Shown: piece after piece, positions 1 to 39,447 of the stretch
Layout of the letters: each line of letters opens with the position of its first letter
Position numbering within the stretch: position 1 is the stretch's first letter
Assembly: GCA_040388535.1 (NCBI GenBank)
Contig: JAZKBR010000002.1
Coordinates: 213,083-252,529, forward strand
Direction of reading: 5' to 3'
DNA length: 39,447 nt
DNA from: Gemmatimonadota bacterium
Lineage (GTDB): Bacteria; Gemmatimonadota; Gemmatimonadetes; Gemmatimonadales; GWC2-71-9
Notes under the pieces: generated by a model
Told to the model about the DNA's origin: nothing
Seen by the model: only the letters and a program-made list of their open reading frames with translations
Databases searched by the model: none
Translations under genes and position numbers: made by a program

Positions 1-180
1 GCTGAAACCGATCCGCCGCCAACCCCGCCAGAGCAGATCCCCGACGATCCGGACTACGAGGAGATCAAGGCCAATCTCGGCAACCTCGAGGAGCTGCTGG
101 AATGGCTGGACGACAGCCTCAGCGACAAGCTCAACGAATTGCGCGGCACCACCGACCCGGGGCCGGAGATTTTCGCGTGA
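1..180 (+). CDS. 3' end of an unidentified gene (partial)
   Basis: Frame 1 is open from the window edge to a TGA at 178-180 and gives the last 59 residues of a protein. The tail is acidic and proline-rich at first (PPPTPPEQIPDDPDYEE), then a short amphipathic stretch rich in Leu, Glu and Asp, ending in PEIFA. No domain can be recognised. The stop overlaps the GTG start of tag (GTGA), so the two genes are probably co-transcribed and translationally coupled. I assign no function. Repair genes such as imuB often neighbour short DnaE genes, but this tail does not look like an ImuB C terminus. Confidence 0.7.
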   Translation, partial: AETDPPPTPPEQIPDDPDYEEIKANLGNLEELLEWLDDSLSDKLNELRGTTDPGPEIFA

Positions 181-758
181 GCTATTGCCTCGCTGCCCCC
201 GGCCACCCCATCCACGGCCCGTATCACGACACGGAATACGGCTTTCCGCTGCGCGACGACCACGGACTCTTCGAACGGCTGGTGCTCGAAATCAACCAGG
301 CCGGGCTCTCGTGGCTCACCATCCTCAAGAAGCGTGACGCCTTTCGTGCCGCCTACGATGGCTTCGATCCGCACATCGTGGCGCGGTATGGCGATGTCGA
401 GCGTACCCGGCTCCTCGCCGATGCGGGCATCATCCGCAACCGGCTCAAGGTCGATGCCGCCATTCACAATGCCGGCGTCATCGTCGGCATCATCGGGTCA
501 CATGGTTCTTTCGCGGCCTGGCTCGACGCGCAGGGCGAGCTGAGCAAGGAGCAGTGGGTCAAGCTGATGAAGCGCGAATTCAAGTTCATGGGCGGCGAGA
601 TTGTCGGCGAATTCCTGATGAGCATCGGAAGGTTGCCGGGTGCGCACACCGCCGACTGCCCGATCGGAAAGGAATTGGCACGACGAGCATTACCATCGAT
701 CATCCCTCATCCATCATCCATCATCGATGATCGATCGACGATCGACGATCGACGATGA
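177..758 (+). CDS. tag: DNA-3-methyladenine glycosylase I (Tag)
   Basis: This enzyme excises 3-methyladenine from alkylated DNA in base-excision repair. The family landmarks are visible. The zinc ligands are Cys4 and His17 (YHDTEYG) near the N terminus and His157 and Cys161 in GAHTADC near the C terminus. Between them lie the glycosylase core EINQAGLSWLTILKKRDAF, with the conserved Glu, and FKFMGGEIVGEFLMSIG. I chose GTG at 177 because it places Cys4 exactly as in the family and overlaps the upstream stop by GTGA; the frame extends further upstream only as a shadow. At 193 residues the length is normal, but roughly the last 21 residues (IIDDRSTIDD-type) are encoded by a 7-bp tandem repeat that also supplies the stop codon, so the native C terminus probably ended near residue 172. 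Confidence 0.9.
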   Translation: MSYCLAAPGHPIHGPYHDTEYGFPLRDDHGLFERLVLEINQAGLSWLTILKKRDAFRAAYDGFDPHIVARYGDVERTRLLADAGIIRNRLKVDAAIHNAGVIVGIIGSHGSFAAWLDAQGELSKEQWVKLMKREFKFMGGEIVGEFLMSIGRLPGAHTADCPIGKELARRALPSIIPHPSSIIDDRSTIDDRR

Positions 759-762
759 TCGC
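693..762. repeat. degenerate 7-bp tandem repeat (TCATCCA to TCGACGA)
   Basis: Ten consecutive 7-bp units can be read without a gap: ccatcga, tcatccc, tcatcca, tcatcca, tcatcga, tgatcga, three tcgacga, tgatcgc. The period holds while the unit drifts. The block encodes the tail of Tag, contains its TGA stop (756-758) and ends two bases before the GTG start of the polymerase gene. The TCATCCA unit is the reverse complement of a rotation of the TGATGGA unit found at 39391-39447. Confidence 0.85.
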
Positions 763-764
763 AG

Positions 765-3700
765 GTGTTCACCCACCTCCACGTCCACTCCTGGTTCTCC
801 TTCGGACTGGGGACTTCGTCGCCCGACGCACTGGCGCAGGCGGCGGCCCGGCGCGGCTATCGCGCCCTTGCGCTCACCGACACCAATGGCGTCTACGGCG
901 CAGTGGAGTTCCAGCGCGCCTGTGACACCGCGGGCATTCGCCCGATCCTCGGCTGTCATCTCGTCACTCGCGATCACGAAGCCGTTGTTCTTGCCGAAGA
1001 CGCGCGCGGCTGGGCCTCGCTCTGCCGCGCCGCCACCGCCATTCACTGGAATCCCGATCTCGCGCTGAGCGCCCAGCTCGCCGTCGATCGCGCCGGCCTC
1101 GTCGTCCTCACCCGCAACATCGACCTGCTCGAGCGGCTGGTGAAGCTCTCCGGTCCGGCCGGCCTCTACGCCGAGCTGCGCCCCGAACCCGGGCGCCATC
1201 AGGTACTCGCCGCCGCGCAGCGCCTCGGCGTTCCGGCGGTCGTGACGGGCGGCGTGGTCTGTGCCGATGCCGAGGACTGGAATCGGCATCGCCTGCTGCT
1301 CGCAATTCACGGCAACACCACACTCGCGCAGGTCGAGAACGCCTGGCCGCGCGACGCCTGGCTCCGCCCTCCGGCCAATCTCGAGCGGCACTTCCCCGAC
1401 ATTCCCGACGCCTTCACCGCCGCCGACGTTCTCGCCGAGCGCTGCCAGTATCGCATCCCCATTGGTCGCACCATCGCGCCGCGCGCCTCCGACACCGACG
1501 ACGCCCTCGCGAAGCTGCGCGCCCAGGCCTACGACGGCGCCGTCCGTCGCTATGGCACCATCGCGCCGGTCACCCGCGATCGACTCGAGCACGAGCTCGG
1601 CATCATCGGGATGAAGGGATTTGCCGACTACTTCCTGGTGGTCCAGGACATCGTGCGGCACGGCCCCACGCACTGTGGTCGCGGATCGGTCGCGAATTCG
1701 GTGGTCTCATACTGTCTCGGGATCACGCACGTGGAGCCGCTCGGCGCCGGGTTGTTGTTCGAGCGCTTCCTCAATCCGTCACGGAAAGATCCGCCCGACA
1801 TCGACCTCGATTTCCCCTGGGACGAACGCGACCAGATTCTCGCGTGGACCTTTCGCAAGTATCCGCTCCCGCGTGCCGCGATGGTGGCCAATCACAACTG
1901 CCTGCGCCTCGCGGGTGCGCTGCGCGAAGTGGCCAAGGTGCACGGCCGACCGGCCGCCGAAATTCGCGAGATCACCCGGCGTATACCGATGTACACCGAA
2001 GGGAGTGCCAGCGAGATCATCGGCAGCCACGCGAACTTCCGCGACCTGCGGTTGCCCAAGGTGTGGCAGGAGCTCGCGGCCGTGGCGGAGACCCTGGTCG
2101 GCACGCCGCGCCACCTCTCGCTGCATCCGGGAGGCGTGGTCATCGTACCGCACGCCCTCACCGACGTGGTGCCGATCGAGCGCGCGGCCAAGCAGCTCGA
2201 TGGTCATCCCGATCTCACCGTGCCGGTCATCCAGTTCGAAAAGGATGGTGCCGAAGATGCCGGGCTGGTGAAGATCGACCTCCTCGGCAATCGCTCGCTC
2301 GCGGTGATTCGTGATGCCATCGCGATGGTGCACAGCAACACCGGCGTGCAACTCGACTACACCTCGCAGCAGGCCGGCGACGATCCGGCCACCCGCCGCG
2401 CCTTCCGCACCGGCGAAACCCTGGGCGTCTTCTACACCGAATCACCGGCGAGCAGAATCCTCAACCTCAAGTCGCGCGCCGACACCTTCGACCTGCTGGT
2501 GCTCAACACCAGCATCATCCGGCCGGCCTCCAACCGCTTCATCCGCATCTATCTCGAACGGCTGCACGGCAAGCCATACGAACCGCTGCACCCATCCCTG
2601 GGCGAGACGCTGGCCGAAACGTTCGGCGTCATGGTCTACCAGGAAGACGTGGTGAATGTGTCGCACGCCTTTGCCGGCCTCTCGTGGGCCACCGCCGATG
2701 GCCTGCGCAAGGCGCTCTCCAAGAAGCGCCCCGGCAAGCTGCTGGCCGCCTACTTCGACGAGTTCGTGGTGGGTGCGAAGGCGCGTGGCCGTGATGACGC
2801 CAGCATCGCCACGGTGTGGCAGATGATCCTCTCCTTTGCCGGCTATTCGTTCTGCAAGGGGCACTCGTGCAGCTACATCCAGGTGGCGCAGCAGAGCGCC
2901 TACCTGCGTGCCAATCACCCGGCCGAATTCATTGCGGCAGTGCTCGCGAACGGTGGCGGTTTCTATCATCCCTTTGCCTACGTGGCCGAAGCACGGCGAA
3001 TGAACGTCGTCATCCTGCCGCCCGACGTGAACGAGAGCGAGTGGAACTGCACCGGGTGCAATGGGGCGATGCGCGTTGGGTTCCAGTTCGTCAAGGGACT
3101 CAGCAGTGCCGGCGCCACGCAGTTGCTCGCCGAACGCCAGGGCAATGGCCCGTTCCGCGATCTGGCGGATTTGCGCCGGCGCACCGCGCTCAGCGCCGAT
3201 GACATCCGCCTGCTCATCAAGGTCGGTGCCTGCGACACCCTCGATGGCGGACTCAATCGCCCCCAGCTGCTCTGGGCGCTCGACACCGAAGCGCGCGTCG
3301 GCCAGCACACGCCCGTGGCCCGCAGCAGCGGCGGCCTGCTCACCGAACACCGCCCGCTTCCTGCCCTCCGCGATTACGACGATGTCCGCAAGCGTCGTGA
3401 TGCCTGGGCACTCCTCGGCTTCTGTCTCGATGCCCATCCGATGACGCTGCACGCCGAGGCGCTCACCCGCTTCCGATTGGTGCGCAGCACCGACCTGGCA
3501 CAGCACGTCGGCAAGCAGGTGCTGATGGCGGGAATGTTCACCACTGGCAAGCCGGTGCGGACCATCAAGGAAGAGCCGATGCAGTTCGCCACCTTCGACG
3601 ATGGTCACGGCCTCGTGGAATGCGTACTCTTTCCCGATGTCTATCGCGAACGCGCCCACGTCCTCTTCGACCAGGGGCCCTTTCTCTTCCGGGGAGTGGT

Positions 3701-3785
3701 CGAGGAAGAGTTCGGGGCATATACCGTCACCATCCGGCAGATCGAGCGGCTCGAGCGGATGCTGGCACGAATGGGGGCGCGCTGA
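765..3785 (+). CDS. dnaE2: DNA polymerase III alpha subunit, short DnaE2/ImuC-like type
   Basis: This is a C-family DNA polymerase of 1006 residues. It starts with a PHP domain (HLHVHSWFSF at residues 4-13, ALTDTNGVYG near 38), followed by the palm. The three catalytic aspartates are present: PDIDLDF gives D345 and D347, and KIDLLG gives D505, matching D401/D403/D555 of E. coli. Helix-hairpin-helix and OB-fold regions follow (VLMAGMFTTGKPVRT near 924). The protein ends soon after the OB fold, without the long clamp-loader-binding tail of replicative DnaE. This length and its place next to a repair glycosylase suggest the error-prone DnaE2 (ImuC) class used in damage tolerance. imuA and imuB are not in view, so the subclass is inferred. 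The GTG start is the first in frame after the repeat, and no strong ribosome site is visible. Confidence 0.85.
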   Translation: MFTHLHVHSWFSFGLGTSSPDALAQAAARRGYRALALTDTNGVYGAVEFQRACDTAGIRPILGCHLVTRDHEAVVLAEDARGWASLCRAATAIHWNPDLALSAQLAVDRAGLVVLTRNIDLLERLVKLSGPAGLYAELRPEPGRHQVLAAAQRLGVPAVVTGGVVCADAEDWNRHRLLLAIHGNTTLAQVENAWPRDAWLRPPANLERHFPDIPDAFTAADVLAERCQYRIPIGRTIAPRASDTDDALAKLRAQAYDGAVRRYGTIAPVTRDRLEHELGIIGMKGFADYFLVVQDIVRHGPTHCGRGSVANSVVSYCLGITHVEPLGAGLLFERFLNPSRKDPPDIDLDFPWDERDQILAWTFRKYPLPRAAMVANHNCLRLAGALREVAKVHGRPAAEIREITRRIPMYTEGSASEIIGSHANFRDLRLPKVWQELAAVAETLVGTPRHLSLHPGGVVIVPHALTDVVPIERAAKQLDGHPDLTVPVIQFEKDGAEDAGLVKIDLLGNRSLAVIRDAIAMVHSNTGVQLDYTSQQAGDDPATRRAFRTGETLGVFYTESPASRILNLKSRADTFDLLVLNTSIIRPASNRFIRIYLERLHGKPYEPLHPSLGETLAETFGVMVYQEDVVNVSHAFAGLSWATADGLRKALSKKRPGKLLAAYFDEFVVGAKARGRDDASIATVWQMILSFAGYSFCKGHSCSYIQVAQQSAYLRANHPAEFIAAVLANGGGFYHPFAYVAEARRMNVVILPPDVNESEWNCTGCNGAMRVGFQFVKGLSSAGATQLLAERQGNGPFRDLADLRRRTALSADDIRLLIKVGACDTLDGGLNRPQLLWALDTEARVGQHTPVARSSGGLLTEHRPLPALRDYDDVRKRRDAWALLGFCLDAHPMTLHAEALTRFRLVRSTDLAQHVGKQVLMAGMFTTGKPVRTIKEEPMQFATFDDGHGLVECVLFPDVYRERAHVLFDQGPFLFRGVVEEEFGAYTVTIRQIERLERMLARMGAR

Positions 3786-3870
3786 AGAGCAGGTGACGCG
3801 ACCCAACCCGTCGAGGTCCAGATGTGCCCCCGAATGGTCCGTGCTCGTCGCTCTTGTCAGGAGGGAACCA

Positions 3871-4305
3871 ATGCGCCTGCCCATAAAGACATTCCTGGTG
3901 GTGCTCGGCCTCACCGGCTGCACATCGGCGACCGGACCCAATGGCATCGGAACCGTGCCGATACCAGGCACAGTCACGATGCGCGTCGGCGATCAGGTCA
4001 AGCTCAAGAACAGCGCCTGGGTGCTCACGTTCAGCAGCGTCAAATCGGATAGTCGCTGCCCGGTGGATGTGACCTGCATTCAGGCGGGCGAAACCTCGCT
4101 CGAGTTCGTCCTCGACAATCCGCTGAGCGCACAGCCGCGACCGCCGGCCGTGCAGGTCATCCTGAACGGCGAAAAGCCCGACACGGTGGCCGGGCTCATC
4201 CTGCGCGTGACCCGGGTGGACCCGGCCCGCTATGCCGGGAAGACGATCACTTCCCGGCAGTATGCTGCGGAACTCGCCATTGCCTGGCTGACGCCGCCGG
4301 ACTGA
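3871..4305 (+). CDS. small secreted lipoprotein, unknown function
   Basis: A 144-residue protein starting at ATG 3871 behind GAGGGA. The N terminus is a lipoprotein signal peptide: MRLPIKTFLVVLG followed by the lipobox LTGC, so it should be lipidated at Cys17. The mature part is short and beta-rich: VGDQVKLKNSAWVLTFSSV, then a Cys pair in SRCPVDVTCIQAGE, then strands ending AIAWLTPPD. Proteins with this RCP-x(4)-C-x(2)-AGE signature recur as hypothetical lipoproteins in several phyla; I know no function for them. The reading frame extends upstream into the polymerase gene, but the signal peptide and ribosome site fix the start. It converges with the downstream protease gene with a 6-bp gap. 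Confidence 0.8.
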   Translation: MRLPIKTFLVVLGLTGCTSATGPNGIGTVPIPGTVTMRVGDQVKLKNSAWVLTFSSVKSDSRCPVDVTCIQAGETSLEFVLDNPLSAQPRPPAVQVILNGEKPDTVAGLILRVTRVDPARYAGKTITSRQYAAELAIAWLTPPD

Positions 4306-4311
4306 CGCCGA

Positions 4312-6813
4312 CTACTTGTTCGGTTCCAATGTGGTGCCGAGACGGTGAATCGCCGCCTCGACATGCTGCCTCGTGGCCCGGTCGCGGATCGTGGGCAGGG
4401 CGCGTCGCAACTGGGCCAGCAACAGTTGACCTTCGCCGCGCAACTGCGATCTGGCATCCTCGGCAAGCGGAAAGAGACCGAACTGCGCCTGCTGCGCTGC
4501 CGTGAGTCCGTTGCCGCCCGGAGGCGGATTGAGTTTCCGGTCGAGGGCGGTGAGGTAGTTGTTCTGCAAGGCGCGACGATAGGCGTCGATGATGGGCGAA
4601 GCCTCGCCGAGCTCCGACCACACTGCCAGCCGGACATCATCGAGATAGACCTCGAGTGGATAGACATCGGCCGCGTTGCGGGCGTTCGCAGCCTGCTCGA
4701 GCAGCCGGTTCATTCGCGCATCATTGAAGAGGGCGTTGAGGATGCGATTCTGCGCCCCTGATACCCGGTTGAGCATGCCGAAGGCCTCGATGCGCGCGCC
4801 GATCTCGGGACGGATCAAGTAGGTCGGCGTCTTCAGCACTTCCGCCGCGATGAACCGCATCGCCTCGACCTGCCGCGCCCGGGAGAGTGGCGTGTACACC
4901 GGACCAGACTGGCTCCCCGACTTGTATTGCACTGACGCACCACCGATCATGGTCACCGGATGGCCGGCTTCGGTCGCCCACTGATTCACGGTGTTGTCGT
5001 ACAATTCCTTGAGCAGGGCGTTGTCGTCTCCTGCACGCGTCCCGGCGGTTGCCACGATATCCATCACCCGGGCGATGTTCCGGAAGCCGAGACGGGTTGA
5101 CTTGACCGGATCGGCATCGCCGACCGCCTCGCTCAGCGTGCCGTAGCCGCCGAACGCATTCCCTTCGGAGAAACGCAGCCACGGCACCGTGTCCTGGACA
5201 CGGAGCCACGAGTCCAGCACCGGGCGTTCGCCTTCCGTCGTGGTGTTGGGAAGTTCCTGGTACCCCCACTTGATCGCGAAGCGATCGTAGGGCCCGACGC
5301 GCGGCAGGATGTCTTCGAGCGGGATCCGGTCCTCGGGCTGGGTGACGTAGTTCATTCGCGAGTAGTCCATGATGCTGGGGCTATGTCCCATGCGATGGAC
5401 CCAGGTGGCGCTGCGCACACTGTCGGCCGGGTAGGTCGAGCTGCCGATCTGATCGTGCCGCAGTCCGATTGTGTGCCCTACCTCGTGCGCAACGAGGAAC
5501 TCGAGCAGCCGCCCCATCAGCGAATCCGGGAAGGGAATCGTGCGTGCCCGCGGATCGAGCTGGGCGGCCTGGGTGAAGTACCAGTTCTGACCGAGTCCGA
5601 TCAGGTTGTGAAAGATCATCGAGGAGCCGTTGAGAATTTCGCCGGTCCGCGGATCGCTCACGTGCGGCCCGATCCCGTTCTCCACCGTCGACGGCAGCCA
5701 GCGCACCATCGTGTGACGAATGTCTTCGGGGGACCAGTCCGGATCGTTGGCCGGTGGATCCGCCGCGACAATTGCGTCCTTGAAGCCCGCCTCTTCGAAC
5801 GCCGGTTGCCAATCGGTGATGGCCTTGCGGATCCACGGCTTCCACTGCTCGGGCGTGGCGGGATCGACATAGTAGACGATCGGTTGCTTCGGGTAGCAGA
5901 GCGCACCGGCCCGGCGCTCGGAGCACTCGAGGCGCCACCGCGCGATGAAATCGTGTGTCGCGGTTCGCTGCTCCCGAGTACCGAAATCGACCTGTTCGAC
6001 AGAGAAGTAGCCGATCCGTTCGTCGGCCCGGCGCTTCTTCATCGGAACATCCGGCAGGTGGACCAGGCTCCAGTGCGCCAGCACGCTGGTCGCTGGTTGC
6101 GGCACTCCCGGCTGCCCGCCGCGGCCCGCCGTCACCCCGGTCTGCGTCGCCTCGACTTCGACGTTTTCGGGGAAGGCGAGAAAGCGTTCGACATACGACC
6201 GTGTCGCATCCACCGTCCCGGCGATCGCCGAGAATTCTGGCACGCTAGTGGTGAAGAGCCGAGTGACGTCGACGACGGCAGCGCTGTCGGGGCCGTAAGC
6301 CTCGACTGTGAGCGATGCGATCACCGGCCCGTAATTGGAGTTCTGCACCGACCGGTACACGGGCAGGGTGGAATCCGCCGTGATGGCAAACGACGTGGAC
6401 CGCAGGACCACGCGATTGCCGTGGCGTTCCCAACGGACACTCGTCTCCGTGAATCGATCACCACCGTAGGAACCGAAGCCGTTAGTGGGAGTCGGATCCG
6501 CTGCCGCCGCCTTCGCGAAGCGGCCGACGACGAGCATGTCCTTCTCGAGTTCCTTCGCGGGAATCTCGAAATAGAGTTTGTCGCCGAGTTGATGCACGCC
6601 GAAAAGCCCGCGCCGAGTCTTCGCCTCGGCAGTGATCACGCTGGCGTAGGGCTTGGGGCCACCCGCCGGCGGACGGGCGGTGCTGTCGGGACGACCCGCT
6701 GGCAGAGCCGCCGGTGGACGAGCGGCAACGGGAGGGGGCGCGGGCTGGGGATGCGGGGCGCGGGCGCATCCGGCGAGGAGAACCAGCAATACTCCACCAG
6801 CTGATCGGGGCAT
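4312..6813 (-). CDS. lipoprotein zinc metalloprotease (DUF5117/DUF4953 family)
   Basis: An 833-residue secreted protease. ATG at 6813 starts a lipoprotein signal ([16 protein letters not shown]), followed by a Pro/Ala-rich linker. The N-terminal third resembles the DUF5118/DUF5117 region ([20 protein letters not shown]). The catalytic site [11 protein letters not shown] lies at residues 443-453, with His443, His447 and His453 as zinc ligands and Glu444 as catalytic base. Downstream, [12 protein letters not shown] is the expected Met-turn, which places it among metzincin-like proteases. The C-terminal third matches DUF4953-type sequence. Such proteins are common in Bacteroidota and Gemmatimonadota as large cell-surface proteases; the substrate is not known. 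The open frame extends to 7056, but those extra residues lack signal-peptide character. It is divergent from the serine hydrolase across a 200-bp gap. Confidence 0.88.
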
Positions 6814-7013
6814 ACGGGATTCCGATTGTGAGTGTGGAAGCATCTTGCTGGGGCATAGAACGAAGACCACTTCGCTTTGTTTCTTGCGAACCTCTAACAC
6901 AATCCGTCGCATTCTGAATCGGGCTCCCGCCAAACCATCTGACTGAAACCGCCGCCGCCACGGTGGCGTATCGCCGAGCCTTCGCCTTGAATCTTCTTGC
7001 GCAAGGATCGCCG

Positions 7014-8777
7014 ATGACTCGCGTGGCGCCGCCCCTGATTCATCGTGTGGCTGCACTGGTCGCCGGATTCATCGCCGTGATCACCGCGACCCGGCCAGGC
7101 CCGGCACCCCTCCAGCCACCGCCGCACCGTGTGGCGGAGATCCCGGCTGACATCGAGATCCGGCTCGAGCGTTGGCTCCGAATGGCGGCGCCATTCGGGA
7201 TGACCGGCGCGGTTGCCACCCTTCGCGACACGAGCCTGACGCTCGCGGCCGGATTCGGTCCACTTAGACCCGACGGCGGCGCCATCGGCCCGGATACACC
7301 CTTTCTGTTGGCCTCCCTCTCCAAGCAATTCACCGCTACGGCCATCCTTCGCTCCGCAGCAGATGGACATCTCGCGCTGAGCGATTCGCTGGCGAAGTTC
7401 TTCCCCGACGCGCCGGCGCCCCAGCGGAACATCACGATCGAGCAGTTGCTGACGCATACCAGCGGGATGATCTACCTCGAACCGCGAATGTTCGACCCCG
7501 CCCCCGACCGCAACGCGCTCTTCCACGAACTGCTCTCCCTGCCCCTCCAGGCCGCACCGGGCGGGCGCTTCAGTTACTCCAATCCCGGCTATGCCCTGCT
7601 CGCCGGCGTGCTTGAGCGCTCCGAACAGACGACCTTCGAGCAGTACCTCACGACGCGGCTCTTCGCCCCTGCCGGGATGCGCGCGACCACCTTTCTCGGT
7701 CGGCCTGTTACCGACGCACCGCACGGCGTCCAGCTCGGCGTCGACCAGGGACCGATGAGTGACATCCCCGGGGCCGACCGCGCCGTCGGCAACGGCTCGG
7801 TCATCAGCACGGTGCGCGATCTGGCGCGCTGGGAGGTCGCCCTGCGGACACGCCGGATCCTCGATTCCACCTGGACCGAGGCGCTCTTTGCACCGCGGGT
7901 GCCCGCCACCGGTGGTGCGCGGTATGCCTTCGGCTGGAACATTCTCCCGACGCCGCGAGGCACCACGCTCATCTTTCACGCTGGCGACCTCGGCCCGTTC
8001 AATACCGAATTTCGTCGTTACGTCGATGACAAGTTCACCCTCATCTGGCTCTCCAATGCCCGCCTCGCCAGCGGCGGCACCCGCGAAGTGGTCACTCGTG
8101 TGGTTGCCAACCTGCTGAATGGCGCTCCCGTCGTTGATCCGCGGGATATCGCCCCGCGCGATGTTGCCGACGAGCGCCGCATCAGGGGTCACTACCTCCT
8201 CGCCGGCGGTGACACGATAGTGGTTTCTGCCACCGCGTCCGGGCTCACAATCGGGGCGACCGGATCGATCGCCCTCCGCGCCCTCGCCGGTGGCGCGGTT
8301 GACACGGCCGCGACGTCGCGCACTATCGCCGATGCGCTCATGGCAATGCAGCAGGGCGACGCATCACGACTGCGCGATCAGTTGCACCCCTCGCTTCCTG
8401 TGACCGGCGCGATTGAAGGAACGCGTCAACTGTTGACGGCCCTCGCCGATTCGTTCGGCGGCCCGCTGCGTGTCGAGCCACTCGGGGGAATCACAGGCAC
8501 GCCAGGGCGGGCGATGGCCTTTGTCCGCATTCGCGGACTGCGCGGGGCAGTCGTGGCGGGATTCGGTCTCGCCGGTGGCGGGCGCATCCTCACTTTCGCT
8601 GACCCGGCCACTGTGGCCGCTCTCACGCCGCTCAAGCGCTCGGCCGCTGGTGCCTCGCAATACGTCGCATTCGATCCCGCCACGATGCGTACCACGCGCA
8701 TCACCTTCACCTCGAACGCGCTCAGCATCACCGTCGACAGCGGCACTGCGGTCGTTGCAACGCGGCACGCGCGCTAA
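7014..8777 (+). CDS. secreted serine hydrolase, beta-lactamase / class C PBP-like
   Basis: 587 residues. ATG at 7014 follows AAGGA at 7003-7007; an in-frame GTG at 6963 is less likely. An N-terminal hydrophobic segment ([14 protein letters not shown]) exports it. The beta-lactamase fold carries the SxxK motif at Ser101-Lys104 (ASLSKQF), the HTSG element near residue 146 and the YxN motif at Tyr188-Asn190 (FSYSNPGY). HAGD near 322 takes the place of the KTG triad. The family includes D-aminopeptidases, esterases and penicillin-binding proteins, so the substrate is open. The last roughly 200 residues form a separate region, partly like the C-terminal domains of such hydrolases. It probably acts in the periplasm on peptidoglycan-derived or peptide substrates. 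Confidence 0.85.
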
Positions 8778-8934
8778 CATGAATCCCGCCTGCCTGTACC
8801 ACGCGGCGAAAATCGTTCTACGCAATTCGGCGAAGCGCATCAGCAACTGAAACCGGTTCACGCGCGGCGGCGTACCACCCGCCACGCTTGTCGGTTCTTG
8901 CTGCTCACGCATTTCCCTCCTGCGCAGGATACGT

Positions 8935-11280
8935 ATGCTCATCCTCACGCTCGCCACGCTGTCTGCTGTGCTGCAAGGTGGTCCCACCGATCACATCGCC
9001 TCCGCCACCGGGCGCTCCTATTCGGGCCGGCGTGGCGAAACCACCGTGCAGGCACCGCGGCTTGCCGCGAAGCCGGTGATCGATGGTGTACTCGATGAGC
9101 CGATGTGGCGCGAGGCGGCCGTCCTCACCGATTTCTCCCAGTACAAGCCGGTGGACGGCGTGCCCGCAGCGGATTCCACGCAGGTACTGATCTGGTATTC
9201 GCCCACGGCACTCTTCATCGGTGTCCGGGCGTACGATGCGTCCGGCGCGGTGCAAGCCACGCTGGCGAACCGCGATCAGATCTTCACGGATGACAATATC
9301 CAGGTCTTTCTCTCGACCTTCAACGACAAGCGACAAGCATCCTTCTTCGCCGTCAATCCACTCGGCATTCAGGCCGACGGCGCGCTGAATGAAGGTGGTG
9401 GCGGCAAGGACGCCGTCGATCTCTCACAGGACTTCGTCTGGCAATCCAAGGGACGAGTGACCGCCGACGGCTACGAGGTGGAACTGCGGATTCCGTTCAA
9501 GAGCCTTCGCTCACAGCAGGCGAAGACACAGACCTGGGGCATCAACGTGGTCCGTGGCGTCCCGCGCACCGCGCAGCAGCATTCCTGGATGCCGCTGAAG
9601 ATCGGGGCCTCTTCGCTACTGTCGCAGTCAGGCCGCCTTGAGGGCCTGACCGACCTCGAAACCGGACACGTCCTCGACATTCTGCCCACAGTCACCTACA
9701 GCGTCGACGGCGCCCGTAGCGCCAGGACTGGCAAGTGGGACTATGACGCGAACCGGGCCGAATTCGGGGGCAATGTTCGCTACGGACTCAGCCGCAACCT
9801 GACACTCAACGCCACCGTCAATCCCGATTTCTCCCAGGTGGAAAGCGACGTCTCGCAATTCACACTCGACCCGCGCGAGGCGGTCTTCTTTCCAGAGAAA
9901 CGGCCATTCTTTCTCGATGGCATCGAGCAGTTCGACGCGCCCAGCAACCTGATCTACACCCGGCGAATCGTGCAGCCGCTCGTCGCCGCCAAGCTGACAG
10001 GCAAGGTCAGCGGAACCCAGATCGGTGTGCTCGCGGCCGTCGACGACACGATCGCCTCCGCCACGGGCGATCACCCGCTCTTCGGCATCGTGCGCGCTTC
10101 CCACGATCTCGGGCCCGGCTCACGTCTCGGTGCGTTGTGGACCGAGCAGCATGATGGCGACAACTTCAACCGGGTCTACGGCGCCGATGGCCGGGTCGTG
10201 CTCAACAAGATCCACTCGTTCACCTTTGCCGGCGCGATGTCCCGCACGGAACGCAACGGCGTCAGCACCTCAGGGCCGATCTGGAGTGCGGCCTATCGTC
10301 TTGGCAAGCGCTCGTTCCGGACGGCCTACACCATCAATGCCATCAGCCCCGACTTCCGCTCCAATGCCGGCTTCATCAGCCGGCCGGGGATCGTGAATGC
10401 CAACATTGCGCACGCCTATGTCTGGCTTCGGCCGAAGAAGACCCTCGAGGTGCTCACGGGCCAGATCGTCCTCTTCGGACAGTGGCGGTATGACGACTTC
10501 ATTCATGGTGGCGAGATCCAGAACCGGTTGCTCCACTTCGATTTCACCGGCCATCTGCGCAGCGGCTGGGACCTCAACGCGTCGGTCTACGACGAAAGCT
10601 TCGGCTACGACCCGTCGATCTTCACGCGGTATGCGCTGCAGAACCCCGATGGATCGATCGCCCCGTGGGTCGCCCCGGGCCGTATCCCCAATCGCGACTA
10701 TGTCGCCGGTTTCAGCTCGCCGAACTACAAGCATCTGCAGGTCAACGGCTCGCTGCTCTGGGGACACGACGAGAACTTTCCCGAATGGGCCTCCGGTAAC
10801 ATCATCGTTGGCACGCTCGGCCTCACGGTCCGGCCCACGAGCCAGCTGCGGATGAATCTCTCCTACAATCATCAGCAGGTGAACCGACGCACCGACGGTT
10901 CGCGCGTGCTGGTGCAAGGGGTGCCGCGCGCGCGGATCGAATATCAGCTCTCGCGCGCATTCCAGGTCAGGGTGGTCTCGGAGTATGCGTTCGAGTCCCG
11001 CGATGCCCTCCGCGACGATTCGCGCACCAACCTGCCGATCGTGATCCGGCAGTCGAACGGTCAGTACGCGCCGGCCGCGGGCTACTCGAATGGTTCGCTG
11101 ACCAGCAACCTGCTCTTCAGCTACTTCCCGAACCCCGGCACGGTGATGTATGTCGGCTACGGAACCAACTCGCTGCGACCGAACGACGACCTGCGAGACA
11201 AGCTCGGCCGCCAGAGCGACGGCTTCTTCGTGAAACTGTCGTATCTCTTCCGCCCAGGTGGCGAACGCCCGACCGGTTGA
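8935..11280 (+). CDS. DUF5916 outer-membrane protein with N-terminal CBM9-like domain
   Basis: 781 residues from ATG 8935, preceded by AGGA at 8926-8929. After a short signal peptide, residues about 40-220 form a carbohydrate-binding family 9-like beta sandwich (KPVIDGVLDEPMWREA, TDDNIQVFLSTFNDKR, GYEVELRIPFKSL). The rest is the DUF5916 region, including the hallmark NATVNPDFSQVESD and FFPEKRPFFLDG. It ends in alternating aromatic strands (FFVKLSYLFRPG) that look like an outer-membrane beta barrel. In these bacteria the family is found near surface peptidases and transporters and has no proven function. A role in binding or passing sugars or peptides at the outer membrane is an inference. A strong bidirectional hairpin follows at 11304-11335. 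Confidence 0.87.
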   Translation: MLILTLATLSAVLQGGPTDHIASATGRSYSGRRGETTVQAPRLAAKPVIDGVLDEPMWREAAVLTDFSQYKPVDGVPAADSTQVLIWYSPTALFIGVRAYDASGAVQATLANRDQIFTDDNIQVFLSTFNDKRQASFFAVNPLGIQADGALNEGGGGKDAVDLSQDFVWQSKGRVTADGYEVELRIPFKSLRSQQAKTQTWGINVVRGVPRTAQQHSWMPLKIGASSLLSQSGRLEGLTDLETGHVLDILPTVTYSVDGARSARTGKWDYDANRAEFGGNVRYGLSRNLTLNATVNPDFSQVESDVSQFTLDPREAVFFPEKRPFFLDGIEQFDAPSNLIYTRRIVQPLVAAKLTGKVSGTQIGVLAAVDDTIASATGDHPLFGIVRASHDLGPGSRLGALWTEQHDGDNFNRVYGADGRVVLNKIHSFTFAGAMSRTERNGVSTSGPIWSAAYRLGKRSFRTAYTINAISPDFRSNAGFISRPGIVNANIAHAYVWLRPKKTLEVLTGQIVLFGQWRYDDFIHGGEIQNRLLHFDFTGHLRSGWDLNASVYDESFGYDPSIFTRYALQNPDGSIAPWVAPGRIPNRDYVAGFSSPNYKHLQVNGSLLWGHDENFPEWASGNIIVGTLGLTVRPTSQLRMNLSYNHQQVNRRTDGSRVLVQGVPRARIEYQLSRAFQVRVVSEYAFESRDALRDDSRTNLPIVIRQSNGQYAPAAGYSNGSLTSNLLFSYFPNPGTVMYVGYGTNSLRPNDDLRDKLGRQSDGFFVKLSYLFRPGGERPTG

Positions 11281-11303
11281 AGCCTCGGGCCACCGAAACG
11301 GCC

Positions 11304-11335
11304 ACGGGCGACAAGGATGACTCCCTGTCGCCCGT
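11304..11335. terminator. bidirectional terminator hairpin
   Basis: A perfect 10-bp stem (ACGGGCGACA / TGTCGCCCGT) with a 12-base loop lies between the convergent DUF5916 and HEAT-repeat genes, 23 bp after one stop and 25 bp before the other. It has no long T run, but its strength and position suit termination from both sides. Confidence 0.65.
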
Positions 11336-11360
11336 CGGTTGTTGTGGTACTCCTCAGCGG

Positions 11361-12704
11361 TTACCGGTCTTTCATGTCACCAAGCTTTTCAGCGGCAACA
11401 CGCCGAATCTCCGGATCCTTGTCGTCGAGCGCCCGCGTCAGCCCGGGCATCACCGCCGAGGTGCCGATCTCGCCGAGCCCTTCCACGGCAGCCAGACGCA
11501 CTTCGCGATCGCCGTCAGTGAGCAACCCGACGAGCGCCGATGTAGTCGTCGGGTCGGCGATCCGGCCAAGTGCCTGCGCCACCTGGCGCCGGAACTCGGC
11601 GTCACGCGAGGAGAGGGCCTGGACCAGTTCCGCAGGCGCCGTATGCAGTTCGTCGAGATTGCCGATCGCCTCCACGGCCGCCGCGCGCACATCCTGATCC
11701 TTGTCGGAGAGCGCCTTCGCCAGTACACCGGCCGAGTGCGCCGAGCTCAACTGTCCCAGCGCCTGGGCGCTCGCGCGGCGAACGTCCGCATCGCTGTCGC
11801 GCTCAAGAACCCGTTCCAGTGCGTTCACTGCCGTGGCGTCTTCCACCTGGCCCAGCGCATCGGCGGCAGCAGCCCTCACCGATGCGACCTGGTCACCGAG
11901 TGCCTCGATCAGTGCCGCCGTGGAGCTCTTGCTTTCGATCTGCCCGAGCGCTTCGGCTGCAATGGTGCGCAATACCGGGTCACCGTCGCGTAGGGCGGGG
12001 AGCACATCGCCTACCGAGGCGGGATCCTCGATCTGCCCGAGCGCCCAGACCGCTGCGACACGAAGCCGCCCGTTGCCGGACCGCGCGATCCGACCGAGCA
12101 CGGGCGCAGAGGCCTTGTCCTCGATCTGTCCCAGCGCCCACGCTGCCATCGTGGCCACGGCCGGCGTGCGATCGCCGAGTGAATGTTCGAGCGGTAGCCG
12201 CAATTCGGGACGTTCATCTTCGCCGATTGCGAGCGCGGCACCCTCACGAATCCGTGGTGAGGCGTCCTCAAGCAGAGATGCGAGCCGTGATGTCGGAACA
12301 GTGCTGCGCCCGAGCAACTTGGCGGACACCCGGCGGACGCAAGGATCGTCAGCGGCGAGCCGGGATACGAGCAGCGTGATCGCACGTGGATCGCTGATGG
12401 TGCCACTCAGTGAATCCTTGGCGGACTGCATGGTCGCCGCAGCGTCAGCGAGGCGGCCGAGGCCGGCGCTCGAGCCGCTCGACCAGAAATTGCCAAGCTG
12501 ATCGCCAATCAACTCGCAGACCACTGGATCGGTCTTGCCCAACGCGTCGAGCAGTGTTGCCACCCGGCCCGAATCAGCGCCCGGTCGATCATTGTGGTGG
12601 CCGATGTGCACCGAGATCGGCGCAACCGGAGCAAGGGTCACCACGGCGGCAGCAGCACCTCCGCCCGCCAGCACAGCCCCCGCGACGAGTGCGAGCGCAC
12701 GCAT
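11361..12704 (-). CDS. exported HEAT-repeat protein
   Basis: 447 residues. ATG at 12704 shares its A with the TGA stop of the M56 gene (TGATG), so translation is coupled; a GTG one codon earlier is the alternative. The N terminus (MRALALVAGAVLAGGGAAAAVV) is a signal peptide or membrane anchor. From about residue 100 the protein is about eleven HEAT repeats of roughly 31 residues with a clear periodic signature (AAAxALGQIED). Such alpha-solenoids are protein-binding scaffolds. As the last gene of the BlaI/M56-HEAT operon, with repeats resembling those of the M56 partner, it is most simply a periplasmic partner of that protease, but this is inference. No catalytic motif is visible. Confidence 0.85.
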   Translation of the reverse strand: MRALALVAGAVLAGGGAAAAVVTLAPVAPISVHIGHHNDRPGADSGRVATLLDALGKTDPVVCELIGDQLGNFWSSGSSAGLGRLADAAATMQSAKDSLSGTISDPRAITLLVSRLAADDPCVRRVSAKLLGRSTVPTSRLASLLEDASPRIREGAALAIGEDERPELRLPLEHSLGDRTPAVATMAAWALGQIEDKASAPVLGRIARSGNGRLRVAAVWALGQIEDPASVGDVLPALRDGDPVLRTIAAEALGQIESKSSTAALIEALGDQVASVRAAAADALGQVEDATAVNALERVLERDSDADVRRASAQALGQLSSAHSAGVLAKALSDKDQDVRAAAVEAIGNLDELHTAPAELVQALSSRDAEFRRQVAQALGRIADPTTTSALVGLLTDGDREVRLAAVEGLGEIGTSAVMPGLTRALDDKDPEIRRVAAEKLGDMKDR

Positions 12705-14851
12705 CACGGCCGCTCCCCGAGGGCCTCCGCCGCACGCCTCCGGACCTTGGCATCGGAGGAATTGAGCCCGGCACGCAGGGCATCACGCGCCGACTGATCG
12801 GCCATGTTGCTGAGCGCGTCGATCGCCCGTTCACGCACATCGCCATTGCTGTCCTGCATCAGCTTCTGCAGCGCCGGCACCAGCGCCACGATTGAACGCT
12901 CGCCCACAAGCCCAGCCGCCGATGCACGCACTTCGGAGTTGCTGTCATTGAGCAGGGTGCGCAAGGTGGTCTCGGGGATCGCACCCTTGAGTTCGTTGAG
13001 GGTCTCGAGCGCCTGGCGGCGTACCTCGGGATTGCCGTCGCCCAGGGCCGGCAGCACGGCACTCGCCGCCGACGGATCATTCAGTTCGCCGAGTGCTTCA
13101 ATCGCGGCCTGACGCACATCGACCGACTGGTCACGAATCAGCTTCGCCAGCGCCGCGCTGCTGGAGCGGTCGCCGATCCGACCGAGCAGATGAGCTGCTT
13201 CGTGGCGAACGTCCGCGTCGGGGTCATCGAGAAGGCGTGCGATGGGCGCCGCAGGAACACCCTTCTCGAAGTTGCCGAGCGCATCGAGGGCCTGCTGCTT
13301 CACCTCGGCATTCGGATCACTCAGCAACGCCGTGAGCGGGCCGATGGCGCGGGGATCCTCGAACTGCGCCAGCGCGTCTGCCGCAGCGGCGCGCACCTTG
13401 GTGTCGTCGTCCTTGAGCGCGACGATCAAACCCGGCACCGCGCGCGCGTCCTCGAGTCGGCCGAGTGACCGTGCCGCGGCGGCACGAACCTGCGCGTCGT
13501 CATCCTTGAGTCGCCCGATGAGTGCGTTGACCACCGTCGTATCTGCCGGCGTCTTATCACCACTGAGACCGACATCGATCCGGCCGACGCGCGCCGCGAT
13601 CACACCGGCGTCGATGCGGGTGCGGGCGGCGGTGCGTGCGGCGTCGCGGCCCGCGAGACGGGCGATCCTGGCCATCGCGGCCGCAGTGAAGCTGCGCGGA
13701 TGCCCCGGCCCTTCCTCGCCCGCTTGCTGCTGCTCTTCCGTCGAAACAGCGCCGTCGAGCTTGGCCTGACGGACCCGACCCGACACGCCGGGTGCAATCG
13801 CGATGGTTGCGCCCAACGCCAGCAAGGCCACTACTGCTGCGCCGCGGCGCGGCGTCGGGGCGCCGGGAGTGCCGCCCTCGATGAGTCGTGAAATCCGGGA
13901 TACCAGCATTGATCGTTGCTCCGCCATGCCCGCAACGGGCACGCCAAGGGGTGAGGCCTGAATCCATTCCGCGACCTTTGCGAGGCAGCGCGCCAGCGGA
14001 ATACCCGAACCGGTGCGGCGCGCCGCCCAGTCGTCACAGAGGTATTCGGCCGCATTCTGCATTTCGCGCCGAGCGAGATGGTTGAGAGGCTGGAAGAAGA
14101 AGAGACGTTCAATCAGCGACGCGGTATCGAGCCAGATCGGATCGCGGCGTGACAGGTGTGCCAGCTCATGCGCGAGCATGCTGCGCTGCAGTTCGGGGTG
14201 CAGATCGGTGAGCGCGGCCTCGGGCAGGCAGATTTCGCCGAGGCCGAGCGCGACCGGTGAGGAGATCGTCCGCGCCGTGGTGAGCACCACCCGCCGGCGA
14301 TAGCCCACATCCCGACGGAGGGCATCGAGCATTTGCACGATCGGACCATCGCTGAGCGGCTGACGCTCCGTCAGGCGACCTACGAGAATCAGGCGTCGCG
14401 CCGCATAGCCAATGGCGAGCAGGAGCGCCACGGCCGCCCAGATCCCCACGAGCAGCGCGGCGGCCGAGAGCCGCGACCGGCTCGGCGTGTTGACAGGCGT
14501 AGATGCATCTGGTGCGAGACCGACCTGCGGTTGCGCCGGTGCAGGATCGGCAACCGGCAGCGGCTTGACAGTGCCGAGGGTTTTCACCTCGGGCGCATCC
14601 AGGCCAGCCTTCGTCGGGGCGGCCTGGGTGACGCTCGGCAACGTCAATGTGCCATTCGGCCGGACGTCGAGGCGCAGCTGTATGCTGGCGGTCAGGAGCC
14701 CGCCGAGAATGGCGGCCTTCCAGAGAATGTCACTGGTCGCCGGGTCGCGCCGGAAACGGGTCACCGCCCAGGCGAGACCGAGCAGTACTGTGCTGTGAAT
14801 GGCATAGGTCAGCAGCCAGGCGAGCACGGTGGAGGGAAGAGTGCTGGTCAT
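12704..14851 (-). CDS. M56 (BlaR1-type) membrane metalloprotease with C-terminal HEAT repeats
   Basis: 715 residues. The start ATG at 14851 overlaps the blaI stop as TGATG. There are three N-terminal membrane helices (about 8-28, 40-58, 132-152). The M56 domain follows: SSPVALGLGEICLP, the zinc motif HELAH at 228-232, and EYLCDDWA with Glu269 as likely third ligand. A fourth helix lies at about 330-350 (AVVALLALGATIAIAP). From about residue 439 to the end there are nine HEAT repeats (VRAAAARSLGRLED type). In BlaR1/MecR1 the matching C-terminal part is a penicillin-binding sensor outside the membrane; here HEAT repeats replace it. By family analogy the protease is activated by an external signal and inactivates the BlaI repressor encoded next to it. 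The signal is unknown, and beta-lactam sensing is not supported. Confidence 0.88.
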   Translation of the reverse strand: MTSTLPSTVLAWLLTYAIHSTVLLGLAWAVTRFRRDPATSDILWKAAILGGLLTASIQLRLDVRPNGTLTLPSVTQAAPTKAGLDAPEVKTLGTVKPLPVADPAPAQPQVGLAPDASTPVNTPSRSRLSAAALLVGIWAAVALLLAIGYAARRLILVGRLTERQPLSDGPIVQMLDALRRDVGYRRRVVLTTARTISSPVALGLGEICLPEAALTDLHPELQRSMLAHELAHLSRRDPIWLDTASLIERLFFFQPLNHLARREMQNAAEYLCDDWAARRTGSGIPLARCLAKVAEWIQASPLGVPVAGMAEQRSMLVSRISRLIEGGTPGAPTPRRGAAVVALLALGATIAIAPGVSGRVRQAKLDGAVSTEEQQQAGEEGPGHPRSFTAAAMARIARLAGRDAARTAARTRIDAGVIAARVGRIDVGLSGDKTPADTTVVNALIGRLKDDDAQVRAAAARSLGRLEDARAVPGLIVALKDDDTKVRAAAADALAQFEDPRAIGPLTALLSDPNAEVKQQALDALGNFEKGVPAAPIARLLDDPDADVRHEAAHLLGRIGDRSSSAALAKLIRDQSVDVRQAAIEALGELNDPSAASAVLPALGDGNPEVRRQALETLNELKGAIPETTLRTLLNDSNSEVRASAAGLVGERSIVALVPALQKLMQDSNGDVRERAIDALSNMADQSARDALRAGLNSSDAKVRRRAAEALGERP

Positions 14852-15240
14852 CACAGGGCTCCCTTGGTGCGGTCCACTTCTTCGATCATGCGGCGGACGC
14901 GGTCGAGATCGCCGGGCGACATGTCCTGGGCCTTGAGCAGATGGCTCACCAGCGCCGGGACGTCGCCGTTGAAGAGCCGCTCGGTCAACTCCTCGACCAT
15001 GGAGACCTGGACATCCGCCTCGGTCACCAGGGCACGATAGAGGTATTGGCGGTCATTGATTCGACGCGCCAGGACGCCCCGGCGTTGCAATCTGGACAGG
15101 AGGGTGGCCACGGTGGTCTGCGCCAGCCCCCGCTCGGCGTGAAGCGCCTCCCAGATATCGATCACCGTGAGCTCCCCGCGAGTCCACAGCAATCGCAGGA
15201 TGGCGATCTGGAGGTCGGTCAGTTGATGACGTTCGTTCAT
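14851..15240 (-). CDS. blaI: BlaI/MecI-family transcriptional repressor
   Basis: 129 residues, ATG at 15240. The N-terminal winged helix is typical: LTDLQIAILRLLWTRGELTVIDIWEAL, then TTVATLLSRLQRRGVLARR with the beta wing RQYLYRALV. The C-terminal half is the dimerisation helix bundle that the partner protease cuts in the classical system. It is the first gene of a three-gene operon with an M56 protease, as in bla and mec loci. Two BlaI-type palindromes lie 16-45 bp upstream of its start, so self-repression is expected. The nearby divergent YceI-like gene could share the control. Confidence 0.93.
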   Translation of the reverse strand: MNERHQLTDLQIAILRLLWTRGELTVIDIWEALHAERGLAQTTVATLLSRLQRRGVLARRINDRQYLYRALVTEADVQVSMVEELTERLFNGDVPALVSHLLKAQDMSPGDLDRVRRMIEEVDRTKGAL

Positions 15241-15256
15241 CGGGTCCCCAGTGGTT

Positions 15257-15274
15257 GATCTACAGGTGTAGATC
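15257..15274. promoter_or_regulatory. BlaI-type operator 1 (perfect palindrome)
   Basis: GATCTACAGGTGTAGATC is a perfect 8+2+8 inverted repeat. Its core, TACA-N2-TGTA, matches the operator type known for BlaI/MecI repressors. It lies 16 bp upstream of the blaI start and about 118 bp upstream of the divergent YceI-like gene. Confidence 0.8.
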
Positions 15275-15285
15275 TACAGCCGTAG
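15274..15285. promoter_or_regulatory. BlaI-type operator 2 (imperfect)
   Basis: CTACAGCCGTAG has the same core as operator 1 with one mismatch in the right arm. The two centres are 14 bp apart, so two repressor dimers could bind side by side. Tandem operators are also known in bla and mec control regions. Confidence 0.6.
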
Positions 15286-15391
15286 TACGGCCCTGTCAAC
15301 TCCCGCCAACTTCCGACCGGTTGATCTCGTACCAGAGGGGACAATTCGGCCGCAAATCCGGCCTGCAGCCTGACCTGGTGAGGAGTACTCG

Positions 15392-16078
15392 ATGACCCGC
15401 AGGACCGCCCGATTCGCTGTCGCCCTGCTCCTGATCCTTCCCGTCTCGATCTCGGCCCAGACCAGGGCCGGCACGAAGTCCGTTTCCTCGAAGAAGTCCG
15501 CCGCCGCAAAGCCCGTGGCAGCGCCGCCCCTGCGATTCAATCTGGGCGCCACTGGCAACGAGGCGCGCTATCGCGTGCGCGAGCTGCTGGCGGCCTCGAC
15601 CATCGAAAATGATGCGGTCGGCAGTACCACCTCACTGACCGGCGCACTCCAGATCGACGCGACGGGCAAGGCCGACACCACCATTTCGCGTTGGGTCGTG
15701 GACCTGACCACACTCAAGAGCGATCGCGCCATGCGCGACCGTTTTCTTCAGCACAACGCACTCGAGATTGCGCGCTTCCCCAAGGCAGAACTGGTGGTGA
15801 CATCGATCAAGGGCCTCCCTGTCACGCTGCCCGCATCGGGCACGCTGACCCTGACCCTGCTCGGCAACTTCACCACGCACGGGGTGACCAAGGCGACGAG
15901 CTGGGACGTGGTCGCCAATGTCGCGGGGGATCACATCAGCGGGACGGCAACGACCCACCTGAAGTTCGCGGAATACAACATGACCCAGCCGCGACTCCCG
16001 GTGGTCGCAAGCGTGGATGACGACATCAAGCTCGAGTACGACTTCCACCTGATCCGCGAGAACTCCGCGAAACCCTGA
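15392..16078 (+). CDS. secreted YceI-like protein
   Basis: 228 residues, ATG 15392 behind GAGGAG. A signal peptide (residues 1-23, ending SISAQ) is followed by a Lys/Ser/Ala-rich linker and a YceI-like lipocalin fold. Diagnostic parts are YRVRELLA, VGSTTSLTGALQID, VVDLTTLKSDRAMRDRFLQ, FPKAELVVTSI, and HGVTKATSWDVVA near the end. YceI proteins bind isoprenoid or other amphiphilic ligands in the periplasm. It is divergent from blaI with the two BlaI operators in between, so it may belong to the same regulon. A strong hairpin follows 27 bp after the stop. Confidence 0.85.
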   Translation: MTRRTARFAVALLLILPVSISAQTRAGTKSVSSKKSAAAKPVAAPPLRFNLGATGNEARYRVRELLAASTIENDAVGSTTSLTGALQIDATGKADTTISRWVVDLTTLKSDRAMRDRFLQHNALEIARFPKAELVVTSIKGLPVTLPASGTLTLTLLGNFTTHGVTKATSWDVVANVAGDHISGTATTHLKFAEYNMTQPRLPVVASVDDDIKLEYDFHLIRENSAKP

Positions 16079-16105
16079 TCCGAGTACGATCAGATCCTGG
16101 AGATG

Positions 16106-16131
16106 CGAAAGGCCCCATCAGGGGCCTTTCG
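16106..16131. terminator. bidirectional terminator hairpin
   Basis: A perfect stem GAAAGGCCCC / GGGGCCTTTC with an ATCA tetraloop, extended by one further pair, lies between the YceI-like gene and the convergent PepSY gene. Its A- and T-rich stem ends give a short T run on both strands. Confidence 0.8.
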
Positions 16132-16135
16132 TACG

Positions 16136-16696
16136 TCAGGGCACAAACGCGAGATAGATGGCGAGACAGATCACGATACTCGCCAGCAGTGCGACGACAC
16201 CGAGTCGTCGTCGTCTCGGCAGGCCGATCCACATCAGCAATCCGGTCACCGACCCGATCAACAGCAGGATGGCGGAAGCGTCGAGCACCCAGCTCCACGC
16301 CTTGCCCGAATCCTTGCCGCGATGGAGGTCGTCGAGTCGCAGGAAGAAGCCGCGACGTTCGACACGGATGGTCGCCTTTCCGGAACGCCGGTCGATCTCG
16401 GCTTCAGTATGCCGGCCTGGCCCCTTCATCTCGACTCGCAACGTCTGCGCATCGACATCGAATGTCGTGACAGCGCCAACGGCGCCGTAGTCGGCGCGCA
16501 ACTTCTCGACCACCATCAACTTGTCCGGGCCGCTCAGCAGCGCGAGCGGCAGCTGCCCCTGCGACTCGACCGGCTGCACGCTGTCTGCGCCGAGCCACTC
16601 CTCGTGATTCAGGAGCAGGCCGGTCACCGCGAAAAACAACATCAGCAGCAGGGCGAACATGGTGAGGTAGACGTGAATTGTCCGGCTCACCGCCAT
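16136..16696 (-). CDS. PepSY-associated membrane protein
   Basis: 186 residues from ATG 16696, which has GGAG at good spacing; a GTG at 16720 is possible but poorly placed. The N-terminal helix RTIHVYLTMFALLLMLFFAVTGLLLNHEEW is typical of PepSY-associated membrane proteins. A periplasmic PepSY-like region follows (DKLMVVEKLRADYGAVGAVTTFDVD, TLRVEMKGPGRHTEAEID). Two more helices end the chain (VLDASAILLLIGSVTGLLMWIGLP and VVALLASIVICLAIYLAF). The His in LNHEEW and those in the loops are possible heme or metal ligands, as in related redox proteins. It lies 30 bp downstream of the ApbE-DUF2271 gene on the same strand, which suggests a flavin- or heme-based electron transfer function. Confidence 0.8.
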   Translation of the reverse strand: MAVSRTIHVYLTMFALLLMLFFAVTGLLLNHEEWLGADSVQPVESQGQLPLALLSGPDKLMVVEKLRADYGAVGAVTTFDVDAQTLRVEMKGPGRHTEAEIDRRSGKATIRVERRGFFLRLDDLHRGKDSGKAWSWVLDASAILLLIGSVTGLLMWIGLPRRRRLGVVALLASIVICLAIYLAFVP

Positions 16697-16726
16697 CACA
16701 CTCCGATAGACGCGTGACACTCCCGA

Positions 16727-18202
16727 TTACTTCTTGTAGACGCAGTCGACCTGCGCGCCAGCAAAGGCATCGGTCGCCGTCATCATCCCGGTGGCTGGCG
16801 TGTTCTCGCAAGTGACGACCACACTGCGCAGGCTGTGGGCGCCATTCTCGAAGGCGACCTCGAGCCAGAACATGTACGCGCCGGCGGCGACCGGCGCATT
16901 CGCCTGATCGAGCCCATCCCACTCGATGGTGTACTTGCCTGCGGGGCGGGTCGCCCGCGCGACGGCGTTCACGACCTCGGGCGAAGTGCTCTCGAGTCCC
17001 CACCACTTGCTCAACTCGCGGAGATACTTGGGTCGATCACCCCAGAGGGCCAGTGTCCGAAGATGTTTACCGGTCGTATCGGTGACCCACGCCGCGACGT
17101 AGGGGCGATGCCGGTTGTAGTTGGCCGGCGTCACGTCAACGGCCATCGTGGCTTCCACCGCTCGCGCAGGAGTCATCGAGGCAACGGGTTCCGCTACTTC
17201 GTAGCGCGCGAAGCCGGGCGATCGAATCGTCTCTCCAGCGGCTGTCATCAGCAGACACTCGGCGCCGGGCACCGAGCGCACCAGAGCCAGTCCTTCCACC
17301 GGGTCGAGCACAGAGAGCGAGGTCGCGAGGGCATTGGCGGTGGCGTTGTCCGGGGCGATCACGGTCACACCCAGAACGCGATTCACCGGCAGGCCGGTGC
17401 GCGCGTCGATGATGTGCGAGTAGTGCTGTCCCGCGATGGTGAAGCCACGGGCATAGCCACCGCTCGTGGACACCGCCGCATTACCGACGGTGACTTCCGT
17501 GAGCGGCGGCGCGTTGTCGGCGTGCCGACGCGGATCGGTGACGCCGATGCGCCATGCCGCTGCGCCCGCGGGCGCTTCGCCCCAGGTCTGGATGTCGCCA
17601 CCAATATTGATCAGCCCGCCAACCACGCCGGGGACCTGTTCGCGCACCGCCTGCACTGCGCGGTCGACAATGTATCCCTTGCCCAGCGAGTTGAGATCGA
17701 GCCGGGTCGGCCGCAGCATGCTGATCGCGGCGCTCTGCGGATCGATCTGCCATGCGGGCTGACGCAGCGAGGTGACGAGCGCGGCAAGGACTTCGGGCGA
17801 GGGCGGCTCGCCGCGTTGCTCGGCACCCTTCCACAACGTGGTGAGGACGCCGATCTGCGCGGTGTAGGCCCCGCCGGTTCGGTCGCCCCAGGACTGGTAG
17901 AGGTTCAAGACCTCGCGCAGTTCCGGCGACGCGGCATCGAGTCGGCCCACCCGCTGCAACCGGGAGACCTCGGAGGTCGAGTCCCACGTGCTGGTGAGCA
18001 GGCGTATCCGCTCGATTTCAGCCAGTGCCACCGATTCAGCACGCCTGGCATCGGCCGACGATGTCGTTACGAAGGTGAGGTCAAGCGATGTGCCCAGCAC
18101 CCCTTCCCGGCGAAAGGTGTAGGGAATGGCGTGTGGGGTATGAACAGCTCCCGACACTGCGGGAACGAAGATGAGCGAAGCGAGGAAACCGAGGCGCAGC
18201 AC
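16727..18202 (-). CDS. apbE: FAD:protein FMN transferase (ApbE) fused to DUF2271
   Basis: 491 residues. The GTG start at 18202 has CAGGAG five bases upstream. A signal peptide leads into an ApbE domain: GTSLDLTFV, RLDLNSLGKGYIVDRAV near 170, GGLINIGGDIQTWG near 195 and YSHIIDARTGLPV near 265. ApbE attaches FMN from FAD to Thr or Ser of partner proteins outside the cytoplasm. After about residue 345 comes a DUF2271 domain (RPYVAAWVTDTTGKHLRTLALWGDRPKYL ... KYTIEWDGLDQ). DUF2271, ApbE and PepSY genes are known to cluster; here two of the three are fused. No flavinylation substrate with the usual S/T-GA-S/T site is encoded in the window. Confidence 0.9.
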   Translation of the reverse strand: MLRLGFLASLIFVPAVSGAVHTPHAIPYTFRREGVLGTSLDLTFVTTSSADARRAESVALAEIERIRLLTSTWDSTSEVSRLQRVGRLDAASPELREVLNLYQSWGDRTGGAYTAQIGVLTTLWKGAEQRGEPPSPEVLAALVTSLRQPAWQIDPQSAAISMLRPTRLDLNSLGKGYIVDRAVQAVREQVPGVVGGLINIGGDIQTWGEAPAGAAAWRIGVTDPRRHADNAPPLTEVTVGNAAVSTSGGYARGFTIAGQHYSHIIDARTGLPVNRVLGVTVIAPDNATANALATSLSVLDPVEGLALVRSVPGAECLLMTAAGETIRSPGFARYEVAEPVASMTPARAVEATMAVDVTPANYNRHRPYVAAWVTDTTGKHLRTLALWGDRPKYLRELSKWWGLESTSPEVVNAVARATRPAGKYTIEWDGLDQANAPVAAGAYMFWLEVAFENGAHSLRSVVVTCENTPATGMMTATDAFAGAQVDCVYKK

Positions 18203-18346
18203 AGCGACTCCTGAAAGAGAGGCACGCGGCGACGATCAGCCGATGGAAAAGTCTACTCAACCACGGTTCGTGACGGCATATCTACGCCGGGGTTCGAGCG
18301 AAAGTTGCCCTGCTGCCGGATCCCGAGTCCCGTGGTATCGTTCTGA

Positions 18347-19276
18347 ATGACCCACCCATCCTGGCCGTCTGCCGAAGAAATTCGCAGTATCGCCGAGCGG
18401 GTGCCGGAGCTGATCCGCTTCGGTACCTCATCCTGGACCTATCCGGGCTGGAAAGGGCTGGTCTACGAGAAGGACTATCCTGCGACGGGTGCCGGTGCGC
18501 GAATGCTGGCGGAATACTCACGCTGGCCGCTCTTCCGTACTGTTGGTGTCGATTCCTTTTTCTATGCTCCGCCATCGCCAAAGACGCTGCTCGGGTACCG
18601 CGAGGCGCTGCCCGACGGTTTTCCCTGCGTCACCAAAGTCTGGGATCGTATCACGGCCCACACCTTTGCCAACCCGCGGGAAAAGGCGCGCTGGGGGCAA
18701 GCCAACCCGGATTGGCTCAACGCCGAGCTCTTCCTCGCCGAAGTGGTTGCCCCGATGCGCGAACATTTCAGTGGACACATCGGCCCGTTTGTCTTCGAAT
18801 TCCAGGCGATCGCGAAAAAGGACAACCTCACCCCATCGCGCTTCGCTGAACGACTCGACCAGTTCTTTGGCGCGTTGCCTACCGATCTGCCCTACGCGGT
18901 CGAGATCCGCAACCCCGAGTTCCTGACGCCGGAATACTTCACGGTACTGCGTACCCACGGAGTGGCCCACGTTTTCAATTCCTGGACGCGGATGCCGGCC
19001 ATTGGCGAGCAACTGCTGCTGCACGACTCGATCACGGCGAACTTCATCATCTCCAGGGCACTGCTCCGCCCCGGCCGCACCTATTCCGAGGCCGTCGACG
19101 CGTTTGCTCCGTACGACCATGTCCAGGATGAAAATCCGACGCTGCGCGCCGACCTTGTGGCGCTCGCGAAGGCAGCGCTCGAATTGCGCATCCCCGCCTA
19201 CCTCATCGTAAACAACCGGGCGGAAGGAAGCGCACCACTCACCATCGCGTCGGTGGCCCGACGTCTCGGCGGCTAG
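18347..19276 (+). CDS. DUF72 (YecE-like) protein
   Basis: 309 residues, ATG at 18347 without a clear ribosome site. The family opening is IRFGTSSWTYPGWKGLVY. It continues through YSRWPLFRTVGVDSFFY, FPCVTKVWDRITAHTF and GPFVFEFQAIA to the C-terminal VEIRNPEFLTPEYF and VFNSWTRMP. DUF72 proteins have a TIM-barrel fold and no firmly assigned reaction. The length is somewhat above the usual 240-290 because of the N-terminal extension. The stop shares the tetramer CTAG with the convergent tetR gene, so the two genes overlap by four bases. Confidence 0.87.
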   Translation: MTHPSWPSAEEIRSIAERVPELIRFGTSSWTYPGWKGLVYEKDYPATGAGARMLAEYSRWPLFRTVGVDSFFYAPPSPKTLLGYREALPDGFPCVTKVWDRITAHTFANPREKARWGQANPDWLNAELFLAEVVAPMREHFSGHIGPFVFEFQAIAKKDNLTPSRFAERLDQFFGALPTDLPYAVEIRNPEFLTPEYFTVLRTHGVAHVFNSWTRMPAIGEQLLLHDSITANFIISRALLRPGRTYSEAVDAFAPYDHVQDENPTLRADLVALAKAALELRIPAYLIVNNRAEGSAPLTIASVARRLGG

Positions 19277-19845
19277 CGTCCTCGTGCCACTCTCCGGGCA
19301 AGTTCCCCCGCATCCGGCAGCAGTTCTGCGCTAAGCAGGCCTTTCCCGCCAACGCCACCAAGCTGCGCGACGCCCTGCAGGATTGCCCAGACGCCTGCCG
19401 CACGACGATAGGCCTCGGTGGCAGGTAACCTGCCCGCTTCCGCCTCGACAATGGCGACGAGCGCCGCAAACCATTCATCGCGCGCCAGGACGACCTCGCT
19501 CTCGGGATCGCGGCCGGCAAAGTCCTGGGTGCTCACCAACCAGAGCAGTCGGGGTTCCTCGCGCCAGAGGCTGGTGTATCCCGAGGCCAGGGCCGCGATC
19601 TCGCCGTCCTCCAGCAACAATGCCTGCTCCGCGATGCCAGTGAGTTCGCGATACGCCTCGGCGACAAGCGCTTCGGTCAGACCATCCTTGCCGGGGAAGT
19701 GCCGATAGGGAGCGTTGGAGGAAACGCCGACGACCCGGGCGACCTCTCTTAACGAGAGTTCGGCCGCAGGGTGAGTCTTGAGGCGATTTCTCGCTGCCGC
19801 CAGCACCGCGCTCCGCAGCGTGCCATGGTGGTAGGGCCGGTTCAT
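19273..19845 (-). CDS. TetR-family regulator with WHG-type C-terminal domain
   Basis: 190 residues from ATG 19845; an in-frame TTG at 19863 is less likely. RPYHHGTLRSAVLAAARNRL and SLREVARVVGVSSNAPYRHFPGKDGL form the TetR helix-turn-helix (residues 4-60). The ligand-binding half contains VWAILQGVAQLGG, similar to the WHG motif of one TetR subgroup. There is no obvious ribosome site, so the mRNA may be nearly leaderless. Three copies of a 17-bp element lie in the 188 bp upstream, which suggests autoregulation. No divergent target gene is present, so the regulated process is unknown. Confidence 0.88.
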   Translation of the reverse strand: MNRPYHHGTLRSAVLAAARNRLKTHPAAELSLREVARVVGVSSNAPYRHFPGKDGLTEALVAEAYRELTGIAEQALLLEDGEIAALASGYTSLWREEPRLLWLVSTQDFAGRDPESEVVLARDEWFAALVAIVEAEAGRLPATEAYRRAAGVWAILQGVAQLGGVGGKGLLSAELLPDAGELARRVARGR

Positions 19846-19871
19846 GGCAAGAAGGTAGGCCAATGAGTTAA

Positions 19872-19888
19872 TGTTGACAATGCCAACT
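19872..19888. promoter_or_regulatory. putative TetR operator, copy 1
   Basis: TGTTGACAATGCCAACT, preceded by TTAA. It contains a near-perfect dyad (TTGACAATGCCAA) and is the best palindrome of the three copies. It lies 27 bp upstream of the tetR start. Confidence 0.55.
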
Positions 19889-19939
19889 CCGACGAGCTAG
19901 ACACTCGGTTTCGAACTGCTCGAGGCGTTCGACGCCTAA

Positions 19940-19956
19940 TGTTTACAACGCCTACA
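19940..19956. promoter_or_regulatory. putative TetR operator, copy 2
   Basis: TGTTTACAACGCCTACA, preceded by CTAA. It shares TGT-N2-AC-N3-GCC-N-AC with the other two copies. It adjoins a small hairpin, AGGCGT-TCG-ACGCCT (19923-19937). Confidence 0.5.
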
Positions 19957-20016
19957 TCAGCAGGTTTCCGGCCAGAAAGCTCATTCTAGCGCGGTAGCAG
20001 TGGCTGGCTCGGTTAA

Positions 20017-20033
20017 TGTGTACGTCGCCTACA
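20017..20033. promoter_or_regulatory. putative TetR operator, copy 3
   Basis: TGTGTACGTCGCCTACA, preceded by TTAA, with outer arms TGT/ACA. It lies just behind the stop of the winged-helix gene, so it can only act on tetR or on transcription coming through from upstream. Confidence 0.5.
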
Positions 20034-20039
20034 CGCGCA

Positions 20040-20690
20040 TCACGGATGCGTCAGCAGTTTGATAAGATCGCCACCGAGAAGCGGGATAGCACTGCTGATA
20101 GACCGCTCCGCAACTGCCGTCCGGGTGACCCACAGCCGCCGAGCCTGATCGAGGCTGTAGCCCGACACTGCCAGGAGGACACCGAAGCGCTGCTCCAGCT
20201 GGTGCCCAGCAGCGCTGAACGTTGCGGCCCAGCGACGCGCCGAAGGGTCATCCTTTGCCAGCAGCAGCAACTCGAGCGGGCTGCCGATCCGCTCCTCCTG
20301 CCTGGCAGCGGCCCCGACGATCGCGACCTCAATCACCGCGTCCCGTTTCCCGGACTCAGCCAGTGCTCGCAGTTCGGCCCGGAGCGCTGGCTGATAGTCC
20401 TCCTCCGCCCGAAGCAGTGCCGTGATTGCCCCGCCGAGGCGATGAGTTGCCGAAATTCTGAGGAGCCGCTCGCGGCTGCCATCGATCCGCTCGAGGATCC
20501 CCAGCTGGCTGAGTTCCTTGATGGCGATTTCGGCGCTGCGATAGGCCATCCCGGACCGGCGGGCGACCTCGCGCATTCCCAATGGGGATGGAGCACCGCA
20601 CAGGACCCTCAGTACGGCGATTTTCGCCCGGGTACCGAGAATGGCGTCCAATGGAGTAGAAAAACAGCCAACTATCGGCGTCTTGGCCAT
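20040..20690 (-). CDS. winged-helix protein with degenerate nucleotidyltransferase-like domain
   Basis: 216 residues, ATG 20690. Residues about 12-85 are a winged helix of the MarR/ArsR kind (TRAKIAVLRVLCG, MREVARRSGMAYRSAEIAIKELSQLGILERI). After a helical linker, VAIVGAAARQEERIGSPLELLLL (123-144) lines up with the core of small MNT-type nucleotidyltransferases, whose consensus is GS-x2-RGE ... SDIDL. Here Ser is Ala127 and the catalytic Asp pair is replaced (SPLE at 137-140), so it should be inactive. A helical C-terminal part follows. It is probably a regulator with a non-catalytic ligand or partner domain. TATAGT directly precedes the start codon. Neighbours do not reveal its target. Confidence 0.7.
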   Translation of the reverse strand: MAKTPIVGCFSTPLDAILGTRAKIAVLRVLCGAPSPLGMREVARRSGMAYRSAEIAIKELSQLGILERIDGSRERLLRISATHRLGGAITALLRAEEDYQPALRAELRALAESGKRDAVIEVAIVGAAARQEERIGSPLELLLLAKDDPSARRWAATFSAAGHQLEQRFGVLLAVSGYSLDQARRLWVTRTAVAERSISSAIPLLGGDLIKLLTHP

Positions 20691-20777
20691 ACTATAAAGT
20701 AGGCGTCTGCCTGTTTTATTAGCAACTAGCCGGAAAAGCCGATACCCATTGCTTCATTCAGGGATAGTCGAGACCGA

Positions 20778-21989
20778 TCAGGCGGAGGGGAGTGCAGCGG
20801 CGAGGTCGACACCAGCCAGGGCACTGACCCTGGCGATCGTCTCGCCGATCTTGTTGTTCGGGGTGGAAGCTCCGGCGGTGATCCCAATGAGACGGGCGCT
20901 GCCCAGCCAGTCGCTTTCGGTGACTTCCACCTTGCTCCGGACGGGCTGGTGCCGAATGACGCCGCCTTCCGGATCGATCCCGTCCGCGTCTTCAATGTGG
21001 TAGGTCCGAACCCCTTTGCTCGCGGCCAGGGCGGCCAGGGCGCAGGTATTGGACGAGTTGTAGCCGCCGACCACAAGCATCACATCCATCGGATCACGGA
21101 GCAGCGCGTCCACGGCATCCTGCCGCTCCTGCGTCGCCGAACAGATGGTGTCGAACGCGCGGAAGTGGCCATCGACTTCCTCGGCCCCGTAGCGGCGCAT
21201 GAGAGCAGCCTTGAATTCGGCCGCAATCGCGAGGGATTCGCCCGACAGCATCGTGGTCTGGTTCGCCACCCCGACCCGCTGCACATCGGTCGCGAAATCG
21301 AAACCAGGGGAGGCCGCGTCCGCGAAGCGGGCGTTGAGGGTGGCAGCGTCGCCCTTCCCCTCGATCCAGTCGCAGACCGCGCGGGCCTCGGCCATGTTGA
21401 AGAGCACCAGGTATTTCCCGTCGGGATGCTTGGTGACCTGGCTCGCGGTGGCGCGGGTTTCCTCGTGATAGTGCTTCCCGTGGATCACCGCGGTGAAGCC
21501 GTCACGCGCGTAGCTCTCGACCCGCTTCCAGACATTCAGCACGGATCCGCAGGTGGTGTCGACGAGGACACAGCCGATCGCCCGCAGCCGCGTGAAGTCG
21601 CGCATCGTCACCCCGAATGCCGGAATGATCACGGCGTCGTCGGTGGTGATGCCGGAGAAGTCGAATTCGCCATCGGCGCCAACGCGCAGGAAGATGATCC
21701 CCATCGCAGCGAGCTTGGCGTTGACGTGCGGGTTGTGAATGATTTCGCCCACGAGGAAGAGTCGGCGATCGGGAAACTTCGCACGGGTCTCGTAGGCGTA
21801 GTCGACCGCACGGTCGACGCCGTAGCAGAAGCCGAATTCCTGGGCGAGCCGAAATGTCAGCGTACCGACCTGGAGGGTATTGGCATGGGAGCGGACGGCG
21901 TCGACGACTGCGCTGTGGTAGTCGGCATTCCGCTGCCCTTCGATTTCACCCTTGAGGCCGAAGCCGCGCCGGAAGTACGTGGATTCCAT
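20778..21989 (-). CDS. ispH: 4-hydroxy-3-methylbut-2-enyl diphosphate reductase (IspH)
   Basis: This is the last enzyme of the MEP isoprenoid pathway; it reduces HMBPP to IPP and DMAPP with a [4Fe-4S] cluster. It has 403 residues from ATG 21989 (MESTYFRRGFGLK). Cluster cysteines lie in EFGFCYGVDRAVD, LVDTTCGSVLNVW and DTICSATQERQDAV. Substrate-binding His are in GEIIHNPHVN and IHGKHYHEE, and VGVANQTTMLSGE carries the conserved Thr. The N-terminal extension, the ATQERQDA segment and VVGGYNSSNT mark it as the long cyanobacterial/plant type (about 400 residues) rather than the short E. coli type (about 316). The Pro usual in DTTCP is Gly here. The gene is monocistronic or follows the small gene at 22026. 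Confidence 0.93.
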   Translation of the reverse strand: MESTYFRRGFGLKGEIEGQRNADYHSAVVDAVRSHANTLQVGTLTFRLAQEFGFCYGVDRAVDYAYETRAKFPDRRLFLVGEIIHNPHVNAKLAAMGIIFLRVGADGEFDFSGITTDDAVIIPAFGVTMRDFTRLRAIGCVLVDTTCGSVLNVWKRVESYARDGFTAVIHGKHYHEETRATASQVTKHPDGKYLVLFNMAEARAVCDWIEGKGDAATLNARFADAASPGFDFATDVQRVGVANQTTMLSGESLAIAAEFKAALMRRYGAEEVDGHFRAFDTICSATQERQDAVDALLRDPMDVMLVVGGYNSSNTCALAALAASKGVRTYHIEDADGIDPEGGVIRHQPVRSKVEVTESDWLGSARLIGITAGASTPNNKIGETIARVSALAGVDLAAALPSA

Positions 21990-22025
21990 GGCAGGCAAGA
22001 TAACCGGCGCGTGCTGGCCCCCCGG

Positions 22026-22553
22026 TCAGGGGCAGCCCACCGCCATCGCGGTTACCGGGACGTCGGTGAAGCTCCCGGCGAGGGTGAGCGTGTCGCTGCC
22101 CGAGGTGGCGCGCAGACGGATGGTGAGCGTCCCGGTGACCAGGTTCGCACTGGGGCGGAGCTCGACCAGACCGCTCTGGGATGTGAAGGTGAGTAGCGCA
22201 CTGCTGTCCCTGGGCCATCGCATCACGACCGAAGCACCGGGACGAGGCAACACTGAAGAGACGCCGGGCATCACGGCGGCGTGCGGCCCCCTGGTCAGCG
22301 CATTCTCCTCGTAGACCACGACCGCAACGCCGGTATCGCCCGATATCGCCTCGAGTACACCGGTCCGATTGACGGGACACCAGTTGAGGCGGGCAGGAAG
22401 GACCGTAGCGCCTCGATACCGTCCCTTCCAGGTCACGGCGAGGGTTCCTGGTTCGGCCGGGGCGCTCGCGCGGTTGTGGTCTCGCAGCCACCACCACGCA
22501 CCGCCACCGAGTGCAACCACCACCAGCACGACGAGCCAGGCCCCGCGACTCAA
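22026..22553 (-). CDS. membrane-anchored protein, unknown function
   Basis: 175 residues with a TTG start at 22553; GTG codons inside the first helix are alternatives. One N-terminal membrane helix (WLVVLVVVALGGGAWWWL) is followed by an all-beta-looking extracytoplasmic domain: GTLAVTWKGRYRGATVLPARLNWCPVNRTGVLEAI, then GLVELRPSANLVTGTLTIRL, ending MAVGCP. Two cysteines (in LNWCP and at the end) could form a disulfide. I do not recognise the family. It sits between the PAS-Fis regulator and ispH on the same strand with gaps of 75 and 36 bp, so they may be co-transcribed. Confidence 0.6.
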   Translation of the reverse strand: MSRGAWLVVLVVVALGGGAWWWLRDHNRASAPAEPGTLAVTWKGRYRGATVLPARLNWCPVNRTGVLEAISGDTGVAVVVYEENALTRGPHAAVMPGVSSVLPRPGASVVMRWPRDSSALLTFTSQSGLVELRPSANLVTGTLTIRLRATSGSDTLTLAGSFTDVPVTAMAVGCP

Positions 22554-22628
22554 CGCCTGACGCCAGCGATGAGGAGGAATTTCACGATCGAGAGAATGCG
22601 GCGCCGTACGGCGGCACAGTAAGCATCA

Positions 22629-23096
22629 TCAACCGTTTGACTGCAGATCCCACTTGGTTCGGCCATCACGATGCAGCCCGTAGGCGCGGAGTCGACGCCA
22701 GAGTGTGGTGCGAGAGATTCCCAGTGTCTTCGCGGTCTCGGCCAGCCGCCAGCTATGCGATTCCAGCGACCGGACGATCGCGTCGCGCTCCCGTTCGGCA
22801 AGCGTCGTCGGACCCTCACGCCGCGGCAGGAAGATCGCTTCGCCGAGATCGAGCCCACTGACGCGAAGCGGCGAAAGACGCCCGCCCATGCCGGCGAGTT
22901 CCGGGAGCAGGTCGTCCTTCTCCGAGGTCGGATCGAGGCCGGCCTCCGTCAGGGCGTTGCGACCAGCGGAATTCAGGTAGGTGATCTTTCCCGCCTGATC
23001 AAACACTACAACCCCCTCATTGAATGAATCGAGGAGGGCCTTCGCCAGGGGTGAGAACACCGAGGGAAGCGAGTTGGTGGTCATCGGCAAGCTCAT
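22629..23096 (-). CDS. PAS-Fis transcriptional regulator
   Basis: 155 residues from ATG 23096, chosen because AGGAG precedes it; the open frame runs further but without coding features. Residues about 15-60 start a small PAS domain (LLDSFNEGVVVFDQAGKITYLNSAG). The C terminus is a Fis-type helix-turn-helix (ERDAIVRSLESHSWRLAETAKTLGISRTTLWRRLRAYGL). There is no sigma-54 AAA+ domain, so it resembles the ends of an NtrC-type regulator without the ATPase. It is divergent from the eight-helix receptor gene with a 21-bp near-perfect palindrome in between, which suggests that it senses a small ligand or redox state and controls itself and the receptor. Confidence 0.82.
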   Translation of the reverse strand: MSLPMTTNSLPSVFSPLAKALLDSFNEGVVVFDQAGKITYLNSAGRNALTEAGLDPTSEKDDLLPELAGMGGRLSPLRVSGLDLGEAIFLPRREGPTTLAERERDAIVRSLESHSWRLAETAKTLGISRTTLWRRLRAYGLHRDGRTKWDLQSNG

Positions 23097-23105
23097 ATTC
23101 TCCTG

Positions 23106-23126
23106 ATACGCCCAGTCTTGGCGTAT
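23106..23126. promoter_or_regulatory. 21-bp near-perfect palindrome in the divergent promoter
   Basis: Arms ATACGCC and GGCGTAT flank a 7-base spacer (cagtctt) that continues the dyad with one mismatched pair. It starts 10 bp upstream of the PAS-Fis start codon and lies 69 bp before the receptor start, a natural operator for the adjacent Fis-type regulator. Confidence 0.6.
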
Positions 23127-23194
23127 GGTTTCAGAAGGTGACGTAAAGGAACGTTTCCCGAAAGGGGGCGACCGGCCATATTCAGCGGCCACCC

Positions 23195-25267
23195 ATGACC
23201 GATTCTCAAACTTCCGAACCAGTCGCGCCTTTCGGCGCCCGCGCCACAAACGCGGGCTCGCCTTGGCCTATCTACCTCGCGGTGGCCTCCTGGGCCGTCG
23301 CTGCGGCCTTCGGGCGCCAACTTGGTGCCGTGCCGACATCGCCGTCCGGCACCACCGTCCTGCTCCTCCTTGCCCTGCTCGCGATCGGTTCCGCCCTGCT
23401 GGTCCTGATTCGAACCCCCGAGGCGGCTCCCGCTGGGCCATTTATCGCGCTGGCATCGGCCGCCGCCGCCCTGATTGCGCTCGGGCCCGTCGACCATCCA
23501 GCGGCCGAGGGGACGCTGCAGTCGTTCCTGCTCACTGGGCCCTGGCGTTACGCGCTCACACCGATCGTGGTCCACTTCGCTTTCGCCATCGCCTGGCCCC
23601 ACCGCAAACGCTACTGGTTCGGCCTGACGCTCGGCTGGTACGTCCTGCACATCACCCTGCTTGTTGCTGCCACCCTTGGCATCACCGCTCGCGAGCCGCA
23701 ACTCCTTGCGGGCGTTGACGATACCGTCCATACCGGCGTACTTCTGCCGGCCGGGGCCCTGGTCGCCGTGGTGGCGCTGATCCTCGGTCTCGCGACCCCG
23801 GATCGTCGTGCGGCACAGCGGCGCGCCATCGGGTGGGCTCTCCTCGCGGTGGCCTTCGGCTTGTTGCCGCTGGCCCTGACCCCATTCATCCCCGACTTCG
23901 CGCTCCCCCTCGATGGTGGGATGACGCCTGCGCGCCTCGCTCTCGCACTCCTCGCCCTTTTCGGACTGGGCGCCGTGCTCTCCCTGCCGTTCATCAATCC
24001 GGTCAATCGCGACCTGCTGGCGCATCGGCTCGCCTCGCGCCTGCTCGATGACAAGGAGATGATCGACAGCCTCCGGGCAGTCGCGGAGTCACTGCGAACG
24101 ACGTTCGAAGCGGAGGGCGTTGGCGTCAGACTGGCCGCCCCCATGCTCCATGTGATTGCCGGCGAGCTGCGCTCGGGGAACGCGGGCGGTTCGTTCGCGA
24201 CTGAGGCAGAAACGGTCGATGATCGCCGCACCATCGTCGCACCGATCGGGCGATCGGGCGATCCGCTCGGCGAGGTGCGACTCGAGGCACGATTTGCGGG
24301 GGCGTTCGGTCGTCGGGAGCGAGAATGGCTGAGCGCGTTCCTCGTGCCGATTGGATCAGTCCTCCGTGCCCGGCGACGCGAACTCGGCGCGGACGAACGG
24401 ATGGCCACGCTGGCTCGACAGATTGCCGACTCCGCGGACGCCATCATCACGGCGGCGGGGAATCTCCCGGAACCACCAGTTGATGACGGGATGGCGGTGC
24501 CGCCCGCGGTCGACGCCCGCGAAGTGCTGGGCCAGCTTGGCGACGGCGTTGCCGGCATCGTCCGACATGGTGAAGCGCTTTTCGGCGTGACTGGCAACGC
24601 GCGCACCCACGCCATCCGCACTGGCGACGAGATCGCCCGCGCCCTCGACTCGCTGGCGCTGCTCGGCAAGGAAGTCGATCAGCTCGCGCGGCATGGCGAT
24701 GAAATCACGATCAGCAACGACACCGTGAGCGGCATCGCGTTCCGTACCAACCTGCTCGCAAACAACGCGGCGCTCGAAGCCACCCGCGCGGGCAGCGCGG
24801 GACGGACCTTCGGCGTGCTTGCCGAGGAGATCCGACGACTCGCTGATACAACCGCGGCGACGTCGGCAGCGATCAGCGAACGGATCTCGGGGCTGAGCAG
24901 CGATGTGCAGGCCGTGGGCGGCGCCGTGGCGGCCGTGCGGCAGGCGTTGGCCGCCGCCATCCGCGAATCGGAGACCACCGAGGAGGCGGCACGAATTCTG
25001 GGTGAGGCTGCCGGGCAGCTCGAGGGCTCGGCGCGTTCACTGCGGCCGGCCGTGGATGAAGCGAATGCGGTGGCCAAACGGCGCTCGGCGCGCGACATGC
25101 ACCTGTCCGCCACTCTCGAGCGCTTCCTTGATGATCGTACCGCCCTCGCGCGAGCGATGGTCGCGCATCGTGATGCGATCGAACGACTCACCGAATCATT
25201 GCATCGACTCGCGGCGCAACATGGCGTCCGGACCAGGCCAATCGGCACCCTCGGCGGGCGCAGCTAG
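23195..25267 (+). CDS. eight-helix membrane receptor with methyl-accepting-like signalling domain
   Basis: 690 residues, ATG 23195. About eight hydrophobic helices fill residues 24-267. A GAF-like region follows (about 280-400: VAESLRTTFEAEGVGVRLA, RTIVAPIGRSGDPLGEVRLEA). The C-terminal third is a long coiled coil whose tip, IAFRTNLLANNAALEATRAGSAGRTFGVLAEEIRRLAD (about 512-551), clearly derives from the chemoreceptor hairpin. Usual residues are changed (QTNLLALNAAIEAARAGE-type becomes RTNLLANNAALEATRAGS), and there is no HAMP domain. No che genes are in the window. It may therefore signal to another partner, possibly the divergent PAS-Fis regulator. No ribosome site is obvious. Confidence 0.8.
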   Translation: MTDSQTSEPVAPFGARATNAGSPWPIYLAVASWAVAAAFGRQLGAVPTSPSGTTVLLLLALLAIGSALLVLIRTPEAAPAGPFIALASAAAALIALGPVDHPAAEGTLQSFLLTGPWRYALTPIVVHFAFAIAWPHRKRYWFGLTLGWYVLHITLLVAATLGITAREPQLLAGVDDTVHTGVLLPAGALVAVVALILGLATPDRRAAQRRAIGWALLAVAFGLLPLALTPFIPDFALPLDGGMTPARLALALLALFGLGAVLSLPFINPVNRDLLAHRLASRLLDDKEMIDSLRAVAESLRTTFEAEGVGVRLAAPMLHVIAGELRSGNAGGSFATEAETVDDRRTIVAPIGRSGDPLGEVRLEARFAGAFGRREREWLSAFLVPIGSVLRARRRELGADERMATLARQIADSADAIITAAGNLPEPPVDDGMAVPPAVDAREVLGQLGDGVAGIVRHGEALFGVTGNARTHAIRTGDEIARALDSLALLGKEVDQLARHGDEITISNDTVSGIAFRTNLLANNAALEATRAGSAGRTFGVLAEEIRRLADTTAATSAAISERISGLSSDVQAVGGAVAAVRQALAAAIRESETTEEAARILGEAAGQLEGSARSLRPAVDEANAVAKRRSARDMHLSATLERFLDDRTALARAMVAHRDAIERLTESLHRLAAQHGVRTRPIGTLGGRS

Positions 25268-25273
25268 CAGCAG

Positions 25274-27949
25274 CTATTTGCGGCGCCCACTGCCGCGTGG
25301 GCCTTTGCCACCCTTGCCACCCTTGCCGCCCGGTCCCCGCCCACCCTTGGGCCCGTGCCCCTTCGTGCCGCCGCCTCGCCGACCACCATCCGTCGAACCA
25401 CGCTGTTGATCAAATCGCTGCGGCTTCCCCGCTTCGGGACGCTGGCGTCGTGGTTGCCGCAACAATTCGTGCAAGGCAAAGAGGCTCTCGGCCTGCAGAT
25501 ACTCGTCGCCTCGGCGCACCGCGAGGACCAGCGGTCGATCGAGCGTCGGCAGATCCTGCGGTGTCATACGACGCGCCTGACCTTCCCGCAGCACCAGCCG
25601 GACGAAGCCATGCCCGTCTCGCACTTCGTATTCGAGCGGTGACACATCACCGTGCACGCGCCACGAGAGCGGCAACGCATCGAGGTGCGCTCGCCCTTCG
25701 GACGGCAGCAGGGCGTCGACGTCGATGGCGAGTGCGGTGTGCTGGAACCCTTCCCACGACGTGACATCTTCGAGCTGGGCTCGCACGAGCTGGTGCAGTG
25801 TCACGTCATCGACGCCCTCGAGTGCGCCACCCGAGCGTCGCCAGTAGTCCTGGAGCGTGCGCATCGCCCGGACCAGTCGACTGCGCGATGGGTGCTCTAC
25901 CGACCCATCAATGAGGCCTTCGGCAAGCACATCGCGGGCTTCGCCCCGCAGTGCCTCGGGAAAGTCGCCGTCGAGATGGACGATCTGATTCTCGAGGGCA
26001 AAGCCGAAGTAATGCAAGCGGCGCGACACAGCGAGCCCCTGACGCTGACGATGGCCCGTCAGCACGACGCGCGGCGCGCCGAGTACCGCGTACTGGCGAA
26101 TCAGGTCGTAGGGAATGGTGGTGCCTTCGATGCCGGCACGTGCGACACCCATCCGGTCGGCGAAATAGCGCAGACGCCCGGCGACGCCACCCCAGCTGCC
26201 CGCCACCGAGGTCTTCGAGATTCGGGCTTCCTGGCCATCGGCAGTGTGTTCGTCGAGCACGAAATCAAATGGCTGGATCCGGGCGAGCAGATCGATGAAC
26301 GCCGCTCGCCGCGCCTTGTCGGCGTGCGGCAGGGTACTCGGCAATTCGACGTCGAGTGCGCGGTAGGCCGATGCCATCCCGAGCGCGCCATCTTCGATCG
26401 CCTTGACCAGTACGCCACGTCGATCTCCCCACTCTGCCAGCGCTGTCTCGTCGAAGACGTGTCGCGGCAGGCCATGCACTTCCCCCAGCCGTCCGCACGA
26501 ATTGACCGCCTCGGCGAGCAGGTTGTACGCCGTGAGATGATCGCTGCCTGGGACCAGCACGCCGTGCAGGTCGCGTTCTTCACGCGTCATCCGATGCAGC
26601 GAGTCTATGCCACTGGCCCCTGCGACCAGCGGCAGAAGATCGGCGTCGGCGTGCACCAGCAATTCCGCCCACGGACGATCGACCGGTACGGCTTCCACGT
26701 CGCGACCGTACCGCGTCAGTCGGCCGTTCTCGATCAGGCCACGTTCGGTCAGCAACGCCACCGCCTTGCGGTAGGCGATCTTGTCAAGCGGCACCGGGAG
26801 GTCGAGGTCACCAGCATCCACGCCGATTGCCGCGCAGGTAATCGCCACACGCTCCGCGTCGCCGGCCAGCTGGAACTCGGGTGGTGCCGGCTTCAGCAAG
26901 GCGAAGTCGAGCTGGCGGTCCGAGAGAATGTTGACCTCGCCATTGGCCACCCGACCGTGCACCCGCCCCGCCATCTGGAGGATCTCGTTGGCGCCGAGGT
27001 AGAGCCGATGCAACACGTTCCGACCGCCCTCGACGACATTGCTGTAGCGGGCATCGTAGATGACGACCGTGTCGAGCCCCGGGAGGTTGAGCGCCGACTG
27101 TCCTGCGGCCGTCATCGCGAGGAGGTAGGGCTTCTTCACGTCGCCTTCGAGGAAGGGACGAATCACCCGGATCGGCTGGCCGCCGTGATAGAACGCCGCA
27201 CTGAGTTTCGGGAAGCGGGCGCTCAGCCCCTCGCCGAGTCGCTCCACTTCGGCTCGCGTCGGGAGGAAGACCGCGACGCCGCGACGCTCGCTGATGAAAC
27301 GGCGCACCATCCGGTCATCAAGAAAAGTCTCGGGCTGCTTCGGGATGACGGTGACGCGCGCCTTCAGCGCCGGGTCGAAAGCACTGGTCTGCAGTACTTC
27401 GTCGCTGGCGAGGTAGCCACGGTAGAACGTCGGATCGACCGTGGCGGAGAGCCAGATGAAACGACAGCCGGTTCGCTTGCCGAGCGCCAGACAGAGTTCC
27501 AGCTCCGCCGAGGTCTGATGGATCTCGTCGACGATGATGGTATCACGCGGTGACACGAGGTCGTCCGTGAGCCAGCGCCGGGCAATGCCCGTCGTGACCA
27601 CGACGATATTGCAGCGCACGGTCTCGGGCGTCGCTTCGCGTTCCCGATTCACCACGCCCACGTTTAACGGCGCGCGAAGGATTGCCTCGGCGATGAGCCG
27701 GATACCCAGGGTCTTTCCCGTGCCGGTGCCCGCCACGATGCCGAACGCCTTGCCATCCCGTGACCAGGTCGCAAGTTCCTCGCCGTGCTCCCGCTGGAGC
27801 ACAGTGTCGATGTGGGTCGCGAGGGCAAGCTCGATGGTTTCGCAGGCGGCGCGCGTCGGCGCGATGACGATGACCCGACCACGAGGGTGCTCGGCGCGCC
27901 GGTAGGCTTCAGGATCCGGCGGGAGCAGGTGGTCGCGAGTGATCTTCAC
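25274..27949 (-). CDS. DEAH-type superfamily 2 helicase (HrpA/HrpB-like) with Gly/Lys-rich tail
   Basis: 891 residues, GTG at 27949. Walker A is GTGTGKT (74-80), the DEAH box reads DEIH (141-144), and motif III SAT is at 167-169. The helicase C domain contains FLPTRAEVERLGEGL and, at motif VI, LQMAGRVHGRV in place of the usual QRAGRAGR. A winged-helix/ratchet-like region and a long unassigned region follow. The last roughly 45 residues are Gly, Lys and Arg rich (KGGRGPGGKGGKGGKG) and probably bind nucleic acid. It is likely an ATP-dependent RNA helicase. TATAAC lies at -10 distance from the GTG with no ribosome site, so the transcript may be leaderless. It is divergent from the SDR gene. Confidence 0.83.
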   Translation of the reverse strand: MKITRDHLLPPDPEAYRRAEHPRGRVIVIAPTRAACETIELALATHIDTVLQREHGEELATWSRDGKAFGIVAGTGTGKTLGIRLIAEAILRAPLNVGVVNREREATPETVRCNIVVVTTGIARRWLTDDLVSPRDTIIVDEIHQTSAELELCLALGKRTGCRFIWLSATVDPTFYRGYLASDEVLQTSAFDPALKARVTVIPKQPETFLDDRMVRRFISERRGVAVFLPTRAEVERLGEGLSARFPKLSAAFYHGGQPIRVIRPFLEGDVKKPYLLAMTAAGQSALNLPGLDTVVIYDARYSNVVEGGRNVLHRLYLGANEILQMAGRVHGRVANGEVNILSDRQLDFALLKPAPPEFQLAGDAERVAITCAAIGVDAGDLDLPVPLDKIAYRKAVALLTERGLIENGRLTRYGRDVEAVPVDRPWAELLVHADADLLPLVAGASGIDSLHRMTREERDLHGVLVPGSDHLTAYNLLAEAVNSCGRLGEVHGLPRHVFDETALAEWGDRRGVLVKAIEDGALGMASAYRALDVELPSTLPHADKARRAAFIDLLARIQPFDFVLDEHTADGQEARISKTSVAGSWGGVAGRLRYFADRMGVARAGIEGTTIPYDLIRQYAVLGAPRVVLTGHRQRQGLAVSRRLHYFGFALENQIVHLDGDFPEALRGEARDVLAEGLIDGSVEHPSRSRLVRAMRTLQDYWRRSGGALEGVDDVTLHQLVRAQLEDVTSWEGFQHTALAIDVDALLPSEGRAHLDALPLSWRVHGDVSPLEYEVRDGHGFVRLVLREGQARRMTPQDLPTLDRPLVLAVRRGDEYLQAESLFALHELLRQPRRQRPEAGKPQRFDQQRGSTDGGRRGGGTKGHGPKGGRGPGGKGGKGGKGPRGSGRRK

Positions 27950-27981
27950 TGGTGCAAGTTATACAGGCGGCGGGCCTTGGC

Positions 27982-27987
27982 TATATT
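27982..27987 (+). promoter_or_regulatory. possible -10 element of the SDR gene
   Basis: TATATT in the context CTATATTC lies 36 bp before the SDR start, with a weak -35-like TTATAC 17 bp upstream (27959-27964). A similar CTATATT stands in front of the gene at 35971. Confidence 0.3.
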
Positions 27988-28023
27988 CTGCCCGATGTGG
28001 AGGTCACGCGTCCTGGAGGCGGG

Positions 28024-28902
28024 ATGAAGGGAAAGATCTGTCTGATCACGGGGGCCAATCGCGGCATCGGTCGGGCCACCGCCGAGGCGCTGGCCCGGCA
28101 GGGCGCCACCATCCTGCTCCATTGCCGCGACCGGTCGGCCGGCGAATCGGCCCGGGCAGAGCTTGTCGCCTCGACCGGGAACAGCAACATCGAGGTCCTT
28201 GTCGCCAACCTGGCGGTCCAGGCCGAAGTGGTGGCCCTCGCGGAGGAGGTGAAGGCGCGCTTCCCGCGACTCGATGTGCTCATCAACAATGCCGGCGCGT
28301 TCTTCCTCAATCGCGTGGTCACGGTCGACGACCACGAATCGACGTTTGCGGTCAACCATCTCGCTTCGTTCATCCTTACCAACGAGCTCAGCGACCTGCT
28401 CAAGGCCAGCGCTCCGTCGCGGGTAATCATGGTCGCGTCGGAGTCTCACCAGCGCGTCACCGACCCCGAGGACTGGGAGAGCAACAAGGGGTACAACGGC
28501 CTCACGGCCTATGGTCGCTCCAAGCTCGCCAACGTAATGTACAGCTACGACCTCGCGCACCGGCTCGAAGGAACCGGCGTCACGGTCAACTGCTGTCACC
28601 CCGGTGTCGTGGAGACGCAACTGCTGGAGAGCGGGTTCAAGCGGTGGTGGCTGCACTGGGTCTGGCCGATGGTGAAGCGTTTCACCGTTTCGCCGGCGGA
28701 AGGTGCGACGACGCCTACCTATCTCGCGTCGTCGCCCGATGTCGAAGGTGTCACTGGTCGGTACTTCATCAAGAGTCGCCCCGCGACCTCGTCGCTGATT
28801 TCACACGACTCGGTCCTCGGGGCTCGTCTCTGGAACCTTTCTCTTCGCCTCACCGGTGAGCTGCCGCCGGTGTCAATCACCGGCGAGCATATCGCTCACT
28901 AG
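28024..28902 (+). CDS. short-chain dehydrogenase/reductase, retinol-dehydrogenase-like
   Basis: 292 residues. ATG 28024 follows GGAGG at 28015-28019, so the longer frame upstream is rejected. The classical Rossmann fingerprint is complete: TGANRGIG (9-16) for NAD(P), NNAG (88-91), Ser in VASESHQ and the catalytic YGRSK (Tyr163, Lys167). PG appears after the strand (NCCHPGVVETQLL). Arg residues after the glycine motif (LLHCRDRSAGES) suggest NADP(H) preference. Sequence and length fit the broad retinol-dehydrogenase-like SDR group; the substrate cannot be told. The gene converges on the low-complexity protein with a 4-bp gap. Confidence 0.88.
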   Translation: MKGKICLITGANRGIGRATAEALARQGATILLHCRDRSAGESARAELVASTGNSNIEVLVANLAVQAEVVALAEEVKARFPRLDVLINNAGAFFLNRVVTVDDHESTFAVNHLASFILTNELSDLLKASAPSRVIMVASESHQRVTDPEDWESNKGYNGLTAYGRSKLANVMYSYDLAHRLEGTGVTVNCCHPGVVETQLLESGFKRWWLHWVWPMVKRFTVSPAEGATTPTYLASSPDVEGVTGRYFIKSRPATSSLISHDSVLGARLWNLSLRLTGELPPVSITGEHIAH

Positions 28903-28906
28903 CGCT

Positions 28907-29611
28907 TCAGTTGCCGCGGCGGCCCCGGCCATTGCCGTTCCCGTTGCCGTTGTTGCCGCGGCCCTTGTCGCCCTTGTCGTTGCCGCGGCCGTGATCATCG
29001 TTCCGGGCCGCTTCGGGGCGCCGGTCCTGTTCGCCGCGACCATTCTGGTCGCGTGACTGCGGTGCGACGCGAACGTCGCCGCGATGATCCTGATCCCGCC
29101 CGTCATACCGCCCGTCATTCCGTCCGTCGCGACCGCGATCGTGGCCGTACACCGGGACGGGGCGGGCGCGATACTCGTAGCGATCATCGCGGCCATTGCG
29201 GTTCCGGTCATTCTGGTCGTACCGGTAGCGATCATCGCGATCGTTCCGGCCGCCATCCCACCGATCCCAGCGATCCCAGTCACCGTCGCCAGGCCCCCAG
29301 AAGTACCGATCGTTGTCGCGGTAGACATACACCACGCGGCCACCACGCACGGGATAGTCGTAGTACCGGTCGTCGAGCACGTAGAGCGTTACCCTGTTCC
29401 AGTCGCGGTAGTGCTTCTTCCACTGGCCGTAGGGCACCGGCGGATACTCGTAGACACGGACCTCGCGGACCGGACCGCGGCGGTAGTCACCGCCATTGCT
29501 GTGGCCGATGATCGGAATGTCTATGTGGATGCCGACCGAGACCTGCCCCTGGGCCGGTGCGACGGCGAGGATGAGGGCAAGCGGCACGGTGGCGAACATC
29601 GGGGAGCGCAT
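28907..29611 (-). CDS. secreted Asp/Arg/Asn/Gly-rich protein
   Basis: 234 residues. ATG 29611 has a very strong ribosome site (AGGAGGAATCA). A signal peptide (ending AVAPAQGQ) leads to a short conserved region, VSVGIHIDIPIIG, then REVRVYEYPPVPYGQWKKHYRDWNRVTLYVLDDRYYDYPVRGGRVVYVYRDNDRYFWGPGD. The second half is low complexity: alternating Asp, Arg, Asn, Gly and Tyr, ending in GNGNGNGRGRRG. No enzyme motif is visible. It is probably an exported matrix-like or metal-binding protein. The strong ribosome site suggests high expression. Confidence 0.75.
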   Translation of the reverse strand: MRSPMFATVPLALILAVAPAQGQVSVGIHIDIPIIGHSNGGDYRRGPVREVRVYEYPPVPYGQWKKHYRDWNRVTLYVLDDRYYDYPVRGGRVVYVYRDNDRYFWGPGDGDWDRWDRWDGGRNDRDDRYRYDQNDRNRNGRDDRYEYRARPVPVYGHDRGRDGRNDGRYDGRDQDHRGDVRVAPQSRDQNGRGEQDRRPEAARNDDHGRGNDKGDKGRGNNGNGNGNGRGRRGN

Positions 29612-29834
29612 TGATTCCTCCTGGAAATGGTGTAGTGCCTGAACGGGCGCCTCACGTTGCCAGCAGTGTGCCAAAGGCCAACCCCTTGTACGGCAATCAG
29701 TTACCAGATGGAAACGCGACCCGGAATGTCCTGAATACGGGACACGTGACCTCGGCAGCGGGCGCTCGGGCGTGGTATGTTCGTTTCGTTGTGCGTTGGT
29801 GAGACTCCGGGAATGACTTCAGCAGGGGCGGTCG

Positions 29835-30326
29835 GTGGGAACGTTTCGTGTCACGGTCAGCAAGGACTACCTGGTCTTCTCCTCGGCCCACTTCATCACC
29901 TTCCGCGGACATACCTGCGAGTCATTGCACGGTCACAACTACCGTGTCGGTGTGAGCGTCGAAGGGCCAATCGACGATGAGTGCCTCTTCGTGGTGGACT
30001 TCGCGATCCTCAAGCGCATCGTGCGCCGATATGTTGACACGATCGACCATCGCGTGCTGCTGCCGACCAACAACCCGAAGTTGGCGTATCGGACGGAAGG
30101 GACGATGACCTTCGTCGAGTATTTCGGGCTGCAGACCTACCAGTTTCCCACCAAGGACTGCGCCATGATGCCGATCGCGAACACCACGGCAGAAATGATC
30201 GCCGAATGGCTCGCCATCAATGTCCGGAATGATCTTGCCGCCGAGGGTGCCAAGCTCACCTTCCTGCAGATCGAAATCGAGGAATCGTTCGGCCAGACCG
30301 CGACCTACAGCGAGTCTCTCGCCTGA
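29835..30326 (+). CDS. 6-pyruvoyl-tetrahydropterin synthase family protein (QueD/PTPS, possibly FolB-replacing)
   Basis: 163 residues, GTG 29835 behind AGGGG. Zinc ligands are His19 (SSAHF), His32 and His34 (HGH). The active-site motif reads C28-E29-S-L-H-G-H. PTPS and QueD enzymes use Cys at the first position. A subgroup that replaces dihydroneopterin aldolase (FolB) in folate synthesis uses Glu nearby, and proteins with both residues have been described as dual-function. Here Cys and Glu are adjacent. The following genes are phhB, pabB and pabA, so a role in folate or pterin synthesis is more likely than queuosine. No queC, queE or queF is in the window. Confidence 0.85.
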   Translation: MGTFRVTVSKDYLVFSSAHFITFRGHTCESLHGHNYRVGVSVEGPIDDECLFVVDFAILKRIVRRYVDTIDHRVLLPTNNPKLAYRTEGTMTFVEYFGLQTYQFPTKDCAMMPIANTTAEMIAEWLAINVRNDLAAEGAKLTFLQIEIEESFGQTATYSESLA

Positions 30327-30351
30327 CCCTGCCGCAACGCCTGAGGCTCCC

Positions 30352-30672
30352 ATGACCAGTACCCCCGCCCCACTCGACCCCGAAATCATCGCCGCGCGCC
30401 TGGCACTGCTCCCGGGCTGGAGTCACGCCGACGGCTGGCTGCTGCGGAACTTTCCAACGGACGGCTGGCGGTCGACGATGCTGCTGGTGAATGCGATTGC
30501 CTTCCTCGCCGAAGCGGCCGCCCACCACCCCGATCTTGGTGTGCACTGGGGTCGCGTCGAAATCCGGCTGCAGAGTCACGATGCCGGTGGTGTTACCGAC
30601 CGCGACCTGGCGCTCGCCACGCGAATCGAACGCCTGGTGCACGACCAGCCGATTGGCTGGATCACGCGTTGA
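30352..30672 (+). CDS. phhB: pterin-4a-carbinolamine dehydratase
   Basis: 106 residues, ATG 30352 with GAGG upstream, 25 bp after the PTPS gene. Catalytic His residues lie in AHHPDLGVHWGRVEIRL (His58, His59) and in QSHDAGGVTDRDLALATRIE (75-93), the family's second signature. The enzyme dehydrates 4a-hydroxy-tetrahydropterins. Phenylalanine hydroxylase is not in the window. In many bacteria these small proteins also sit in folate or molybdopterin loci. Its stop lies 10 bp before the pabB start. Confidence 0.9.
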   Translation: MTSTPAPLDPEIIAARLALLPGWSHADGWLLRNFPTDGWRSTMLLVNAIAFLAEAAAHHPDLGVHWGRVEIRLQSHDAGGVTDRDLALATRIERLVHDQPIGWITR

Positions 30673-30682
30673 GCTGAGCCGG

Positions 30683-32104
30683 GTGGGCTCCTCCGTGGTG
30701 GTGCCGCTCTCGCCGGTGCCCAAGCCACTCGAACTGCTCACGCGCTTCGCTTCTCTCCCTGCGCTCGCCTTTCTGGATGGCGCGAGCGACACCGCCGACC
30801 TCGGACGCTTCAGCTACCTGACTGCCGATCCAGTCGCGACAATCATGGCGCCAGCCGCCGCGTGGGAGGGTACCCGCGATCACCTGCGTGCCACGATCCG
30901 CAATGACTTCCCGCACGAGCCATTGTTGCCCCCGTTTCAGGGCGGCTGGATCGGCTGGCTCAGCTATGAGCTCGGGTCGGCCTTCGACCGGATGCCCCGA
31001 GCACGGCGTGATGATCTGCATTCGTCCGATGTCGTGCTCGGACTCTACGACTGGGTGATTGCCTGGGACCACCAGAGTGGCAACGCGTGGCTCGTGAGCA
31101 GCGGCTGCGATTCCCTCGGCAACCCCGACCGGGAACGGGCCCAGCAACGTGCCGAGGAAGTGCTCACCCGCATCCGGACGGGCTCGCACCAGCCCGTGGT
31201 GCCATCGGCCGTTTCAAATGGTGTGGTCGCACCGTCCGGGCAGATCCGCATCGATGCATTCGCGGATGCGCCAGCACTACTGAGTGGAGATTTCTCTCCG
31301 GCGCAATATCGGGAAGCGGTTCGTGACATCATCGAACTGATTCGTGCCGGCGACCTGTTCCAGGCCAATCTCACCCAGCGATTCCTCGCGCCCTTCGCGG
31401 GTGAACCGATCGCGCTCTACCGTGCGATGCGTAGCCTCGCCCCGGCACCAATGGCGGCCTATCTCGCCCAGGCCGATCGTCAGATTCTCTCGATGTCCCC
31501 CGAGCTCTTTCTCCGCCTCGAACCGCGGTCGCGTGCGCTCGAGACACGGCCGATCAAGGGAACCCGCCCTCGGGACGGTGATCTCGTCCGCGACCGCGCT
31601 CTGGCTGACGAACTGATCGCCAGCGAGAAGGACCGGGCCGAGAACGTGATGATCGTCGATCTGCTGCGGAATGATTTCTCTCGCGTCTGTACGCCGGAGA
31701 GTGTGCGCGTGCCGGCGCTCTGCCGACTCGACAGCCACGCGGCCGTGCATCACCTGGTGTCGATCGTGACCGGCACCCTGCAATCGGGGCGCGACGCCAT
31801 CGATGCCATTGCGGCGACCTTTCCGGGTGGCTCGATCACCGGTGCACCGAAGCTGCGCGCCACCGAAGTGATTGCGGAACTGGAACCGGTGGTTCGCGGG
31901 GTCTACTGCGGTGCGATCGGCTGGCTCGGTTGCGACGGTGGAATGGCATGGTCGGTGGCCATCCGAACGATCACGGTCACCAGTGGCGTCGCGGCCATCC
32001 ATGCCGGCGGCGGTATCACGGCGTTGTCGGATCCCGACGAGGAGTACCGCGAAACGCTCGACAAGGCTCGTGCGCTCGTGCGTGCGGTGGCGGAGGTCGG
32101 GTGA
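30683..32104 (+). CDS. pabB: aminodeoxychorismate synthase component I (PabB)
   Basis: 473 residues from GTG 30683 (in-frame GTGs at 30695-30701 are possible). The chorismate-binding fold is clear: GGWIGWLSYELG, IELIRAGDLFQANLTQRF, SMSPELFLRLEP, ASEKDRAENVMIVDLLRND, FPGGSITGAPK and HAGGGI. PIKGTRPR, with Lys292, is the signature that separates PabB from anthranilate synthase TrpE (PIAGT). With PabA it converts chorismate and glutamine to 4-amino-4-deoxychorismate, a precursor of p-aminobenzoate and folate. It overlaps pabA by GTGA. Confidence 0.92.
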   Translation: MGSSVVVPLSPVPKPLELLTRFASLPALAFLDGASDTADLGRFSYLTADPVATIMAPAAAWEGTRDHLRATIRNDFPHEPLLPPFQGGWIGWLSYELGSAFDRMPRARRDDLHSSDVVLGLYDWVIAWDHQSGNAWLVSSGCDSLGNPDRERAQQRAEEVLTRIRTGSHQPVVPSAVSNGVVAPSGQIRIDAFADAPALLSGDFSPAQYREAVRDIIELIRAGDLFQANLTQRFLAPFAGEPIALYRAMRSLAPAPMAAYLAQADRQILSMSPELFLRLEPRSRALETRPIKGTRPRDGDLVRDRALADELIASEKDRAENVMIVDLLRNDFSRVCTPESVRVPALCRLDSHAAVHHLVSIVTGTLQSGRDAIDAIAATFPGGSITGAPKLRATEVIAELEPVVRGVYCGAIGWLGCDGGMAWSVAIRTITVTSGVAAIHAGGGITALSDPDEEYRETLDKARALVRAVAEVG

Positions 32105-32667
32105 TCCTGCTGCTCGACCACGACGACTCGTTTGTCTACACGCTCGCGGGATACGTCGCTGCCTTCGGAGAAATCGCGGAGGTGCGGCGGGTGCACGGCC
32201 TGACCATGCCAGCGGTGATCGCGCTGGCACCCACCGCAATCATTCTCTCACCAGGGCCCGGCGCTCCTGATCGTTTCCCGTTGTCGCAGAAGATCGTCGG
32301 CAACTTCGGACCCAAGCTGCCGATACTCGGCGTCTGCCTGGGCCATCAGATCATCGCCGCGGCCTACGGCGCCACGGTAATGCGTGCGCCACGGCCTCGC
32401 CACGGAATGACTTCGCCGGTCAGCCACGACGGCGAGGGAGTCTTCCACGGCTTGCCCTCGCCTTTGCAGGCGACTCGCTATCACTCGCTCGCAGTGGTGC
32501 AGGAGACGGTGCCGGACGGGCTCGCTGTGAGCGCAGTCGCAGCAGACGATGGCGTGGTGATGGGGGTTCGACACCGGACTCTGCCGGTCGAGGGTGTGCA
32601 GTTCCATCCCGAGTCGGTGCTCACCGAACACGGGATGGCGATGATCGGAAATTTTCTCGGGCGCTAG
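32101..32667 (+). CDS. pabA: aminodeoxychorismate synthase glutamine amidotransferase (PabA)
   Basis: 188 residues. GTG 32101 overlaps the pabB stop and has GGAGG upstream. Class I glutamine amidotransferase triad: Cys79 in GVCLGHQ, His169 and Glu171 in QFHPESV. The oxyanion strand SPGPGAPD is present. It supplies ammonia to PabB. The gene shares its stop tetramer CTAG with the convergent doxX gene (4-bp overlap), so the folate operon ends here. Confidence 0.93.
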   Translation: MILLLDHDDSFVYTLAGYVAAFGEIAEVRRVHGLTMPAVIALAPTAIILSPGPGAPDRFPLSQKIVGNFGPKLPILGVCLGHQIIAAAYGATVMRAPRPRHGMTSPVSHDGEGVFHGLPSPLQATRYHSLAVVQETVPDGLAVSAVAADDGVVMGVRHRTLPVEGVQFHPESVLTEHGMAMIGNFLGR

Positions 32668-33173
32668 AGGTCGCGGTCGCGCCGGCGTTCGCGGCGCCAG
32701 CCATCGAGGCCAAGCGTATCCCCCGCACCACCGATCAGCAGGGCAATGCAGAGCATGATCTGCATCAGGTAGGGACGCACGTCCCCGGCATCACGCCACC
32801 CGGCGGCGAGAGCCAACGCGATCGAGACGATAACCGCGAGCGTCGCGGCCAGACGGGTGCGCAATCCGATCAGCAGCATCACTCCTGCAATGACCTGCGC
32901 CCACGCAATCAGACCAGCCACCAGCGCGCCGTGTGGCAGCAGCAGGTCGCGCACCACCGCCGCCCAGAGGCCGGTGGGGTGGGAGGCGAGCCAGAGCGCG
33001 AGACGCTCGGGGAGCTCGAGCTGCCAGTGCAGCGCGACCACCGGCAGCGGCACCGCGCCGCCGACCTTGTACATCGTCAGCTTGCCCCAGGCGGCCAGCA
33101 GGAGTCCGGCACCGGTGGCAATCCGGAGGAAGGCCAAAGCACGGGCGGCCGGCAAGGTGTAGGTACGGGTCAT
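32664..33173 (-). CDS. DoxX-family membrane protein
   Basis: 169 residues, ATG 33173 with GGAG upstream. There are four membrane helices: LAFLRIATGAGLLLAAWGKL, ALVAGLIAWAQVIAGVMLLIGL, LAATLAVIVSIALALAAGW and LMQIMLCIALLIGGAGDTLGLD. The first carries the R-x(5)-GxxL/AAWGK motif of DoxX and related quinol-oxidase subunits. The C-terminal tail is Arg-rich. The family is found in thiosulfate:quinone oxidoreductase and in detoxification roles; the specific role here is unknown. It starts 4 bp after pfkA's stop and so forms one transcript with it. Confidence 0.85.
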   Translation of the reverse strand: MTRTYTLPAARALAFLRIATGAGLLLAAWGKLTMYKVGGAVPLPVVALHWQLELPERLALWLASHPTGLWAAVVRDLLLPHGALVAGLIAWAQVIAGVMLLIGLRTRLAATLAVIVSIALALAAGWRDAGDVRPYLMQIMLCIALLIGGAGDTLGLDGWRRERRRDRDL

Positions 33174-33176
33174 GGC

Positions 33177-34256
33177 TCAATCTCCGAAGGAGATACCGAG
33201 ATGGCGCGCAGTGAGGATGATGCCGGAATCGAGCGGGACGGTCTTGGTGCGACCGACGACCTGGTCCATCGGGATGCGGACCACATTGGGCGGCTGGAAG
33301 GCGACCATGGTCCCGAAGTCGCCGTCGGCGATCGCCCGGATCGCTGCTGAACCGAAGCGAAGTGCCAGCAAGCGATCGAAGGTGGTCGGCGAACCGCCGC
33401 GCTGGAGATGGCCGAGCACAAGTGATCGGGTCTCCTTGCCGGTACGAAGCGCGATCCCGTGGGCCACCAGCTCCGCGATGCCGCCGAGCCGATCACTGGT
33501 CCCGGCAGTGCCCTTCTCGCGCAGGGTGACGGTGCCACCGACCGGCGTCGCGCCTTCGGAGACGACCACGACGGAGAAGTGCCGTCCGGCGCGTTCGCGC
33601 GCGCGGATCTTCTCGCACACGATCTCGATATCGAACGGAATCTCGGGGATCAGGATCACGTCGGCGGTGGCGGAGAGCCCGCTGTGCAGCGTGATCCAGC
33701 CCGCGTGGCGCCCCATCAGCTCGACCACCATCACCCGATCGTGGGCTTCGGCCGTGGTGTGGAGCTTGTCGAGGGCATCGGTGGCCGTCGTGACGGCGGT
33801 ATCGAACCCGAAGGTGCAATCCGTGCCAGGAACGTCGTTGTCGATCGTCTTCGGGACGCCAACGACCTTGAGCCCGCGGCGCCAGAGTTCGGCCGCGATC
33901 CCGAGGGAGCCGTCGCCGCCGATGGAAATCAGGGCGTCGATTCCTTCACGGTCGAAGGCCGCCATCAGCTCGTCGCAACGGTCGACTTCGACGACCCGAC
34001 CGTCAGGTTGGAGCTGGGGCCAGCGAAGCGGATTGCCGCGGTTGGTAGTGCCGAGGATGGTGCCGCCGAGGTGGGTGATGCCACGCACCTGTTCGGGGCC
34101 GAGAGGGATGATGCCGGAACCGTCATAGAGACCGTGAAACCCGCGGCGGATGCCGACGCATTCCCAGCCCCGGTCGTGAGCGGTCAGGACGGCAGAGCGG
34201 ATGACGGCATTGAGGCCCGGGGCGTCGCCGCCGCCGGTGGATATGGCAATTTTCAC
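33177..34256 (-). CDS. pfkA: 6-phosphofructokinase, ATP-type with K124 (group III-like)
   Basis: 359 residues, GTG 34256. N-terminal STGGGDAPGLNA, then ISIGGDGS (113-117) and PKTIDNDVPGTDCTFGFDTAV (135-155), with Lys136 and catalytic Asp139 and Asp141. Gly in GGDGS (position 104 of E. coli PfkA) argues for ATP rather than pyrophosphate. Lys where E. coli has Gly124 is typical of the mixed group III PFKs, also seen in actinobacteria and PPi enzymes. Further signatures are VELMGRHAGWI and LGHLQRGGSP. It phosphorylates fructose 6-phosphate in glycolysis. Ribosome signal is weak. Confidence 0.92.
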   Translation of the reverse strand: MKIAISTGGGDAPGLNAVIRSAVLTAHDRGWECVGIRRGFHGLYDGSGIIPLGPEQVRGITHLGGTILGTTNRGNPLRWPQLQPDGRVVEVDRCDELMAAFDREGIDALISIGGDGSLGIAAELWRRGLKVVGVPKTIDNDVPGTDCTFGFDTAVTTATDALDKLHTTAEAHDRVMVVELMGRHAGWITLHSGLSATADVILIPEIPFDIEIVCEKIRARERAGRHFSVVVVSEGATPVGGTVTLREKGTAGTSDRLGGIAELVAHGIALRTGKETRSLVLGHLQRGGSPTTFDRLLALRFGSAAIRAIADGDFGTMVAFQPPNVVRIPMDQVVGRTKTVPLDSGIILTARHLGISFGD

Positions 34257-34352
34257 GTGGTGCCGACAACTCCATCGAAAGCGATTGGCTGGTGGCGGGA
34301 ATTTGGAATCATAGCGTCCACGCAGGGTGTGACCAACGGCAGGAGATTATTC

Positions 34353-34772
34353 TTGGGTATGTCGATTTCGTCTCGTGCTCCCCTCGCGCTGCTTACCGTG
34401 GGCCTGCTGGCCGCCACTCGTTTGACGGCGCAAGCCCAGGGTCAGCCTACGCCGCCGGATTCGGCCGCGATCCGGCAGGCTCAGGGCAAGCGGATTTTCG
34501 AGGGAAAGGGTCTCTGTTTCTCCTGCCACGGGCCGCAGGGTGAGGGCGTGCTCGGCCCGACGACTCGCCTCGCCGCCGGCAAGATCTGGCTGCACGTGAA
34601 GGATGGCACCCAGGCCGAGATCGCCGCGATGATTCGGGTCGGGATCGAGTCGGAGAAGTCGCAGAGCGGGACGGCGATGCCGGCTCGCGGCGGTGCGCGG
34701 CTCACCGATGCCGAGGTCGATCTGGTCGCGGCGTACGTGGTGGAGCTTCACAAGCGCTCACCAGTCAAGTGA
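34353..34772 (+). CDS. class I cytochrome c
   Basis: 139 residues. I choose TTG 34353 because AGGAG (34341-34345) has ideal spacing to it; an ATG two codons later (34359) is the alternative. A signal peptide (LALLTVGLLAATRLTAQAQG) is followed by one heme c site, C55-F-S-C58-H59, and the likely axial Met109 in GTAMPARGG. After this comes a final helix (TDAEVDLVAAYVVELH), the classic small cytochrome c fold. It is a soluble periplasmic electron carrier. It overlaps the next gene by GTGA. Confidence 0.88.
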   Translation: MGMSISSRAPLALLTVGLLAATRLTAQAQGQPTPPDSAAIRQAQGKRIFEGKGLCFSCHGPQGEGVLGPTTRLAAGKIWLHVKDGTQAEIAAMIRVGIESEKSQSGTAMPARGGARLTDAEVDLVAAYVVELHKRSPVK

Positions 34773-35716
34773 TCGGCAGGCGGGGCAGTATCGTCACGGC
34801 GATCACGCTCACGCTCGGCTGCGCGGTCGCGATCTATTCCAGCGCAACTCCTCCCACCGCCGATCCGGGCAGCTGGACGATGGTTCCGCCTGTGAATGTC
34901 ATCCTGATCGGGAAGCTCAGCGACCCACGACTCGGGGAAGCAAGCGGTGCTGCCCTCAGCGTCGCGAATCCTGGGCTGTTCTGGACGATCGATGACTCCG
35001 GGAATCCGCCAGATCTGTACGCCGTCGACAGCACCGGCACCCTCAGGGCCGATTTTGCGGTGACCGGCGCGACGAATGTCGACTGGGAAGAGGTCGCCGT
35101 CGGGCCGTGCGGCACCAGCCGCTGCGTCTACATCGCGGACACCGGGGACAACAGCGAGCGCCGACGAGATGTGATCATCTACCGGGTCGTGGAGCCCGTG
35201 GTGACCCCGGACTCCCGCGCTGCCGCAAAGCCGTTGTCGGGGGTCGAATCGATCCGGCTGGTCTACCCGGACCAGCCGCACGATGTCGAGGCGATGGCGG
35301 TGACCAGTGGCGGCGAAATCCTGCTCGTGACCAAGGGGAGGTCCCGCGGCATCCTGGTGTTCGCGATCCCGGCGTCGGCCTGGGGGAGCGGTCGCACGGT
35401 AACCCCGGTGCGTCGCGACTCGTTGCCGATCGTCGCCGCTGGCGGAATGGGCCGTGAGGTCACCGGAATGGCTCTCTCCCCAGACGGCAAGCGCGTGGTG
35501 GTGAGAACCTACCGCGACCTCTATCCATTCACCCTTCGAGGGGATGGCACCTTCGCTCCAATGGGAAAGCCAACCGGGTGCGACATCCTCGGTCGCGAGC
35601 CTCAGGGGGAGGGAATCACTTTCGTGAACGACCGCCAGCTGCTGCTCACGAGCGAGCGCGGGCTGTTCAAGACGGGGACGATGCTGCTACTGGAATGCCC
35701 CCCATTGAACCAGTGA
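34769..35716 (+). CDS. secreted propeller-like protein, unknown function
   Basis: 315 residues, GTG 34769 overlapping the cytochrome stop. The N-terminal hydrophobic segment (IVTAITLTLGCAVAIY) is a signal peptide or anchor. The body has repeated four-strand-like patterns with WTIDDSGNPPDLYAVD, DWEEVAVGPC, VYIADTGDNSERR, VEAMAVTSGGEILLVTKG, GMALSPDGKRVVVRTYRDLYPF and GEGITFVNDRQLLLTSERG, as in beta-propellers of the phytase-like or esterase-like kind. Four Cys residues may form disulfides. Translational coupling to the cytochrome suggests a shared periplasmic role, but none can be named. Confidence 0.72.
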   Translation: MIGRRGSIVTAITLTLGCAVAIYSSATPPTADPGSWTMVPPVNVILIGKLSDPRLGEASGAALSVANPGLFWTIDDSGNPPDLYAVDSTGTLRADFAVTGATNVDWEEVAVGPCGTSRCVYIADTGDNSERRRDVIIYRVVEPVVTPDSRAAAKPLSGVESIRLVYPDQPHDVEAMAVTSGGEILLVTKGRSRGILVFAIPASAWGSGRTVTPVRRDSLPIVAAGGMGREVTGMALSPDGKRVVVRTYRDLYPFTLRGDGTFAPMGKPTGCDILGREPQGEGITFVNDRQLLLTSERGLFKTGTMLLLECPPLNQ

Positions 35717-35970
35717 GTATTAGTTACGACTCCTAGTTGTAAGAGACGCCAGTCAAATGGGTTAGCGTAGGAGGAAACGGGTGCAATAAAGCAACTGAAG
35801 ATGATAGTTTTATAAACTACTACTACAACTAGTACGACGGCAGAACTCCCCTTCGTAGTATCCCGCACAACGATCCCACCGATGCGACTGGTCGCAGCAC
35901 CTCCTAAGTGCTATATTTCCCGGTCGGTTAGCAGGCCTGCCCGATCCCGCGTCACGCGAGGAGTCGCACC
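35717..35970. other. AT-rich intergenic stretch with inverted repeats and promoter-like site
   Basis: The first about 140 bp are visibly richer in A and T than anything around them. They contain a split inverted repeat (CTAGTTGTA at 35733-35741 and TACAACTAG at 35824-35832) and a short hairpin AGTTT-TAT-AAACT (35806-35818). An open frame on the minus strand (35868 to 35602) looks spurious. TATATT at 35912-35917 is a possible -10 element of the following operon. No tRNA or known RNA fold was recognised. Confidence 0.5.
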
Positions 35971-37083
35971 CTGGACCTCCCTACCACCCATCGGATTCCC
36001 CTGACCTGGCTGCTTGAACACGGCGGCCCGTCATTGCGATATCGCACCCTGTCGGAGCTCACCCCTGCGGGCGGCGCCGACCCGGCCTCCCTCAGCGAGG
36101 CGATGGCAGCGCTGGTGCAATCGCCTCAGGTCTCGGCGGTTACCACCCGACAGCAGGAGACCGGTCTCTGGGGCGAAAACTTCCTCGCCTTCGAACCGAA
36201 CCCCAATCGCGAAATCGAAGAAGTCGGCACCGTGGCGCAGTACCGTCGCCTCGTTCAACTCGGGGTACCCAACACCACGCGGCCATTCCGTCTCGCGGAG
36301 CGAGTGCTCTTCCGGGTCTTCTCCCGCGACGATGACCCGCTGCTCCTCGGCGAGTTCGACGATGCGGTCGAGGAAGATCCGCGCACCGAGGTGTGGTACC
36401 GCAACCTGATCCGCGACGGTGCCGCGGCGGCGCTCGCCGAGGCGGGACGCGAAGAGGATCCGCGCCTGCGCGGAGCGGCACACAAGGTCGTGAATGCGGT
36501 GTCGGCATTCCTCCGCTCGCCGCTGGTTGAAGATCCGTTCATCAAGCGCAGCGGTGGCTTCCAGCTGCACCCTGAGGCTTCGCCGCCAAGCTGGTGGTCG
36601 CTGGCGATGTTGTCGTCGATGCCGGCACTCCAGCGCGAACGTGGTGGCTTCCTCGAACGCCTGGGGCAGTATCTCGCAGCGCCGGTACCAGACAAGTCGT
36701 ACATGATCCCGATCGGCAATCGCACCATGAAGCCGACGCACGTGCTGCTCGGTGACCCGATCGAACTCGACTCGAAGGGTCTGCTCAAGGACGTCCCGCT
36801 CGCGTTGCACTACATCGAACTGCTCGCCGGCCTGGGGCAGAATCAGTTGCTCGCGGCACCCAACTCGGTGATCGCGTTGCAGCGCTTGCTTGAGGATGTC
36901 GACGCCGATGGCGTCTGGCACCCGAAGAATCTTCGCTCGCAGCCGAAGGCGAGTTCGCCGGTCACCTACCACTGCTGGCCCCTGACGCCGGACGATGGCG
37001 GACTCACCGCGCGGCAGGCCGACATCACCTTCCGGTTGGCTAAAATCGCGAAGCGCCTCGGCTGGCGACTCGAGTACTCCTGA
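35971..37083 (+). CDS. unrecognised protein, probable CTG start
   Basis: 370 residues if read from CTG 35971. GAGGAG (35958-35963) lies seven bases before it, and the only other candidate is a TTG at 36034, with no ATG or GTG between the upstream in-frame stop (35929) and there. The segment between CTG and TTG (IPLTWLLEHGGPSLRYRTLSEL) looks coding and resembles the opening of helical repeat proteins, which supports the longer form. The rest is helical with Trp-rich stretches (WWSLAMLSSMPAL, TYHCWPLTPDDGG), perhaps an alpha/alpha barrel. I do not recognise the family. It ends 1 bp before the TrmB-type gene and so belongs with the downstream regulatory genes. Confidence 0.68.
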   Translation: MDLPTTHRIPLTWLLEHGGPSLRYRTLSELTPAGGADPASLSEAMAALVQSPQVSAVTTRQQETGLWGENFLAFEPNPNREIEEVGTVAQYRRLVQLGVPNTTRPFRLAERVLFRVFSRDDDPLLLGEFDDAVEEDPRTEVWYRNLIRDGAAAALAEAGREEDPRLRGAAHKVVNAVSAFLRSPLVEDPFIKRSGGFQLHPEASPPSWWSLAMLSSMPALQRERGGFLERLGQYLAAPVPDKSYMIPIGNRTMKPTHVLLGDPIELDSKGLLKDVPLALHYIELLAGLGQNQLLAAPNSVIALQRLLEDVDADGVWHPKNLRSQPKASSPVTYHCWPLTPDDGGLTARQADITFRLAKIAKRLGWRLEYS

Positions 37084-37084
37084 C

Positions 37085-37771
37085 GTGTCCGGCCATCTCG
37101 ACCTGACACCGTTCGGCTTCACGCCGACGGAAGGGCTGATCTATGAGGTACTCCTCACCGGCGGCCCTGGCACCGGCTACACGATCGCCCGGGCCGCAGG
37201 TCTCGCGCGCGCCAATGTCTATGCTGCCCTCGAAGGCCTGGTCTCCAAGGGCGCCGCGCGAGTCGAGGAAGGGCGGCCACGGCGCTTCCGGCCCGAGCCA
37301 CCGAGCACGCTCCTCGCCCGACTGAGCGATCGGCAGGGCGAGGCGATGGAGCGACTGGGGCAATCACTGGCGGCGCTGGCGGTACCCGATACGCCAACCC
37401 TGGTGGAACTCGCCTCGCCACGCGGCGCCATCCAGCTGATGGGCCACGAGGTCGCGCGCGCCGATACTCATATCGAGCTCCTCGCCCCCGCAGATGGTTG
37501 TCTGGCACTCCTGCCCCAGTTGCGGCGCGCCGCGAGCGTGGGCGTCTCACTCGACATCTCTTCGCTCGCTCCAGTGCCAATGGGCGCCATCGAGGTGACG
37601 GTCATTCCGCCGCCGGTCTGGCCAGGAGACCCCGTGCTACTCGTGGTGGATGATCGTGCGGCGCTGGTCGGTGCGCGCACCGGGGAGCAGTTCTCCGGTC
37701 ACTGGGGGAGCGGCCCCGCATTTGTCGCCGCCGCTCGTCGCGCACTGCTCGCCCTGAAGGAGGGGCGATGA
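37085..37771 (+). CDS. TrmB-family transcriptional regulator
   Basis: 228 residues, GTG 37085, one base after the preceding stop. The N-terminal helix-turn-helix is of the TrmB kind: FGFTPTEGLIYEVLLTGGPGTGYTIARAAGLARANVYAALEGLVSKGAARVEEG. The C-terminal part (THIELLAPADGCLALLPQLRRAASVGVSLDISSLAP, then PVLLVVDDRAALVGAR) matches the TrmB ligand-binding half. TrmB regulators are best known from archaea and from some bacteria as sugar-responsive. The stop overlaps the next gene as ATGA. Confidence 0.8.
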   Translation: MSGHLDLTPFGFTPTEGLIYEVLLTGGPGTGYTIARAAGLARANVYAALEGLVSKGAARVEEGRPRRFRPEPPSTLLARLSDRQGEAMERLGQSLAALAVPDTPTLVELASPRGAIQLMGHEVARADTHIELLAPADGCLALLPQLRRAASVGVSLDISSLAPVPMGAIEVTVIPPPVWPGDPVLLVVDDRAALVGARTGEQFSGHWGSGPAFVAAARRALLALKEGR

Positions 37772-39393
37772 GAGTGCCGCCGGTGGACCCGGCCCAGAAC
37801 GACGAGCACGACGAAGTCTTCCTCGGGCTGCAGCGCGACTACCTCCGTGAAGCACCGGCGCGCCTCGCCGAACTCCGCAAGGATCTCGCGGCGTTCCGTT
37901 CGGGCGAGCCTGACGCACTCGAGTCGTTGCGGCAACGCTTCCACCGACTCGCCGGGTCGGGCGGCTCGTACGGCTTCCCGCGTGTCACCGAAGTCGGTCG
38001 CGCGATGGAGCACCGGATCCTGACGCCGCCGATGCCGACGGTGCAGGACGCTGACCAGATCGAGCAGGCCATTCAGGATCTCAAGGCCGCATTCGACACC
38101 GCCGCGGTCGACCTCGGCATGCCGATGGTACTCGGTCGACTCCCCGGCTTCGGCTGGCGCACGTTACTGGTGATGCGAGCCGCGGGGATTCGTGACGAGA
38201 TCGTCCGGTCGCTCGAAGAGACGGGGTTCGTGGTCGACATTCGCGAGGGCGATGTTGATCCATGGGACGTGGCACCTTCCGAACGACCGGACCTGGTCGT
38301 GATCGGGACCGAGTCAGGCGAGGACCCGCTCGCACTGGCACGTTATTGGGCCGCCGCAACTCCGGAACGTCCGCGCGCGGTGGTGCTGGCCGATCCGACC
38401 GAGCGCTTCGACCGGTTGCGTACCGCCGCGGCCGGCGTCGATGCGGTCTTCGGACCGAGCACGTTACCGCGCGGCCTGGCGCAGTACGCTCGCGCTCTGG
38501 CCCAGATCGGCGCGCCGCCCGCCAACGTGGTTGTGGTCGAGGACGATCCGGCACAGGCGCAGCTCTTCTCGACCTGGCTCGGCCAGCTCAACGCACGGGT
38601 CACCATCTGCGCCACGGCGGGTCAGGCACGTGAAGCCCTGGCGATCGAGACACCCGACCTCGTGCTGCTCGACGTCGATCTGCCTGACGTGGACGGCTAT
38701 GCCCTTGCGCGGCTGATGCGGCAGGATGCCCGCCTCGCGCTGGTACCAATCGTCTTCCTCACGGCGCGGCACTCGCTGGCCGACGAAATGGAAGGGCTGC
38801 GCGCGGGCGGCGACGACTTCCTCGCCAAGCCGGTGGAGCGAAGCCACCTGTTGCAGGTGGTGCTCACGCGCACCGAGCGCGGTCGCCGGATCCGGGAGCT
38901 GGTCCATCGCGACGGGCTCACCGGCGTGCTCAACCACGCGACGCTGATGGCCGAACTCGAGCATGCGATTGCGTTTGCAGGGCGTCATGGCGAGCCGCTG
39001 ACCTTCCTGATGCTCGACCTCGATCACTTCAAGCGGATCAACGACACCTACGGTCACCTTGTTGGCGACCAGGTGCTGATGCACGTGGCGCGAGTCTTCA
39101 AGAAGGGGATCCGTGGCAGCGACATGCTCGGGCGCTACGGCGGCGAGGAGTTCGGGATCATCCTTCGTCGTTGTCCACCAGCGAACGGCAGAACCATCGC
39201 CGACAAGATGCGCCAGGCGCTTGCCGACGCCACGCTCACCCTCGGCAGCAACGAACCGGTCTCGATGCGCGTGAGCATCGGCGTGGCGACCTTCCCCGGC
39301 TCCGGCAAGACCGCAGTGGAAGTGGCGAGCGCGGCGGACCGTGCGTTGTATCGGGCGAAGAGCAGCGGAAGAGATCGGGTGGAGATGGGATGA
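37768..39393 (+). CDS. Hpt - pseudo-receiver - receiver - diguanylate cyclase (GGDEF)
   Basis: 541 residues, ATG 37768 with AAGGAGG upstream. Residues about 15-110 are an Hpt domain (FHRLAGSGGSYGF, phospho-His59). Residues about 130-250 have a receiver-like order but no phosphorylatable Asp (PDLVVIGTES), so a pseudo-receiver. Residues about 257-375 form a true receiver: VVVVEDDPAQ, Asp302 in LLDVDLPD and Lys in FLAKPV. The GGDEF domain reads GGEEF at 458-462, with an inhibitory RxxD site (Arg449-Asp452) five residues before it, so it should make cyclic di-GMP and be product-inhibited. The stop is the first TGA of a 7-bp tandem repeat. No cognate histidine kinase is in the window. Confidence 0.9.
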   Translation: MRVPPVDPAQNDEHDEVFLGLQRDYLREAPARLAELRKDLAAFRSGEPDALESLRQRFHRLAGSGGSYGFPRVTEVGRAMEHRILTPPMPTVQDADQIEQAIQDLKAAFDTAAVDLGMPMVLGRLPGFGWRTLLVMRAAGIRDEIVRSLEETGFVVDIREGDVDPWDVAPSERPDLVVIGTESGEDPLALARYWAAATPERPRAVVLADPTERFDRLRTAAAGVDAVFGPSTLPRGLAQYARALAQIGAPPANVVVVEDDPAQAQLFSTWLGQLNARVTICATAGQAREALAIETPDLVLLDVDLPDVDGYALARLMRQDARLALVPIVFLTARHSLADEMEGLRAGGDDFLAKPVERSHLLQVVLTRTERGRRIRELVHRDGLTGVLNHATLMAELEHAIAFAGRHGEPLTFLMLDLDHFKRINDTYGHLVGDQVLMHVARVFKKGIRGSDMLGRYGGEEFGIILRRCPPANGRTIADKMRQALADATLTLGSNEPVSMRVSIGVATFPGSGKTAVEVASAADRALYRAKSSGRDRVEMG

Positions 39394-39447
39394 TGGATGA
39401 TGGATGATGGATGATGGATGATGGATGATGGATGATGGATGATGGAT
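39391..39447. repeat. perfect 7-bp tandem repeat (TGATGGA)n, runs off the window
   Basis: Eight exact copies of TGATGGA plus one base reach the window edge. The first TGA is the stop codon of the GGDEF gene. The unit is a reverse complement of the TCATCCA units at 693-762. Confidence 0.95.

Follow-up and report, generated by a model that had tools for sequence, protein, structure and literature searches.

What does a BlaI-type repressor control, and to what does its membrane protease respond, when the protease carries HEAT repeats in the place of a penicillin sensor? In the classical system BlaR1 cleaves BlaI itself, the cut falling between Asn101 and Phe102, and carries a sensor akin to class D beta-lactamases (PMC9834060). 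The locus that raises the question lies in the window, by which we mean the whole stretch of 39,447 nucleotides that was analysed.

The locus and its three proteins

Three genes on the minus strand form what we call the triple, and the blaI/M56 and M56/exported HEAT junctions are both TGATG overlaps. The features of the locus are as follows.

8935–11280, plus strand: CBM9/DUF5916 gene, convergent with the triple (PF19313, 7e-18; PF06452, 6.3e-5)
11361–12704, minus strand: exported HEAT-repeat protein, 447 aa (HEAT_2, 5.3e-77)
12704–14851, minus strand: M56 metalloprotease with a C-terminal HEAT solenoid, 715 aa (PF05569, 2.4e-21, and HEAT_2)
14851–15240, minus strand: blaI, BlaI/MecI-type repressor, 129 aa (PF03965, 1.2e-28)
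15260–15271: putative BlaI operator dyad 1, CTACAGGTGTAG, an exact match to CTACAnnTGTAG
15274–15285: putative BlaI operator dyad 2, CTACAGCCGTAG (one mismatch; spacing to dyad 1, 14 bp)
15271–15299, minus strand: promoter-like TTGACA (15299–15294), 17 bp, TAGATC (15276–15271), recognised from the sequence, with the layout kept in relatives
15392–16078, plus strand: YceI-like gene, divergent from blaI (PF04264, 2.5e-17)

PF03965 covers the whole of the repressor (profile positions 1–115 of 115), which also matches MecI (1okr) over its full length at 6.9e-11; against the CopY/TcrY model it scores 68 bits, under the cut-off of 121.95. The residues aligned with the Asn101-Phe102 cut site of BlaI/MecI are His100-Leu101 in the window's protein, and Leu101-Leu102, which aligns with the known cut site, is invariant in both lineages of the system described below.

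A profile of the M56 part of the second protein matches BlaR1 (8exp/8exs) at 1.6e-6. The alignments of this protein took in 11 and 31 sequences, and HELAH (residues 228–232), Glu269 and Asp273 are invariant in the 31 relatives. An AlphaFold model built with 31 sequences (pLDDT 84.6) has membrane helices at residues 4–33, 37–61, 130–162 and 335–352, a gluzincin-like protease region between the third and the fourth, a linker predicted with low confidence (about 363–432) and a HEAT solenoid of nine helix pairs at residues 438–712 (pLDDT mostly 95–98). According to both Pfam and the model, the C-terminal part consists of HEAT repeats only, with no penicillin-binding sensor, and the BlaR1 NCBIfam model covers just residues 113–274 (36.7 bits against a cut-off of 400). 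As the defining sensor domain was looked for and is absent, the protein is not a BlaR1.

The third gene product and its homologues (an alignment of 26 sequences) begin with a signal-like N-terminus and share a GPDSxxV...DPxxCE...GNxW motif. The model of the window's protein is a single solenoid of about 12 helix pairs (pLDDT 89.8). Cys63 and Cys122, about 59 residues apart, are invariant in the exported HEAT proteins of lineage 1, and the pair is kept, 52–62 residues apart, in those of lineage 2, which we infer to fit a periplasmic disulfide.

The HEAT part of the protease is likewise predicted to lie outside the cytoplasm, since a protein with four predicted helices and its protease between the last two would, as in BlaR1, have its C-terminus there. 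HEAT proteins in general are mostly cytoplasmic, and this, together with the low confidence of the linker, would favour a cytoplasmic or structural tail, with sensing left to the membrane or protease domain. We consider such an arrangement very improbable, as it runs against the predicted topology and as the product of the ever-present partner gene is an exported HEAT protein whose cysteine pair is invariant.

The preliminary description of this DNA had anticipated much of this architecture. Coordinates and Pfam matches bear out its three genes joined by TGATG and preceded by two BlaI-type dyads, while the alignments and the model agree with its four helices, HELAH, Glu269 and nine HEAT repeats in the M56 protein. 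Its exported protein of similar HEAT repeats is recovered in the signal-like N-terminus and the modelled helix pairs of the third product, and its extracytoplasmic placement of the protease's HEAT part draws support from the predicted topology and from the partner's signal peptide and cysteines. The BlaR1-like system with a HEAT sensor that it proposed is supported by an M56 profile that matches BlaR1, a BlaI that matches MecI and a C-terminus made of HEAT repeats.

In Foldseek and VIA searches both HEAT proteins match designed alphaRep binders and importin-type solenoids, and the closest solved fold to the ectodomain among the matches listed is alphaRep 4zv6 (Z 29.5, rmsd 2.6, 276 residues, 35% identity). 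Such matches suggest protein binding; the fold does not name the ligand, and the alphaReps, although alike in fold, are designed and so do not indicate a natural one. BlaR1 is not among the matches listed, an uninformative absence as HEAT matches fill the list.

Operators and conservation of the triple

The tandem dyads, which are of the TACAnnTGTA type, overlap the -10 of the TTGACA-17-TAGATC promoter reading into blaI, and we interpret them as a putative BlaI operator in the repressor's own promoter. A TACAnnTGTA operator core is known from CopY, TcrY and other BlaI-family repressors. In the 3.7-Mb genome there are two copies of the exact 12-mer, a number not above that for the reversed control. 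The tandem array (up to two mismatches) is found at two sites of the genome only, here and at positions 35032–35069 of contig C3, and the reversed control gives none, so that chance does not account for the array. These sites front just blaI and one DUF5916 gene; neither a beta-lactamase nor a PBP2a gene lies behind any array site in this genome.

The YceI-like gene shares its intergenic region with the operator, and it had initially been put forward as a possible target, that is, as the regulated output. The array, however, fits the position of the blaI promoter and lies 107 bp from the start of the YceI-like gene, and no YceI gene was found next to the other triples, nor does any such family recur among their neighbours. 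We therefore give this proposal very little credence.

A scan of genome contigs with the M56 domain yielded 77 loci, in 32 of which (several lying in the same genomes as the first-found triples) HEAT repeats follow the protease. A HEAT gene, or its beginning where the contig ends, comes after the protease gene in all 32 of these and in none of the other 45, so that the BlaI, M56-HEAT and HEAT triple whose conservation the preliminary description had proposed to check is indeed a conserved unit. The records of 29 HEAT-type loci are named as Gemmatimonadota or members of that phylum. The remaining three (L079, L082 and L122) come from genome bins named Myxococcaceae, and represent either transfer between phyla or misnamed bins.

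Conservation extends to the BlaI-type operators. Among 32 readable blaI promoters (31 HEAT-type loci and the window), 30 have a pair of CTACAnnTGTAR elements 14 bp apart. The tandem array occurs in 8 of 61 genomes close to that of the window; seven have it once only, at the triple, and the eighth, the window's own, has it both there and before the DUF5916 gene. Further triple-bearing genomes have it in 24 of 26 cases, essentially only at blaI. Extra arrays in G068, G080 and G061 were discounted: one belongs to another copy of blaI where a contig ends, and the other two sites are not convincing.

Only one of ten genomes of the window's genus, the window's own, carries the lineage 1 triple, which marks it as an accessory cassette, and beyond the triple no neighbourhood is conserved in lineage 1, bar an occasional DUF5916 gene.

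A second lineage of BlaI/M56-HEAT/HEAT systems, with an M56 part about 28% identical, is present in a congener (G006) and across the order. In the 21 complete systems compared, the conserved operator is a different one, YTGAWWWWTCAR, usually present twice before blaI, 17 bp apart. All 21 have a further copy in the interval that precedes the exported HEAT gene, and the other 240 kb contain only three matches. In lineage 2 the exported HEAT gene thus has a separate operator, which would be expected of a gene for a secreted effector and which was missed in the first reading.

DUF5916 genes as putative further targets

Also missed in the first reading was a recurrent further target of both lineages, the DUF5916 genes, which we recognise from gene order and operator sequence. 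A DUF5916 gene is the fourth gene of the operon in two lineage 1 loci (L034 and L055) and in six of lineage 2 (L051, L202, L208, L212, L213 and L220). The family has 155 matches in about 92 Mb from 20 genomes. By our estimate about 0.5% of loci would be expected to have a DUF5916 gene on the same strand within 6 kb downstream, and 13 of 43 do, a set that is not fully independent and that includes M56 proteins without HEAT repeats.

DUF5916 genes are also found behind distant operators. At the C3 site of the window's genome a DUF5916 gene of 845 aa (L136:7162–9699; PF19313 at 241.5 bits against a cut-off of 22.6) lies behind three dyads in 14-bp phase and a TTGACT promoter similar to that of the triple. 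Operators in trans lie before DUF5916 genes in this genome and in G045, G188 and G148, and before an apparently broken one in G047. Five tandem arrays were found in trans, with DUF5916 behind four of them and a 239-aa unknown protein behind the fifth (in G043). Other genes lie behind several single operator sites, which may be due to chance. In G047 (L242:2627–3138) only a short DUF5916 match (2932–3138) follows the tandem operator, and the gene looks broken; the site in G043 (L241:2567–3327) is a tandem lineage 2 operator ahead of the unknown protein.

As DUF5916 genes lie near both BlaI lineages, whose operators differ, the two lineages appear to converge on one target family, although in lineage 1 only a minority of genomes have a DUF5916 gene adjoining the triple or behind an operator. 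The convergent gene at 8935–11280 belongs to this family and is at most a candidate target. We take the DUF5916 protein to be an outer-membrane barrel; a sequence search found no solved relative.

Five other loci (L231, L232, L233, L236 and L240) have a BlaI-M56 pair in which the M56 protein carries helical repeats of about 37 residues of the type SDGDKxxVL, matching no Pfam family, followed by DUF5916. These may be another receptor type that shares this output.

A proposed relay and its relation to known systems

The reading that we favour, with a probability of about 0.68, is that the HEAT ectodomain senses a ligand in the envelope, whereupon the M56 protease destroys BlaI and sensor, soluble HEAT protein and DUF5916 protein are induced. 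BlaI, judging from the position and conservation of the operator, would repress the operon from the tandem dyads over the -10. The M56 protein is predicted to span the inner membrane so that its protease faces the cytoplasm and its solenoid the periplasm, where the solenoid would bind the ligand, probably a polypeptide. The signal would cross by way of the fourth membrane helix and lead the protease to cleave BlaI. Derepression should raise the amounts of sensor and secreted HEAT paralogue, and in several genomes also that of DUF5916 protein, encoded either by the fourth gene of the operon or behind a distant operator. The soluble protein would be a diffusible effector that likely binds the sensor's ligand and so resets the switch, a role best suggested by the analogy with BlaR1 and its secreted beta-lactamase.

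How the two HEAT parts are related bears on that role. Similarity in lineage 1 is 0.31 between sensors, 0.28 between exported proteins and 0.14 between sensor and exported protein, the last value being too low for a recent duplication or gene conversion, which is ruled out. The similarity matrices of the two sets correlate at 0.86–0.89, and a protein's own partner has a mean similarity rank of 10.7 against 12 expected (permutation p 0.006 and 0.03, in a crude test). The relation is old and only marginally partner-specific. In lineage 2 the sensor and the exported protein share a Pro/Trp/Arg C-terminal tail, e.g. PWPWPxPRPxP, GPWPWPWPEPRPFP (observed in L050, L051 and L201–L223).

CpxP and RseB act as inhibitory partners in other systems, and the exported HEAT protein might comparably be an anti-sensor, docked on the solenoid and keeping it inactive until a ligand in the envelope draws it off by titration. 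This comes near to the pairing of the two HEAT parts that the preliminary description had suggested. Two co-inherited solenoids with parallel histories, the tail shared in lineage 2 and an operator layout that implies their joint induction would all agree with docking; yet the common fold and tail are equally compatible with a common ligand, and own partners are barely more similar in rank than random ones. We regard an anti-sensor as unlikely, and prefer a soluble effector that binds the same ligand as the sensor.

The ligand may itself be connected with the output. Tentatively, and as less likely than not, we suggest that a widespread class of M56 receptors gauges the state of DUF5916 outer-membrane proteins, the soluble and the tethered solenoid binding the same client. 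If so, the client would be the DUF5916 barrel or its substrate, and sensor, periplasmic handler and barrel would form one self-adjusting envelope machine, present in two lineages with different operators.

The BlaR1-BlaI-BlaZ and MecR1-MecI systems of staphylococci and bacilli (PMC9834060, PMC3356374) have the BlaI-type repressor in common with the triple. Further likenesses to BlaR1 and MecR1 are the gluzincin HExxH...E between membrane helices three and four and the extracytoplasmic C-terminal domain, both predicted here, and a probably autoregulated operon; with BlaR1 the triple also shares a secreted effector related to the sensor domain, a HEAT protein here and a beta-lactamase there. The triple differs in that a HEAT solenoid replaces the penicillin-binding domain as sensor, in having DUF5916 genes as putative further targets and in the residues at the BlaI cut site. 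Compared with CopY/TcrY, the TACAnnTGTA core is common, but here the repressor has a membrane protease partner and the operon has no metal-transport gene. The SDGDKxxVL receptors of Gemmatimonadota share BlaI, M56 and the downstream DUF5916 gene, but have their own repeats instead of HEAT and no exported HEAT partner. In the literature searched, coverage of which was incomplete, no description combined BlaR1, M56 and HEAT repeats, and none named DUF5916.

Many soil and water Gemmatimonadota carry the triple, a relay which, on sequence evidence, would control its own secreted relative and putative outer-membrane proteins. A protease-repressor relay known from penicillin resistance would then serve another envelope task, with exchangeable ectodomains, in a poorly studied phylum. 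The predicted regulon has defined operators and ties the uncharacterised DUF5916 family to a signalling pathway, which makes the ligand, the target of the protease and the output each accessible to direct testing. The systems also suggest a rule, as in BlaR1, that receptor ectodomain and secreted effector are related.

Two further observations concern the window and its genome. On the minus strand of the window (16136–18202) a PepSY_TM-like gene adjoins an ApbE-DUF2271 fusion, likely a membrane redox and flavin-transfer pair with no relation to the triple. The genome also has a second BlaI-M56 pair, without HEAT repeats (L052:6896–8886, on contig C2 near 1,253,000), and a different repeat, CTCCTAAGACATTAGGAG, precedes its blaI.
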